A DNA stretch of 64,000 nucleotides. Source: Owenia fusiformis. Taxonomy: Eukaryota > Annelida > Polychaeta > Sabellida > Oweniidae. Numbering within the stretch: position 1 is the stretch's first letter; each line of letters opens with the position of its first letter. The notes under the pieces were generated by a model that was not told the origin of the DNA, made no database searches, and saw only the letters and a list, made by a program, of their open reading frames with translations. The stretch is taken from assembly GCA_903813345.2 (NCBI GenBank), contig CAIIXF020000001.1:35681366-35745365 (forward strand), in the 5' to 3' direction. The position numbers and the translations under genes are program-made. This document shows positions 1 to 64,000 of this stretch, one piece after another.

Positions 1-3000
1 GGTACGCACATCAAAGCTGATGTTTCTCCATTGTTGTAACTCTTCAATTCTTTTTTGATCCTCACTCTTCCCTGCAACACACATAATCTTGATATATTCC
101 CTTATTGATTATTCTCTATATTCTGTTTCTTAAAGGGCTTTATACTGCTTGCAAAGCTCAGTTACTTCCCTTCCATTTACCCATTCTCTAGATCTTTTAA
201 TCATACATCACTTCAAAATCTTTTTCCACAGAGTATAGCTTTTGGTCAACCTTAAAAACACAGTACACTCTCTGAATTATACTACATTGTGTACCAGATC
301 ACAAGCTACAAATCAACTAACAACTGGCCTAGTTAACTTAACTTTTGGAGATTACAAGGAATAAAAATAAATCCATAAAAGGTGTCCCCTTAGACATATT
401 TAGTGATTAATGACAGGCAGGTGGCCTTAAGCCCTCTATTTGTGACACTTAGTCCCTTAAAGGTTCTATTGTACCCTCATAGCTTATATCATTTTAGTGC
501 TCCAACATGGCAAGTAATGCAATTATTACAAGTTTAACGCATTAATGTAATATTTGACATTACATTTCCCAATTTACAGTGTTTTAGTGATCTTAATATT
601 TTGTGTATGAAATGGATATTAAGGAACATGTCAATTCAAGGTTATGTAGACCTCAAAGTCTGAGTCTTTAAAGGGAGCCCTTTAAACATAAAGCAAGTAC
701 AGTGTACATCTTAAATCACAATGTAGAAGAGAATATAAAATACTTGTTGCATTAGAACTGGGAGGGCATTGTTCTCTCCTCACAGGTGAATTTGAACTTT
801 GGTATTCCATATGATCAAGGTCAAAACAGTGGTTTTAAATTAAAACATAATAATACAGAAACAATGTTTGAAATACACAAGACCAACCTGCTTTCAGCTT
901 CTTTTGACTTGTCACTGGAACATTTTTCTGCTCAGTTTCTTGCTGTCTGAAAAAAACAAGTTGATTGTGAGTATTCATATCTTGAATCACAACAGTATGT
1001 TCACCCAATAAACGTCTCTAGTGTTTATATATAAGATGTAATATGTTGACCTTCATAATAATTATCATTTGCATACTTTAGAGTTTGTTCCTGTTTACGT
1101 CTTTTAACAGGTACAGGAGGGGTCTGTGTTTGATCTGGGGTAGTCTCCATGGTAGCTTTTGAAGCAACTTCTGGTAAAGATTGTTCATCACATATGGCTT
1201 CAGTATCTCCCTCTCCATTTACTTCAGCAGTAATTGGTGGTTCTAGGTCAATTTCTGATTTGTTTATGGCACTGTTATCATTGGCTGTGATATCTGCATT
1301 AAAACAAGGAGTCGCCATTCATTATTTTACAGCAGTTGGTTGACTTGATTTGATAAACTATCAAGGGGTTAAGTGCCAGATTCGTCTGGCATGGGGATCG
1401 ATACTATTTTTCATAAATTTGAAAGAAAATATCACAATTTCAATTTATTAACTCAGATTTTCATATCGTATCAAAAATAGCCTACTTCAATACTTCATGC
1501 AATAGGCACATCATTTGGGTAACCTTCATTTCTGTTTGATATCCAATAAGGCTAGGAGTAAAAGATATTGGAAAGAGCGCAAGGGTACCATAATCTAAAT
1601 CATATGTTTTAGTTTTTAACTTCCTAATGTCATATTATAGCAACTTGATTATTTTTTTGAAGTCTTTATTAACTCTCATAAGTAAGACCTAGAATTAAGG
1701 TTTTAGAATTTTAGTTTTTCCAAAAAATAATCTTAACATTTCTTGACCACTTTTAGGGTATTGTCCACTATTGGGGGTCAGGTTTAAACAAGAAATTCAG
1801 ATCCCCATAGTTAATGCTTACCACTAAAACTTGATTCAACAGATAAGTTGCTTGTTGAAGCATCTTCCAGGAGTTCATTACCCTCAGAAATTTGTGAAAG
1901 GTATTCAAGTAGTTTTGATCTTATATCCAACTTCTTAATTACCTGTAATTTAAAGCAAGGTAGTTCTGTAGTTTGTTTGTTTAATCTTTATTTCCTCCAA
2001 AATAATGGAGTTAGACCATTTTACATAAAATATAACTTGTAATAACATAACATAGTTACATATTTTGGAAAACATCAACATTAGATCAGATTCATAATTC
2101 TATTGAGTAATTTGAATCCAGAAAATAAGCAATCAAAGTACCATATTGAAACAGTATATGTAAAAATAGAAACATTTATACTGTACATGGCCTAACTTTT
2201 GTATATTCTAGTTTGTTTTGTAGTGTTGCTACCATATTATGCACGGTGACCAAGAGTTAACAGTGCAAATCGGCCCGGTCGTGTTTTTTTAAACTCTTTA
2301 GTCGTGTTTTGTTGAAAATTTGAGAGGTAGGTTGATAAATTTGGTCATGAAATTGCTGTCACTTGACTTTATGTAAAAGTAAGTAATTTATATTGCTTTC
2401 CATACTATATATCTTAACTTCAGGTATTCGTAAACGTGTTATTTGCACGAATCGTATGCTATAGTCTTGTTATATCGGGAAATGAGCAATTCTGTCAGTG
2501 TTTTACATATTTTGCCTGAAAATCACTTGCCTGACTTGTATTCAATGAATACATCGATTCATAAGGAAAGCATTCACAATATGTGCGAAAATCAAAAGTT
2601 AGAAGAGCTTAAATAAGTAGCAATTGACCGAATAATATTTTTTAGATTAAACTCTTTAGACGTGTTGAAAAGATTGCGGTTAATGACGTTGACCTGTTAG
2701 TGAGGTTTAACGATTTGGAAGTGGGAAACAGCACAATTAACATTATGTATTTCCCAAAAAATGATCACAATGTGGAAGAAGTTGTTGTCTGAGTGACACT
2801 ATCTTAATTATAAATGATTAACAATAATCAAATGTACGACATAATATGTCAAGATTGATCTATGGGATCACTACCGAATTTGATACTTAAATCAAAATGG
2901 TTAGAATCAGACACGCATGGTTAATGCAAGCGAGCTTTGCCTCGTCGCTCGTCATTTTGAAAATTTGACCAGTCATATTATTTTTTAATTGCCCTGTCGC

Positions 3001-6000
3001 TCATTAAATGGCTCGTTGCTATTTTTGAATTTGCCTAAAATACGTTTTAAAACGTCCCTATTGGCCTTAAACTCACTTTTCCCTGTCAAGAACGTAAATA
3101 AATTTATTTAAAATGAGAGGAAATGTTTAGTTTGTGATGCACTACATGTAAATGCATATATATGATCACCTAACGTAAGGAATAACTCCACCGTTATTAA
3201 AATCGTATGCCCAATATCTATTAGGTTTGCCTCGGGATTTTTAACAATTTTATTCGATGTTATTCCCTAATTCGCCTCACACAATGCAATACAATTTCAA
3301 TTTTAATTTTCAAATTGCAATAGGTAAAAAACGCTACATATGCTGCTATCGTTCTATGAGTGATCTATGAACTGTAGTGTAACATAGTTTTCTAGCGAAT
3401 TAAATTACAACATCTGTTGATCTTGTTAAATCATATATCTGTCTTTTTTATTTATTCATATCTTGACTACAAATTACAATAAACGGGTGACACATAATGT
3501 ATATTCCCGTGTTTAGTACTAATACGATTATTTTCAGAAGCACAGACAAATTATTAAGCAACAAAACATGGTCAATGTGAACAATATTACAAGACAATTC
3601 AAAGTCGTTAATTTTATCACGTCTAAAACGTTATCTTTACAATTCCAAAACGTTAACATGCTTATTATAAGACACGTCCATGACGTTATATTGTCCCTTC
3701 TCCATAGTTAACTCCACTTTCTACATTTACGGTCATTTATGGCAATTTTAAGATAAATACAGTTAAAATATTTACACGATCTTTAGAGTAGTGAATATTA
3801 TTCCACGTTGTTGAATGGATTGTCTGTTTAAACTTGATTAAATAACACTAAATGCAAATTAAGTACATATTTCTGGCACTTTTGGTATATAATTGCGATT
3901 GATATGAAGTATGATGGATTTATCCCCAAAATAGATTCGTTGGTATGAAGAAGAACATCTTAGGTAGAAGTCAAGATATGTAAGTTTGTAAAATATAGAA
4001 TATTCTTACCATTTTGCTCCATTCTATCGAATGTCGCATCCCATGTTCTTACAAAACACGACTAAAGTGTTTAAAAAAACACGACCGGGCCGATTTGCAC
4101 TGTTAAATCTTGGTCACCGTGTTATGTGTGGCCTCTTATTTTGATACTTCTTATCTCTGCCATGTTATTTTCAGAAAAATTAACATGGCTGATACATCCT
4201 TAATTACAAAAGGCCTCAGCTTAGCTGCACATTATACATAACTATCTGAAATATACAAAAGTGAGGCCTCGTACTTATGTTTCTATTTTTCTATACTGTT
4301 GCAATATGGTCATTTAATTGCTTATTTTTTAAATTAAAAGTACGCAAAAGAATTTTGAATCGGACTGAACATTACATTTTTATGATATACTTGCGTGAGT
4401 AAATCACAAAAACCTCACTATTATAAATTATATCAAGTATTCAAGTTATAAATATCCTCCGTATTGCAGGGTTACAGAATCATACACAAAGTTCCTGGGG
4501 TACCCAGAGGTTACTTAGGTCCAAAGCCTTCTCTATATTCCAGCTTTGAGTGATTGTTAAAGCCGCCGTGGTATTCAATATTTGTAAATCATGGTGACAC
4601 ATGCACAGGTGTTATGACATAATTATATGAAACATACCTTTATGCATAATATCAGCTGATATCTCCGTCTTAATCGATTGTTATTTTAATTTAGCTAAGT
4701 GAAATTTCATTTCAAAATGGCCTCCATTTTTCTGCTGAGTGAGCTGTATAAATGCCGTATCCATAGAGTTTGAGCATGGGCATTCAATAATCTATTAAAA
4801 GCCCATGGTTTGTAAGGTTCTTTCCAAAATTAAATTTTGAAATATCTTATCCAGACAAGCAACTCTTCAACTTAATATAATTAATATTCTTATAAATATT
4901 TACAAGAATTATTAAATAGGAGTTCTAGGTGCCTGTGACACTTTTTCTAGATTACATACGAAATCAATGAAGTCACATATGAAGACTCAAGTAACCCAAA
5001 GGGTACATATTTATTCAAGTCTCTAGCCAATTCTTGGCTTGAAGAAATTCCATCTGGAACACTGTGAACTATTGTAAAATTTCTAGCCGGGGTTCAATAA
5101 AAAGTAATATATGCTAAAAACCGTCATCTTAATATTTCACGATTTGAAATGGTAACGAATTGTCTTGTTTATGAGATATTGAATGTTTTCATTTAAAATA
5201 GAAGTCGTCCACCAATCCTTTGTTGAAAAAACATTGACAAATTATAGTTTTAAATGTGAAGAGAACGAGCTTTGAACGAGCTTCAATATAAAAAAATCAA
5301 ATCTTCTTTTAATTTTGAGAGTACGCCATGGCGTTTTAGCGTATATGATGCTACGCCATTGGCTGCACCTCCTTGTCATTTGCTAGCTATGCCCAGAAGA
5401 GGATGGTTATTCAATTGACAGAAAAATCTGTGATCCGACTGGTGTTTCTTTACTTGAATCCATATCCGTATCCGGCATTTACAGATCTGGTTTTTATTGA
5501 CTACCTAAACGTTACACCAATAGTCCATTTTCTCCACTTGGTCACTCTTAGATTTAGCCAAGTATTGGATGATTGGAGGCAGTTTTGATCAATTTTGCAA
5601 AGGGTTAATTTTATTCTCATCTGTCTCAAAAAAACAGGAATATCCCAGAATTCATACAGTCATAGGCCAAGGGTTCATCTATAATCCTGGGAAATAACCT
5701 CTCCTGGACGTAAACTCAAAAAACTTAAATAAAACTTAAATAATTGTGAGAATGTTAAATTAAATATGTAATTTAATTAAATAATATTAATTAATAACTG
5801 CTGTGATTTGATTTGTCGACTGCAGAGACATCTTTCAAGTAAAAAAGATGGCGATTGGATGTCGATTTTTCATGACCATGGGTTGCTCGGTAAAAGCAAC
5901 CAGATTGTTTCGTCAATGAGATATTTATAGGAAGTCCCTTTGTTGAAATACCCTGGAACGACTGTCAGGCTACCGAGTTGACATCGCCCCTCTTTACCAG

Positions 6001-7558
6001 TAGTGTAGGCTTGTTGTTATGCACTGGGACATTCTACATTTGAAATTTTAAAAATTTACCATAGACCTATTGCTAAAATACAACTTAGCTTAATTGTTAA
6101 GCTGTTTACTGACAGAAGAATCAGATTTAAAAGTAGATAAGCTGTCACTGTCTAAAATATCACTAGGCAGAGTGTTCTATTTTACTATTGTCCTTGGAAA
6201 GTAGCTAAACTAGTATGCATCCGTTCTGGCAGCTGGTTGGATGAATTTGGATGGATGGAACTGTCTGGTGTTTGTGTTTGTTTGAGGGCTGTAGTATGTG
6301 GGTATATAGATGGCTGCTAAGTGTTCCTTTGTAGAAAAGGGAAAGTCTGGAAGCCTACCTATGCGATTGTAGCGATTCCCACTGCAGGTGTTGGAGAGCT
6401 TGGGTGACACACCCTGGTTCCCTAGAGTGACATTTGGTAACAAATCTGGTTGCTTTCCTTTGTACCTGTTTCAGCATGTTTATATCCTTCTGGCGGTAAG
6501 GATCCCATGCTGCACTAGCATATTCTAGGTTTGGCTGTACTAGCGACTTGTATGCCTGGGCTTTAATGTTCTCTGGGCACTGATGGAGGTTGCGCTGGAG
6601 GAAGCCTAGCACTTTGTTAGATTTCGATACTACTGTTTGTATGTGTGTGATCCAGTTTAGGTCGTGATTTCAATTCCTACATTTTCCTAGGTATGGTATG
6701 TGGGCCACAGATTTTAATTCTTCACCCAAAATCGTGTACTTATGTGTGATGGGTGATTTACGTCTGTGAATACTCAGTACATAGCATTTTGAGGGATGGA
6801 ATTTCATTTGCCATGCATTTGCCCAGGAGACCATTTTGTCAAGGTCATCCTGGAGTGTTAGTGCGTCCTGTTGGTTCTCGACAGACATGAAGAGGAGGCT
6901 GTCATCTGCAAATTGTTTGAGGCTGGTTGTTGGTGATAAGTCGCTGCCCATATCATTGATATAGACAAGCAAGCAGAGCGGTCCAAGCACAGGTCCTTGA
7001 GGGACACCCGATTTCACTGGTGTTCTTGTACTAGATTCCCCATCCAGTACTACTTGTTGGGACCTTCCAACGAGCCAAGATCTGAGCCAGCTCAAGTTGT
7101 TTCAGCAAATTCCATAGTGATTAAGCTTTAGGAGCAGGTGCTCATATGCGACTGTATCAAACGCTCTCGAGAAGTCCAGTACTGTAAGTACTAATTTTAG
7201 AGAAGATCATTGGACATATGGTGAGATTGAGCTGTTAGAGAAGGGATTTGGATGTTTACGAAATGAGCCTGTATTTTTTTACATTTATACAGTGACTGGG
7301 GGGGGGGGGATTTAAAAATCTTCCTGGGCCTGTGATTTTATAGATCGCTCAAATCATTTCATTGAAACAAATGTACAAAATTCTCTCATTTACTCCAAAT
7401 TCAGTGGACAAAATATAATGAAGTCTACACAACTCTACCTTTTGGGTTTCTTCCTTTGTAAGATCTCGATCTAAGCTTTCCAAATGGTCTATTTGTCTTA
7501 ATTTCTTGCGTAATTTACGGATTTCTATAAATTTTTCCTTTTCGATGGGAGCAGACAT
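1..7558 (-). CDS. Unrecognised basic, charged protein, 5' part (five exons, runs off left edge)
   Basis: Five exons join in frame with GT-AG sites: 7439-7558, 1822-1942, 1077-1293, 888-946 and 1-71. They give 196 codons with no stop. The ATG at 7558 opens MSAPIEKEKF. Residues ~12-60 form a charged helical hairpin (LRKKLRQIDHLESLDRDL, then TKEETQK running across the first junction into VIKKLDIRSKL). This resembles the C-terminal helical motif of PYM and eIF2A-type translation factors, which is an inference from pattern only. An acidic, Ser/Thr/Pro-rich low-complexity segment follows, then a basic patch (VPVKRRKQEQ) and a Lys/Glu/Gln-rich likely coiled coil (GKSEDQKRIEELQQWRN). No signal peptide or membrane segment is visible, so it is probably nuclear or cytoplasmic. 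Intron 1 (1943-7438) is 5.5 kb and filled by a Transib-like element and a LINE. The phases (0, 1, 2, 1) match at every junction, which is the main support. I do not recognise the family. Confidence 0.75.
2242..4121. mobile_element. Non-autonomous DNA transposon, Transib/RAG-like termini
   Basis: Both ends carry a 71-bp terminal inverted repeat that differs at only about two positions and starts CACGGTGACCAAGA. The element is flanked by an exact 5-bp direct repeat, TTATG (2237-2241 and 4122-4126). No transposase reading frame is present in the 1.88 kb. A CAC-starting heptamer plus a 5-bp target duplication is the hallmark of the Transib/RAG superfamily; assignment on this basis is inference. 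It sits in intron 1 of the minus-strand gene. Near-identical arms suggest recent movement. Confidence 0.8.
4122..5890. other. Intron sequence without recognised content
   Basis: This is AT-rich sequence in intron 1 of the minus-strand gene. The longest open frame, 5373-5588 plus, has no recognisable domain and looks like chance. I see no clear repeat ends or RNA gene. Confidence 0.4.
5900..7195 (-). mobile_element. 5'-truncated CR1/Jockey-type LINE relic
   Basis: On the minus strand the end of a reverse transcriptase is readable: VLTVLDFSRAFDT near 7190, then SGVPQGPVLGPLCLLVYIND and the catalytic box FADDSLLF near 6925-6900, then the thumb segment KAQAYKSLVQPNLEYASAAW near 6560 and the usual C-terminus ending NTLPSDILDSDSLSTFK near 6150. 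The upstream endonuclease and the front of the RT are missing, as expected for 5' truncation. Frame changes near 6670 and 6390 and later stops show it is dead. The motif style fits the CR1/Jockey superfamily. Confidence 0.85.
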
Positions 7559-8836
7559 CTTGCAATCGCCCGGATGTGAAAAAAGAAACCGAAATGTCCA
7601 TTTATTGGAAATGAAGTGGAGTGGACGATTTGAATTGAATTTAGAGTGAGAATATCATATAGAAATGGAACCAAAACTATATTTTTGGGGTTATTTCATT
7701 AAATATCACGGGTATCAGCACTCAGAGTCAGCAGCATAAACAGAACAAGCTCACCGACACCGAACGAAAACGCAGCACTAGACGAAACGCGTCTAATGCA
7801 CCCAGTATCGAAAGTTGTGGATTCTTTAGCCTATTCACGGGAAAATATGAAAAACACGTCATACAATAATATTTTAAATGAATTTTACCTCATGTATTCT
7901 TGATGCTTATTGGCTTATTCATGGTCACATGATATGAAATAGATGAACTTATTCCCTAGAAAGTCACCTAGTCAGCAGGGAACTAAAGATGAAATGTACC
8001 ATGGGCTTTCAATTAGAAAGTTGAAAGCCCATGTACTAATCACCAGTTAGGTCATGTGACCAGTCATTAGTACGTTTTATCTCCCGCCGATAGCTGAGAT
8101 TGTAGGAGTTGAAAGGCAAAATACCTTTAAATGCCAGTAAGAACCTGTAAGCATTTAATGTTCAAATGAAAGGACTTCTCATTTTGTTTTTGTTTACAGA
8201 GTACGCGGTATATAATAAAACAAATAGTGACTGCCACACCCGGGCTGCCACATTTTCGGGAAATAGCTTGTTGTACAATAAAAACTACATAGGACCTAAT
8301 AAAGAAATTCAAAGTTAACAGTAACTCTTCTGGAAATACTAAAGCCAGAAAAGGCTATGGCGTTTCAAGAGGTGTGCGACTACAAAACTTCCATGCTGTG
8401 TCTCGGAATAGAGGCTACCAAACTAAGCTATATACCCTATATGTAAAAGGCGCTAACATCCTACACTCGGAATGATCGTTTTTCCATTAGTTATAACATT
8501 TTAACGAAGGCATTCCTAGATAGTCTAAATACCGATTAAAATATTTCTCACTTTAAACAGGTGGGCCTAGGCTACGCTTCCTTTATTTAAATTTCTAAAA
8601 CAATAATATAAAATAACGTGTCAATGTGAGGGAGCATAAAATCATTTTGCTCCTTCACATTGACAAGATTATTATTTTCTAGAAAATTAAATCTACACGT
8701 TTCTCAAACCGGTCAAACCCTGGGGGTCAAACTACACGATTCTCTGGATTATCCGATTTAATTTCTCCACTTGTGCATTGTCTACTAGAAACGTCACTCG
8801 GCGACTAATTTAGTGTAGAATGGCTAGCACTAGTAT
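7559..8836. other. Upstream region of the minus-strand gene
   Basis: This holds the presumed promoter of the gene starting at 7558. No TATA box is obvious; a CATCCGGGCG stretch lies on the minus strand just before the ATG. Two small hairpins are present: 7996-8036 (17-bp arms around GGGCTTTCAA) and ~8595-8690 (arms containing GTGTCAATGTGAGG). No gene was recognised. Confidence 0.4.
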
Positions 8837-10619
8837 TACTTAGGGACCCAGCCTGAATATTTTTGTTTTTGAATATTGGAGAGTATTACGCGAGATTTTT
8901 TCATTTTCTCGTTGGAAAATATATTTATTTTATGATGTGGGGTGATATCTAGAGTTTGAGGCTTGCGAAAATAAGATATCCTCATCTTTATACCCCCACC
9001 CTATACTTTCAGGGGGGTCAGAAGAAAATAAACTTTAATTCATAACTTTGGAAGTAAATGAGATACAAACTTAATTTTTTCACCATAATTTATAGAATAA
9101 CATCAGTAATGCAGAAAAAATATATCAAACGAAAATAAGCTAATTTGCATAATTTAACCCTTAAACCGCCATAAAAACTATTAAATAACGGAATGATAAT
9201 AAACAACTTTTACTGTAATTGCCTTCATATGAAGTTATAACTTATGAAATAATTCTTAAAAATGCATCTATATATGTATATTAGATGTGCAAAATATTAA
9301 AAGTGTATCTTACATAATGACTGTGAAAAATATTTCTCCCCTTACCCTAAAATTGAAGGGAGGGGGTCAAAATAAAATAAAATTTAATTCATAACTTTGG
9401 AAGTATATAAGATACAAACTTAATTTTTTCACCAAAATTTACAAAATAATATCAGTAATGGAGAAAAAAATATTTTGAACAAAAATAAGCTAATTTGCAT
9501 AATTTAACCCTTAAACCGCCATAAAAACTATTAAATGACAAAATGATAATATACGACATTTACTGTAATTACCTTCATATGAAGTTATAACTGATGAAAT
9601 AATTCCTAAAAATGCATCTATATATGTATAATAGATTGGAAAAATATTAAAAGTGCATCTTATATATAGATTGTGAAAAAATTTCTCCCCCTACCCAGAT
9701 ATTTCAGGGGGTCAACTGAAAATGGACTTAAATTTATAACTTTGGAAGTATATGAGGTATAAACCTATTTGTTCACCAACATTTATGTAATAACATCAGT
9801 AACTAAGAAAAACATTTTTGATATGCAAATAAGCTAATTTGCATAATTTAACCCTTATACAGTCATAAAAACCGTTAAATGACAAAACTATAAAATACGA
9901 CATTTATTTTAATCGACCTCTCATGAAGTTATAACTTATAAAATAATTCATGTAGTTGCATTTATATATGTATAACAGATGTGCAAAATATTAAAAGTGT
10001 ATCTTACATAACGACTGTGAAAAAAATTCTCCCCCTACCCAGATATTTGAGGGGGGGTCAAAATGAAAATGGACTTTAATTCATAACTTTGGAAGTATAT
10101 GAGGTACAAACTTAATTTTTCACCAATATTTATGTTATATCATCAGTAATTCAGAAAAAATATTTTTTGATATGCAAATAAGCTAATTTGCATAATTTAA
10201 CCCTTATAACGTAATAAAAACCATTAAATGACGAAGTGATAAAATATGGCATTTACTTTAATTGACTTCTTATGAAGTTATAACGTCGAGAAAAAATTTA
10301 CAACAGATATGCATAATATAAAGAGGTTATTTTATATAATGAGTGTGAAAAGAATCTTACACCCTACCTTAATAATTTTGAGGGCTCGGGGGGGGGGTTA
10401 AAGAAAATAATAGACTTTAACTCATAACTCTGAAATAATTTAAGAAAGAGCTTACATTTCTTCGCTGAAAATTGAGAAATCATATCAATAATGAAACGAA
10501 TATTACATGGGGGCAATACTATATTTCAACTAATTTGCATAATTTAAGCTTCAAACAGTCATGAGAATCATTATAAGGCAAAGTGGTTCTATACTGAAAT
10601 TGACTTCACATGAAGTAAG

Positions 10620-11095
10620 GACTTTGACAATATATCCTTTCTTAATACTAGCATTTAAATGGAAAAATGATATCAACAATTATGAAGCTATTTTTCCCAA
10701 CTATTTCAATGCCCATGGAGATTTTCATAGATATAATACTAGAGGCAAATCAAACTTCACCCTTCCTAAAGCAAAACTGAAAATTATGGCAAAAAACAAT
10801 AGCCTTTAGTGGTTACTCCATATGGAACAATCTCCCAGAAGAAATAAAAAAGTCAAATTCCATTTCTTTTCTTAAATCAAAACTGAAGAAGCATATTCTC
10901 TTAGCTTATTAATCATTAGTTGACTATATCATTTCTTGTTTCTTCAGTAAGAAGGGTAGGCTCTCAAGGGAGGTACATGGGCCAACCTGGGGGCTGCTCC
11001 AAACTACTTAAGATCTAAAATAATAATTCTGACCATACCAACCTTGGGGAAGGCAAAATGGCCTAAAATAATAACTAATATTTTATAAGAATCAA
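10620..11095 (+). mobile_element. 3' end of a LINE inserted in foldback element A
   Basis: The plus-strand translation shows the C-terminal tail typical of CR1/L2-like reverse transcriptases: KWKNDINNYEAIFPNYF, HRYNTRGKSNFTLPKAK, then in a shifted frame WNNLPEEIKKSNSISFLKSK. Only about 160 codons remain, followed by 3' UTR-like sequence. It interrupts the left array of the foldback element, so it inserted after or during that element's growth. It is 5'-truncated and dead. Confidence 0.7.
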
Positions 11096-11414
11096 ACTTT
11101 TAACGATTATTTGCGTCAATGCGGTAGCCTGGTATCTTTAAATAATAATTAATGAAGCTACACATTCATAAAATTTCCCCATGGCATATGGCACCTTCTT
11201 GGCTTCAAATGAAACGAGCATCATGGATCCCCCATACCTTTATTTATTATAATCTAACTTTTGTGATTACATTCCGGTTTGATTCGTTGACAACATAATG
11301 ATATACTTCATAATTTAACTACTATATGTACGGGTATTTAAGCATCACTTGTGGTGCCACCTATTATTAATAATATGTGTACACATAATGATTAAATGTA
11401 TGAATAAATTGAGT

Positions 11415-11860
11415 TTAATTGAACTTGCAATGTTTCAGAATAACCCTTAAAAAGGTAACCATAACAATTCTAAAGTTTATTGAACCATATTCAGAGTCAC
11501 TGTGGGGACTGGTGTCATATTCTAGGTTGTAGGTACCTGATGCAGTGAAAATGTCACCATATATGTTTGGGTTAATCCACTTATTCCCGTCCACACTCAC
11601 TTTCCTTTGAGCCGCATGAACATGCAGCAAAACATTCTGTACCTGCAGTGGCACATGAGCAAGTGGTTTAACATATTGCTTTGTCCTTGTATCGTTTGCA
11701 TGTGCAAAAGGACTTTGGGATTTTTGTTATATCAAGTTTCGGTTTTTGGTCATTTTAATGGTCTCAAGAGTAATATGAACCACTTGACATCCAAATCCAT
11801 TCCCTGGCTCTGGAATCTCAAAAAGTGGTTTGTCAGCATTCATTGAAATGTATAATTGTT
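11415..11860 (-). pseudogene. Unrecognised coding relic inside foldback element A
   Basis: Read on the minus strand, ~145 codons follow one frame from MNADKPLFEIPEPGNGFGCQ near 11845 through PLAHVPLQVQNVLLHVHAAQ to GDIFTASGTYNLEYDTSPHS near 11510, and it is broken. The amino-acid composition looks coding, not random. I do not recognise the family. It could be a captured host exon or part of a mobile-element protein. Confidence 0.4.
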
Positions 11861-13859
11861 ATAAACCAAAAATGCATCCATAGTTAGTGGTAATGCTCTA
11901 ATATCATTTTGGATGCTGCAAACAAGTGTAATACATCCAATGATAGTTTGTTTTTATATTGAAATATAAACAAAAATAACGCAACTCCCCTAAACCAGAG
12001 ATCGTGCCCATGTGGACAGTCAATGGAGACAGAAACTCACTTTAAAGTAGAATGTCATATGTTTGAAAATGAATGATTAAGTCTGTTTGCCTAAATGACT
12101 GATATCCATAGTGACTTTTACATGTTTACAAGTCTAGGAAAATATGGTATAATAATGAATGAAAAAAAACTGTTCAAAGGACACTTGGAAAATGTATGAT
12201 AAATATGTTAGTCAAAAGGCGTGAAATAGTTACATGCGATGGTCTCTAATAGGTCGGCATCAACCAGGAATTGTTTTAATTCAAGTATGTATCTTAATGT
12301 AACATCTTTAGTGTGTTAGACTTTAATTAATAAATCAACTACTACTACTAGTATAATATTGTTTCCATGTAATATTCTTGATGTGATTTCTCAATATTCT
12401 GGCGAAGAAATACATGTATAAGCTCTTTCTTATACGATTTCAAAGTTATGAATCAAAGTTTATTATTTTCTTTTAACTTCCCCCAACCCTAAAATATTAG
12501 GGTAGGGTGTGAGATTTTTTCACACTCATTATATACAATACCCTTTTTATATTGTGCATACCCGTTGTAAATGAATTTCTAGGAATTATTTCACAAGTTA
12601 TAACTTCATAGAAGTCAATTAAAGTAACATTCGTATTTCATCACTTTGTCATTTAACGTTTTTTATGACTGTATAAGGGTTAAATTATGCAAATTAGCTC
12701 ATTTTCATATCAAGATATTTCTTCCGAATTACTGACGTTATAACATAAATTTTGGTGAAAGAATTAAGTTTGTACCTCATATACTTCCAAAATTATGAAT
12801 TAAAGTCCATTTCCATTTGACCCCCCTCAAATATCTGGGTAGGGGGACAATTTTTTTTCAGCGTCGTTATGTAAGATACACTTTTAATATTTTGCACGTC
12901 TGTTATACATATATAGATGCATTTTAAGGAATTACTTTATTTGTTAAAACTTCATGAGAGGTCAATTAGAGTAAATGTCGTATTTTATCGCATCGTCATT
13001 TAATAGTTTTTATCGACTGTATAAGGGTTAAATTATGCAAATTAGCTTATTTGCGTATCAAAAATATTTTTTCTGAATTACTGATGTTATTACATAAACT
13101 TTGGTGAAAAAATTAAGTTTGTACCTCATATACTTTTAAAATTATGAATTAAAGTCCATTTTTATTTGACCCCCTCCCCTCAAAAATCTAGATAGGGGGA
13201 GAATTTTTTTCACAGTCTTTATGTAAGATACACTTCTAATATTTTGCACATTTATTATACATATATAGATGCATTTTTAGGAATTATTTCATAAGTTATG
13301 ACTTCATATGAAGGCAATAACAGTAAATGTGATATAACATCATTTCGTCATTTACTAGTTTTTATGGCAGTTTAAGGGTTAAATTATGCAAATTAGCTTT
13401 TTTTTCATTCAAAATATTTTTTTCTTCATTACTGATGTTATTTCATAAATTTTGGTGAAAAAATTAAGTTTGTATCTCATATACTTCCAAAGTTATGAAT
13501 TAAAGTCTATTTTCTTCTGACCCCCCTAAAAATATAGGGCGGGGGTATAAAGATGAAGATATCTTATTTTCGCAAGTCTCAAACTCTTGATATCACCCCA
13601 CATCATAAAAGTAACTTATTTTCCAACAAGAACTGAAAAAATCTCGCGTAATACTTTCCAATATCCATTTTCACTTTCTAGCTGTTTCTCAGAACTTGGG
13701 TCCCTGAGTATATAGGACGTTGATCTTTTCAAAAATTGTGGCTGATGAAAAATGAGGACGGAAAACGTTTTCAACAATTAAGTTAAATGTCCATTATTTA
13801 CTTAATAATTAGTAATCGATAACTCGCATTATACACTAAGTGCTTTCACATATAATTTG

Positions 13860-14345
13860 CGTATACGTACCCTATTAACTGGTGATCCGCTCGATTACGA
13901 ACCGTTTCGGTAACAAAATGTGGGAACGTCGAAGGTATGATTTTTCTTTTTTCCTCATTTCACGCATTGTAAGCAGAATCCCCCCGACATTCTTTCTCAC
14001 AAACGTGTATCAGTACCAAATGTTTTTAAAAAAGTACATGTTTGCGAAAAGATAATTCAGAAGACAACAGAATCGTCGATTTAATTCCTCACTTAAGTTA
14101 CATAAACGGTATGGGTAAAAAGTGCAGATTTTAACTGTTTTTCGAAATACCGTTTATGTTACTTAAGTGAGGAATTAAATCGACGATTCTGTTGTCTTCT
14201 GAACTATTTGTTCGCAAATATGTAAAGGAATTCTGCCTACAACGTGTGAAATAAGGAAAAAAGAAAAATTGTACCTTCGACGTTCCGACATTTTGCTACC
14301 GAAACCAGCGTAATCGAATGGATCACCAGTGCTATTACGTATATG
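13860..14345. mobile_element. Palindromic MITE (~485 bp hairpin)
   Basis: The two halves are inverted copies: ACTGGTGATCC ... GATTACG on the left is matched at 14320-14340 on the right. The inner arms, ~60 bp around GACAACAGAATCGTCGATTT, are almost identical (14060-14115 and 14155-14205), with the axis near 14130. There is no coding capacity. A single-arm relative lies at 61567-61670. Confidence 0.75.
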
Positions 14346-15229
14346 GGTCGAACCAATATTGGGAAACCAATTTATTTGAGTGTATTCAACTGTCGTTTAA
14401 ATCAGATTACAGCGGCAAAAATAACTGTCAAAACCAGTTTGAAAAACTGAGTATCCTCAATTTCCGAAGAAAAGTAAATGATAGCTGTTGTTTTTACATG
14501 ACATAATCCAGCTTGTTAGCTTCAAAATAGGTGTTTTAAATCACCTTTAGAATTCCAATTTTAAAAAACATCAAACTCACTGAAACATCATTTTGCAATT
14601 AAATTGAAAAATCCCATATTTTGATGAAATATTGAAAACTTTTGATTGTAATATCAAGCTACCCCTAAAGCAATCATCGTGAGATATCACAGCCTTCTCT
14701 CAGTTTCCTTCTTTCCTTCCTCCTTGTGCATAGCAGAGATGGTCTGAGTATCAGAAAATTCAGGCCCGTAAGACACTTTTCTCCAAGGGGGGTGCGGTTT
14801 TTAATAAAGAGAATATAAAATTGTCATTTTTCCGCGTAAATCAAATCGCGTCAGAGGGGGGGGGGGCAGTTACTCTCTATATTAAGACAACTCAGCCTAT
14901 TTTATAGTACTTTTATTGTTTTCATATTGTTTTTAGTCTAAATATTGTATGAGCAATATGGAGAAACATTGGAATAGGGAGGGTGTGCTAGAGGCCAATA
15001 GAATCAATTTAAAGAAATTCTGATTTTATTTTTATCATTTTCTTCTTAGAGGAGCGAGTGGGCAGCACAGGACAATTTTACTAATTCAAGATGCTGTCTG
15101 GTTAATTCTGAGCATTTTTATCGTGAATCTTAAATTAATGCTTTAGTTTTTGGGATGCAGTGTCAGAATTATTGCGGGTATTCAGACCCCACCTTTAACC
15201 GATTCAGGATATTAGCTGTAATTTTAGGT
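14346..15229. other. Intergenic stretch, nothing recognised
   Basis: Contains no coding frame of interest. A G-run near 14858 and a C/T-rich segment near 14700 are simple sequence. Confidence 0.3.
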
Positions 15230-16740
15230 TTAACACCAGGTAAGGGTGTTTTCACGCTTGAGAGGCTCCCAAGGCTCGCACACGTGTTTAGTATCAAAGC
15301 TTAATGCCTGTATTTCGGTTAAATAGAATAACTTAGTTAGTGCATAAAAAGTGTTTAAGATTAACAAATGCAACTTCCAAACAACTTTTGTGGGGGTGTG
15401 AGGAGTTCCCCCCCAGAAAACTTTACACTTTTGAGATGCTATTTGGTGCTTTCTGGGCACTTTCAGAGTGTATGAGTCAATAAAAATGTGTTTCAATTTT
15501 TTTTTTTGGGGGGGTGTCAAAGAGGATAAAAGGGTGAGGTGGGGTGGAGATGCCAGAGGGGGAGCAAGAGGTTTTCCCTTAGAAAAATTGACCATTTCAA
15601 GGTGCTATATAATGATGTCTGGGCACTTTAAAAGTGACTCATAGATAATACATGAAATTCATATTTTCTCAATTGTTTTGTGGGTATGTGATGGGTGACC
15701 AACTCTCCTAGAAAATTTTACAATTTTAAAATGATATTTGGTGCTTTCTGGGCACTTTTAAAGTGTATGAGTCAATAAAAAAGGGGAAGGTAGGGTTGGG
15801 GTTCCAGAGGGGGGAGCAAGTGTTTGTCCCCCATATCTGTCCCCAGAAACATTGACCATATTAAGGTGCTATTTGATGAAGTCTGGGCACCTAAAATGTG
15901 TCTGAGACAATACATGAAATAAATTCAGAATTTTTGTCAATTGTTTTGTAGGGGATGTGAGGGGTGGCCTACTTCCTTAAAATTTTTTATAATTTAAGAT
16001 GCTATTTGGTGCTTTCTGGGCACTTTTAAAGTGTATGAATGTTATTCCCCCAGAACCATTCACTATATCAAAGAGCTATTTGATGATGTCTGGGCACTGA
16101 AGTGTCTGAGATAATACATAAAATAAATTCAGAACTTTTCAATTGTTTTGTGGGGGGTGTGAGGGGTGGCCCGCTCCCCCTAGAAAATTTTAAGATGCTT
16201 TCTGGACACTTTCAAAGTGTATGAGTCAATAAAAAAAGAATGAAAAAATCATAATCTTTTTCCAATTTGTTTTTTTTTGGGGGGGTGTCCAAGTGGGGGG
16301 GGGGGGTGCCCGAGGGGGAAGTGGGGTGAGGATGCCAGAGGGGAAGCAAGTGTTAGTCCCCCAGAAACATTGACTATATCAAGGAGTTATTTGATGATGT
16401 CTGGGCACTTTAAAAGTGTCTGAGACAATACAGTACATACAATAAATTCAGAACTTTTCAATTGTTTTGTGGGGTGTGGGGGTGGCCCACTCCCCATAGA
16501 AAATTTTACAATTTTTAGATGCTATTTGGTGCTTTCTGGGCACCTTCAAAGTGTATGAGTCAATGGGGAAAAAATTGAAAAAAATTAAACAAAAAAAAAA
16601 TTCCCAATTTTTTTTTTTTTGGGGGGGGGGTATCAGAGAGGGGGGGGGGGGGTACTTTCAAAGTGTATGAGTCAATGGGAAAAAAATTGAAAAAAAAAAT
16701 TCCCCAAACCCATCGCACCCCCCCCCCACCATCTGACGGC
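15230..16740. repeat. Diverged dimeric tandem array with G-rich tracts
   Basis: Two related half-units alternate: one containing GCTTTCTGGGCACTTT followed by AAAGTGTATGAGTCAATAAA (near 15450, 15745, 16011, 16197, 16530), the other containing GATGTCTGGGCACTTT followed by GTGTCTGAGACAATAC (near 15613, 15880, 16088, 16397). The combined period is roughly 200-330 bp. Most units include TGTTTTGTGGGG-type G-rich segments, with long G runs near 16280-16300 and 16615-16655. Open frames here are artefacts. Confidence 0.75.
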
Positions 16741-16993
16741 CATGAGAATTTATTAGCAATCGTCAATGGTTTTTTTAGAACACGGTATCCACTTTTAAGT
16801 AGTCATATTTAAAGAAAGATGATGCGATGAGTATCAGAATATGCAGCCTACTTTTGCAAATAGAACATGCAGAAATCAATAAGGTTGGTCGGGTCGATAA
16901 TTATGAATTATTTCACAGTTCATGCAATTATACATAATTTCCATGCCGTGTTTAAAGCCAATTTACTTATTTCTTTGATGTTTAGCACACATA

Positions 16994-17960
16994 CAGGGTA
17001 GTCAAAAAACGGCAACCCTAGCTTTTTCTAATATCTTTGTCATTCTAAGAAATAACTCCCTGATATTTTACACATTTGTGTATCATTCTATTTCCTACCA
17101 ACCTACTATATTTCATGACCATCGGACTGATAGTCACAATATTACTGCATTTTAAACAACATGCCCCAGATGGCCACTTTCGGGCTATCTGAGCTGGTCT
17201 GTTATTCAAATGAACTCCATTTCCAACTTGATGCACTGGAAACTCTAACAATAATGTATTCTTCGGGAGCCAAGCACTTGATGAAGTAGTGGCGAGGCAC
17301 CTTCACTGTGCAGACAGATGCACAGTTTAGTGTGTTCTCATCAGAAGATTGAGTCCTTTACCTTTGATGATATCAACGGATATGCAATAACTGTCAACAT
17401 CAAACTCTATTTTGTGATCCCCATGGAGTTCTTGAGGACTTTAAGTGAACCCAGAGGGGTTGATAGGCAGCAACAGTGGTTCCAACAAGACAGATCCATA
17501 CCCCATACACCCAATGATGCACAATAATGGCCTTGGGACCACTTCAATGACCACATTATCAGCAGTACAACAGACAATGAATGGGTACCCCATAGCCCAG
17601 ATATGGCCCCATTTTATCAGTGGGGCTAAAGATAGAATGTAGGGTAATAACACCAGAAAGACAGTTGACCTCCAAATAAAGATCACATGTGTCGTTCAGG
17701 CCATACTTGCTGAGGAATGCAGTTATGTCATTGACAGGTTTGGAAAATGTGTGCAGGTTTGCCTACAGCACGATATAGGAAAATTGGGGCACCTTGTTTA
17801 AAGTGCTGTAACATTGCGACTATCAGTCCAATGTTCATAAAATAATGCGGTCTAGTATGAAATTGAATGATGCACATGTGTGCCAAATATCAGAGCAAAA
17901 TTTCTAAAAATGACAAAGATATGAGGAAAAATTAGGGTTGCCGTTTTTTTGACCACCCTA
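16994..17960 (+). mobile_element. Decayed mariner-type transposon with intact ends
   Basis: Inverted repeats starting CAGGGTAGTCAAAAAACGGC (left) and its near-complement (right) are bounded by TA on both sides, as for Tc1/mariner. The plus-strand interior still shows transposase remnants: QQWFQQDRSIPHT (family WFxQDxxPxHT, one catalytic Asp) near 17470, EWVPHSPDMAPF near 17580 (next catalytic Asp), and an AILAEECSYVIDRFGKCVQV C-terminus near 17710. Several stops mark it as dead. An internally deleted relative is at 49516-50074. Confidence 0.85.
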
Positions 17961-17999
17961 TATATTAATGTGCTTAATGATTTCTTTATTTATTATTTC

Positions 18000-19379
18000 G
18001 TTATTTACCTTGGCTGCAAGAGCATTACTCACTGTGCTGTTTAATTCCATTTAACTGCAATTACAATATTGTATTGTATTTAAAAAAACTGGAGTGATAC
18101 TAATAATACTCATCTAATTGTTTTATATTTTGTTGAATTAGAAGCCTGACCACTATAAATAAATAAATAAACTAAACCAAACCAAACCAAACTAAATAAC
18201 AAAGTAACAAATATAATGGGTAGGTTATATGGGTAATGAGGCCTCGCAAAAAATTATAGAAAAATTGAAATGCAAACATTTTTTTGCCTTGATACAGTAA
18301 AAGTGAAGTCTAATGACATGATGTACAAAGTTGCTAGCTACTATAATTATTCATTTTCTTTTACTATTTACCACCCTGAGTTTATCACCTGAGACTTATA
18401 GAAATACTGTATAATTTCCCTTTGTTGGACAGAAAATTGAAGTCCAATAATTATAAACCAGATATAGTATCTGGTTTATAATATATAGCGAGGGGTCGTG
18501 AGCTCGATCCCCACTGGGGTAAACTGACTTTTTCACATCAGCCCTTAGCACAGGATTTCATTCTGTGTTTTCATTAACTACGATATTCTACGATTTTAGA
18601 TTACTTTGAACATAACATTTTGTACAATGCTGCATCTAAGAAGGTAATGTTTTATAAAATGTATATGGAATTTATTCTTTATCAAATAGTTTGGTTTAAT
18701 TTGTACCATTGTCTCTTTAATTAGATGAACCCCACTACTATTTATTAATTCAATTTATCGGAAAATACAACTGAGGGACAAGAAAGAATAAATACAACGA
18801 ACCAATATAATCACAGTTATAATAGTTTAAGAGATAAAGTTGACAATCGATTAGTAAAAGTAGAACTGTGTCAATTCAATGTATAATCGGTCGATAATGT
18901 TAAACTAAAACTAAAAACATGAAAAACAATATATATAGTCAATTGGAATAAAGCACTAGAAAAATAGCCCTCTCAATACAGGCAACACTTTTTCATAACA
19001 CGAAAGGGCGAGGGTAAACCAAGGTGTGTAATTTTTGAATATTGAAAATCCCCAGTTCGGATTTTCAAGAAATCAAAAGCATTTACCTGAGCTTACGCAT
19101 ACTTTTAAGGAAACATAATAGATGGAGTGCATGAAAGATATATTTTGATCATTCCCACATATATCGCGACCTCTTTTGATGGCCCAAATAAAATGGGGTG
19201 TATGTATTTCCCAAGCATGTCAACTTTTCAAAATGGTACAAGTTGACAGAAGCACTTTAACGCATTATCAAATTATTTAAACCCTGGTTTCAACGCATCG
19301 TGTGCTGAATCATTCCTGTTGTTTTCAAATGCAACGTTTAGGAAACAACGCCCGAGTGGTACAGTACAGTATCTGGCGT
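18000..19379. other. Intergenic; simple repeats and a possible SINE-like scrap
   Basis: An AAATA/CTAAACCAAACCAAA simple repeat lies near 18155-18195 and a small palindrome (ATAAACCAGATA...) at 18450-18482. A GTGAGCTCGATCCCCACTGG segment near 18498 resembles a pol III B box. Without an A box or a second copy I cannot call a SINE. No gene was recognised. Confidence 0.3.
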
Positions 19380-19381
19380 CT

Positions 19382-19850
19382 GTACAACATCTTATCAATT
19401 GAATAACATTCCGTACAACATCTTATCAATTGAATAACATTCCGTACAACATCTTATTAATTGAATAACATTCCGTACAACATCTTATCAATTGAATAAC
19501 ATTCCGTACAACATCTTATCAATTGAATAACATTCCGTACAACATCTTATCAATTGAATAGCATCCCGTACAACATCTTATCAATTGAATAACATTCCGT
19601 ACAACATCTTATCAATTGAATAACATTCCGTACAACATCTTATCAATTGAATAACATTCCGTACAACATCTTATCAATTGAATAACATTCCGTACAACAT
19701 CTTATCAATTGAATAACATTCCGTACAACATCTTATCAATTGAATAGCATCCCGTACAACATCTTATCAATTGAATAACATTCCGTACAACATCTTATCA
19801 ATTGAATAGCATTCCGTACAACATCTTATCAATTGAATAGCATTGTTCCT
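19382..19850. repeat. 31-bp minisatellite, ~15 copies
   Basis: The 31-bp unit GTACAACATCTTATCAATTG + AATAACATTCC repeats about 15 times from 19382 to ~19850 with very few differences (occasional AATAGCATCCC variants). Each unit contains TATCAATTGAATA. Flanking sequence also has ATCAATTG-like words. High identity suggests recent expansion. Confidence 0.95.
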
Positions 19851-21232
19851 GGAAAACTGATTATTGCAGTAGTTCGATAAGCAACAGTTTGTCAACAATT
19901 GAGAAATATATATCAATTGATTTCTACCTTGAACTAGTTATTTATACTCCTTATCCCCAGGGGATTTATTCTATAGAAAAAATCGGTAGTGTTATAGGAT
20001 TTGGAAGATACAATTTAATTCCGTGAAGTTCATCGCAAACTTATTTTAAGTAAATCCTCTTTCCACACTATATCCTAGATATTATGCCAAGTTAAAATTC
20101 TAATGCTCTAAACTAAAATCTTAGTTTTACAATCTAGAAAATATGACGCATGTACAGTGTTTAACATTTTCACAATTGAATTTGTTTCTGATTGCAAAAA
20201 TAGTTGTTTGCGTTTGCCTTCTCACGTGTTTAATGATTTCTTATTGACAACATACCTTTTTAAACTATTCTGTAATTTAATATTTATTTCCATGCACGGA
20301 GAGGAAATAACATTTGTTTAATAGTGATATATAGCTATACATTAATATGATATATAGGGGTTTGTATTGTTTCTCTTATGTTGCCATTGTACTTTAGTAA
20401 AGATTTAAAACAATAAAATAAGAACGGAAATCCAAACATGTTATTTCTGTATTTGTAACTGCTTGTTTGATTTATTTACCCAAAGACTTGTCTGGTTCCC
20501 CAAGGCAACTCAGTATGGTAGCAGTTCTGCCCATTGGAATGCCCTAGTAAAACGATATATTGACGTACAAGTAACAACTATACACGAAGAACACCTTTGA
20601 ATTGTGAACTGTGACAATTGAAATCAATATGATTAAGCTTAATACAGTACGTAAATTACGACGCTGATACCTCACCCAAGGGTAAACTTTCAATACATTT
20701 AGAGAAGATTGTCCTCCAGGAAATTATTGTCCTCCTTTGTATTGACGGCGCCCCAATTGTGCATAAAAGACCGTTGTATGTCAAATTGATGTATCATGTA
20801 TTACAACTCTGTGGTCTTTAATCATAAAATTACGGTTTTAGTCTCTCAAATAAATCAATAGTCAATACAGAATGTTGATCTGATGAAAATGTTTTATAAA
20901 ACATGAAAAATGCTTTGCAAATGTTCTTTGATTTTCCAAAGTTAAGTTTACAAGTCCAAAAACATTTTGGTACAGACGAACATCGAATATACAAAAAGTG
21001 ACTGTAACAATTATGAATGTTACCATAGCAAAATGGAAAAGATAAATTAAAAGACGTGTAGTTAATAATTCATTTACTACCATCGAGTCACATGCAACAT
21101 CACATGTGGGATGTACAGTAAATTAAACTGCAACACAAGTCAAAGCGACACAATGCAGACTTTAGTATACAATACAATTAATATGATTTAGTTTTGTTAG
21201 TTGTTTACCTGATAATACATGTAATATGAATA
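19851..21232. other. Intergenic, mostly featureless
   Basis: AT-rich with no coding signal. The last ~130 bp (21085-21210: ACATGTGGGATGTA, GCAGACTTTAGTATACAATA) is a diverged copy of the unit duplicated at 28130-28790. Confidence 0.4.
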
Positions 21233-22129
21233 CAGTAGAACCTGCTAAGTAGAATATCTCTGTAAGTGGAACACCTCGCAAGTAGAACGCTTTTTCAAAG
21301 TATCGTTTTAAAAACCCATTGACTTAATGTTAATTGAACCTAAGTGGAACACATCCAAACTTGAACAGTGAACACCCCATATTGAAAAATAACCTGCTAA
21401 AGTGGAACAGTCAATTTTCCGTAAATTTCAAAATTGATACTTATGTAAACAGAATCTCCTACAATGGTATCTGGGTATGAAAACAGGTAATAACGTGGTA
21501 ACTGGCGAATTTTAACGGATTATTATATAGCAAATTGAATTAACCTCCTGTAGAGATCAACATGTGATGCTACCACTAATTAATTTGATAATCATCAAAT
21601 TAGGATTTTATAAGATTATCATTTATCAAATTGGATTAACCTCCTGTAGAGATGGACATGTGATTCTACCACTAATTAATGCCCCGCCTTGCTGTTTGTT
21701 TCAAACTTGATAAGTAAGATTAAGAATGACAGTTGAATTATTAGCAGTAGGAACAAGTTTTTAAAACTTATTGCCAAATCTTTGTGCCTTAGACCTGAGA
21801 CTGGCAGAATGAGGAGGATTAAGAATGTCAGAAAACATTTTTGGCAGAATGAGGAGGATTAAGAATGTCAGAAAACATTTTTTGGCAGAATGAGGAGGAT
21901 TAAGAATGTCAGATACCCTTTTGAGTAAAACAAATGGATAATTAATGGTATATAGCTGCCCTGCAATGAACAGAGAATCATATTTTCAGTAATGTACAGA
22001 AAAACCCTATATTTGATCTTGTATGTTCTTTAAATCCCCGTGAACCCAAGACCTTCGTAAATGGAACACCTCCTCAGTGTAACGCTTTTTGGCAGAATGG
22101 AGGGTGTTCCACGTACACAGGTTCTACTG
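21233..22129. mobile_element. pogo/Tigger-like MITE
   Basis: Ends are CAGTAGAACCTG and its complement, each flanked by TA. The subterminal segments echo TAAGTGGAACACCTC, typical of pogo-family ends. The interior has no transposase and includes three tandem ~40-bp copies of TTTGGCAGAATGAGGAGGAT (21785-21915). Confidence 0.8.
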
Positions 22130-22257
22130 TACTTAGATATACAGGGTGATCACTTTATGCAATTTTTATGGAGCTATGTCGCCTCGTCTCATCTGGTTTG
22201 GTAATTTCAGATACTACGAGATGATGCTTATCAGATAAAAAGCGTAAACCACATGTT

Positions 22258-23070
22258 TACACTCCCCTCCATAAGTTTGGCAACCTTAGCTCCCCCATTG
22301 AACTACGTGTTGATGCCTCTTTACGTTTGATTTTTTATTTACTTAACCTGCGATGAAAATTCTTATGATATTGATGGAAACGTAACCTTACTTTATTTCC
22401 AATACCTCCAAATTTTCTCAATTTTTCCCCTAAATTACTATATGTCGAAATTTATGATAAATTTGATGCATTTTTGAAAATCGATATTCCCATGTTAATC
22501 AATGGGAAATGGTAGGTTTGCCGCAAGTCATATGACAGAATATCCATTCATCAGAGTCCTCGCAAAAATACAAGTTAGGTAGGCAATTGAATTTGCTAAC
22601 TTTATTAAACAAAAAACTGATACGTTTCTTCAGGTTCAACAAAGTTATTGGTCTTTTAGTCAAAATTGTCTTTCAAAAAACCTCTCCCATTGAAATAACA
22701 CAGGAGGCGAAAAATGATTTTCAAAAATGACTTTGAAGCTCTGTAACTTTAGTATTCATCAAAAAAGTTAGACAATTCAGTTTTCTATATACTGTAAATA
22801 TATTTTTGCTGAATTCATTACTGAATAGATATCCTGATTTCTGATTTGCCCCGAATGACGATTTTCAAAAATCCATCAAAATCATCAATTTTCGACCTAT
22901 TGTAATTGAGGAAAAATTGGGAAAATTTGGAGGTCTTTGAAATAGAGACAAGTGACGTTTCCATTAATATTATAAGTTATTTCATCGCAGGTTAAGTAAA
23001 TAAAAATTCAAACATAAAGAGACTTTAACACGTAGTTCAATGGGTGAGCTAAGGTGTGGAAATTCAACAT
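22258..23070. mobile_element. Palindromic MITE, family P (copy 1)
   Basis: The left end ACTCCCCTCCATAAGTTTGG, followed by CAACCTTAGCTCCCCCATTG, is mirrored at 23015-23060, and the arms are inverted repeats over ~180 bp (22320-22440 against 22910-23010). It is strongly similar over its whole length to 59699-60530. There is no coding capacity. Confidence 0.75.
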
Positions 23071-23868
23071 AGATGGTCATGGAGCCAAAAAATGAAATAG
23101 AATTATTAATATGAAAGTATTTGACTCAAAATGACTTAGTTTGTTAATGAAATACAAGGCATTAACATGACAAAATGTCACCACCTAGTTGCTCAGAATA
23201 TCATTAGTTCAATTTTAAGTCAGATTTGATTTCAGAGAACTTGTAGATGATTTTGAAAAAAAATTGAAAAAAATAAATCGTAAAATGGTACACAGGCAAA
23301 TTACATCGGACCCCGTACAAGCCCATACGGAGCTCGTTGTGTCTTTTTAGTTTGTGGACGAAGGATTCTGAGCAGTTTTACCCCCTAGAATAATATTTCA
23401 GGGGGGTACTTTATTATCATTCTATAAAATCAGTTATGCATTAACTATAGCACTGATTTATACATATTATGTTGCTAGCACTGTAGTCAAGTGTTTCCTA
23501 AAGTTATAGGGAGATATGTTGATCGGTTTTGACAAAAACACAATTTATAGAAATAAATAAGCATATTTTCATTCGTTTTTTAGTCTCGCCAACTTTATTG
23601 TTGCAGCTTCAGAGAAATAATTGGCACCAATACTGCTTTAAGAAGTAAAATTATTTCCAATCTATGTGGGGAATTGTAATATAAAGAATGTAATGATACA
23701 GTACTATTTGGAATTTTAAATATGGCTTTGTTGACCCCTACCCCTTAGAAATATGAGAAAGTGAAGGTGGCACAATTAGATCAGAAATTCTATAATGAGT
23801 ACTAATACTTCTCCAAGTAGCATTTTAAAAACGTATGTGTGATATATAGAGGTAATTTAATGGGAGGG

Positions 23869-24003
23869 ATGGAATATGAATTTTATTCTGAGGGAAAATA
23901 TGATATTGGCCAAGGAAAACATCATATTGACTGAGGGCAATAGCCTGAGAGTGTTAATATGATAGCTCTCGAGGCGAATAAAATAAATAAAATTCATATT
24001 CCA
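23869..24003. repeat. Small hairpin repeat
   Basis: The inverted arms TGGAATATGAATTTTATT (23870) and its complement (to 24002) enclose GAGGGAAAATATGATATTGG-like sequence that also repeats in inverse sense. Just downstream, 24080-24175 has degenerate short repeats of GATCTGATAT. Confidence 0.6.
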
Positions 24004-24359
24004 CCAAGACCATCAATAACCTATTTATTAAATTTTTTTTTCTTAAACATAAAAATTAAGAGAAATCCCCGGGAATGGCTCTGATATAGGATCTGATATG
24101 TGATTTAGGCTGATACAGGATCCAATACGGGATCTGATAAAGGAATCTAGCTAATATGGGATCTTTTGCATATCAATTCTATTCCCTGTTTATTTCCCAG
24201 GGAAAACATGCTATTATGAAATAATGTTACAATTTTGTAATGATCAACTGTTTTTTTAATTTTCTGTATTCCTTTGTTAGTCTAAAGGGTCATTTCTTCA
24301 TGTTAAAAATTCTTGTTTTTATATTTTTCTTTTTCTAAAATTTTATCAAGAATTTCTCT

Positions 24360-25480
24360 TTATAAGTCAAGGTCTTACGATTCTTATTCACTCCTAAATG
24401 CACTGTTTACCACTGAAGGAATCCTACAGTTGATTAAATTCACATATGACTATAAAATACACCTTTACCCATGAAAGAATTCTCACTCGTGAAGTTCAGA
24501 TGCATCTCTGAGGATGCGTTGTAGAGCTGTAAGCTGTTTGTGCTTCCGAGGAAAATTCTTATATGATTTATTCATGAAGGGATTATGTATTTTATTTGTT
24601 TACCCCCCTGTCCCACTCCGTTCATGAGTATATACTCACTTACTCCAAAAGTAGTTCATAAAGAAAACCTTTTAAACCCATGGCAAGATTCTACAGTTGA
24701 TACATTTCACCCGTTCCTCTGAGGGTTAAGAAACTGTATATTGTTTGTGGCTTGTGCTCCCAAGGAGAATTTTAATCTACAGTTGTACCGTAACCTCCCC
24801 TCACCCCATCCATTAACAAAGGAGGAAAATTCTTATATGACTTATCCCTCCCCCAATTCATCGATAGAGGATGGCTGATGGACATCACTCACATATTTAA
24901 GTATTTTTAAAACGCACCATTTATTTGTTTGTGCTTCCAACGAATATTTCCCCCCACGCCGTTCATTATCAAATGTATAGCACCCACTTACTCCAACAGT
25001 AGTTCATAAAGCAAACCTTTTAAACCCATGGTAGGATTCAACAGTTGATACATTTCACCTGTTTCTCTGAGGGTTAAGAAACTGTATAATGTTTGTGGTT
25101 TGTGCTCCCAAGGAGAATTTTAATCTACCTTAACCTCCCCCTCACCTCATTCATTAACAAAAAGAGATGTAAAATGTCTCCACCTGCCATTTGTTACAGA
25201 TGTCGACCATTGACTGCCAACTGCCAACTGCCAACCCTCTAACACCATCCACAACTATAACAAAAGGAGATAGACAGCAGTCACTTATTCCAAAAGTATT
25301 TCTGATAACATATAAAGGGATTTTACATAGAGTTCACATATACATATGTACCTCTGAGGGTGGTGTGTGTAACTGTTTACAGTTTGAGCTTCAAGGGGAA
25401 ATCGTAATATGACTTATAAAGCTTATATATACAGTACTACCTCAGAGGGTCATGTTTGGAACTGTAAACAGTTTTTGATC
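24360..25480. repeat. Diverged tandem array (~5 partial units)
   Basis: The core CCTCTGAGGGTTAAGAAACT, followed by TTTGTGCTCCCAAGGAGAAT, recurs near 24715 and 25065 as a ~345-bp duplication (including AGTAGTTCATAAAG and AACCCATGG). More diverged versions lie near 24500, 25345 and 25435. There is no coding signal; short ORFs are incidental. Confidence 0.65.
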
Positions 25481-25491
25481 CCTAGGAAAAA

Positions 25492-26180
25492 AGGATAGGT
25501 ATCGATATGGTAAACTGAATTCAACAATGTTTTTCTCTTAAACCAATTATTGAAAACATTCTGAAAAAAACCAGGGTCCTTTATGTAATTTTGACCGATT
25601 GGCAACAATTTAATGCAAAAATTATTGATATATATTTTATGTAACTGTTTTTGTTAACATTTTTTTTGTTTTTTAGTGCAATTGTTTTTTGTTCATTTCT
25701 ACCAATTCTTGAGAATGAAATGAGATGTCTTTCCGAACCTTGTTGGAACAAAATAGCATATACAACATTTTCTTAGACCTCTCAATATTATAGTTATACA
25801 AAGGAATTTTTGGTTGATTTTACAATAAGTATGCAAAAACGTTTACAAAACCCCCCAAAATAGGTAAAAATTAAGTTTAACCTTTAATTTCATTAACAAG
25901 ATACTTTTTTAATATCAAACAAACCTTCCTTTGTGCAATTACAATATTGAGAGACCTACGCACGTTGTTTATGTCGTTTTGTTCCAATGAAGTTTGAATA
26001 GATGTTTCATTTCATTCCGAACATATGATACCAAGAACAAAAGAAGTGTCTCATGTGTTATCTAAAAATATAGAGAAAAGTATGTAAATATATTTCAAAT
26101 TATAATGGTACCATACAAAAGATGACCATTGAATTGACGATGTGTAGAATTTTCAGAATGTTTTGATGACTGGTATTGAA
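25492..26180. mobile_element. MITE family Q, copy 1
   Basis: It matches 48063-48750 along its length (CTTAAACCAATTATTGAAAA near 25540; GAATGAAATGAGATGTCTTT near 25710). Inverted ends ...AAACATTCTG/CAGAATGTTTT... bracket it. Its right end is joined to a partial copy of the family at 55741-56513. Confidence 0.65.
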
Positions 26181-26184
26181 GACT

Positions 26185-26302
26185 GTTTATAAACGAAGTA
26201 GCTAATTATTTTAGACATATTTCCCGACCACAGCCAGATTGAGCCCGTTTTACGACGTTTTCGTATGACTGGCAAAAACTAGTTTGATGTGATAGGGGGG
26301 TT
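26185..26302. mobile_element. Partial MITE of the TATCACACCAAAC-end family
   Basis: Matches the right end of the 55741-56513 element (GACTGTTTATAAACGAAGTA, TTTTAGACATATTTCCCGAC) and ends at TTTGATGTGATAGGGGGG. Only the right ~120 bp is present. Confidence 0.65.
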
Positions 26303-26862
26303 AGGATGCACAAATCAATCACAATTGCGCTTTCATTGCGTAACATCATCTCATGGTTACGTAATCGGTTATTTTATATACAATTACACAAGCTCTTTAT
26401 CGATAGATAGTCTCCCCATGCCAAAAAGGTTTTGTAAAATATTTTATATTTAAATAATAAATTCTATAAAAGCTTACACGTGTTCTTTGGATATAAACTG
26501 ATTTTCCTTGATAACTTGATCGTGATTAACTTTTACAACGATTATATTTATCTTTAATTATTTTATCTTTAATCTGTATACATGTGGGATTCTCGAAAAA
26601 ATTTATACGTTCCCACCTCTTTGTCAAGTTCAAGAACCATTCCTGAAGACAGCAACGGCCGACAATGACAATTCGCATTTTGTGAAAGATTCAATTAGAA
26701 TTATATAAATGGATAATACCTTGAAATGTTGAACCACAACATGAAAAATCAAACATATGAATCGTATGACTATCTACAACTAAAAAGTCCAACGAAATTA
26801 ACTAGTTTGCTCAACTTTGGTTGTTATGACAACCTTTTTTTGTTATATTTAGTTTAGCAAAG

Positions 26863-27575
26863 GTCCATGTGCAGTATGGCAAGTGATTTTAGACAGTTAC
26901 ATCTTTCACCATGAGTACTTTCTGGGCATGAATATTGTGGTTTTTTAAAACAATATGTTCTCTTTCAAGTGAAGTTCCCATGGGGATAACAATATCAATC
27001 GGACAATTCGAAAAATTATGAATAGGGACACCATGTCAACTATTTTTCCAAAATGTTGAACCTATTTACTCAAAAGAGGATCTTCATTTTCTGATTTTTA
27101 TTGCATGAAAAGATTATTCAACAAGGGTCTAGAGCTTCTTCAAAAGAAGAATGGTATTGAAAGTCTAGTTTAGAAGATATCAATTTTCGATGAGCCAAGT
27201 TATGCTGAAAACAATGGATGCACGAGTTTTCCCTATGGGAAAATAACATGGGATATGTGGTTTTTAACTTAACACATTTCAATACCCATCCCCTTTTCAG
27301 AAATTGTTAATATATGATAGAAGAAACGTTCCATATGTTTAAATTGAGAAAAACAAGATCCTCTTTTTAGAAAATAAGCCTGACATTTTAAATAAAAAAG
27401 TGCCAAGGTGGGATCCTAAACCATAATTTTTCAGATATTTCACAATCATAGGTACTTCACTTGAAAGAAAACATATTGTTATAATAAAAACCACTGTATA
27501 TACGACCAGAAAGTACTCATGGTGAAAGATATGACAGTCTAAATTCACTTGCCATACTGCACATGATCTTTTTTG
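26863..27575. mobile_element. Palindromic MITE
   Basis: The left arm AGGTCCATGTGCAGTATGGC, with AAGTGATTTTAGACAG and TTTCACCATGAGTACTTTCT, is inverted at 27440-27570. The loop region (27050-27270) has a diverged copy at 47100-47305 (TATTTACTCAAAAGAGGATC). No coding potential. Confidence 0.7.
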
Positions 27576-28129
27576 ATATTTTTCAATTGATTATTGGCAA
27601 TACAGAAATGAATTTCCATTAATGTCCTCCGTTAAAGTAGTATTTAAATACACGAAACTTTTTCTGAAAAACAATCCAATTATCTTAAGAAATTCCATGA
27701 TAGCTGATGGTGACCTTTGTTGCCAGGGCGTCCTTTGATATCACTCCAACGCCAGATAATCATGAAAAGTTATTTAGAGCTTGCGTGAATATACAAACAT
27801 ACAAAAACCAATAACAGGATCAAACAATATTCGGTAAGATTACAAAGCACGCAACTACTTATTGCATGGAAATATATAATAGCTTTATGAACTCTGGGAA
27901 TCATTTTGATGTGCAATCAGAGTTTCTTTACACATGTTACAACCTATATAGACTTGAAATTGTTCCTGGGAATATTGATTTACCCAAGGTTTTAGTTACA
28001 AATAAATACATTTACTACTATTAAGTAACATGCATAATCACTTGCAATTGTGGGATGCATGTATGTAAAGCCATTCTGATACTCATCCTATCTGTCTGTT
28101 TTCAACTAGAAATTTATACTAGAATGAAG

Positions 28130-28800
28130 CTAATAGAAGGCCATGATTTCTCATGATGAGGCAAAGTAATATAACGCAGACTTTAGAATACATTAAGATT
28201 ATATTGATAAACATACCGAAATTAAACATGGGACATCGCTCATTTTCACGGTATTGAATGCCATGCCGCATTATTCCTTTAAGAATGATTGTTTTATTCA
28301 ATAATAAGTTATTTATTTCTTCCAAACAGTTCCCTACAGTTGCATTTATGTATGCTAGCTAAGTCTACCAAGGCTTAGCATAGATATACGGTGAATTAAG
28401 TTTACCATTTCTTTCCAGTCCTTCGTCAATATTGAGTAACCTTTGAGGTGTGGCATCACACGTGGGATGTATAACTGGAACACGAAACAAAGTGATATAA
28501 CGCAGGCTTTAGAATACAATAAGATTATATTGAATATTTTACAAAATTGATGGGTCAAACAAAACATACCGAAATGAAACATGGGACATCGTTCATTATC
28601 ATTTTCAAGGTATTGAATGCCATGCCGCATCATTCCTTTAAGAATGATTGTTTAATTCAATAATACATTTTTTATTTCTTGCAAACAGTTCCCTACAGTT
28701 GCATTTGTGTATGCTAGCTAGATCTACCAAGGCTTAGCATAGGATATACGGTGAATTAAGTTTACCAGTCCTTGGTCAATATTGAGTAACCTTTGAGGTG
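28130..28800. repeat. Tandem duplication of a ~360-bp unit
   Basis: Two copies (~28140-28410 and ~28485-28800) share AATGCCATGCCGCATTATTC, TTTAAGAATGATTGTTT, CAGTTCCCTACAGTTGCATT and CTACCAAGGCTTAGCATAG. A more diverged relative is near 21085-21210. Frames read through them are incidental. Confidence 0.75.
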
Positions 28801-28999
28801 TGGCTGGAGGCAGTGCACGCCACTGTGAAAATCAGTCTCCATTATTACTCAGAGGGTTAGATATAGGCCTATGTTTCTACTTGGTAGAACACTAACAAAT
28901 GATGCTGTTAAGAACTAATCTTGTCTGATCGTTAGAAGTTCTGAAAATCCACCATGAAATAAATGCTGTCCAGGGGTCCATTCCGGCATCCATATTTTA

Positions 29000-29634
29000 T
29001 CAATCTGATATAAAACTATTTTAGAGAGTGTAAGATTTCTTGTATTTCTTTTTGTAAAATTTTATTTAAGTTTTATGGTTTCATATACGTATATATATAA
29101 GTAAATAAAATATATATAAGATAAAATGACAATATAAAGCAAATGTCTTACTTCTTAGTGGCCAGTCTGTACAGTTAAAGGTACAAACGAAACTCAAGTG
29201 AGTTGGACTTTATTACTTTTACATGAAATCATAGTTATATACAATAGGAACAATAACATTTTTAACTAGACTGCATTTATTTATGAAACGTTCACAGCTA
29301 TGTAGAGGGTTGGAAAAGATGTCTACAAAACATGACCAAAACTGTATCTTCTTATAGTTAGACACATTATGGGCCATCCTAATAATAGAATATCATATAA
29401 AGCACATGTATTTTTATTAATGGATTTCATGATATTTGAAGCCATATGATTAAAATAATGGACGCCCTCTGCCAGAAGGTCGATGGAGACTAAATTGGTC
29501 TGTATTAGTAATGGAAAGCTCTTTTCGATTGTCATATATGCTTGCTTTTCTTGAAGGGATCGGTGTTTTTATCTTTGCTTCGTATGGTCTTCTCCTTACG
29601 TGTCCAGTTTGAGAATAATCGAGTGATTGTTTTT
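29000..29634. other. 3' flank of the LPMO gene
   Basis: Downstream of the stop at 29635 on the minus strand. A minus-strand AATAAA lies at 29413-29418 and is a candidate poly(A) signal. Nothing else was recognised. Confidence 0.35.
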
Positions 29635-32607
29635 TCAAACCAAATCCTCGAATTTGCAGATTTTTTCACTAGTCTCTCCATCTAGATCACAGAAACAATA
29701 TCCCTTTGGACAATGTTCTCTTGAGCAAACTAAATTACACCATTCGTTTTTGACCACCTGGTCTGCTTCTGTGACCCACCCTCCCCTAGCAACACATTTG
29801 CTTAATGCTTCCTTGGATGTTACTAGCCTATCATTTATTAATTTATCATACGATTCAGTTGTAGACACGAAGGATTGTTTTGATGGGGGTTGTGTACTCA
29901 TTTCATCTAAAGTCTCATGGATTGAAATATCAGCACATCCAAAGAATTGTTCTTGAGGGCCACACCCGACGCAACCACCCTCTGGTATGCGGATATCTGG
30001 TCCCCATCTATTACCTTAAATAACAATAAGGAACCAATAGCTTTATTTTATAAGTCTTTGCTTCGTTTAAAATGTCATGTATTGATTTGAAATATTTATA
30101 GAGATAAAAACAATCTGAACAGGACGTCATGCTATATTTGTTCAATAAATGTCCCAATAAATATCACAATACGCTGCCAATCAATTCGTTTCCACTCGCT
30201 AATCAATTTTCATATTGTTCCAAGATGGATTCATACTGATGCCACCATTGTTACAATTCAACCATAGACAATATGTGAAATTGAGGTATTTGATCGATCA
30301 GTAAATAAACAAAATATAAACAATCGTGGGATAAACATTTATACAAATAAACTGTAAAATCAATATCTTTATATCAATATGATAATCATTCCTATAGTGA
30401 TAGTCCAATTGTCATATTCGTATGACATCATAACATGAATTGAAGAAATAATGGAGTCGGCCCACCACACATTTTTTTGTTAAAACAAATCATTTAAACA
30501 AAATGAAAAAGCTTGCACAATATGGCACAAAACAAGGCAATGAAAACAAAGTAGTACTATTTGATAACCATGGCGCCCATGGCGAGTATAACTTATTTAT
30601 TCTAAAGAATATGGTATACTATATCCAAATAAATGAATTGAAAAAAAGCCAAGCGTCAGAATTAAATCAGAAAATGAGATATAACATTCACACTAAACAA
30701 TTAGCAACATTGAAAAGAATACAACCAATTTACAAAACATCCCGCCTCTGAAATATCTGCTGTAACCTTAAAGTTTATAATAATTGCCGAAGCACCAAGA
30801 ACACATTTGAAAATATCTAAAACAATTAGTCTAGTAGAAAACAACCCAGACACTCAGAGTATAAATTATGTAAGCAATATGGTATTCGGGACAAAAAAAT
30901 AGTAGACATATTGATATAATAATTAATTGACACTATTCATCGATGATCGATAAAACACTATGGGTCTTTTAATTGAATTTAAAATAACAGTTATTCTTAT
31001 ACCTGCGTTGTATTTCCATTGGAGTACACACTGGGAACAGGTGAGATCTTTGGGAAGACGAGCGGAGACTTTGTAAACAGTGCGTCTTTCATCAGGGAGA
31101 TAATACCTAATGCCACCATTTGTAAGCCTGAGAAGATTGGTGTTTAAGCACTTTTGGGTGATGGGCTTTGTAATATCATTATTTTCACAAATCCTGAATT
31201 CAAACCATCCTTTGTGGTTAGCTGTAATGTTCACGAATATATCAATGTTTGCTCCACTTAGATATTGTTGAACTATTGTTCCAGTTGCAAATTCCCCCCC
31301 TGCCTCATTATCACGTGGCTTGTCCCACGGGTCACCACACGGACCACACTTTCCTCCGTTCACCTCCCACTGATGCTGTAATGAGAAACATATTCTATAT
31401 TTTAAGAAATCTGGGCAGTTATATGCCAATAGCCGGACACAAAAACGGTGATAATAATGGGCCTACTAGAATAGTCTTGTTCACGACATAAACATAAATG
31501 ATGACCCTTCGAACCAATTTACAGTTCTACCATATGTTTAATTCTAGTGTGCCAGAGAGCCTTTGGGTGACAATTTTTTAAGTGTCATGACATTTTTTCA
31601 TTAGAACCCATGTAAAATGTGATTTTTTCCACAAATTAAAAACACGCTTTTGGATATTTAGCATTCTATATATTTCTTGCATTCACTGAAACTTTGTTAT
31701 TGAACATAATAACTTTGAAGATGAAGGAAGGGTTTGTGTCCACAACAAAAAAGGAAAACGCCAAGAAAATTAAAATACCAGGGATCTGGGAATAACAAAA
31801 CAATCCAGATCGATTTCAAAGTCTATCCCAGCATATGGCTGCAAATATATTTTATGACTATTGTATCTATTTGTACTATTTATTTTTTCAGTACTACACA
31901 TAAATGACCAGTTTCCCCAAGGCAGCAGGTACAGAGGTGGCGGGATCAAAATGACTTGAAAGCCTGTAAGTGATACACTCATAATCAACTCAATTCTACA
32001 GGCGTATACTTAGCTGCTTTATTGTTTGGATAGCTTAGATAATTATATATACTTATCTGTAATCCATAAAACACTTAACATAACACCATAGCAGTATTGA
32101 CGATTGATATCATAGTTTATTCACTGATGACGAAATTACCCTCGATCTAATTGTTGGCCATTGTTACATAAACACGGCATCCTACTTTTTCAAAGCCGAA
32201 TCTATATTCCAAATGACCTCATTTCAAAGTGCAATATATATAATATTGAAATCTGGCCCTATTTTGAAACTAAGGCATGGTATGGGCTGGCTATTTGCTT
32301 GCTCGCTAGATCTGATTCTCTCGTTAAATAACACTTACCATCAATATCGGTGCTATACGTTTAAGAAACTTACAGTAAAGTTTCTTAAATACATTAGATT
32401 ATGTATTTTCGTACTTTATCGAAAACTTACCACATAGCCACCACAGTATAGTTGATTGTCGTCGTAGTTAATAGGGGCGTCATAACCGAATCTCCACATG
32501 CTAGATCTTGATGCTGGCTCTATCATCCGACCGTGTCCATGAGTCAATTTAGATTGAAAAATAATCAACATACACTCGATAAAACAGAGTAAAATGTCCG
32601 AGTACAT
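29635..32607 (-). CDS. Secreted AA15-type lytic polysaccharide monooxygenase
   Basis: Three exons: 32431-32607, 31003-31375 and 29635-30014 (GT-AG, phases 0 and 1), 309 residues. A 24-residue signal peptide (hydrophobic ILLCFIECMLIIF) precedes HGRMIEPASRSSMWRFGYD, placing a His at the mature N-terminus as one half of the copper histidine brace. The second brace His is in ANHKGWFEFRIC (precursor residue ~113). CGPQEQFFGCADISI (residues 201-215) is the conserved C-terminal block with the likely axial aromatic. These are the AA15 hallmarks; AA15 enzymes oxidatively cleave chitin and sometimes cellulose outside the cell. A Ser/Thr-rich linker leads to a ~50-residue Cys-rich tail (CVARGGW...WCNLVC...CPKGYCFC). 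VNIT is a possible N-glycosylation site. The frame is intact, so the gene looks functional. The start is the Met that gives a proper signal peptide; an upstream in-frame Met at 32676 would spoil it. Confidence 0.93.
30015..31002 (-). other. LPMO intron 2
   Basis: AT-rich intron with AG at its 3' end next to 30014 and GTATAAG at its 5' end. A plus-strand 82-codon frame at 30503-30751 has no recognisable domain and a skewed Asn/Lys composition expected of AT-rich sequence. Confidence 0.5.
31376..32430 (-). other. LPMO intron 1
   Basis: Bounded by GTAAGT next to 32431 and TTACAG next to 31375. No repeat or gene was recognised inside. Confidence 0.55.
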
Positions 32608-32934
32608 CTTTCGTTGATGTGCTAGTCCTACATGTAAAGTGAATTTTAATTTCTTTGCAATTAAATCAGATGACAAGCTTGTTTGTCATTTATAGTTTTT
32701 GCGAGGCTGAGTCATTCGTCAACAGGTGAATCAGCTGTTATAGTGAATCAGGTCTATTGTACGAGGTTTAGTAGAAGATTCCCTACCCCTAGGCACAAAA
32801 GGACATGGTAAACACACGTCAGTATACACATAAATGTCATACGACACCAGAAAACAAACAAACATTGATTTATGTACTTTTACAATAATAACTACATTAT
32901 CATTATGACAATGGGCATGTCAAGATTTATTCAT

Positions 32935-33220
32935 TTCGAGAGCCATGTCAGATTTTGAAACTTATGGCGCTCCACTGCGCACTGGGCAGCTGAAGAAGAA
33001 TGACCTTAAAACACGAATAATGTGATCAACGGCTTACTTTTGGTCTTTATCTATGACCATTATGATCAGTGGCATCCATCTGTTCAAGTATTGGAGCGCT
33101 GCAGCACTTCTTTGTCGTTCAAGACTTGTAATTGTTAGTCGAGTGAATGTTTTTTCTCAGCAATGCCAATATGGCGGTCTTTGCTCGGTAATTCACGCAA
33201 ATCTCCGGAGGTTTTTCGAA
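32935..33220. mobile_element. Half copy of the 51-kb hairpin MITE
   Basis: CGAGAGCCATGTCAGATTTT, CGGCTTACTTTTGGTCTTTA, AAGTATTGGAGCGCT and CAATATGGCGGT recur in the same order in the left arm of the element at 51000-51535. The second arm is absent here. Confidence 0.65.
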
Positions 33221-33477
33221 AGAAAATTGGCATATTGGAACATATTTTTATCTCACTTAAACCATCCTTGGTCCAAGGGTATTTCACTTCTTCCCAAATT
33301 TAAGCATAAATGAAGTCCTTTGAAGAAGGATGACTTAAACCCCACACTAAATCTTATGGAATGTAGATGGTTCATGATCCAATCTGGAAAATTTTATTTA
33401 TTTTGTATTGACTATTCAACTGGAGGTATTGTGAGTTGATACTGTAATTAGTCCAGCGTCAATGCATTGCATAGTAC

Positions 33478-33916
33478 TAACACCCCAGTCACATTTGTCG
33501 TACGGAGGCCGTGGCAGATCAATTAAATCAGTGAATTTCTGCGGCGGGCGTAGAAAAACTACGCTTGCCTTGCGGCCTCCGTACGGCGTATCCAGTTTTT
33601 TTACAGGCCGCAGGGTCGCCGTAGAAATTATAACTCGGAGTTATAATATTTGTTCATTTCTGAGGTCTCCGTAGAAATCAACTGGCTCAACAAGATTGAA
33701 TCATTATTTGTCAATGTTTCACGATCACTTTTCATTTGATATTACATCCTAGCACTATGAATAACATTTATAAATTGTCCCGATGTAAATAAAATGAAAA
33801 AAGTATTATTTATCATCAGAAATTTAAAATTCACCGTGCGGCTGCCGTGGGAAATGTTACTGGCCGCAGAAATGATAGACCGCAAGGTCGCCGTAGGAAA
33901 TGTGACTGGGGTGTTA
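33478..33916. mobile_element. Short MITE with CACCCCAGTCACATTT ends
   Basis: The ends TAACACCCCAGTCACATTT (33478) and the complement GAAATGTGACTGGGGTGTTA (to 33916) are inverted repeats. Subterminal GCGGCCTCCGTACGG / GCCGTAGAAAT words recur several times. There is no coding capacity. Possible TAA/TTA target site; family not determined. Confidence 0.75.
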
Positions 33917-34479
33917 ACCAAACCCCCAGAAAATCCAGAAATATGTCCTGTTGAAGAACCCAAACTTTTGTTACTCGGAACATTTTTTATTGATATTGCT
34001 CTACTGATTCCTGTTTTTTAATTTATGGAGGATTCCAGCAAGGGGCGATTTTCAAGAGTTATTTGAAAATATTTTCACAAGGAATTTCTACACGGTTGAC
34101 ACAATTATTCTACATATGCTAAATTATTTATGTTTAGAACCTTATAATATCAGAAAAAATGAAATATAGGTTATCGAATGTTGTAGTCATCAGATAAGAC
34201 AATACACTATATCTTTTATTTTTCCTTTTTTCCTTGATCTTCTCACTGGTTACCATCACATATTTTCTTTTTAATCTTTGATCTTCCTACTGGTTATCAT
34301 CAGATTTTTTGATGGTAAAAATCAAAAATGTAGTGAATAAGACTAAGTTTTTATTTTTTATTTTTCTAAGAACTAATATAAATGATATCTAATTATTGTT
34401 AAAATTGTTTTATCTGTGGAAATCGAGAAAGTGTTCAAAAATACAAATTAGTTACGCCGGTAACAAAATATTTTTTTAA

Positions 34480-34969
34480 AGAGGCACTATGCCATAGGAA
34501 AGCATAATCAATACCCCTCTGGACTTTTTTGCATGTTGAGTTTCACCACATATATACCCGTCTTCTTACCAAAGAAGAAGTCCCAAATCCCCCTCTTTCA
34601 GTGATAATTTTGCGATTGTGCTGGCCGATCTAATTATTTTCGAAGAAATTAATTCAATCTGAGGTTTGAATATACCGGGAAAGTCCTCCTGTTATCTGAT
34701 TGGTCGTTGAATTTGTTTATCATAAACCTGATTGGCTGTCTGTTTCAAGGCACTTCTGTGACTCAATGGGGATTCCCCTCGCTAGTCGAGGAATCTATTG
34801 TGTTTAATTCTGGAGTTTGGTTGTTCTGTTGATTATTTCCGATATTTCGGCAATAATATACCCAAAAGTTATTCTCAAGATATATCCATGGTATGTGAGA
34901 TATTATATGAGCAATAATAATAGGACATCATTGATTGTCTGGGGGAGTCACCTATGGCATAATGCATCT
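34480..34969. mobile_element. TTAA-flanked MITE (piggyBac- or Kolobok-like)
   Basis: The ends AGAGGCACTATGCCATAGG and complement CCTATGGCATAATGCATCT are each flanked by TTAA (34476-34479 and 34970-34973). 490 bp, no transposase. TTAA targeting suggests piggyBac or Kolobok; no further evidence. Confidence 0.75.
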
Positions 34970-35156
34970 TTAAGAAAATCTAAAACTCTCTCAATGTGTC
35001 TTAACACTTTTCGGGTATAGTTTTGCATGATACTATGCATTTCTAAAAATTAAAAGTGAATACCTTGGGCAGATTTTTATGAAACAAAATAAATGCATAT
35101 AAAAAACTTGAAATATAAAATAGACCCTTGATCAAACCCTTGATTGCCTCCATATA

Positions 35157-35948
35157 CACTTGATGACCCAAAAAATGCAACCCTCCATTTCTTATATTGA
35201 TAGAGTTATGGTCGTTCCAATATATGCTCCAAATGTCGTCCATTTCCAATGTTAGGTTTTCGGATGAATCACATTCCCTTCTTTCTGAACAAATTCCAGA
35301 TGAAGTGCTTCAAAGGCCCCTTCATTCTATTAAATGCATCAGCCCCTTTTGGTTTGAGGTTAATAATGGCAACACTGTTACTGTTAACACACAGCGCAAT
35401 ATTGGCATTCCCAGGAAGTTCTAGGCAGTTCTAGAGTGACATAGAGGCTTCAATAGACAAGAACAGTGGTTCTAGAAGGATGGACACTTCTAATGATAGC
35501 ATAGCCTGGCTCACTAGTCATTTCTATGAGAAAATTATCTCTCCTAGGACGGAGAACCCATGGTCATCCCATAGTCTTGATCTCAATGCCCCTGACTTCT
35601 ATATATGGGGTTATTTAAAGGATATGAGTATGAAAATAACCCTACCGCAATTGCAGAACTCCAACAAGCAATGGCTGCAAAAGTTTGAGCCATACCCATG
35701 GGGAAGAATGCATCCGTGTTATGAACAGTTTTCCTTGAACATTGCAAGAGTATTTTCAGCGAAATTGATGACATCTGGAGCATATTTTGAAACAACCATA
35801 ACTCTATCAATATAAGACTATGATTATTAAAACTTTGCCAGAGGATCCCACATTGAACGAAGTCCTTGTGCCAAATCTCAGAGCAATTTACCTCCATTTA
35901 AGAAAAATATTGAAGAAATGGAGGGTTGCATTTTTTGGGGCCACCCTG
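35157..35948 (+). mobile_element. Second mariner-type transposon, decayed
   Basis: The right end ...GCATTTTTTGGGGCCACCCTG is followed by TA; the left end CCAAAAAATGCAACCCTCCA is its degraded mirror. The plus strand shows transposase pieces: GGFNRQEQWF-like near 35450, PWSSHSLDLNAPDFYIWGYL near 35550-35610 (the xSPDLNxxDFxLWGYLK block, with one catalytic Asp in DLN), and a C-terminus of the usual type. Stops and frame changes make it dead. It differs clearly from the 16994-17960 family at ends and protein. Confidence 0.85.
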
Positions 35949-35949
35949 T

Positions 35950-38673
35950 ACTTAAATTGATTGACCTGAATATAGCCAAAATTAACCAATAAATGACCAT
36001 ATATTGTTTTTCTAGTAGAAATGTGTGTAGTTAAATATAGAGAGAGCTTTTCAAAGAGAATTTTTAAATTGGATTTTTGATAGAACTTTTGCTCATAAAA
36101 GGACCCCTGTTTAACCCCGCCATAACTTACTAAAACTCCAAGGGATTTTGCTAAATTTGTAAAAACAAATCAAGAACTGTCTATATTACTATATTTTCAA
36201 ACATCGAAAACTGGGGTTCTGCAACAGGACATAAAACCTTTAGAAAGTCTATAGAAATTTTTGGTTGACACTAGTAACAGACCAGGTACAGTGTAAAATT
36301 CGTTTATATTTACTATTCAACTATTGAGTGCACAGCATAGAATATTTTAATGAGTATCTATTTGTGCAGAAGTACGATTGACATTGTCATTACATTTGTT
36401 GGTTTATTCTCTCTGCCTGCGAATAAGCAGCTTTTCAGTTAAAAATATATTCGTGTGAAAATCTTGAAATTTCTTGTAAGAACGACCTGCTCCCCAACAT
36501 TCACCAAATTAAGCGATTTTATCCCGTGAAGTGTAAAAAGTTGGAAGCAATATTTTCAAACTGCTATTCCAATATTCCTTTAGCAATTAATCCTAATTTC
36601 ATCATCTGAAAGAAGAATTCGAGCTATCTTATCAAATGTAGATGTTGCCCCCATTTTCACCAAAAGATGGCTGACTTTGGGAATCGTGGGTAGAAGAAAC
36701 CAAGATGGCAGACATCAAATAGGGCAATGGTTGAAGACTACAGAAGAGTTTCCCATTGGTGGCCATTATAACATTTTACCCTGTATCTTATTAAAGACTA
36801 GTATCCAAGCCTAGTGCAACATACCACAGTGTTCGGGAGAGACTCGCCTAGCCAGCTGTAACAATCTTACCATGGGTTGTCTACCGAATTTTTGAGATAA
36901 ATAAACTTGAAGACACTAACCCCCTCTATCGTCAGATTTCTAAGAGAATTCTGGTAAAATCACCAAGGTCAAAATCACTCCAACGCCAGCTTAGAATGAG
37001 ATTTTCCACTGAACTTTGACATAAATTAGGACCTACCTTATAAATATTTAGTCCCGATTCACTTCCCAAACGCCAGATGGCGCTCCAATGGGGTAGGGAA
37101 GGAGAAAATGACTTTTAATACAGAAAACCAAATCACCGCTAGTGTCCTTACTCAGGACTATATCCAATATGGCGTCAATCTCGATAAACAAAATGGCCAA
37201 CTCACCCAAACACTGGCTATTGTCTAATCTTTTCCCAATAGTCGCAACGAACGCAATCTGCATAAAGTAAAACAGCATCTAATACAGATATATCCAAATA
37301 TAGTACACAATTTAGATCCAACTCGCTCGCACATATATTGATTAAACATAATTTTAAATTATTTTATTATTCCATTTTAACTAATAAATTTTTTGATATA
37401 GATGAAATACATGAGTGACAATTCATGTACATAAGCTAGTACATAAGCTAGCACTCAAAGTCAACAACTACCAGACTTGTCCTCAATTTTCAGCAAAACA
37501 GAAAAATCGTCCTATAGCAGAAGTTGACCATCACTTTTAAAAAGCTGTAATTATAATGAAATGGATTATGAGTTAAAATGATTTTATATGTTAGGATTAG
37601 GAATGCTTTAAAGTTTTTCCAATGGCTGAAAATTATTGAGAATTGAAAAAGTTATTAAGAAAACCGAGGTGAATGACTTGTTTTGTCCCGGCTACTATCA
37701 TCGTATACGTATTTGATAAGCTTTTTTAGTTATGTTATTTAGCTATTTGGTCTCTTTGTTAATGAGTTATAATGTGCTAAAAACCCTGGGGTATATTTCT
37801 CAGTCAGTATCCTATTAAACATGGGGGTATGAATATTTTTATGAATATATTTATCAAGATAATTTGAAATGCTTGATTAAAATATCAATTATCACATTCA
37901 TTCACATTTCTTATTGTTCCATATAGCCAAGAGATATTTTCTCGTTACTTGTTATTGGCTGACTTATCATTTCTGCAACAGTTAAAGGGAGCTACTGAAT
38001 CGTTGTCAAAATGTTATTGATTAATGTTTTACCTCAAACAATTAAGTTCCGTCTTTATATTCAAGTAAAATACAAATAATTGATTATTACATTTTGTGTT
38101 TTGTTTGTATTTTGTATTATTGGTTTGCTACAAAAGGTGGTATTGTCACATTGTTAGAGAATAGAAAGGTGGTTTTCAAAGACTCCTAATTTATTTGTTT
38201 GATTTCCTATATGTGTTAACCAGTTTTCTTAATTGCTTTAATCTAGGACCGTACCCTGTAAAGTTTGGGTGTCTCAAACGACGACACCATGGGAAACAAA
38301 TAGATTCTCAATACTGTATAGAAATACATGTATGGACGAAGTGGATTATTACAATATTGATTAGGCAATAATCACTTGAAAGAAAGCATCGACAATGATT
38401 TTTCCTATCGACAGTATTTTGTCTGATCAATACATTTATCATGCAACATATTTACCTGAAAAGTAAGCAAAAGGTTCCTCTGCATTGGTTAAAGTATTGG
38501 TATAATGATACACGCTGAGAAAGGATCATCTCTTCTAATATTCATAATACAATGATTCGAGAACAAAACGACCAACCAAATATGAAGCCTGCTTCTCTTA
38601 AAACTTAAATTTGAATCAAAGGATAATACGTGATATTTCATGTGAGCATAAAAAGGAATATTCAGTCTGATAA
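35950..38673. other. Upstream region of the lectin/mucin gene
   Basis: A dispersed repeat segment near 36265-36345 (CAGGTACAGTGTAAAATTCG, TTTACTATTCAACTATTGA) recurs near 33395-33470 and 57820-58010. Unassigned sequence at 36640-37280 carries several ATGGCG/ATGGCC words. A CATAAAAAGG element at 38647 is too close to the ATG (38674) to be a convincing TATA box. No gene was recognised. Confidence 0.4.
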
Positions 38674-38725
38674 ATGGATCATATTTTTGTAATATACTTA
38701 TTTATTACTATTGTGACAATGAAAG
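38674..38725 (+). CDS. Exon 1: signal peptide
   Basis: Codes for MDHIFVIYLFITIVTMK plus one base, then AAAG|GTAAGC. The hydrophobic core makes a standard signal peptide. Phase 1 fits the next exon. Confidence 0.75.
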
Positions 38726-41700
38726 GTAAGCAACTTATCATTTTCATCATGTTCAATGTTCACTCATGTTAAAACACACTCCTATGTAACTGGATACAGT
38801 TTTGATGATATGAAACAACAATGATAAAATGGAAGTATAAATGTGTAAATTGCATTTTGATAAGACTTTTCTAGTCTTCTTTTGACATGTTTGAACAGAA
38901 CTGCAGCAAAAAATAAAAATTATAAAATATCAGTTTATTGTGTGAGATTTATTGGAGGTTTGTTTCATTATGACAAATTGCACTCCGATGTTCCATTTTA
39001 ACTGTAAACACTTCTACTTGGATGCCCCCTCCCTTGGTATCGGGGAATATCAATTTTGAAAGTGGCACAGCCATTCGACCAAAATTAACGGAATATTCAC
39101 TGTTATGAGTTTTATTCTGTATCAAAGAGAGAATCAGATATAGCGAGCAGGCTAAACAAAAAATTGTTTCAATTTCAGAATATTTTTGTTCAGCTCATGT
39201 CATTCCTTGCCATGTCTATTTTCTAAAAATCACAAAAGTGCATACTTTATTCCAGGAAAATTAAAGATTTTTACAATAATGTATTATTTTTCTATGGTTA
39301 CCATTCTTATCATTTGGGAGAATTTAAACATTTTTCACTCATTTTTTGCACTTTGAATCATTAATAACTCACCAATTTATAACATATTGTGAATCTTTTT
39401 GGAGATATTGTATTCGATATTGTAAGGGATATATATTGGTAGGTCAATTATATATGTTGCTTGTAATTTTGTCACCCCCTACAGATAGATTCTGCCTTTA
39501 AGCGAAAGTGATGTTAAAACAAATTATAGGAAAATAAAACATTCAGTATTGCAGGTGAATGTCATAAGATATTTAATCAATTAAATTAATTTGATGAATC
39601 TTTTTATTAAATTAAAGGAGCCGGTATCAAAATATAGAGCCACAATATTTGATATGTTCTACAATTTGGAGTAAAAGTGGTAAAAACTAAACCCATTTTC
39701 TACAATTTGGAGTACATAAAATGCGACTAGTGACCCGCTATAGTATTTTTATCAGATCACTTAACATTGATTTGTCCATCTGACTCGCGAAATCCACTTT
39801 CCGTCAATAATAGTGGCACGTTTTAAAACCTCTGTCGATAGGATCCCCGTTTTAAGTTATTTCTGTTCAACATCAATACAGAAAACTCCCCTATGACTCC
39901 TGGTTCAAAAGCTCGCCTATTTTCAAAATGGCCGCCATTTTTGTCTCACGAAATTCACTTTTGACCCATTTCCTAGCTTTACAAATAATTTCAGGTGTCC
40001 TGCATTGTAAAAATCCATGTTGATGTAAAGAGTAGTTGTATGAAATAATTTTGTTACAAAAAATCAGCAAAAAATTATTTCAATTTTTTAATTTTCAGCC
40101 ATTTTAGTTAACATTGATTTAACAATCTGTCTCGCGGAATCCACTTTTGAACCATTTGCCTTAAAACCTCTGTTGATAGGATTCCCGTTTTAAGTTATTT
40201 TTGTTCAACATCAATACAGAAAACTCCCCTCTGGCCCCTGGTTCAAAAGCTCGCCTATTTTCAAGATGGCCGCCATTTTTGTCTCGCGAAATTCATTTTT
40301 GACCCATTTCCTAGCTTTACAAATAATGTCAGGTGTCCTGCATTGTAAAAAGCCATTTCATTGTAAAGAGAAGTTGTATGAAATAATTTTGTTACAAAAA
40401 TCGGCAAAAAATCATGTCCTTCTTTTATTTTCAGCCATTTTAGTTAACATTGATTTGTCAATCTGTCTCTCAGTCAGTCCAAAATAGTGGCAAGTTTTAA
40501 AACCTCTGTCTGTCAACACTTTGCTCTTTCTAAATCCTCTGTAGATAGGATTCCCGTTTTAAAATATTTTTGTTCAACATCAATAAAGAAAAAAAACCTG
40601 TGACTCCTGCTTCAAAATTTCGCCTATTTTCAAAATGGCCACCATTTTTGTCTCGGGAAATTCACTTTTGGCCCATATCCTAGCTTTACAAATAAGTTCA
40701 GGTTTCCTGCATTGTAAAAAGCCATGTCTTTGTAAAGAGTAGCTGATGAAATAATTTTTTTACAAAAAATCGGCAAAAAATTATATCCGTTTTTTTTATT
40801 TTCACTTTTGAGCAAAACCATGTGAGCCCAGTAGTCTAGTAGGAAGGTATGGTCCCCATGCACCCGAAAGATGTATTTTTTTAATGTACATTTTTGTAAT
40901 CCTAAAGGTCCATACTAAAGATTTTTGCATGTTCCCAGAATGAAATATTGTCCCATGGTATCCATTGGCGGCCATCTTGTCGGCCATCTTGAATTTTTGA
41001 AAGAGTTGGTGTTAATTATCTCAAAGTACAATAACTTCCACAGTTTTGAGAATTGAAAGCTGTAAGTGGTACCAAAATGAAGCTTTTATAGTATCCTATA
41101 TTATCAGATACAATAATTATGCAAATTGCCTCATTTGCATAAAATGTGACATCATCAATCATAATTCTTGCCTCTTTACAACGGTATCGCATTATACCTT
41201 TCCGCCTGAGTGATCAGTGTTAGGCATTCATGAACATAAATGAATTTAAATATATAGGTACATTAATTTTGAACATATTTGCAATTGAAAGTTTTGGAAA
41301 AACATTGTCAGACACATGATTATGTAACTGAAAAGGGGCGTGGCACTTCTTGCGAAAGAATTGATGTTAATCATTTCAAAGTACAATTACTTCCACAGTT
41401 TTGAGAGTTGAAAGCTGTTAGTGGTACCAAACTGAAGCTATCACAATATCCTATATTATAAGATACAATAATTATGTTAATTACCATATTTGCATAAAAT
41501 ATGACATCATCAATCATTATTTTTGCCCTTTTTCAACATAATGCATATTGCCTTTTCCTCTGAGTGACCATCTTGGTCTCTCATGAATAAAAGATATTAA
41601 ATATATACATTCATTTTAAACATATTTGCAATTGAAAGTTTGAACATATTTGCATTGAAAGTTTTAGAAAAACATTGTCAGAAATTAAGGTATGACCTTT

Positions 41701-44700
41701 CAAATGATTATTGTTCTGAAAAGGGGCGTGGCACTTGTTGAAAATCTGTAATGTTATTATATAGTCAATGTATCATTTGTAAAATACCCAGGGGTTCACT
41801 GAATGAATACACAATTTTGTAGGGGTCCTAGGCTGAGCCCTCAGATATCATTATGTTCCCATACCAATCTCAAATTTCAATGTGTTCCCATACCAACCAA
41901 AATAATGCCCAAAAGCCATACCAAATATCCAAATATAAGACCAATGCTATATCAAATGTCCAAATATAGGACTAATGCCATTCCAAATATCCCAAAAATA
42001 TAAGACCAAGGGAATGCAAAATGTCTAAAGCCCCTGGAAGAAGGCAGAACTTTTAGGAAAATGATCCAAAACAACCTCAAATTAAGGACATTTGTAAAAA
42101 CTAGACCAATCCCATACCACAAGTGAGAGGTAACCTATTCTCCATGACCATTCTTGTACCCCAAAGTAGAGAAATCCGACCATTGTCATATCTCAAAAGT
42201 CATATTTTGGGGGCATTCTCATTCCAGATCCTAAAATTTGGATCCATTGCCATACCAAATGTTAAAAGAGGTACCCCCGTCAAGGTTTATATATAGTGAA
42301 CCCCCTGGGTGTAAAATATAGCTTTTGACTTTTAGAAAGTAGCCCAGTGATGTCCCTTATTCCTAGCTTGTTCAGAAATTCTTGTTGGTCTGTTTGGCAG
42401 ACATTTAAATTTCAGCCAAAGATATATAAGCTGTATCGCTTTTGAACTAAGTACTGTACAGATACGAATGACCACATATCCCCATATCATTTAAGGATAG
42501 GCAGTGAACTGAAAAGGGTACCCACAGTATTTAGTTCTTAAAGCTATATAATTATTAACTCAATATGTATTATGCCTGTACTTCAGTCCAATGTTTTATC
42601 CAAGACATCCGACTGGACTCTCAACTGACCTCTCCCAAAAACTGATGTCAAAACACAGTAGGACCATCATCTTCAATGAGCTCACGGTACCTTCAGAAGA
42701 CCAACTAAAATATCTCATCAGCTTAAAAATCCAAGACCTATTTGATGACAAGAGGGTGGTATGCAGTTATGCAACCAATAGAAGTGGGATGCAGAGCCCA
42801 GCCCCTTCACTATGTTACCTCTTATCCAAGTTAGAACGATTTCCATCCCAGATGCGAGGACAAGGAGTGGAGGAAACATCTGTGAAACACCATTGTGTTG
42901 GGCCAAGTAGAAGACAAAAGCTTCTCTTGGGAAGGAGAGATGAAGCCGGCAGTGTTAGTGGACGGCTTCATCACTGGCAAGAGAGCTTCAACAGATGCTT
43001 CTTAAGAGATTACTTCATCTTAGTCATCCAAAGATTCTTCTTCCAAAGATAGAAACACTCAGGAAAAGAGAAGCATAGGACCAGGAAGACATTCTTTGAA
43101 AATCTCTATAGGCTCACATCAAACTTGTTAGGGAACCAAAAGAGTGCCCATATGGCATGTACGCAGGATCAAGCAGAAGCAAATACTTTGGCAGCACACA
43201 GTGACCCAGATCGAGAGATGCCATTGGGTAATTTTCCAATTGACATCCCACCAGATTTATCATCAAAACCGTTTGACCAGTCAGATTTCAAGCTTGATGA
43301 GGTAAGAACAATCATCAGGAAGGCTCAGCCTCAGGTCTAAAAGGTGTGACATACAGGGTCTACAAGAACTGCGGAAAGCTGTTAATACATCTATGGCGAT
43401 TGCTAACAAGCATCCAGAACAAAAAATCTAGCAAGGACTTGGACTTAGGCGGAAAGGTGCTTCATTCCAAAGGAGCTAAAATTTGAGCGACTGAACCAGT
43501 TCAGGTAGACATCATTATTGGATGCTGAGGGAAAGATCTTCTGGGCCATTATGGTCAAGCGTCGAAGTTGTTTCCTAGTGGCCTGCCAAGCATTCAGAAA
43601 GTGGTCTCCCAAGACATCATGGGGTACATATAGCAGCATAAGCCAACTTGTGAAGGAAGCCAAGAAAGAGAATCAGTAGTTTGGCTGGACAGAAGGCCTA
43701 CCTAGCGTCCCTCACCAACTGATACTAGAGGTACAGTTCACTTTCACGTACCAAAAGCAACAGATGTAGTCAATCTGACAATGGGAAACACAAACTCCTT
43801 GAAGTTGCACAATACATTTTGCAATTATACCACTAATTAGCAGAGTTCGGAGAAAGGCATAGTGGCAGACTGCACTGTATCAGTAGTTCTCTTCGTAACA
43901 TCCATGAACTCTAAATGCAGGGATGATGCAGTGTAAGGTTCCACAAGCAAATGAAGGTGCAAAACACCTACCATACAGAGCTTTCATGGATGACATCACA
44001 GTTATGACCCGTTCAGTAGTGAGTACCAGATGGGTTCTATTAGCTATGGAAAGAATGGCAAACTGGACTTGCATGAAGTTAAAAGCCAACCAGGTCAAGA
44101 AGCATGGTTTTGGTTGATGGCAAGCTTTCTCCAATGCAGTTCAAAATAAAGGGCAAGCAAATACCAACAGTGCATGATAAAAGAATCAAATGTCTAGAGA
44201 ATAACTATGACAAAACCTTGCGTGGTTTGAACAATACAGCTGTAGTCTCAAGGGACCTGGACAAGTGGCTTAAAGCCATTGACTCAAGTCATATATCGGG
44301 GTGTTATGACATTACTCCCCAATTTCAGTGGCCTTTCTAGATTTACGACATTACCTGGGAACCCTCACTTCAGCAATTCTTGAAATGGAATGACCTTTGG
44401 TCCATGGACTGAGGGGAGTTCAATTTCCTATTAAGAGCTTTCCTTGACCTGGTCTCAACTCCATCAAACCTCAGACTTTGGGGCAAGGAAGAAACTGCCA
44501 ACTGCCCCAAGTGCATGGCAACTGAATGACACGTACATTAAATCATATACTCAGTATTTGGGTTACAGCTCCCACTGATGGACAATAAAGATGGCGTCAT
44601 GATTGAGGCTGAGGATGCCCATACTTTGATCTGGGCCTATCTTCAATATCTATCTTGCGTTTCTTTGATCTGGGCATTATTCACCATTACCACTTCTAAC

Positions 44701-47700
44701 ATGTCTCATCAGATCGACTTTTGCATATGTGACAATAAAATAGCCTGACTTGTATTGTGCTGTCATATTGGAATTACACTATCATAATGAACACATCATG
44801 TACTCGTAAGCGGTGCACACAAGCTGCAAAAATTGGCCAACATTTCACCAATAAGCAACATTGAGCTCTATCTACATGACTCTGCTAGAGCAGCTTCAGC
44901 CTTTGAAGTTGACATTAGTGTTTAGAAGTTAACATTTTGAACAAGAAGTGCCCCCCCCCCCTTTTTCAGTTACATAATCGTGTGAAGTGTCAACACTTAA
45001 TTTCTTATAGTTTTTCCAAAATTTCAATTGCAAATATGTTCAAAATAATGTACCTATATCAAAAATCATAAATGCTCATGAATAACCAAGACTTTAACCC
45101 AGAGGGAGAGATATTGGTCGTTACCATTGAAAAAAGCCCAAAATGATAGAGCTTGCGTTTGCATAATTATTGCATTTTCTATAAGTATATTATAATAGCT
45201 CCATTTTGGTACCACTTACAGCTTTCAATTCTCAAAACTGTGGAAGTTATTGTACTTTCAAATGATTAACATCAACTCTTTCTCAAGAAATGCCACGCCC
45301 CTTTTCAGTAGCATAATCATGTAAAGTGTTATAACTTAGTGTCTGACAATGTTTTTTCCAAAACTTTCAATTGCAAATATGTTCAAAATTAATGTACCTA
45401 TATATTTAAATTCATTTATGTTCATGGATGACTAAGACTGGTCACTCAGGCAGCAAGGTATTGTGCGATACCGTTGTAAAGAGGCAAAAATTATGATTAA
45501 TGATGTCACATTTTATGCAAATGAGACTATTTGCATAATTATTAATCTCATAATATGGGATACTATAATAGCTTAATTTTGGTACCACATACAGCTTTCA
45601 ATTCTCAAAACTGTGGAAGTTATTGTACTTTGAAATGATTAACATCAATTCTTTCGCAAGAAGTGCCACGCCCCTTTTCAGTTACATAATCATGTGTCTG
45701 ACAATGTTTTTCCAAAACTTTCAATTGCAAATATGTTCAAAATTAATGTACCTATATATTTAAATTCATTTATGTTCATGAATGACTAAGACTGATCACT
45801 TAGGCGGAAAGGTATAATGCAATACTGTTGTAAAGAGGCAAGAATTATGATTGATGATGTCACATTTTATGCAAATGAGGCAATTTGCATAATTATTGCA
45901 TCTGATAATATAGGATACTATAATAGCTTCATTTTGGTACCACTTACAGCTTTCAATTCTCAAAACTGTGGAAGTTATTGTACTTTGAGATAATTAACAT
46001 CAACTCTTTCAAAAATTCAAGATGGCCGACAAGATGGCCGCCAATGGATACCATGGGACAATATTTCATTCTGGGAACATGCAAAAATCTTTAGTTTGGA
46101 CCTTTAGGATTACAAAAATGTACATTAAAAAAATACATCTTTCGGGTGCATGGGAACCCCTCCTTCCTACCCGTCTACAGTACCCACGGTACTAATTTTA
46201 TATTTGTTTTGTAGATGTAAATGGATATTGTCCCGTTACGCCTTCCAGCGACTGTTCATGCTATGAAATGCATTGGGCAAGTAAGTTTGACTTACATATT
46301 TACGTCTTAATGGTACTGTTGCCCGCTTGTAAATCACTGTTGACTGTATGCTATGAAGCGCTGCTGACCACCACTAGTGTATTGTTGACCCTACTGAGAT
46401 ACTGTTGACTGTTCCCAATACTTTATTGGTTGGATTTTAGGAAAGCATGGTTCAGCTTTTATTAGCATTATTAGCACTGAATACTATGCTGGCAATTTTA
46501 GTTACGATACGCACAGCAGAATTCTTCCTTAAGAAGATGATGTACACCAATTGCAAATATCTTACCAAACGAGCTTGTTTAAAATATGTATTAGAAAACC
46601 AGATATAGAACTACTAATAGTTATTGGATATCCTATGATTTTGAGGAATATCATTTTTATCTACGAGGTGGTATTGATATCTGCACGAGAGAGCGAAGCG
46701 AACGAGTGCATATATCAATATCACCGAGTAGATTAAAATGATATTCTGAAAAAAATCATAGGATGTTCTTATTATCCTACACTTACAAGGAGTGTACTGA
46801 ATGTATAATATCATTGTAAAATTAATTCCATGCCAAATAGAGTCAATTTGGCGGGAAATCAACAAGCGGAGACTATCGTCACAATATCCTCCGCATATTG
46901 GGTTTTCCGGAGTATATCGTCACGATATCCTCCGCCCGGAGTATATCGTAACGATATCCTCCGGATATTCATTTTGCCAATAAATATCAAATTTATTTTT
47001 TCATGTTATTATACATTTAGTACACTAAGTGTAGGATAATATCTTATATGCTGCAAAGCTATTAGCCCATGGTTTGAAATTTCTCGGACGCCTATAAACT
47101 ATATGTCAACAATCTTTTCAAAATGTTGGACCTATTTACTCAAAAGAGGATCTTCCTTTTCTGTTTTTTATTGCATGAAAAGATTATTCAACAAGGGGTC
47201 TAAAACTTCTTCAAATGTAGAATTATTGAACGTCTAATTTTGAAGATATCAATTATGCTGAAAACAATGGATAGCATAGGATATGTGGTTTTTAGCTTGA
47301 CAAGCAGACATAATGAATCAGTCCTAGAAATAAAAAAAAATTGTTACCAATGTGTTCATTTCAAAATAGTGGATTCCATCATCCAAACAATCTTTGGACT
47401 TACAAAGCAATTTTAGACTGCTCTGTTGAAATTGTATAAGGAGAGTGTAAACTTTGGATGTACTGTTGATTGTGACCAAACGACCAAACGAACAGAATAA
47501 TTTTGTATCATCATTTGAGGTTGTTTTTAGAAAAGCTATTTTTTATAAAAAATATCTAGCATACTGTGTATGAACGTGAAACGTGAACTCTATATTAAGA
47601 AGTCAATTGATGGAAGTTCTATACAGGTTGTACCTTGTGATAATTACACTATATAGATCCACTTCCATTTTGTATTTTCCGATTTTTATTTCAGGAGATT

Positions 47701-50700
47701 TGACAGATTCACTTAACAGAGGTATGAGGCACCAATGTCTGGGTCAGACACCAATACCCGGTGCAACAGGCATTTTTGCAAGCCTTGCAGCCTGTGACAG
47801 TGCCTGTGAAGCAGATTCTCTGTGTAAAACGTATAATTACAACTTCAAAACATTGCAGTGTGATGGGTGGGGGCACATAGGTTGTACCGCTGACAATTCT
47901 CTTGATGCATCAAATTATTGGTTCTTCCCATCTACCCAAAGGAGTAAGTAGCTTTTGTACCACAATGGTTCTATATGTAGTCAAGAAAAGGGCATCATTT
48001 GAAAAATAAAGTAACTATAAATAATATGCGGTACTACCTTGTAAAACCAATTTTTCTATTGTGACTGAATTCAAAAATCTTTTCTCTTAAACCAATTATT
48101 GAAAACATTCTGTAAAAAACACGGTCCTTTTTGTAATGTTGACTGATTGGCAACAATTTAATGCAAAAATTATTTATATAGTACTATATTTTATATAACT
48201 GTTTTTGTTAACATTTTTTGTTTTACTGCACTTGTTTTTTGTTCCTTTCTACCAATTCTTGAGAATGAAATAAAATGTCTTTCCGAACCTTGTTGGAACA
48301 AAATAGCATATACAACATTTTCTTAGACCTCTCAATATTATAGTTATACAAAGGAAATTTTTGTTGATTTAACAAAAAGTATGTAAAAACTTAAAACAAA
48401 ACCCCCCAAAATAGCTAAACATTAAGATTAACCTTTTATTTCATTAACAAGATACTTTTTTAAAGCCAACCAAACTTTCCTTTGTGCACGTTGTGTTTAT
48501 GTCGTTTTGTTCCAATGAGGTTCGGATAGATGTTTCATTTCATTCCGAACATATGATACCAATAACAAAAGGAGTGTTTGATGTGTTTTCTAAAACCATA
48601 TAGAAAAAAGTATCTATATATATTTCAAATTATAATGTTACCATCCAAAAGATTAAATTGAAGATGTGTAAATTTTTCAGAATGTTTTGATTCCTGGTTT
48701 AAGAGAAATGCCTGTCCAAAAGTTCACAATATCGATACCACTCCTTTATTGTGTCGAAGAGTGTGTAACTTTGTTAAATACAGTCAAGGATGCGTAGGCA
48801 TTTTTATTTTAGTGCGATATCACATAGTCACCTTGTAGACCTTGGTGAGGTTTTCATTGTTCACGATTGAACGAGATATAGTTAGAATCTTCATAACCCT
48901 GGCGGAATAAACTTTTATAAGCATTATAAGTACTGAATTCTATGCTGGCAATTTTGTTTTCGAAGCACAATATAATTCTTCTTGAAGATGATGATACACA
49001 CCGGACATCTTACCAAACAAGCTTGTTTGAAATATGTGTATCAGAAACCAGCCCTAGAACTACCAATGATATCTTATATGCTGCATCCCCTTCTTCTATA
49101 AAGCATAACCACTGAAGACGAACGGCTGAAATTTCTAGGACAATAAAAGAGCTGGTAGCACACTGTATTCTTGTTCCAAGTGTACTTCACTTCATTCTAT
49201 TTGAGGAATAAATGAAGCCTTTTCAAGAGCGAAGGATGGCACACTATAGCGCATCGATATTTGACCGAAGATTAACATATCTACGTATTGGTATCTACTT
49301 TCATTATATCCGCTAAATATACCAATTCCCATTTTTCACAATTTGAAGTACATAATATTACAGAGAATCATATTAAAGCAATTCTAAATAATGTATGTGT
49401 TAAATAACTTTCTCAGCTATAAATGTGAGGTTATTTTTCTCAAAAATACACAATATTGTAACCGGACGAACGGGGAGGGAATGGGACTTTTTGACAGAAT
49501 CTAATAGATCAAGTACAGGGTGGTCAAAACAAAACTAGAAACCCTAATACCATTTTCCTAATATCTTTGTCATTTTAAGAAATAACTTTGCACATTTGTA
49601 CATCACTCAATTTCCTATTTGCCTACCTAATTTCATGACCATCAGATTAATAGTCACAGTGTTACAGCAAGAACATTCCCGGTGGCCACTATTGCGCTGA
49701 AGACCAACCTGTACATGTCGTTAAAAATGTCCCTACCTATGGGAACATGGTAGAGATAGAGTGTATAAGAATGACCTCAGGACAATTGCAGACCTCAAAA
49801 GTAAGATCATCTGTATCATTCAGGCCATACCTGCTGAGGAATGCATTTGGATCATTGACAACTGTGCAGGTTTGCCTACAGCGCAATAATGCCAAACCTG
49901 AAGCATGTTGTTCAAAGTGCTGTAAAATTGTGACTATCAGTCTGATGGTCATGAAATATGGTAGGGTAGTAGGAAATTGAATTATTCACAAATATGTGAA
50001 ATATCAGGGAGTAATTTCTTAAAATGGCAAAGATATGAGGAAAATGCAGGGTTTCCATTTTTTTGACCACCCTGTAAAACATGCAACACACATTCAACAT
50101 GACAAGTGATATATAACATATGTACAAGGTTTATTTATTTAAAATCAATCAATAGGACATTGCAATCAAAGCAGTATTATTTATTGCACTGAGTATTTAT
50201 GACAAACAAGTTTAATCTAATCAGAAATGTAAATGTCTAAACAAGAATGTCTTTTAAACTAATACTGAAATGTCTGTACAAAATGTCTATGAAAATATAA
50301 TAAAAGCTATGCGAGACGATATAAGGCACTTGGTTGTGGGAAATGGTCCTTCAAGTGGGCGTGGAAAGTTCTGCTCGAGATGGCGGGGAACTTGGCTGAC
50401 TGTGTGTTGAAATTCCACGGTGATAGTTTCTTCGATCAGCGAATTCCAGCTGCTACGGCACCCCAACGGACTGCTGTAGATGCACAGCTTACGAATCCTT
50501 TATCTTAGGTTGCTCATTGCTGTCTATCGTCGTTGATGAAGTCTCTATCCCGATGTCACATCTAGTCCATAAACAGGAATCCTTTCACCTAGAAAATGTG
50601 CATAGCCCTACCTTCTAGTCGTGCCTCCAGATATCGTCTGATGGATATCATCCGAACTCCCGCTTTCTGCGGTCCCTTTCAGAAATATGCTAGCAAGCAT

Positions 50701-53700
50701 TTAACCAATCATGTTGCAGTTACCCAAGCTTGCTGGGATGCCATTGGTCTATTATATTACCGAATGATGCGTGTCTCGCGTTCGAATTGCGTTTTCAGTC
50801 GTGGTTTGCTTCTTCGTAGTTACAAAACCGGTTTATTTCCAATTAGTCTACCACACAGGATTCATATGTAAAGTGTTGCTCCGTTTTTGTCTTTCAGTGA
50901 AATAGACTTAAAATTATCATACTACCGCAACTGCAAAAGCTTTATGCATTAATAATTTGGTTAAGCAGACCGTTACAATATCAATTAAATTTACTCACTT
51001 CGAGAGCCATGTTAGATTTTGAAACTTATTGCTCTCAAACGGAGAAGTGAACAGCTGATCAATAGTGACCTTTGAAATTGAATTAAATCGATCCGCGGCT
51101 TACTTTTGGTGTCTTACTGTGTCTTACATCAGTATCATCAATCCGTGTAAGTATTGGAGCGCTAGAGTACTTCTTTTTCGATCAAGACTTGTAAATTGTT
51201 CATCGAGTTAAAGTTTTACAGACCTATTTCCAATATGGCGGTTTGCTAGGTGCGAGATACGCAACGAACGAAATGAATTTTGAGAATTAGTTAGGTTCGG
51301 ACAACCTCCGGAGATTTACGAAAATGTCCGAGCAGAAACCGCCATATTGGAATTTGGCAGTAAACGATTCAATCGACTAACAATTACAAGTCTTGATCGA
51401 AAAAGAAGTACTCCAGCGCTCCAATACTTACACGGATTGATGATACTGATGTAAGACACAGTTAGAGACCAAATGTAAGCCGCGGATCGACTTAATTCGA
51501 TTTCAAAGGTCACGATCATTGAGCTGTCCAAATGCTCCGTGGGAAAGCTATTATATCAAAATCCAAATAGCTTTCGCAGGAAGTAAAATTAAATGACCCC
51601 AATCTCAGTTTATGCAAGTGTCTCCAAACACTATTTCAATTTTCATTAATTATCTTTAATCCCCCCAAAAATGAATCAGATCTATAAAAGTCTTTACGGC
51701 TTTGATAAAGTTTTCTTATATTTTTTAATTTATTTGTTTTTCAAAGGAAATTAGAAAAATAATTAGAAAATTAAATTCTTGAATTAAAAAAACATGTTTT
51801 ATTAATTTTTTTATTTAAAATACGCATTTTGTAAATTCTCATTAGTTTGTTGTCATTTAAAGATAATATTAAATTTGTAAAAGAAGTTCTTTTTAAAACT
51901 TCGTAGGTTCCTTAAATTCTGCGTGATTTCTACAGATTGTGAGGCCTACACAAAAATATCAAGTGGCAGAAGGCTCCTTAGCATACGTGTTTACATTTCA
52001 TTTGTTTTAATATGTGTTTATTTCCAGCGGAAACTGTTACTTACTATGACCCATATACAACATGCTATTGGATATCTGACTCCTCGGATACTCAGTCATT
52101 TGCCGATGCTCAAGCAAAATGCAAAGCCTTGGGTGGACAACTTGCCGAAATTGATCTACCGGATGAACAAATATTTTTAAAACATAATCCACCTCCAAAT
52201 AATGTCGGGTATGTAGATAAAATCACGATTATTAGAAGATATCCTATTTTATCTGCATCTGATCTTTATTGAATTCGTTTTAGGCTTCATCTACACTTTT
52301 CAATGTTACATTTTGTCAAAACGCGTCCGATGAACAAGAAGGCTATTTCTGTAAATCCTAACTAGAACGATTAAGATCTTAACCTTAGTTACTTTTCCTT
52401 GGACATTCGGCTTTCATATTTCGAGATATAATATATCTTTGGGCAGTTGAGTTCACATACGATATAGGAAGTATTCATATATCAGATTGCTGAGCTTGTA
52501 TATCCAACATGCTTGATATGGTCAAAATTTCAAAGCCTAATAGTCTATAATGTCCACGACAAAATAGTTTGATCCGATAGAGATATCAAAATCTACACTT
52601 ACCATTCCCCTTTTTGAAAGAAATAACAGACACCTTCTCCCGAAACAGCCACATTTTAAATTGAGTGTACATTCTTTTGATATGAAAAAATTATGTTAAA
52701 GTCTATTTGTATTAACTCCAAGGAAAGTATATGAAAAAACAATAAGACGGATATATAACAACTTGAGGTAGAATCAGAACTAACGAGGCTTTTTTCGAAA
52801 GTTGTTCTTCGAAAACGGTAGGGCATACCATTTAGACTTTAATTTTGTTAGGAAACTTTATGGCCAGAGGATTACTCTAGCAAAATTAAGAGGGTTTAGT
52901 TAATAGGCTTTACTGAAAAAACTAATCAGAAGTTTTGATATTTGATGTGAATATTCCGTGGTTTTGTGGTGTATGGATTGTGATAAAGGTTCCGGGGTTG
53001 CAGAATGGGTTGCAGATATAGCTTTGATTTCCTTATGGTTGTTTACACGCCCGGTGATCGTACAAAATGGATGGAGGGGGGATTAGGCGATTTTTGCAAG
53101 AAAACTCAACAAATTTGGAAGATTTATTTTTTCAAGAGAAAATTTACAACTGAATTGCCAAATGAATAGGTGCAGTGCATGGCAAAATATGTAAGGTCAT
53201 CTAGTATTCTTTTGAACTGATACCCTTCTATAATGTGAAATTTACAACTGAATTGCCAAATGAATAGGCGCAGTGCATGGCAAAATATGTTAGGTCATCT
53301 AGTATTTTTTTGAACTGATACCCTTCAAATATATGAGATCTATTTAAAAGGCGCATCATCAACAACGTGCAAAAGTCAATGTTGAAGGGTATCAGTTCAA
53401 AAAAATACTAGATGACCTAACATATTTTGCCATGCACTGCGCCTATTCATTTGGCAATTCAGTTGTAAATTTCTTTTGAAAAAATAAATCTCCCAAATTT
53501 GTTGAGTTTTCTTGCAGAAATCGCCTAATCGCCCATCCATCCATTTTGTACTATCACCGGGCGTGGTTTACGCTGTATTGTTTTTGCATATCGCGTTTTG
53601 TGCTACTTTTTTATCAGTAATTAACTAATTATAAATAATGAACAAAGACCATGGCTGTATTTTTTATACCCGCGGTGCAAGTGAATTGCGTAATATTTTA

Positions 53701-56700
53701 ATGGGTTTTCTCCCCGGATATCGCTAAAAAGAACAATAAGCCCTGCAATGCAAATTATATGCTCATGTGTTTTCAACAAAAATAGCTCATCCAAGCGCAC
53801 TTACACGTACATAATTCTATTCAAAAACACCAAGGTTTATTACAATCGAACTCCTGTCGTACACTGCACTAGCAACTAGCCGACGCTGTTGACATACGCG
53901 GTTAGCCAAGGTTCACATCGTAATTAGCGGTTTAAATGTGCTTGGATGAGCTGTTTTAGTTGAAAAGGTGTGAACATGTAATTTGCATCACAGGGGCTTA
54001 TTGATCTTTTTCGTGATACTTATTAGGTAAAAACCCAGCCCAAATAAGACCGCATATTGGCCAAATAAAGGCGTGGATTACTTTGGATGTTGGATGAACA
54101 AAGCTCTGGAAAAATTAAAAACATCTCACCATCCGTTTACTAAATAAGCAAAGCATTTGTCGAGACCAGTAACCTGAATACCTATCACTGCCAGTTTTGC
54201 ATTGACACAAATGGTACGAGACTCCTATGTTTTTATCCTTTATCCTTTTTAAAGATATGTTTGGATTGGTCTGTCCAATGATGCCAGTGTTCATGGAAGC
54301 CTTGGCTGGAATAACGGAACAGCCCCAGACTTTGTCAGCTGGGCAGGTTCTGAACCAGCTCTTAGTAGCTATTGTGTGAAAGCAGATACCAATGATGAAT
54401 TCAAATGGGTCACAGAGCCTTGTTCTACATCTCTTCCATATATGTGTGAGATAACGGAAGGTGAGTTATTGCTGGGATTCAAAGTGTAATAAATAATAAT
54501 TTTAGTGCAGTCCTAAATATAAGTATAAATATTAATATATTTAACATACTTTAAAAAATCCGTATTCTAGTATCACTGTCTTGTATCTTACGATAATATG
54601 TATGTACACTTACTCAATGTTTATGACATAATTATGTTTCTCATTGAACAAAGTTCGCGTCGCCGACTTCGCTTTTTACTTTTACACGTATGCCAGGAAA
54701 TAGAGAGTTTAAGCAAGCGATACTTTTCAAAGCCAAAAAATCAATACTATACAAATATTGAATTCTGTGGAGTTGAATATCTGTGTATTTAATATCTGTA
54801 TATATTTCTGAAGGTGTATTCACCGCAGTCCGAATGGAATATGACATTACCATTACTTGGTCATATAGATCCTGAACCAGGTTTGAATACATTATTTTTC
54901 ACCATTTTTATAATATGATTAATTTTATAGCACAAGGTGGTACACATAAAATAGACTGGCGACATTGGCTAGGGAATATTTTTGAAAAGGTGATAATGTG
55001 AAAATGATCGTTTCTATCATTTAACAAGAAGCTGAGATCATCTTGTGTCTACACTTTATTTGGGATGTTACGTATAAGAAATGCTAGATAATGACACACA
55101 CTATCCTGATTTTTATAACGTAAATGATGACTATGAATTGGCCTATTCAAGTACAAGTACATATAAAATATGTGAACTGAGAAATCATATATTACATACG
55201 TGCTAGGTAGATATATACTATTTGTATACATATCAAAAATTCATGTCAGTAATGTTAATACTGAGACTGAGCCTTGAGACACCAAATGTGCCGAGTTAAT
55301 TGAGAATGGGTGTATACCCTGTTTACGAAAACCAGTTCAGAAAGTCAGACACTTGACAACAGAAATCACTGCAAAATTTAGGGCTATCCTAAGAGAGGGA
55401 TGTGTCTGCGTAATTAAAAACTTTACGTGTCGCTGCTGTTACGCGGAATATGGCAGATATTCATGGTTGTGCGGTATTTGTGATACGGGAGAATATACCA
55501 TACTTACCTGCATATTCCGCAGGTGAGTATGGCATTTTCCACAGTGAATATGCAATGCAATGATTACAGTGAATACCAGATACTCACCTGCGGAATATGT
55601 AATAATCACCTGCGGAATATGCCATATACCGCAGGTGAGTATGACATATACCGTAAGTAAAAACGTGATACATAACTTCTCGATTTGATTGGTCGTGAGA
55701 ATCGACTCTTAATGTAAAACTACGCTGAATTACTAATATTGTTACCCTACTATCACACCAAACGAAAACGGGCTTCTCGAAAACGGGCTTCAACTGTGTA
55801 CGAACGGACTGGACGTACTTAGAACCGTTTGGGATCTATTTACAAACTTCATCGAACGTACTTGAACGGGTAGGTCCTCTAGAACTTAGAACATGCTCAA
55901 AATGCTCTCGTGGTCGTCACATTCTACAATTAGAACGAGTGACAACGTACTACCAACGAGCTGGACGTACTACGAACGGAACTGTCGTAATTCAATCCTA
56001 CTAGGGACGTTTGAACTGTCTGAGGACGTATTGAGAACGAGGTAGAACTAATTGCAAACGGGTTTAAACTGATTAAGAACGTATTAAAGACTACTTATGA
56101 ACGAGTTAGCAAAAATATATTTATCACACCAAACAAGTTGCCATTGCGTTCTTCAAAGCTTGTTTTAAACTGTGTGCAAACGAAATGAACGTAGCTGCAA
56201 CTTTCTATGAACTATTTACGGACTTCATGAACGAATTTTGAAATGATTGAAAATTCGATGGCGACCATACCGTTCTGTAATCAGGTCATGATAACCTTCT
56301 AGACTAAGGGACGCGTTATACGATGTTGCACACCGAAGTGATGCGACATGAACGAACTGCGAATGAGATGGACGTATTGAAGACTGTTTATGAACAAAGT
56401 AACTAATTATTTTAGACATATTTCCCAACCACAGCCAGAAAGAGCCCATTTTACGACGTTTTCGTAGGACTGGCAAGAACGGAAGAACTAGTTTGGTGTG
56501 ATAGGGGGGTTAGCGCTTCGAGTGCTAAAATGTTGACAGATACAGGATACGATTTTGTATAATTGTAAAAAGTGGTTCTTCAACAGGAGGTAACAGCCTA
56601 ACCAGAGTCCACCAGAAAATAATATTTTAGTAGCTGTACATATATGTTATATATTTCCAGGCCAATGCCGTTTACGTGATAAACAAGACATGGCGATAAC

Positions 56701-59700
56701 CAGTTCTTTACTGTCTCAAGCTACGAATACACCGCATTCTTGTACTAGATCCTGCTTTTTGGATTCGAACTGCTTTTGGGCAATGTATAACACCATATTC
56801 TATTATTGTGATTTTGTCAATTCTGGCACGACTCCAACGCTCGGACCTGTAACTTTTGGCGAAGAGGTCTATGAAAAGGTTTGTCCAGGTAAGAGTATTA
56901 AAATGCGTACGACTGAACAACGATCTCATCTGAAAATCATGGGCTTCACTGGTAATCGGACAAAACGAATGAAGGTTGAGGAGGGGGCGATTTCTCACAG
57001 AAAATTTTGAGTTATAGAAAATAAAACAAAGTAACATCTCTCATCCTATAACGTAACGTGTTTGCCGTACTTCAACCCTACTAGAGACGCGTTATACGAC
57101 ATTGTGCAATCGGATATGCAATACGTATGTACATCGACATGGTGCGATCTGAACGAACTACGAATGAGATGGACGTTTTGGAGACTGTTTATGAACTAAG
57201 TACCTAATTATTTTAGACATATTTCACGACTACAGCCAGATTTAGCCCGTTTTATGGCTTTTTCGTAGGACTAAAAGAACGGGTACAAACTAGTTCGGTG
57301 TGATAGGGCGGTTATACCCCCTTACACACCAGACAAGTTTTCAACCCCAATTTGTTCTACCTCGTTCTCAATACGTCCCTGGTAGGGTTGAAGTATGACA
57401 GTTCCGTTCGTAGTACGTACCAATTCGTCTAAAAGTACGTTCATGACCGCAGACCAGACAGAATATTCTTTCACAAATTATCCAAGTGTCACCTTGGCGC
57501 TACGGGATCCACGGTCGCTACAATCCTTTGGAAAAGAGTATAAGAAAAGGGAATATTGTAAACGGCAGTATAATCATTATAAGTGTATTATATAAAAACA
57601 AGGATCCCAAAGTAAAAAGTGATTCCTAAGATATGAGTTTTATGAAAGAAAGTTTACAGATGGGAGATAACAAGATGCATTCTGCTATGGATGTTAGGAG
57701 GAATAATAGTTCTCTAGTTCTCTTAGTTCTCCTAAGACCCAGTATGGTTTATCTAACTTAAACTCCACATTAACTCATATAAAAAGTAAATGGCCCATGA
57801 TCCAGTTTTAGAAGAAATTGTTTTTTTTGTATTGACTACGAGGTAAGTCAGTTGAGAAGTGAATGGATGTTATTAGTTCAGCTTCGGTGCACTGCATGTT
57901 ACAGGTCAGGTACAGTTTAAAACTTGATTTATTTTGTGTTTACTATTCTACTATTGAATGAGTGAATAGGTTGTAATTGGTTCAGCTTAGTGCTGCATGT
58001 GACGGTCAATTGTCCTTTGTGCCATACTGGTTTTGGATAGCTTGCCAAGCGTTAATTCTTCAAAAACAATAGAAAAATAATGCACATATTCTTTATTATA
58101 ACTGTATATTCTTTAAAATAAACTACAGTTCATTGTGTTGTGTTGCTAGTAGTATTTGCTACCACTTGAAGAATGCGCTGGCTATGTTTTCTCTTATAAG
58201 TTTGTCTCCCAAAAGCTTTAGATAACGATAGACTAGGGGAAATTACAATGTCACTCTGAAATTAAGTTAACAAAGGGGAGAATAAGAAGGTGCATTCTTA
58301 GGCAATAAATCTTGATTGGCTCTTTCAAATAAATCAAACCATTTCAACTTCCGGTGACCTAGAGGGCAGCACCTGTAGCTAGACTGCGGTTACAAGGCTG
58401 TGTCGTGTTGGTGAAGTAGATAACGTGTCCACAGTTTTAAAGCAAGACTGCAAAAACCATGATTAATTAAGTTTTAAATTATCTGATAAACAACATGTAT
58501 GCAATTGCAAATTCAAAGGCTGTAGTTATACTCGTACATATTTGTTATTTTAGTATGCAGGCAGAATGGTTTTTGTTTACATGATGGTAAATGTAACGAG
58601 CCTTACAATTTCACAACTGATAGCTTCGACATTGGTCCTTGCTTTTGTCAACCTGGCTATACTGGGGAACAATGTGAGACAGGTATGGTATTAAAAATCA
58701 GATCAGTTACAACAGTGGTGCTGACATTTTGTTAATCATTCCAAACGTTTTAAAATGTTTACTATCATTGTTATAGCCCAGTCAAACTAATGAAAAAATA
58801 AGCTTAAGGAAAAACAAATTGCAATAGTATTCAAATTAGGTTAGTTGTTTACATCTATTAACCTTGAAATACATACTAAAAATCGAAGAAGTGGAACAAT
58901 GTTAAAATTTGAATCGAAAATAACCCCTACCCCACCCCCTTCAATTTATGAGTGCATGGCTAAAAAACATTTTTCTTAAAGTTGGGGTCTTATTTTTACA
59001 TAATTTAGCTTGACCACGATTGGATATTGTTTTTCCTAGAAAATAATATTAATTTCACAAAGAAAAAATGTATTTGTCTTCCAGATACACATATACTAAT
59101 TCGAGTGTGTGTTTGTTACCAAATGGCAAATGCCAGTTTCCATAGCAACCAGTGAATATTGTAATTAGATGTTATACATTATTAGGCATATTCCACTCAT
59201 TATTCGTCGACTCAGATTGATATTTGTATCATAATGAAGCAATTAATATGCAATTAGCTCATATGCAAATGAGCTCATTTGCTAATTTATTATGGCATCA
59301 TATGATGTGTATTTTACTGTCGTCTGCTTTGCGGGCGGGTAGCGTTTCATTTTTTTCGAAATCACGATTCCAGGAGACCACTTTATGGATTTACTCCAAA
59401 AGTTCTAGAGCTGATTAACTTTCCGGTGGCCATCTTGCATTCTGGCGGCCATCTTGGAAGTTTCTAGATAAATCTTGTCATCACGATTCCAGAAAAATCC
59501 AGAGAAAAGATTTATTTCAAATACGCTTTTCACAAACCATCAAAATATGTACTTTTCAAGAGTGACCCTTCATAACAAAGAAAAAGGCCGAAAATGTACC
59601 CTTTGATGCACCTGTCATACCTGTTACATCATAATGATTATTGAATTATGACTGTGAACGTGTCATATGATATGTGATTCTATTCAAATCACCACAATTA

Positions 59701-62700
59701 TACTCTCCTCTATACGTTTGGCAACCTTAGCTCACCCATTGAACTATGTGTGAAAGCCTCTTAACCTTTGGATTTTTATATTATTGATGGAACATAATTT
59801 GACTTTATTTCCAATACCTCCAAATTACAATAAGTCGAAAATTGTTGATAAATTTAATGAATTTTTGAAAATTGACATTCCCATGTTAACCAATAGGAAA
59901 TTGTAGGTTTGCCGCAAGTCATATGACAGAATATCCATCCATCCGAGTCCTTGCAAAAATACGAATTAGGCAGGCAATTGAATTTGCTAACTTTATTTAA
60001 GAAAAATTGATATGTTTCTTTAGGTTCAACAAGGTTATAGGGCTTTAAAGTCAAAATTGTTTTTCAAAAAACCTCTCCCATTGAAATAACACAGGAGGCG
60101 AAAAATGATTTTCAAAAATGTCTTTGAAGCGCTGTAACGTTAGTACTTATCAAATGAACTAAACACTTAGCGTACAAAAAAGTTAGACAATTCAATTTTC
60201 TATATAAAGATATTTTTGCTAAATCTTTTACTGAAAAGATATCCTGATTTCTGATTTGCACCGAACCCTCCATTTCCTATTGGATTACATGGTAATGACG
60301 ATTCTCAAAAATTCATCAAATTTATCATCAATTTTTGACCTATTGTAATTGAGGAAAAAAATGAGAAAATTTGGAGGTATTGGAAATAAAGTCAAGTTAC
60401 GTTTCCATCAATATTATAAGTTATTTCAACGCCAGTTAAGTAAATAAAAACTCAAACGTAAACAGGCTTTAACACGTACTTAAATTGGTGAGCTAACGTT
60501 GCCAATCTTATGGATGGGGAGTGTATGTTGTTTTCTCTTTATCTATTAAAGAAACATACATATAACAAAGCCAACCTAAAGATCTGATCTTGATTTACGT
60601 GATAGTACTCTTATATTTAGACACAAAGTTGATTGGTATTGTAAGAGTTACAATTGTTACGAGGTAAACACAATACAAATATATATCATATTCTGCAACG
60701 AATATGGCATATTCACTTGCGGTGTATGCCAGATTAACCTGCGGTATATGGCACACTAACCAATGATACCGCGATACAGAATTACATAATTTTCAAATAC
60801 ATCGATTCAACGAACATGCTAAAGTCTATGAATTATTATTATGATTACTGAATAAATATCTTAGTGCATTGAAAATTTCAACTAATACAATTTAATAACA
60901 TACACCAGTATGGTACCTGTATTGTTTGATGTTGTTTTATGTATGTGTTCCACAGAAAAACACTCCTCAAGGGGAAAATTATGATGTATAAATAAACGAA
61001 CCTACGTTCGTAAAGCATATAAGTGATTTTTTAAAACCAAATCAACAGTTGAAAAAATCCAGATAAAAACACGAGTATTTACATATTGTATTGATTATCA
61101 TGATTTACACATTGCTGATACTTTCAGGAGTATCATTCGTAGTTTTACATTTAGAATCGATTCTTTCGACCAATCAAATCGAGGCTTTCTGTATCGCGTT
61201 TTCACCTGCTGTATATGGCATATTAGGCAGTTGAGTATGCCATATTCCGTAGAAGAGTATGACATATTTTGCAGTGAGTATCTGATATTCACTAAAAATC
61301 AATGTATCGCATATTTACTGAGGAATATGCCATATTCACCTGCGGAATATGCCATATACCCCAGGTGAGTATGGTATATTTATCCATATCACAAATACCG
61401 CACAACCATGAATATATGCCATATTACGCGTAACAACTATAAGAATATGACTGGAATATGTAAGTACTGGTGCTAAAGGGTAAGGACTCAAAAATTGTTC
61501 AGAACAAAGTAAGAAAAAGATAACATTTAAGTATAGATCACAGGAAAAGCAAACCCAAACTATCCAAAACCATAAAAATTGTACCTTTGAGCCTCCGAAA
61601 TTTTGTTCACAAACGAACCGTTTCAGTAACCAGGTTATTAATCAAATGGCCATCACCAGTGAGATTACTTTACGATTACTTAATTGTAAAATTACTTTCA
61701 AAGAATTGCAGGCATTTGAAACATATCTTTTTCCCTAGGGGGTATATTTTTCAAGGGGAGGGGGTACCAAAAAATGATTTTTCCACGAAACTGATCTTGG
61801 TAAATTTTTCGTATGTCATTCCATATATTTATATGAATTGAAAAAATAAAATTTAATTACTATTGCAATTAGTTTTGGGTCAAAGGAGTGAGGTCTCAAC
61901 ATTGTGGACATTTACATATGTGCTTTTATGAGAAATTAGCAAAGAAATTTTTAAACGGTCTGTTTCATTCAATGGAAGGTTAGTCATATGTCAATAAGCA
62001 CACTGATCGCTGTCTAAAATTGTTATTGCCTTAACCTGTTCTATTTAGTGCAAGCATAGATTGTTTTAAATGCCTATTTTCAAAATGCAACCAAATAATG
62101 TTATAGACAGGCAATGGCATCAATTTTGTAAAAAGATGTGAAACAGAACATGACTATTTTTAAAGGAAACAGATACCCTTTTATGTGGATTTCGCTATAG
62201 CTATACCATTAACATGTTATTGATTGTAATAGACATGTCCACAGACGAACCAACAACAACCACAGAAATAACCACACAAGATCCAACAACACCCACAGAA
62301 ATGACCACACAAGATCCAGCAACAACCACAGAAGTTACCACACAAGGTCCTACAACAACCACTGAAGTGACCACACAAGGTCCAACAACAACCACAGAAG
62401 TGACCACACAAAGTCCAACAACATCCACAGAAATTATCACACAAGATCCAACAACAACCACAGAAGTTACCACACAAGGTCCTACAACAACCACTGAAGT
62501 TACCACACAAGGTCCTACAACAACCACAGAAGTGACCACACAAGGTCCAACAACAACCACAGAAGTTACCACACAAGGTCCAACAACACCCACAGAAGTT
62601 ACCACACAAGGTCCAACAACAACCACAGAAGTTACCACACAAGGTCCAACAACACCCACAGAAGTTACCACACAAGGTCCTACAGAAGTGACCACACAAA

Positions 62701-64000
62701 GTCCAACAACATCCACAGAAATGTCTACACAAAGTCCAACAACATCCACAGAAATGTCTACACAAGGTCCAACAACACCCACAGAAATGTCTACACAAAG
62801 TCCAACAACATCCACAGAAATGACCACACAAGGTTCAACAACATCCACAGAAATGTCCACACAAGATCCCATAACATCCACGAAGCTGTCCACAGAAGGT
62901 CCAAAAGTAACCACAGGCATGTTCACATCATTAGCACTATCAGGGGGTGGAATCGCGTAGAGTATTTTCGTGGAATACAAACCAAGCAAGTATTTCTAGG
63001 AAAATACTCCTTGCATTTCCACTCATTGACTATACTGTGTTGAATGATGCAACACTTTTTATACATAAAAAGATGCTTAACTATTTTCTCCGTGGCAATT
63101 TTTCGTTATTCCTTTTTGTTTGGATTTTAACACCATACAATGGCGAATCAAGAAGATAACAAGGGGGGGGGGGCAAATTTTGAGTCATGAAAAAATGAGC
63201 CCTTATAACCCAAAATTGGGCCCAATTTTGATAATTTGGCCTAAACATTTTTTGAGGCCCAAGTTTTGAGGCCCTACAAAATTTTTGAGCCCGAAAATTG
63301 TTTGGTGCCCTAAAAGAATTTCTGGGCCCACAAAAGGGAAGGGGGCAGCCATGGGTCCCCCTGGATCCGCCAGTGCCATAACAATAACTACCCAATATGC
63401 AACTTTTAACCGAGTAGAAAATTATTATCAAACTGAGGAAATGACAGAAGTTTTCAATAGTATTAAATAGTAGTAAAGGACGCCTGCGCCGTTTACAGTA
63501 ACTTCGCCTTTGATCAAAACTGGGTAACAACAGAATTCCTACAAAATCATGAATGAAATAGCTATTGCATAGAGTCCTTTATTTTGTCAAAATTTAAGTA
63601 TATTTCAAGTTAAAAAATGAATTGTGCTAAATTATTGCTATTTCTTCGTAAAATGTCATGCTCCGGCCTATTGCCAAAATTATTCGATTGCACCCTATGG
63701 TATTATGTTTTAACTGACGTGGTTTGTTACAGAGTGTGCTCGTTCTCAATGTCAACATAATGGAACATGCTATGGCGATGCCACTAGATTTACATGCAAT
63801 TGTACCTCATCATACAGAGGTGACTTCTGTGAAATAGGTAAACAGATAAATAGTAGCCGGGACAGAACAAGTCAAAGCATTCCTAACTTACAAAATCTTT
63901 TGTTAAAGTCATAATCAATTAGTAGGTCAGAATTCAAGAAACAATCCCTAAATTTAGCTTGTATCAAATATCACAAATGAGACATATTTTTAGGTGGTGT
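38674..64000 (+). CDS. Mosaic secreted/cell-surface protein: PAN-CLECT-PAN-EGF-mucin-EGF (runs off right edge)
   Basis: Exons that join in frame: 38674-38725, 46215-46280, 47695-47943, 52028-52208, 54255-54460, 56661-56888, 58554-58682, 62233-~62946, 63733-63837, and probably 63994->64000. All introns are phase 1 except the one splitting the lectin domain (phase 2). Order: signal peptide (MDHIFVIYLFITIVTMKG), short Cys segment, PAN-like, C-type lectin, PAN-like, EGF, Thr/Ser/Pro mucin repeat, EGF. Such mosaics are usually adhesion, recognition or mucus proteins, acting outside the cell; the ligand is unknown. No membrane segment is seen, but the C-terminus lies outside the window. The uncertain points are the exact donor of the mucin exon and the last exon. 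Intron 1 is 7.5 kb and holds a whole foldback element; all exons keep open frames, so the gene looks intact. Confidence 0.88.
39730..40795. repeat. Tandem array, three ~340-370-bp units with ATGGCCGCCAT core
   Basis: Units share GTTCAACATCAATACAGAAA, AAAAGCTCGCCTATTTTCAA, ATGGCCGCCATTTTTGTCTC and TTCAGGTGTCCTGCATTGTA, with cores at 39930, 40268 and 40636. They lie immediately left of foldback element B, in intron 1 of the lectin/mucin gene. Confidence 0.8.
41860..42010. repeat. Short degenerate minisatellite
   Basis: About four ~31-36-bp units of ATACCAAATATCCAAATATA + AGACCAATGC in the middle of foldback element B. Open frames across it are artefacts. Confidence 0.6.
42560..44750 (+). mobile_element. 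Decayed LINE with reverse transcriptase, possibly restriction-like-endonuclease type
   Basis: Plus-strand pieces in order: FFENLYRLTSNLLGNQKSAH and PFDQSDFKLDEVRTIIRKAQ before the RT (~43090-43335), KGVTYRVYKNCGKLLIHLWR (~43340), EGKIFWAIMVKRR (~43530), SVPHQLILEVQ (~43710), the catalytic-type box RAFMDDITVMTRSV (~43980), PMQFKIKGKQIPTVHDKRIK (~44140), DKWLKAIDSSHISG and a Cys-containing LSTPSNLRLWGKEETANCPK near 44460-44515 like the zinc knuckle that precedes a restriction-like endonuclease. This order matches a metazoan LINE family that I recall with these motifs; its clade (R2/NeSL/Hero-like) is tentative. Many stops and frame changes; dead. It lies inside foldback element B. Confidence 0.75.
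46215..46280 (+). CDS. Exon 2: short Cys-containing segment
   Basis: After TTTTGTAG, codes for DVNGYCPVTPSSDCSCYEMH plus WA, then GCAA|GTAAGT. Three cysteines in 22 residues. It begins about 27 bp beyond the right end of foldback element B. No domain recognised. Confidence 0.75.
46625..46765. repeat. Small hairpin repeat
   Basis: The arms ATATCCTATGATTTTGAGGA and ...AATCATAGGATGTTC enclose a second inverted core (GATATCTGCACGAGAG / GAACGAGTGCATATATC). Lies in intron 2 of the lectin/mucin gene. Confidence 0.7.
46770..47043. mobile_element. Short MITE with internal palindromic iterons
   Basis: The ends ATTATCCTACACTTACAAGG and complement CACTAAGTGTAGGATAATAT are inverted repeats (with GTACTGAATGTATAATA further in). 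Inside are three copies of the palindrome GGAGTATATCGTAACGATAT + CCTCC (46868-46892, 46908-46933, 46937-46964). Confidence 0.75.
47100..47305. repeat. Fragment related to the 26863-27575 MITE
   Basis: Matches 27040-27275 (ATTTACTCAAAAGAGGATCT, TGCATGAAAAGATTATTCAA, GAAAACAATGGAT). Only the loop portion of the MITE is present. Confidence 0.7.
47695..47943 (+). CDS. Exon 3: PAN/apple-like domain 1
   Basis: Six cysteines in the spacing of a PAN-like fold: HQCLGQ, AACDSACEADSLC, TLQCDGWGHIGC. The segment SLCKTYNYNFKTLQC is the usual CxxFxYxxxxxxC-type PAN core. Bounded by TTTCAG and GGA|GTAAGT. Domain call from pattern only. Confidence 0.8.
48063..48750. mobile_element. MITE family Q, copy 2
   Basis: Inverted ends ...TCTCTTAAACCA / TGGTTTAAGAGAAA... 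with AAAACATTCTG / CAGAATGTTTT inside; the outer GTATCGATA word is also shared in reverse with copy 1 (25492-26180). The two copies are alike along their length. Located in intron 3 of the lectin/mucin gene. Confidence 0.75.
49516..50074. mobile_element. Internally deleted mariner (same family as 16994-17960)
   Basis: The ends CAGGGTGGTCAAAACAAAAC and complement TTTTTTTGACCACCCTG are flanked by TA on both sides. The interior keeps only a transposase C-terminus (RPYLLRNAFG...TVQVCLQRN), as in the longer copy. 559 bp, non-autonomous. Confidence 0.85.
50080..50995. other. Intron 3 segment, GC-richer, unassigned
   Basis: Sequence around 50330-50860 is less AT-rich than its surroundings. The open frames here have no recognised domain. 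Possibly a very old element. Confidence 0.3.
51000..51535. mobile_element. Hairpin MITE with CCAATATGGCGG near its axis
   Basis: The left arm (GGCTTACTTTTGGT, GTAAGTATTGGAGCGCT, GATCAAGACTTGTAA, CCAATATGGCGG) is repeated in reverse at 51330-51535, with the axis near 51285. A one-arm relative is at 32935-33220. Confidence 0.8.
52028..52208 (+). CDS. Exon 4: C-type lectin domain, N-terminal half
   Basis: Shows CYWISDSSDTQSFADAQAKC followed by KALGGQLAEIDLPDEQIFL, the classical start of a CTLD (FxxAxxxCxxxGGxLAxI). The donor GTCGG|GTATGT leaves phase 2, matching exon 5. Confidence 0.92.
53042..53577. mobile_element. Hairpin MITE with a 98-bp duplication in one arm
   Basis: The ends GTTTACACGCCCGGTGATCG and complement CTATCACCGGGCGTGGTTTAC are inverted repeats, with long matching arms (AATTGCCAAATGAATAGG, GCAGTGCATGGCAAAATATG). 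The left arm contains the segment twice (53140-53237 and 53238-53335), the right arm once. Intron 4 of the lectin/mucin gene. Confidence 0.8.
53700..54045. mobile_element. Small hairpin MITE
   Basis: Inverted arms: AAGAACAATAAGCCC, CAAATTATATGCTCATGTG and AGCTCATCCAAGCGCA on the left match the complement at 53925-54030. It lies next to the 53-kb hairpin MITE. Confidence 0.75.
54255..54460 (+). CDS. Exon 5: C-type lectin domain, C-terminal half
   Basis: Contains YVWIGLSND (WIGL motif), GWNNGTAPDFVSW, EPALSSYCV and PCSTSLPYMCE. The usual EPN sugar/Ca2+ motif is EPA here, and the WND motif is replaced by KWVTEPC. Classical Ca2+-dependent sugar binding at site 2 is therefore doubtful. Confidence 0.92.
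55436..55735. mobile_element. Iteron-rich MITE, short copy
   Basis: Matches the complement of 61100-61437 (TTCATGGTTGTGCGGTATTT; TCGATTTGATTGGTCG). It carries about seven copies of CACCTGCGGAATATG-type words in both orientations. Confidence 0.7.
55741..56513. mobile_element. MITE with TATCACACCAAAC ends, rich in GAACG words
   Basis: The ends ACCCTACTATCACACCAAAC and complement GTTTGGTGTGATAGGGGGGT are inverted repeats. The interior repeats GAACG/GGACGTACT words at short spacing. Right-end relatives occur at 26185-26302 and 57045-57315. Confidence 0.8.
56661..56888 (+). CDS. Exon 6: PAN/apple-like domain 2
   Basis: Codes for GQCRLRDKQDM...HSCTRSCFLDSNCFWAMYN...YYCDFVNSG...YEKVCPG with six cysteines. 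CxxxCxxxxxCxxxxYNxxxxxC is the PAN pattern. Bounded by TTTCCAG and CCAG|GTAAGA. Only moderately similar to exon 3. Confidence 0.85.
57045..57440. mobile_element. Partial copies of the TATCACACCAAAC-end MITE
   Basis: 57045-57315 matches the right third of 55741-56513 (ACGCGTTATACGAC, TTTTAGACATATTTC) and ends TTCGGTGTGATAGGGCGG. It is followed by a left-end-like segment ACACACCAGACAAGTTTTCA and GAACG-type words in the other sense (57320-57440), suggesting two neighbouring insertions or a rearranged copy. Confidence 0.65.
57820..58010. repeat. Dispersed repeat segment
   Basis: Contains TTTTGTATTGACTA, CAGGTCAGGTACAGTTTAAA and ACTATTCTACTATTGAATGA; relatives occur near 33395-33470 and 36265-36345. 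Family unknown. Confidence 0.5.
58554..58682 (+). CDS. Exon 7: EGF-like domain 1
   Basis: Six cysteines: VCRQNGFCLHDGKC...GPCFCQPGYTGEQCETG. The CxCxxGYTGxxC end is diagnostic of EGF. NFT is a possible N-glycosylation site. Acceptor TTTTAG, donor ACAG|GTATGG. Confidence 0.92.
59699..60530. mobile_element. Palindromic MITE, family P (copy 2)
   Basis: The inverted ends ATACTCTCCTCTATACGTTT (left) and complement CTTATGGATGGGGAGTGTAT (right) enclose the same interior as 22258-23070 (TTGGCAACCTTAGCTCACCC; GGTTTGCCGCAAGTCATATG; CACAGGAGGCGAAAAATGAT). In intron 7 of the lectin/mucin gene. Confidence 0.8.
60653..61437. mobile_element. Iteron-rich MITE, long copy
   Basis: The ends TTGTTACGAGGTAA and complement TTACGCGTAACAAC are inverted. 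Both subterminal parts carry repeated ACCTGCGGAATATGCCATAT-type words in both orientations (notably 60705-60760 and 61200-61375). Related to 55436-55735. No transposase. Confidence 0.75.
61567..61670. mobile_element. Half copy of the 13860-14345 hairpin MITE
   Basis: AAAATTGTACCTTTGAGCCT, TTTTGTTCACAAACGAACCG and GGCCATCACCAGTGAGATTA match one outer arm of the earlier element. Confidence 0.6.
62233..62946 (+). CDS. Exon 8: Thr/Ser/Pro mucin-like tandem repeat
   Basis: About 20 tandem 33-nt units code for the 11-residue repeat TTQGPTTTTEV with variants (TTQDP, STQSP, TSTEM). It has no Cys and is dense in Thr/Pro, so is expected to be heavily O-glycosylated and extended. Acceptor GTAATAG at 62232. 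The donor is uncertain: the phase-1 site at 62946|GTGGAA is chosen because it keeps the frame to exon 9; an earlier site near 62898 is possible. The frame otherwise stops at 62958-62960. Confidence 0.82.
63138..63375. mobile_element. Short MITE with CACTGGCGGATCC-type ends
   Basis: The left CAATGGCGAATC and the complement of the right end, CACTGGCGGATCCAGGGGG, are inverted repeats flanked by an exact CCATA (63133-63137 and 63376-63380). 238 bp with G runs and GAGGCCC/GGGCCC words; no coding. It lies in intron 8. Frames reading through it are artefacts. Confidence 0.65.
63733..63837 (+). CDS. Exon 9: EGF-like domain 2
   Basis: ECARSQCQHNGTCYGDATRF then TCNCTSSYRGDFCEIG, six cysteines in EGF spacing. 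NGT and NCT are possible N-glycosylation sites. Acceptor TTACAG, donor ATAG|GTAAAC, phase 1. A further TTTTTAG acceptor before 63994 suggests another exon at the window edge. Confidence 0.92.
   Translation, partial: SVLVLNVNIMEHAMAMPLDLHAIVPHHTEVTSVK

Follow-up and report, generated by a model that had tools for sequence, protein, structure and literature searches.

Among described systems, Transib transposons come closest to the element reported here: their ends are mostly symmetric and start with an RSS-like heptamer (PMC8289069, excerpt), and one member, Hztransib, combines long inverted ends with a 5-bp target duplication, GCTCG (PMC1852546, excerpt). RAG-like (RAGL) transposons almost always duplicate 5 bp, as in RAG and Transib transposition; in protostomes the first 3 bp of their ends are CAC, within the consensus CACTWMCAAACKTYKBB, and non-autonomous copies have been reported (PMC7204232, excerpt). 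Elements of the CMCT clade mostly have CA..TG ends and 2–5 bp duplications, fungal EnSpm elements have CAC..GTG ends and 3-bp duplications, and the ESTA elements are EnSpm-like transposons of fungi that appear RAG1-like by HHpred and leave TA duplications (PMC12730594, excerpt).

The window, a stretch of 64,000 nucleotides from the annelid Owenia fusiformis, contains a transposon-like element of 1880 bp at 2242–4121, coordinates that are exact on the letters of the window. Its termini read CACGGTGACC..GGTCACCGTG, CACGGTG opening the left end and CACCGTG closing the right one. The left terminal inverted repeat (2242–2312, plus strand, starting CACGGTGACCAAGAGTTAACAGTG) and the right one (4051–4121, minus strand) are 71 nt each and 97% complementary, differing at two places, end positions 15 and 54, with 1738 nt between them. 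TTATG at 2237–2241 is repeated exactly at 4122–4126, forming the left and right target-site duplications. The letters therefore bear out the initial annotation in its description of 71-bp ends with about two differences, a CACGGTG start and an exact 5-bp TTATG duplication.

The interior (2313–4050) holds no recognised gene, the longest listed ORF touching the element being only 57 aa, and alignment to L042 and other copies shows it to be internally deleted. Relative to the 2.3-kb copies, about 380 bp are absent at element position 1274–1284, in addition to smaller indels; since the window copy is otherwise collinear with them, it either underwent an internal deletion itself or descends from a copy that did. 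The deletion is common to a set of sister copies. Within the element, at 3606–3657 (plus strand), lies a short tandem repeat of 22 bp, which L009 has too.

The family to which this copy belongs shares inverted ends with an RSS-like heptamer and 5-bp duplications with Transib; the CAC start, 5-bp duplications and non-autonomous copies with protostome RAGL; and CAC..GTG termini with fungal EnSpm/CACTA elements.

A young family and its target sites

The element is a member of a real, young, non-autonomous cut-and-paste DNA transposon family. The genome (498 Mb in 525 contigs, including twelve large ones, C1–C12) was searched with a 35-base end pattern, allowing up to three mismatches and using the reversed pattern as a control. 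The search for further copies that the initial annotation had proposed proved productive: 107 matching ends were found genome-wide (54 + 53), as opposed to 0 + 0 for the control, and CACGGTGACCAAG is the short form of the family end. Sixty stretches at or beside the listed end places, together with the window, yielded 49 inward end pairs spread over 11 large contigs; this tally sample leaves out eight loci whose ends are unpaired (L043, L046, L055, L056, L057, L061, L064, L066) and the pairs that surfaced only in a later, wider end-pattern search. Fourteen of the 49 pairs enclose 1.85–1.92 kb, the class of the window copy, and another 14 enclose 2.28–2.34 kb; four exceed 8 kb, and the other 17 span 336 to 3216 bp.

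By pairwise divergence the family is young, as had been proposed: among 36 copies of 1.8–2.45 kb the median is 1.73% (minimum 0.04%, maximum 17.03%), and the closest pair, L029 and L042 at 0.04%, lies on different contigs. The window copy differs from L027 by 0.64%, and 30 of the other 35 copies fall within 2.8% of it, with the remaining five at 4.9–10.4%. CACGGTG is found at 48 of the 49 left ends and CACCGTG at 47 of the 49 right ends, a degree of conservation that is biased upward because the copies were picked with a pattern containing the heptamer. Hztransib itself starts CACGGTG, and a literature search pairing Transib with this heptamer returned no paper. Nor did a literature search find a published description of the family, which is weak evidence for its being unpublished; we regard it as new but fairly ordinary, of the already known Transib/RAG-group-like sort.

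Duplication of 5 bp is the rule in this family, as the initial annotation anticipated when it proposed that target lengths be tallied over all copies, although the tally is not uniform. An exact duplication of 5 bp and no longer flanks 43 of the 49 pairs, whereas three (L028, L029, L065) have an exact 6-bp duplication; L024 agrees at four of five positions, and L044 and L054 (2/49) have none. When left and right flanks were mispaired between copies as a control, matches arose in 10 of 2352 trials. L033 and L034 have common flanks and a common duplication and so represent one duplicated locus, which leaves 42 of the 43 sites distinct. Might the pairs, then, be chance inverted repeats or products of segmental duplication, instead of copies of one transposon? 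One locus was indeed copied as a segment in the case of L033/L034, but with so many distinct sites, with pairs on 11 large contigs and with paralogous empty sites at the window locus, the probability of this explanation is close to negligible.

The targets favour C-NNNNN-G. C immediately precedes the duplication in 26 of 43 cases (p = 3e-10) and G immediately follows in 22 of 43 (p = 4e-7), the two occurring together in 11 of 43; such a palindromic preference fits the prediction for strand transfer by a symmetric complex. The duplications themselves are GC-poor, with 49 of 215 bases (22.8%) being G or C compared with 571 of 1720 (33.2%) in the flanks (p = 5.6e-4), and only 3 of 43 contain at least three such bases. 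A GC bias of the duplications is reported for ProtoRAG, Transib and RAG (PMC8289069, excerpt); this bias, for Transib a reported characteristic and not a strict criterion, is absent here, the composition running the opposite way.

The search for coding copies, and a second end type

No recognised transposase was found in any family copy read, in agreement with the initial reading of the element as non-autonomous. The four inward pairs above 8 kb (L009, L010+L011, L012+L013 and L014) were considered as autonomous elements and rejected, as each is the same short element carrying unrelated nested insertions at different points; stop-to-stop frames in these insertions reach at most 151 aa. Six of the eleven listed frames of L042 were scanned in Pfam, with none above the cut-off. 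A 52-aa frame of the 2.3-kb element looks C2H2-finger-like, its best Pfam E-value of 0.0022 lying below the cut-off. Inspection of the eight unpaired-end loci for a diverged partner end gave one weak candidate, L064, with a span of 6976 bp and poor end agreement; frames of at least 200 aa were scanned in all eight loci and frames of at least 100 aa in five. By eye, L066, in which 500 N are present, contains a fragment resembling mariner at about 9.2 kb from the family end, and L043/L067 contains a frame resembling a reverse transcriptase; paired ends enclose neither of them. The terminal inverted repeat pattern had 0 matches in viral contigs.

Two pattern searches that excluded the family, and two wider ones, uncovered a second end type, CACGGTGACCAAGTGTTAACAGTGGAGATTG, with 0 matches in the controls. 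It is identical to the family end over the first 13 bases and at positions 15–24 and diverges beyond, a pattern that conservation of a transposase site would produce. Most of the listed second-type ends are without an inward partner within a few kilobases, but one inward pair, C4:28812571–28816535, spans 3965 bp and bears the heptamers CACGGTG and CACAGTG, the latter at its right end. Either this pair or a first-type pair of 6296 bp at C9:29985098–29991393 could be autonomous.

Candidates for the mobilizing enzyme

On the basis of the ends and the duplication length, Transib is the best-fitting known superfamily. These features suggest that the family is mobilized by a Transib-type enzyme, within the CMCT clade; this is our best guess, a reading toward which we lean without great confidence. 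A transposase made elsewhere, and absent from the copies read, would recognize about 24 bp at the tip of each end, starting with CACGGTG; it would then excise the element and insert it with a 5-bp stagger between the joined target strands, producing the 5-bp duplications, with C^NNNNN^G as its preferred target. The Transib/RAG-like label of the initial annotation thus holds for the CAC..GTG ends and the 5-bp duplications and loses ground elsewhere: unlike Transib, the family has GC-poor duplications, 6-bp ones in 3 of 49 pairs and no recognised coding sequence, searches without a positive control found no such transposase, and the RAG-like half of the label is unlikely. Should the enzyme prove to be a Transib, these copies would offer young substrates from another animal for asking how RAG-type enzymes vary in recognizing ends and choosing targets, here with a preference that runs counter to the reported GC bias. 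Should it prove to be something else, CAC..GTG ends with 5-bp duplications would no longer suffice for calling a Transib. Otherwise, this is an ordinary non-autonomous transposon family.

The initial annotation predicted an autonomous Transib or RAG1-like transposase elsewhere in the genome, and searches for one, run without a positive control, did not find it. HzTransib letters (55 aa and 332 aa) gave 0 matches in the genome, and a Transib-like query of approximate sequence gave one match at a chance-level E of 1.5. As for the queries themselves, an approximate HzTransib motif retrieved PDB 6pqn (E 2.7e-18), and a longer one, likewise approximate apart from 55 final residues copied from the 6pqn match, aligned to HzTransib residues 107–438 at E 1.9e-117, a value helped by the copied letters. 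The RAG1 profile PF12940 gave three weak matches (E 1.1–1.2), all below the cut-off, likewise without a positive control, since none of 14 control genomes gave a match. That none of these three scored candidates exceeded the cut-off weighs against a RAG-like (RAG1L–RAG2L) transposon family, as does the protostome RAGL consensus, with which CACGGTGACCAAGAGTT shares CAC but hardly anything more. Such a family would account for the CAC start and the 5-bp duplications, and RSS heptamers shown to recombine well include CACGGTG (PMC9723617, excerpt), but taken together we judge it very improbable.

The PF12940 matches led to a different element. We read two of these copies through to both ends (L069+L072 and L071+L073) and the third, L070, in part. 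The protein behind them has a weak RAG1 resemblance (Pfam E 0.0035); in a PDB search its best E of 8.7e-4 came from two collinear stretches that are singly non-significant (i-Evalues 31 and 0.42), the first aligning a C-x2-C pair with RAG1 and the second an H-x4-H pair and an E. L069 and L071 are copies of an element of about 5.3 kb with imperfect 24-bp ends, both starting CATATCGAG and finishing CTCGATATG. The flanks of these two copies show no 5-bp duplication, and a TA duplication inside CATATG would yield their pattern. With its distantly RAG1-like protein and flanks compatible with TA duplication, the element is similar to ESTA as described in PMC12730594 (excerpt). Its CATATCGAG ends and its lack of a 5-bp duplication set it apart from the window family; it was rejected as a partner on these grounds, and it is unlikely to be the enzyme source for the window element.

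The presence in the genome of transposase-like proteins distantly related to RAG1 nevertheless bears on whether an enzyme other than Transib/RAG1L, of a kind comparable to EnSpm and the CMCT clade, mobilizes the family. Fungal EnSpm elements also have CAC..GTG ends, yet their duplications are 3 bp, as opposed to 5 bp in 43 of 49 pairs here, and 5 bp is the upper end within the clade (PMC12730594, excerpt). The GC-poor duplications are unlike those reported for Transib, and no HzTransib-like protein was found in the searches, which lacked a positive control. On the other side, of the 30 matches to the L069 protein, 22 were checked for their distance from 118 listed end places, and the nearest lay 121 kb away; the eight left out are neighbours of compared ones or lie on the small contig C483. 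We regard such an enzyme as unlikely overall, though it deserves to be kept in view. A related and doubtful idea is that a RAG1/Transib-related (CMCT) lineage, not yet described, moves the family by recognizing the 24-bp CACGGTG block and inserting, with joints staggered by 5 bp, at AT-rich targets of the form C-WWWWW-G. Its target choice would be unlike that of the GC-biased Transib and RAG, and the genome also carries the ESTA-like RAG1-related transposon.

Could a hAT transposase of the hAT5 type, which makes 5-bp duplications, be responsible instead? The genome is rich in hAT transposases, with 150 matches scored among 182 candidates, but C as the third base of CACGG is not what hAT ends usually show. 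None of the 145 matches placed on C1–C12 starts less than 20 kb from any of the 118 listed end places; the nearest placed start is 20.6 kb from a listed family end, and five matches on small contigs were left out of this comparison. hAT5 families give 5-bp and hAT6 families 6-bp duplications (PMC12730594, excerpt), and both lengths are present here. We hold mobilization by a hAT enzyme to be quite improbable, and a Transib-type enzyme remains our preferred reading.

Insertion into an older inverted repeat

The window element landed inside an older inverted repeat that has paralogous empty sites. The two imperfect arms, whose ends are approximate, lie at 2090–2231 (plus strand) and 4222–4360 (minus strand); both were defined by local alignment, at a score of 167, where the best of 200 shuffles reached 76, and both have relatives in L055. 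Three diverged copies of this surrounding repeat, all in L055 and 82%, 78% and 74% identical to it, cross the insertion point without the element. The history of the window copy comprises both an internal deletion relative to the element of about 2.3 kb and insertion into the older repeat. A host intron, where the initial annotation had placed the element, is at most a putative setting; the flanks are those of the older inverted repeat. A Pfam scan of ten ORFs of the window returned two over the cut-off, a reverse transcriptase piece at 6673–7095 and an LPMO_10 piece at 30926–31429.

Relatives of the 2.3-kb element, candidate partners and a putative mariner-like fragment

At L063 9564-9899 lies a 336-bp element, flanked by the 5-bp duplication TCATT, that is a miniature relative of the 2.3-kb element, the form of the family relative to which the window copy is internally deleted: the two agree over the outermost 28 and 38 bp of their ends and over a subterminal stretch of 72 bp (94% identity). 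Within the segment that the window copy lacks, the 2.3-kb element carries a 52-aa frame (L042 736-894) that resembles a C2H2 zinc finger, with a Pfam E of 0.0022 that falls under the cut-off. Two inward-facing pairs of ends of the same or a related type (CACGGTGACCAAG), spanning 3965 bp (C4:28812571-28816535) and 6296 bp (C9:29985098-29991393), are candidates for the autonomous partner. A putative mariner-like transposase fragment of 113 codons, judged by eye, lies at L066 9312-9650, far from the CACGGTG end of that locus.

An ESTA-like transposon whose open frame is distantly related to RAG1

Elsewhere in the genome, an ESTA-like transposon of ~5.3 kb is present in two copies, one at L069 1378-3222 (C8:5760470-5762311) with L072 and the other L071 with L073, which are 97-99% identical across the aligned pieces. 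It holds an open frame of 729 codons with a distant relationship to RAG1 and has imperfect 24-bp ends (beginning CATATCGAG); neither copy has a 5-bp duplication. Remoter relatives, most at 26-39% identity, occur at other genomic sites.

Insertion site and other features of the window

The window element is inserted into an older, imperfect inverted repeat (window 2090-2231 and 4222-4360), of which several diverged copies exist (L055). The window also contains a retroelement reverse transcriptase fragment (6673-7095, E 1.1e-13), a piece of an LPMO_10 lytic polysaccharide mono-oxygenase (30926-31429, E 1.1e-14) and a long, threonine-rich tandem-repeat frame (62214-62960; TTQGPTTTTEV..), whose opposite strand likewise has long frames.
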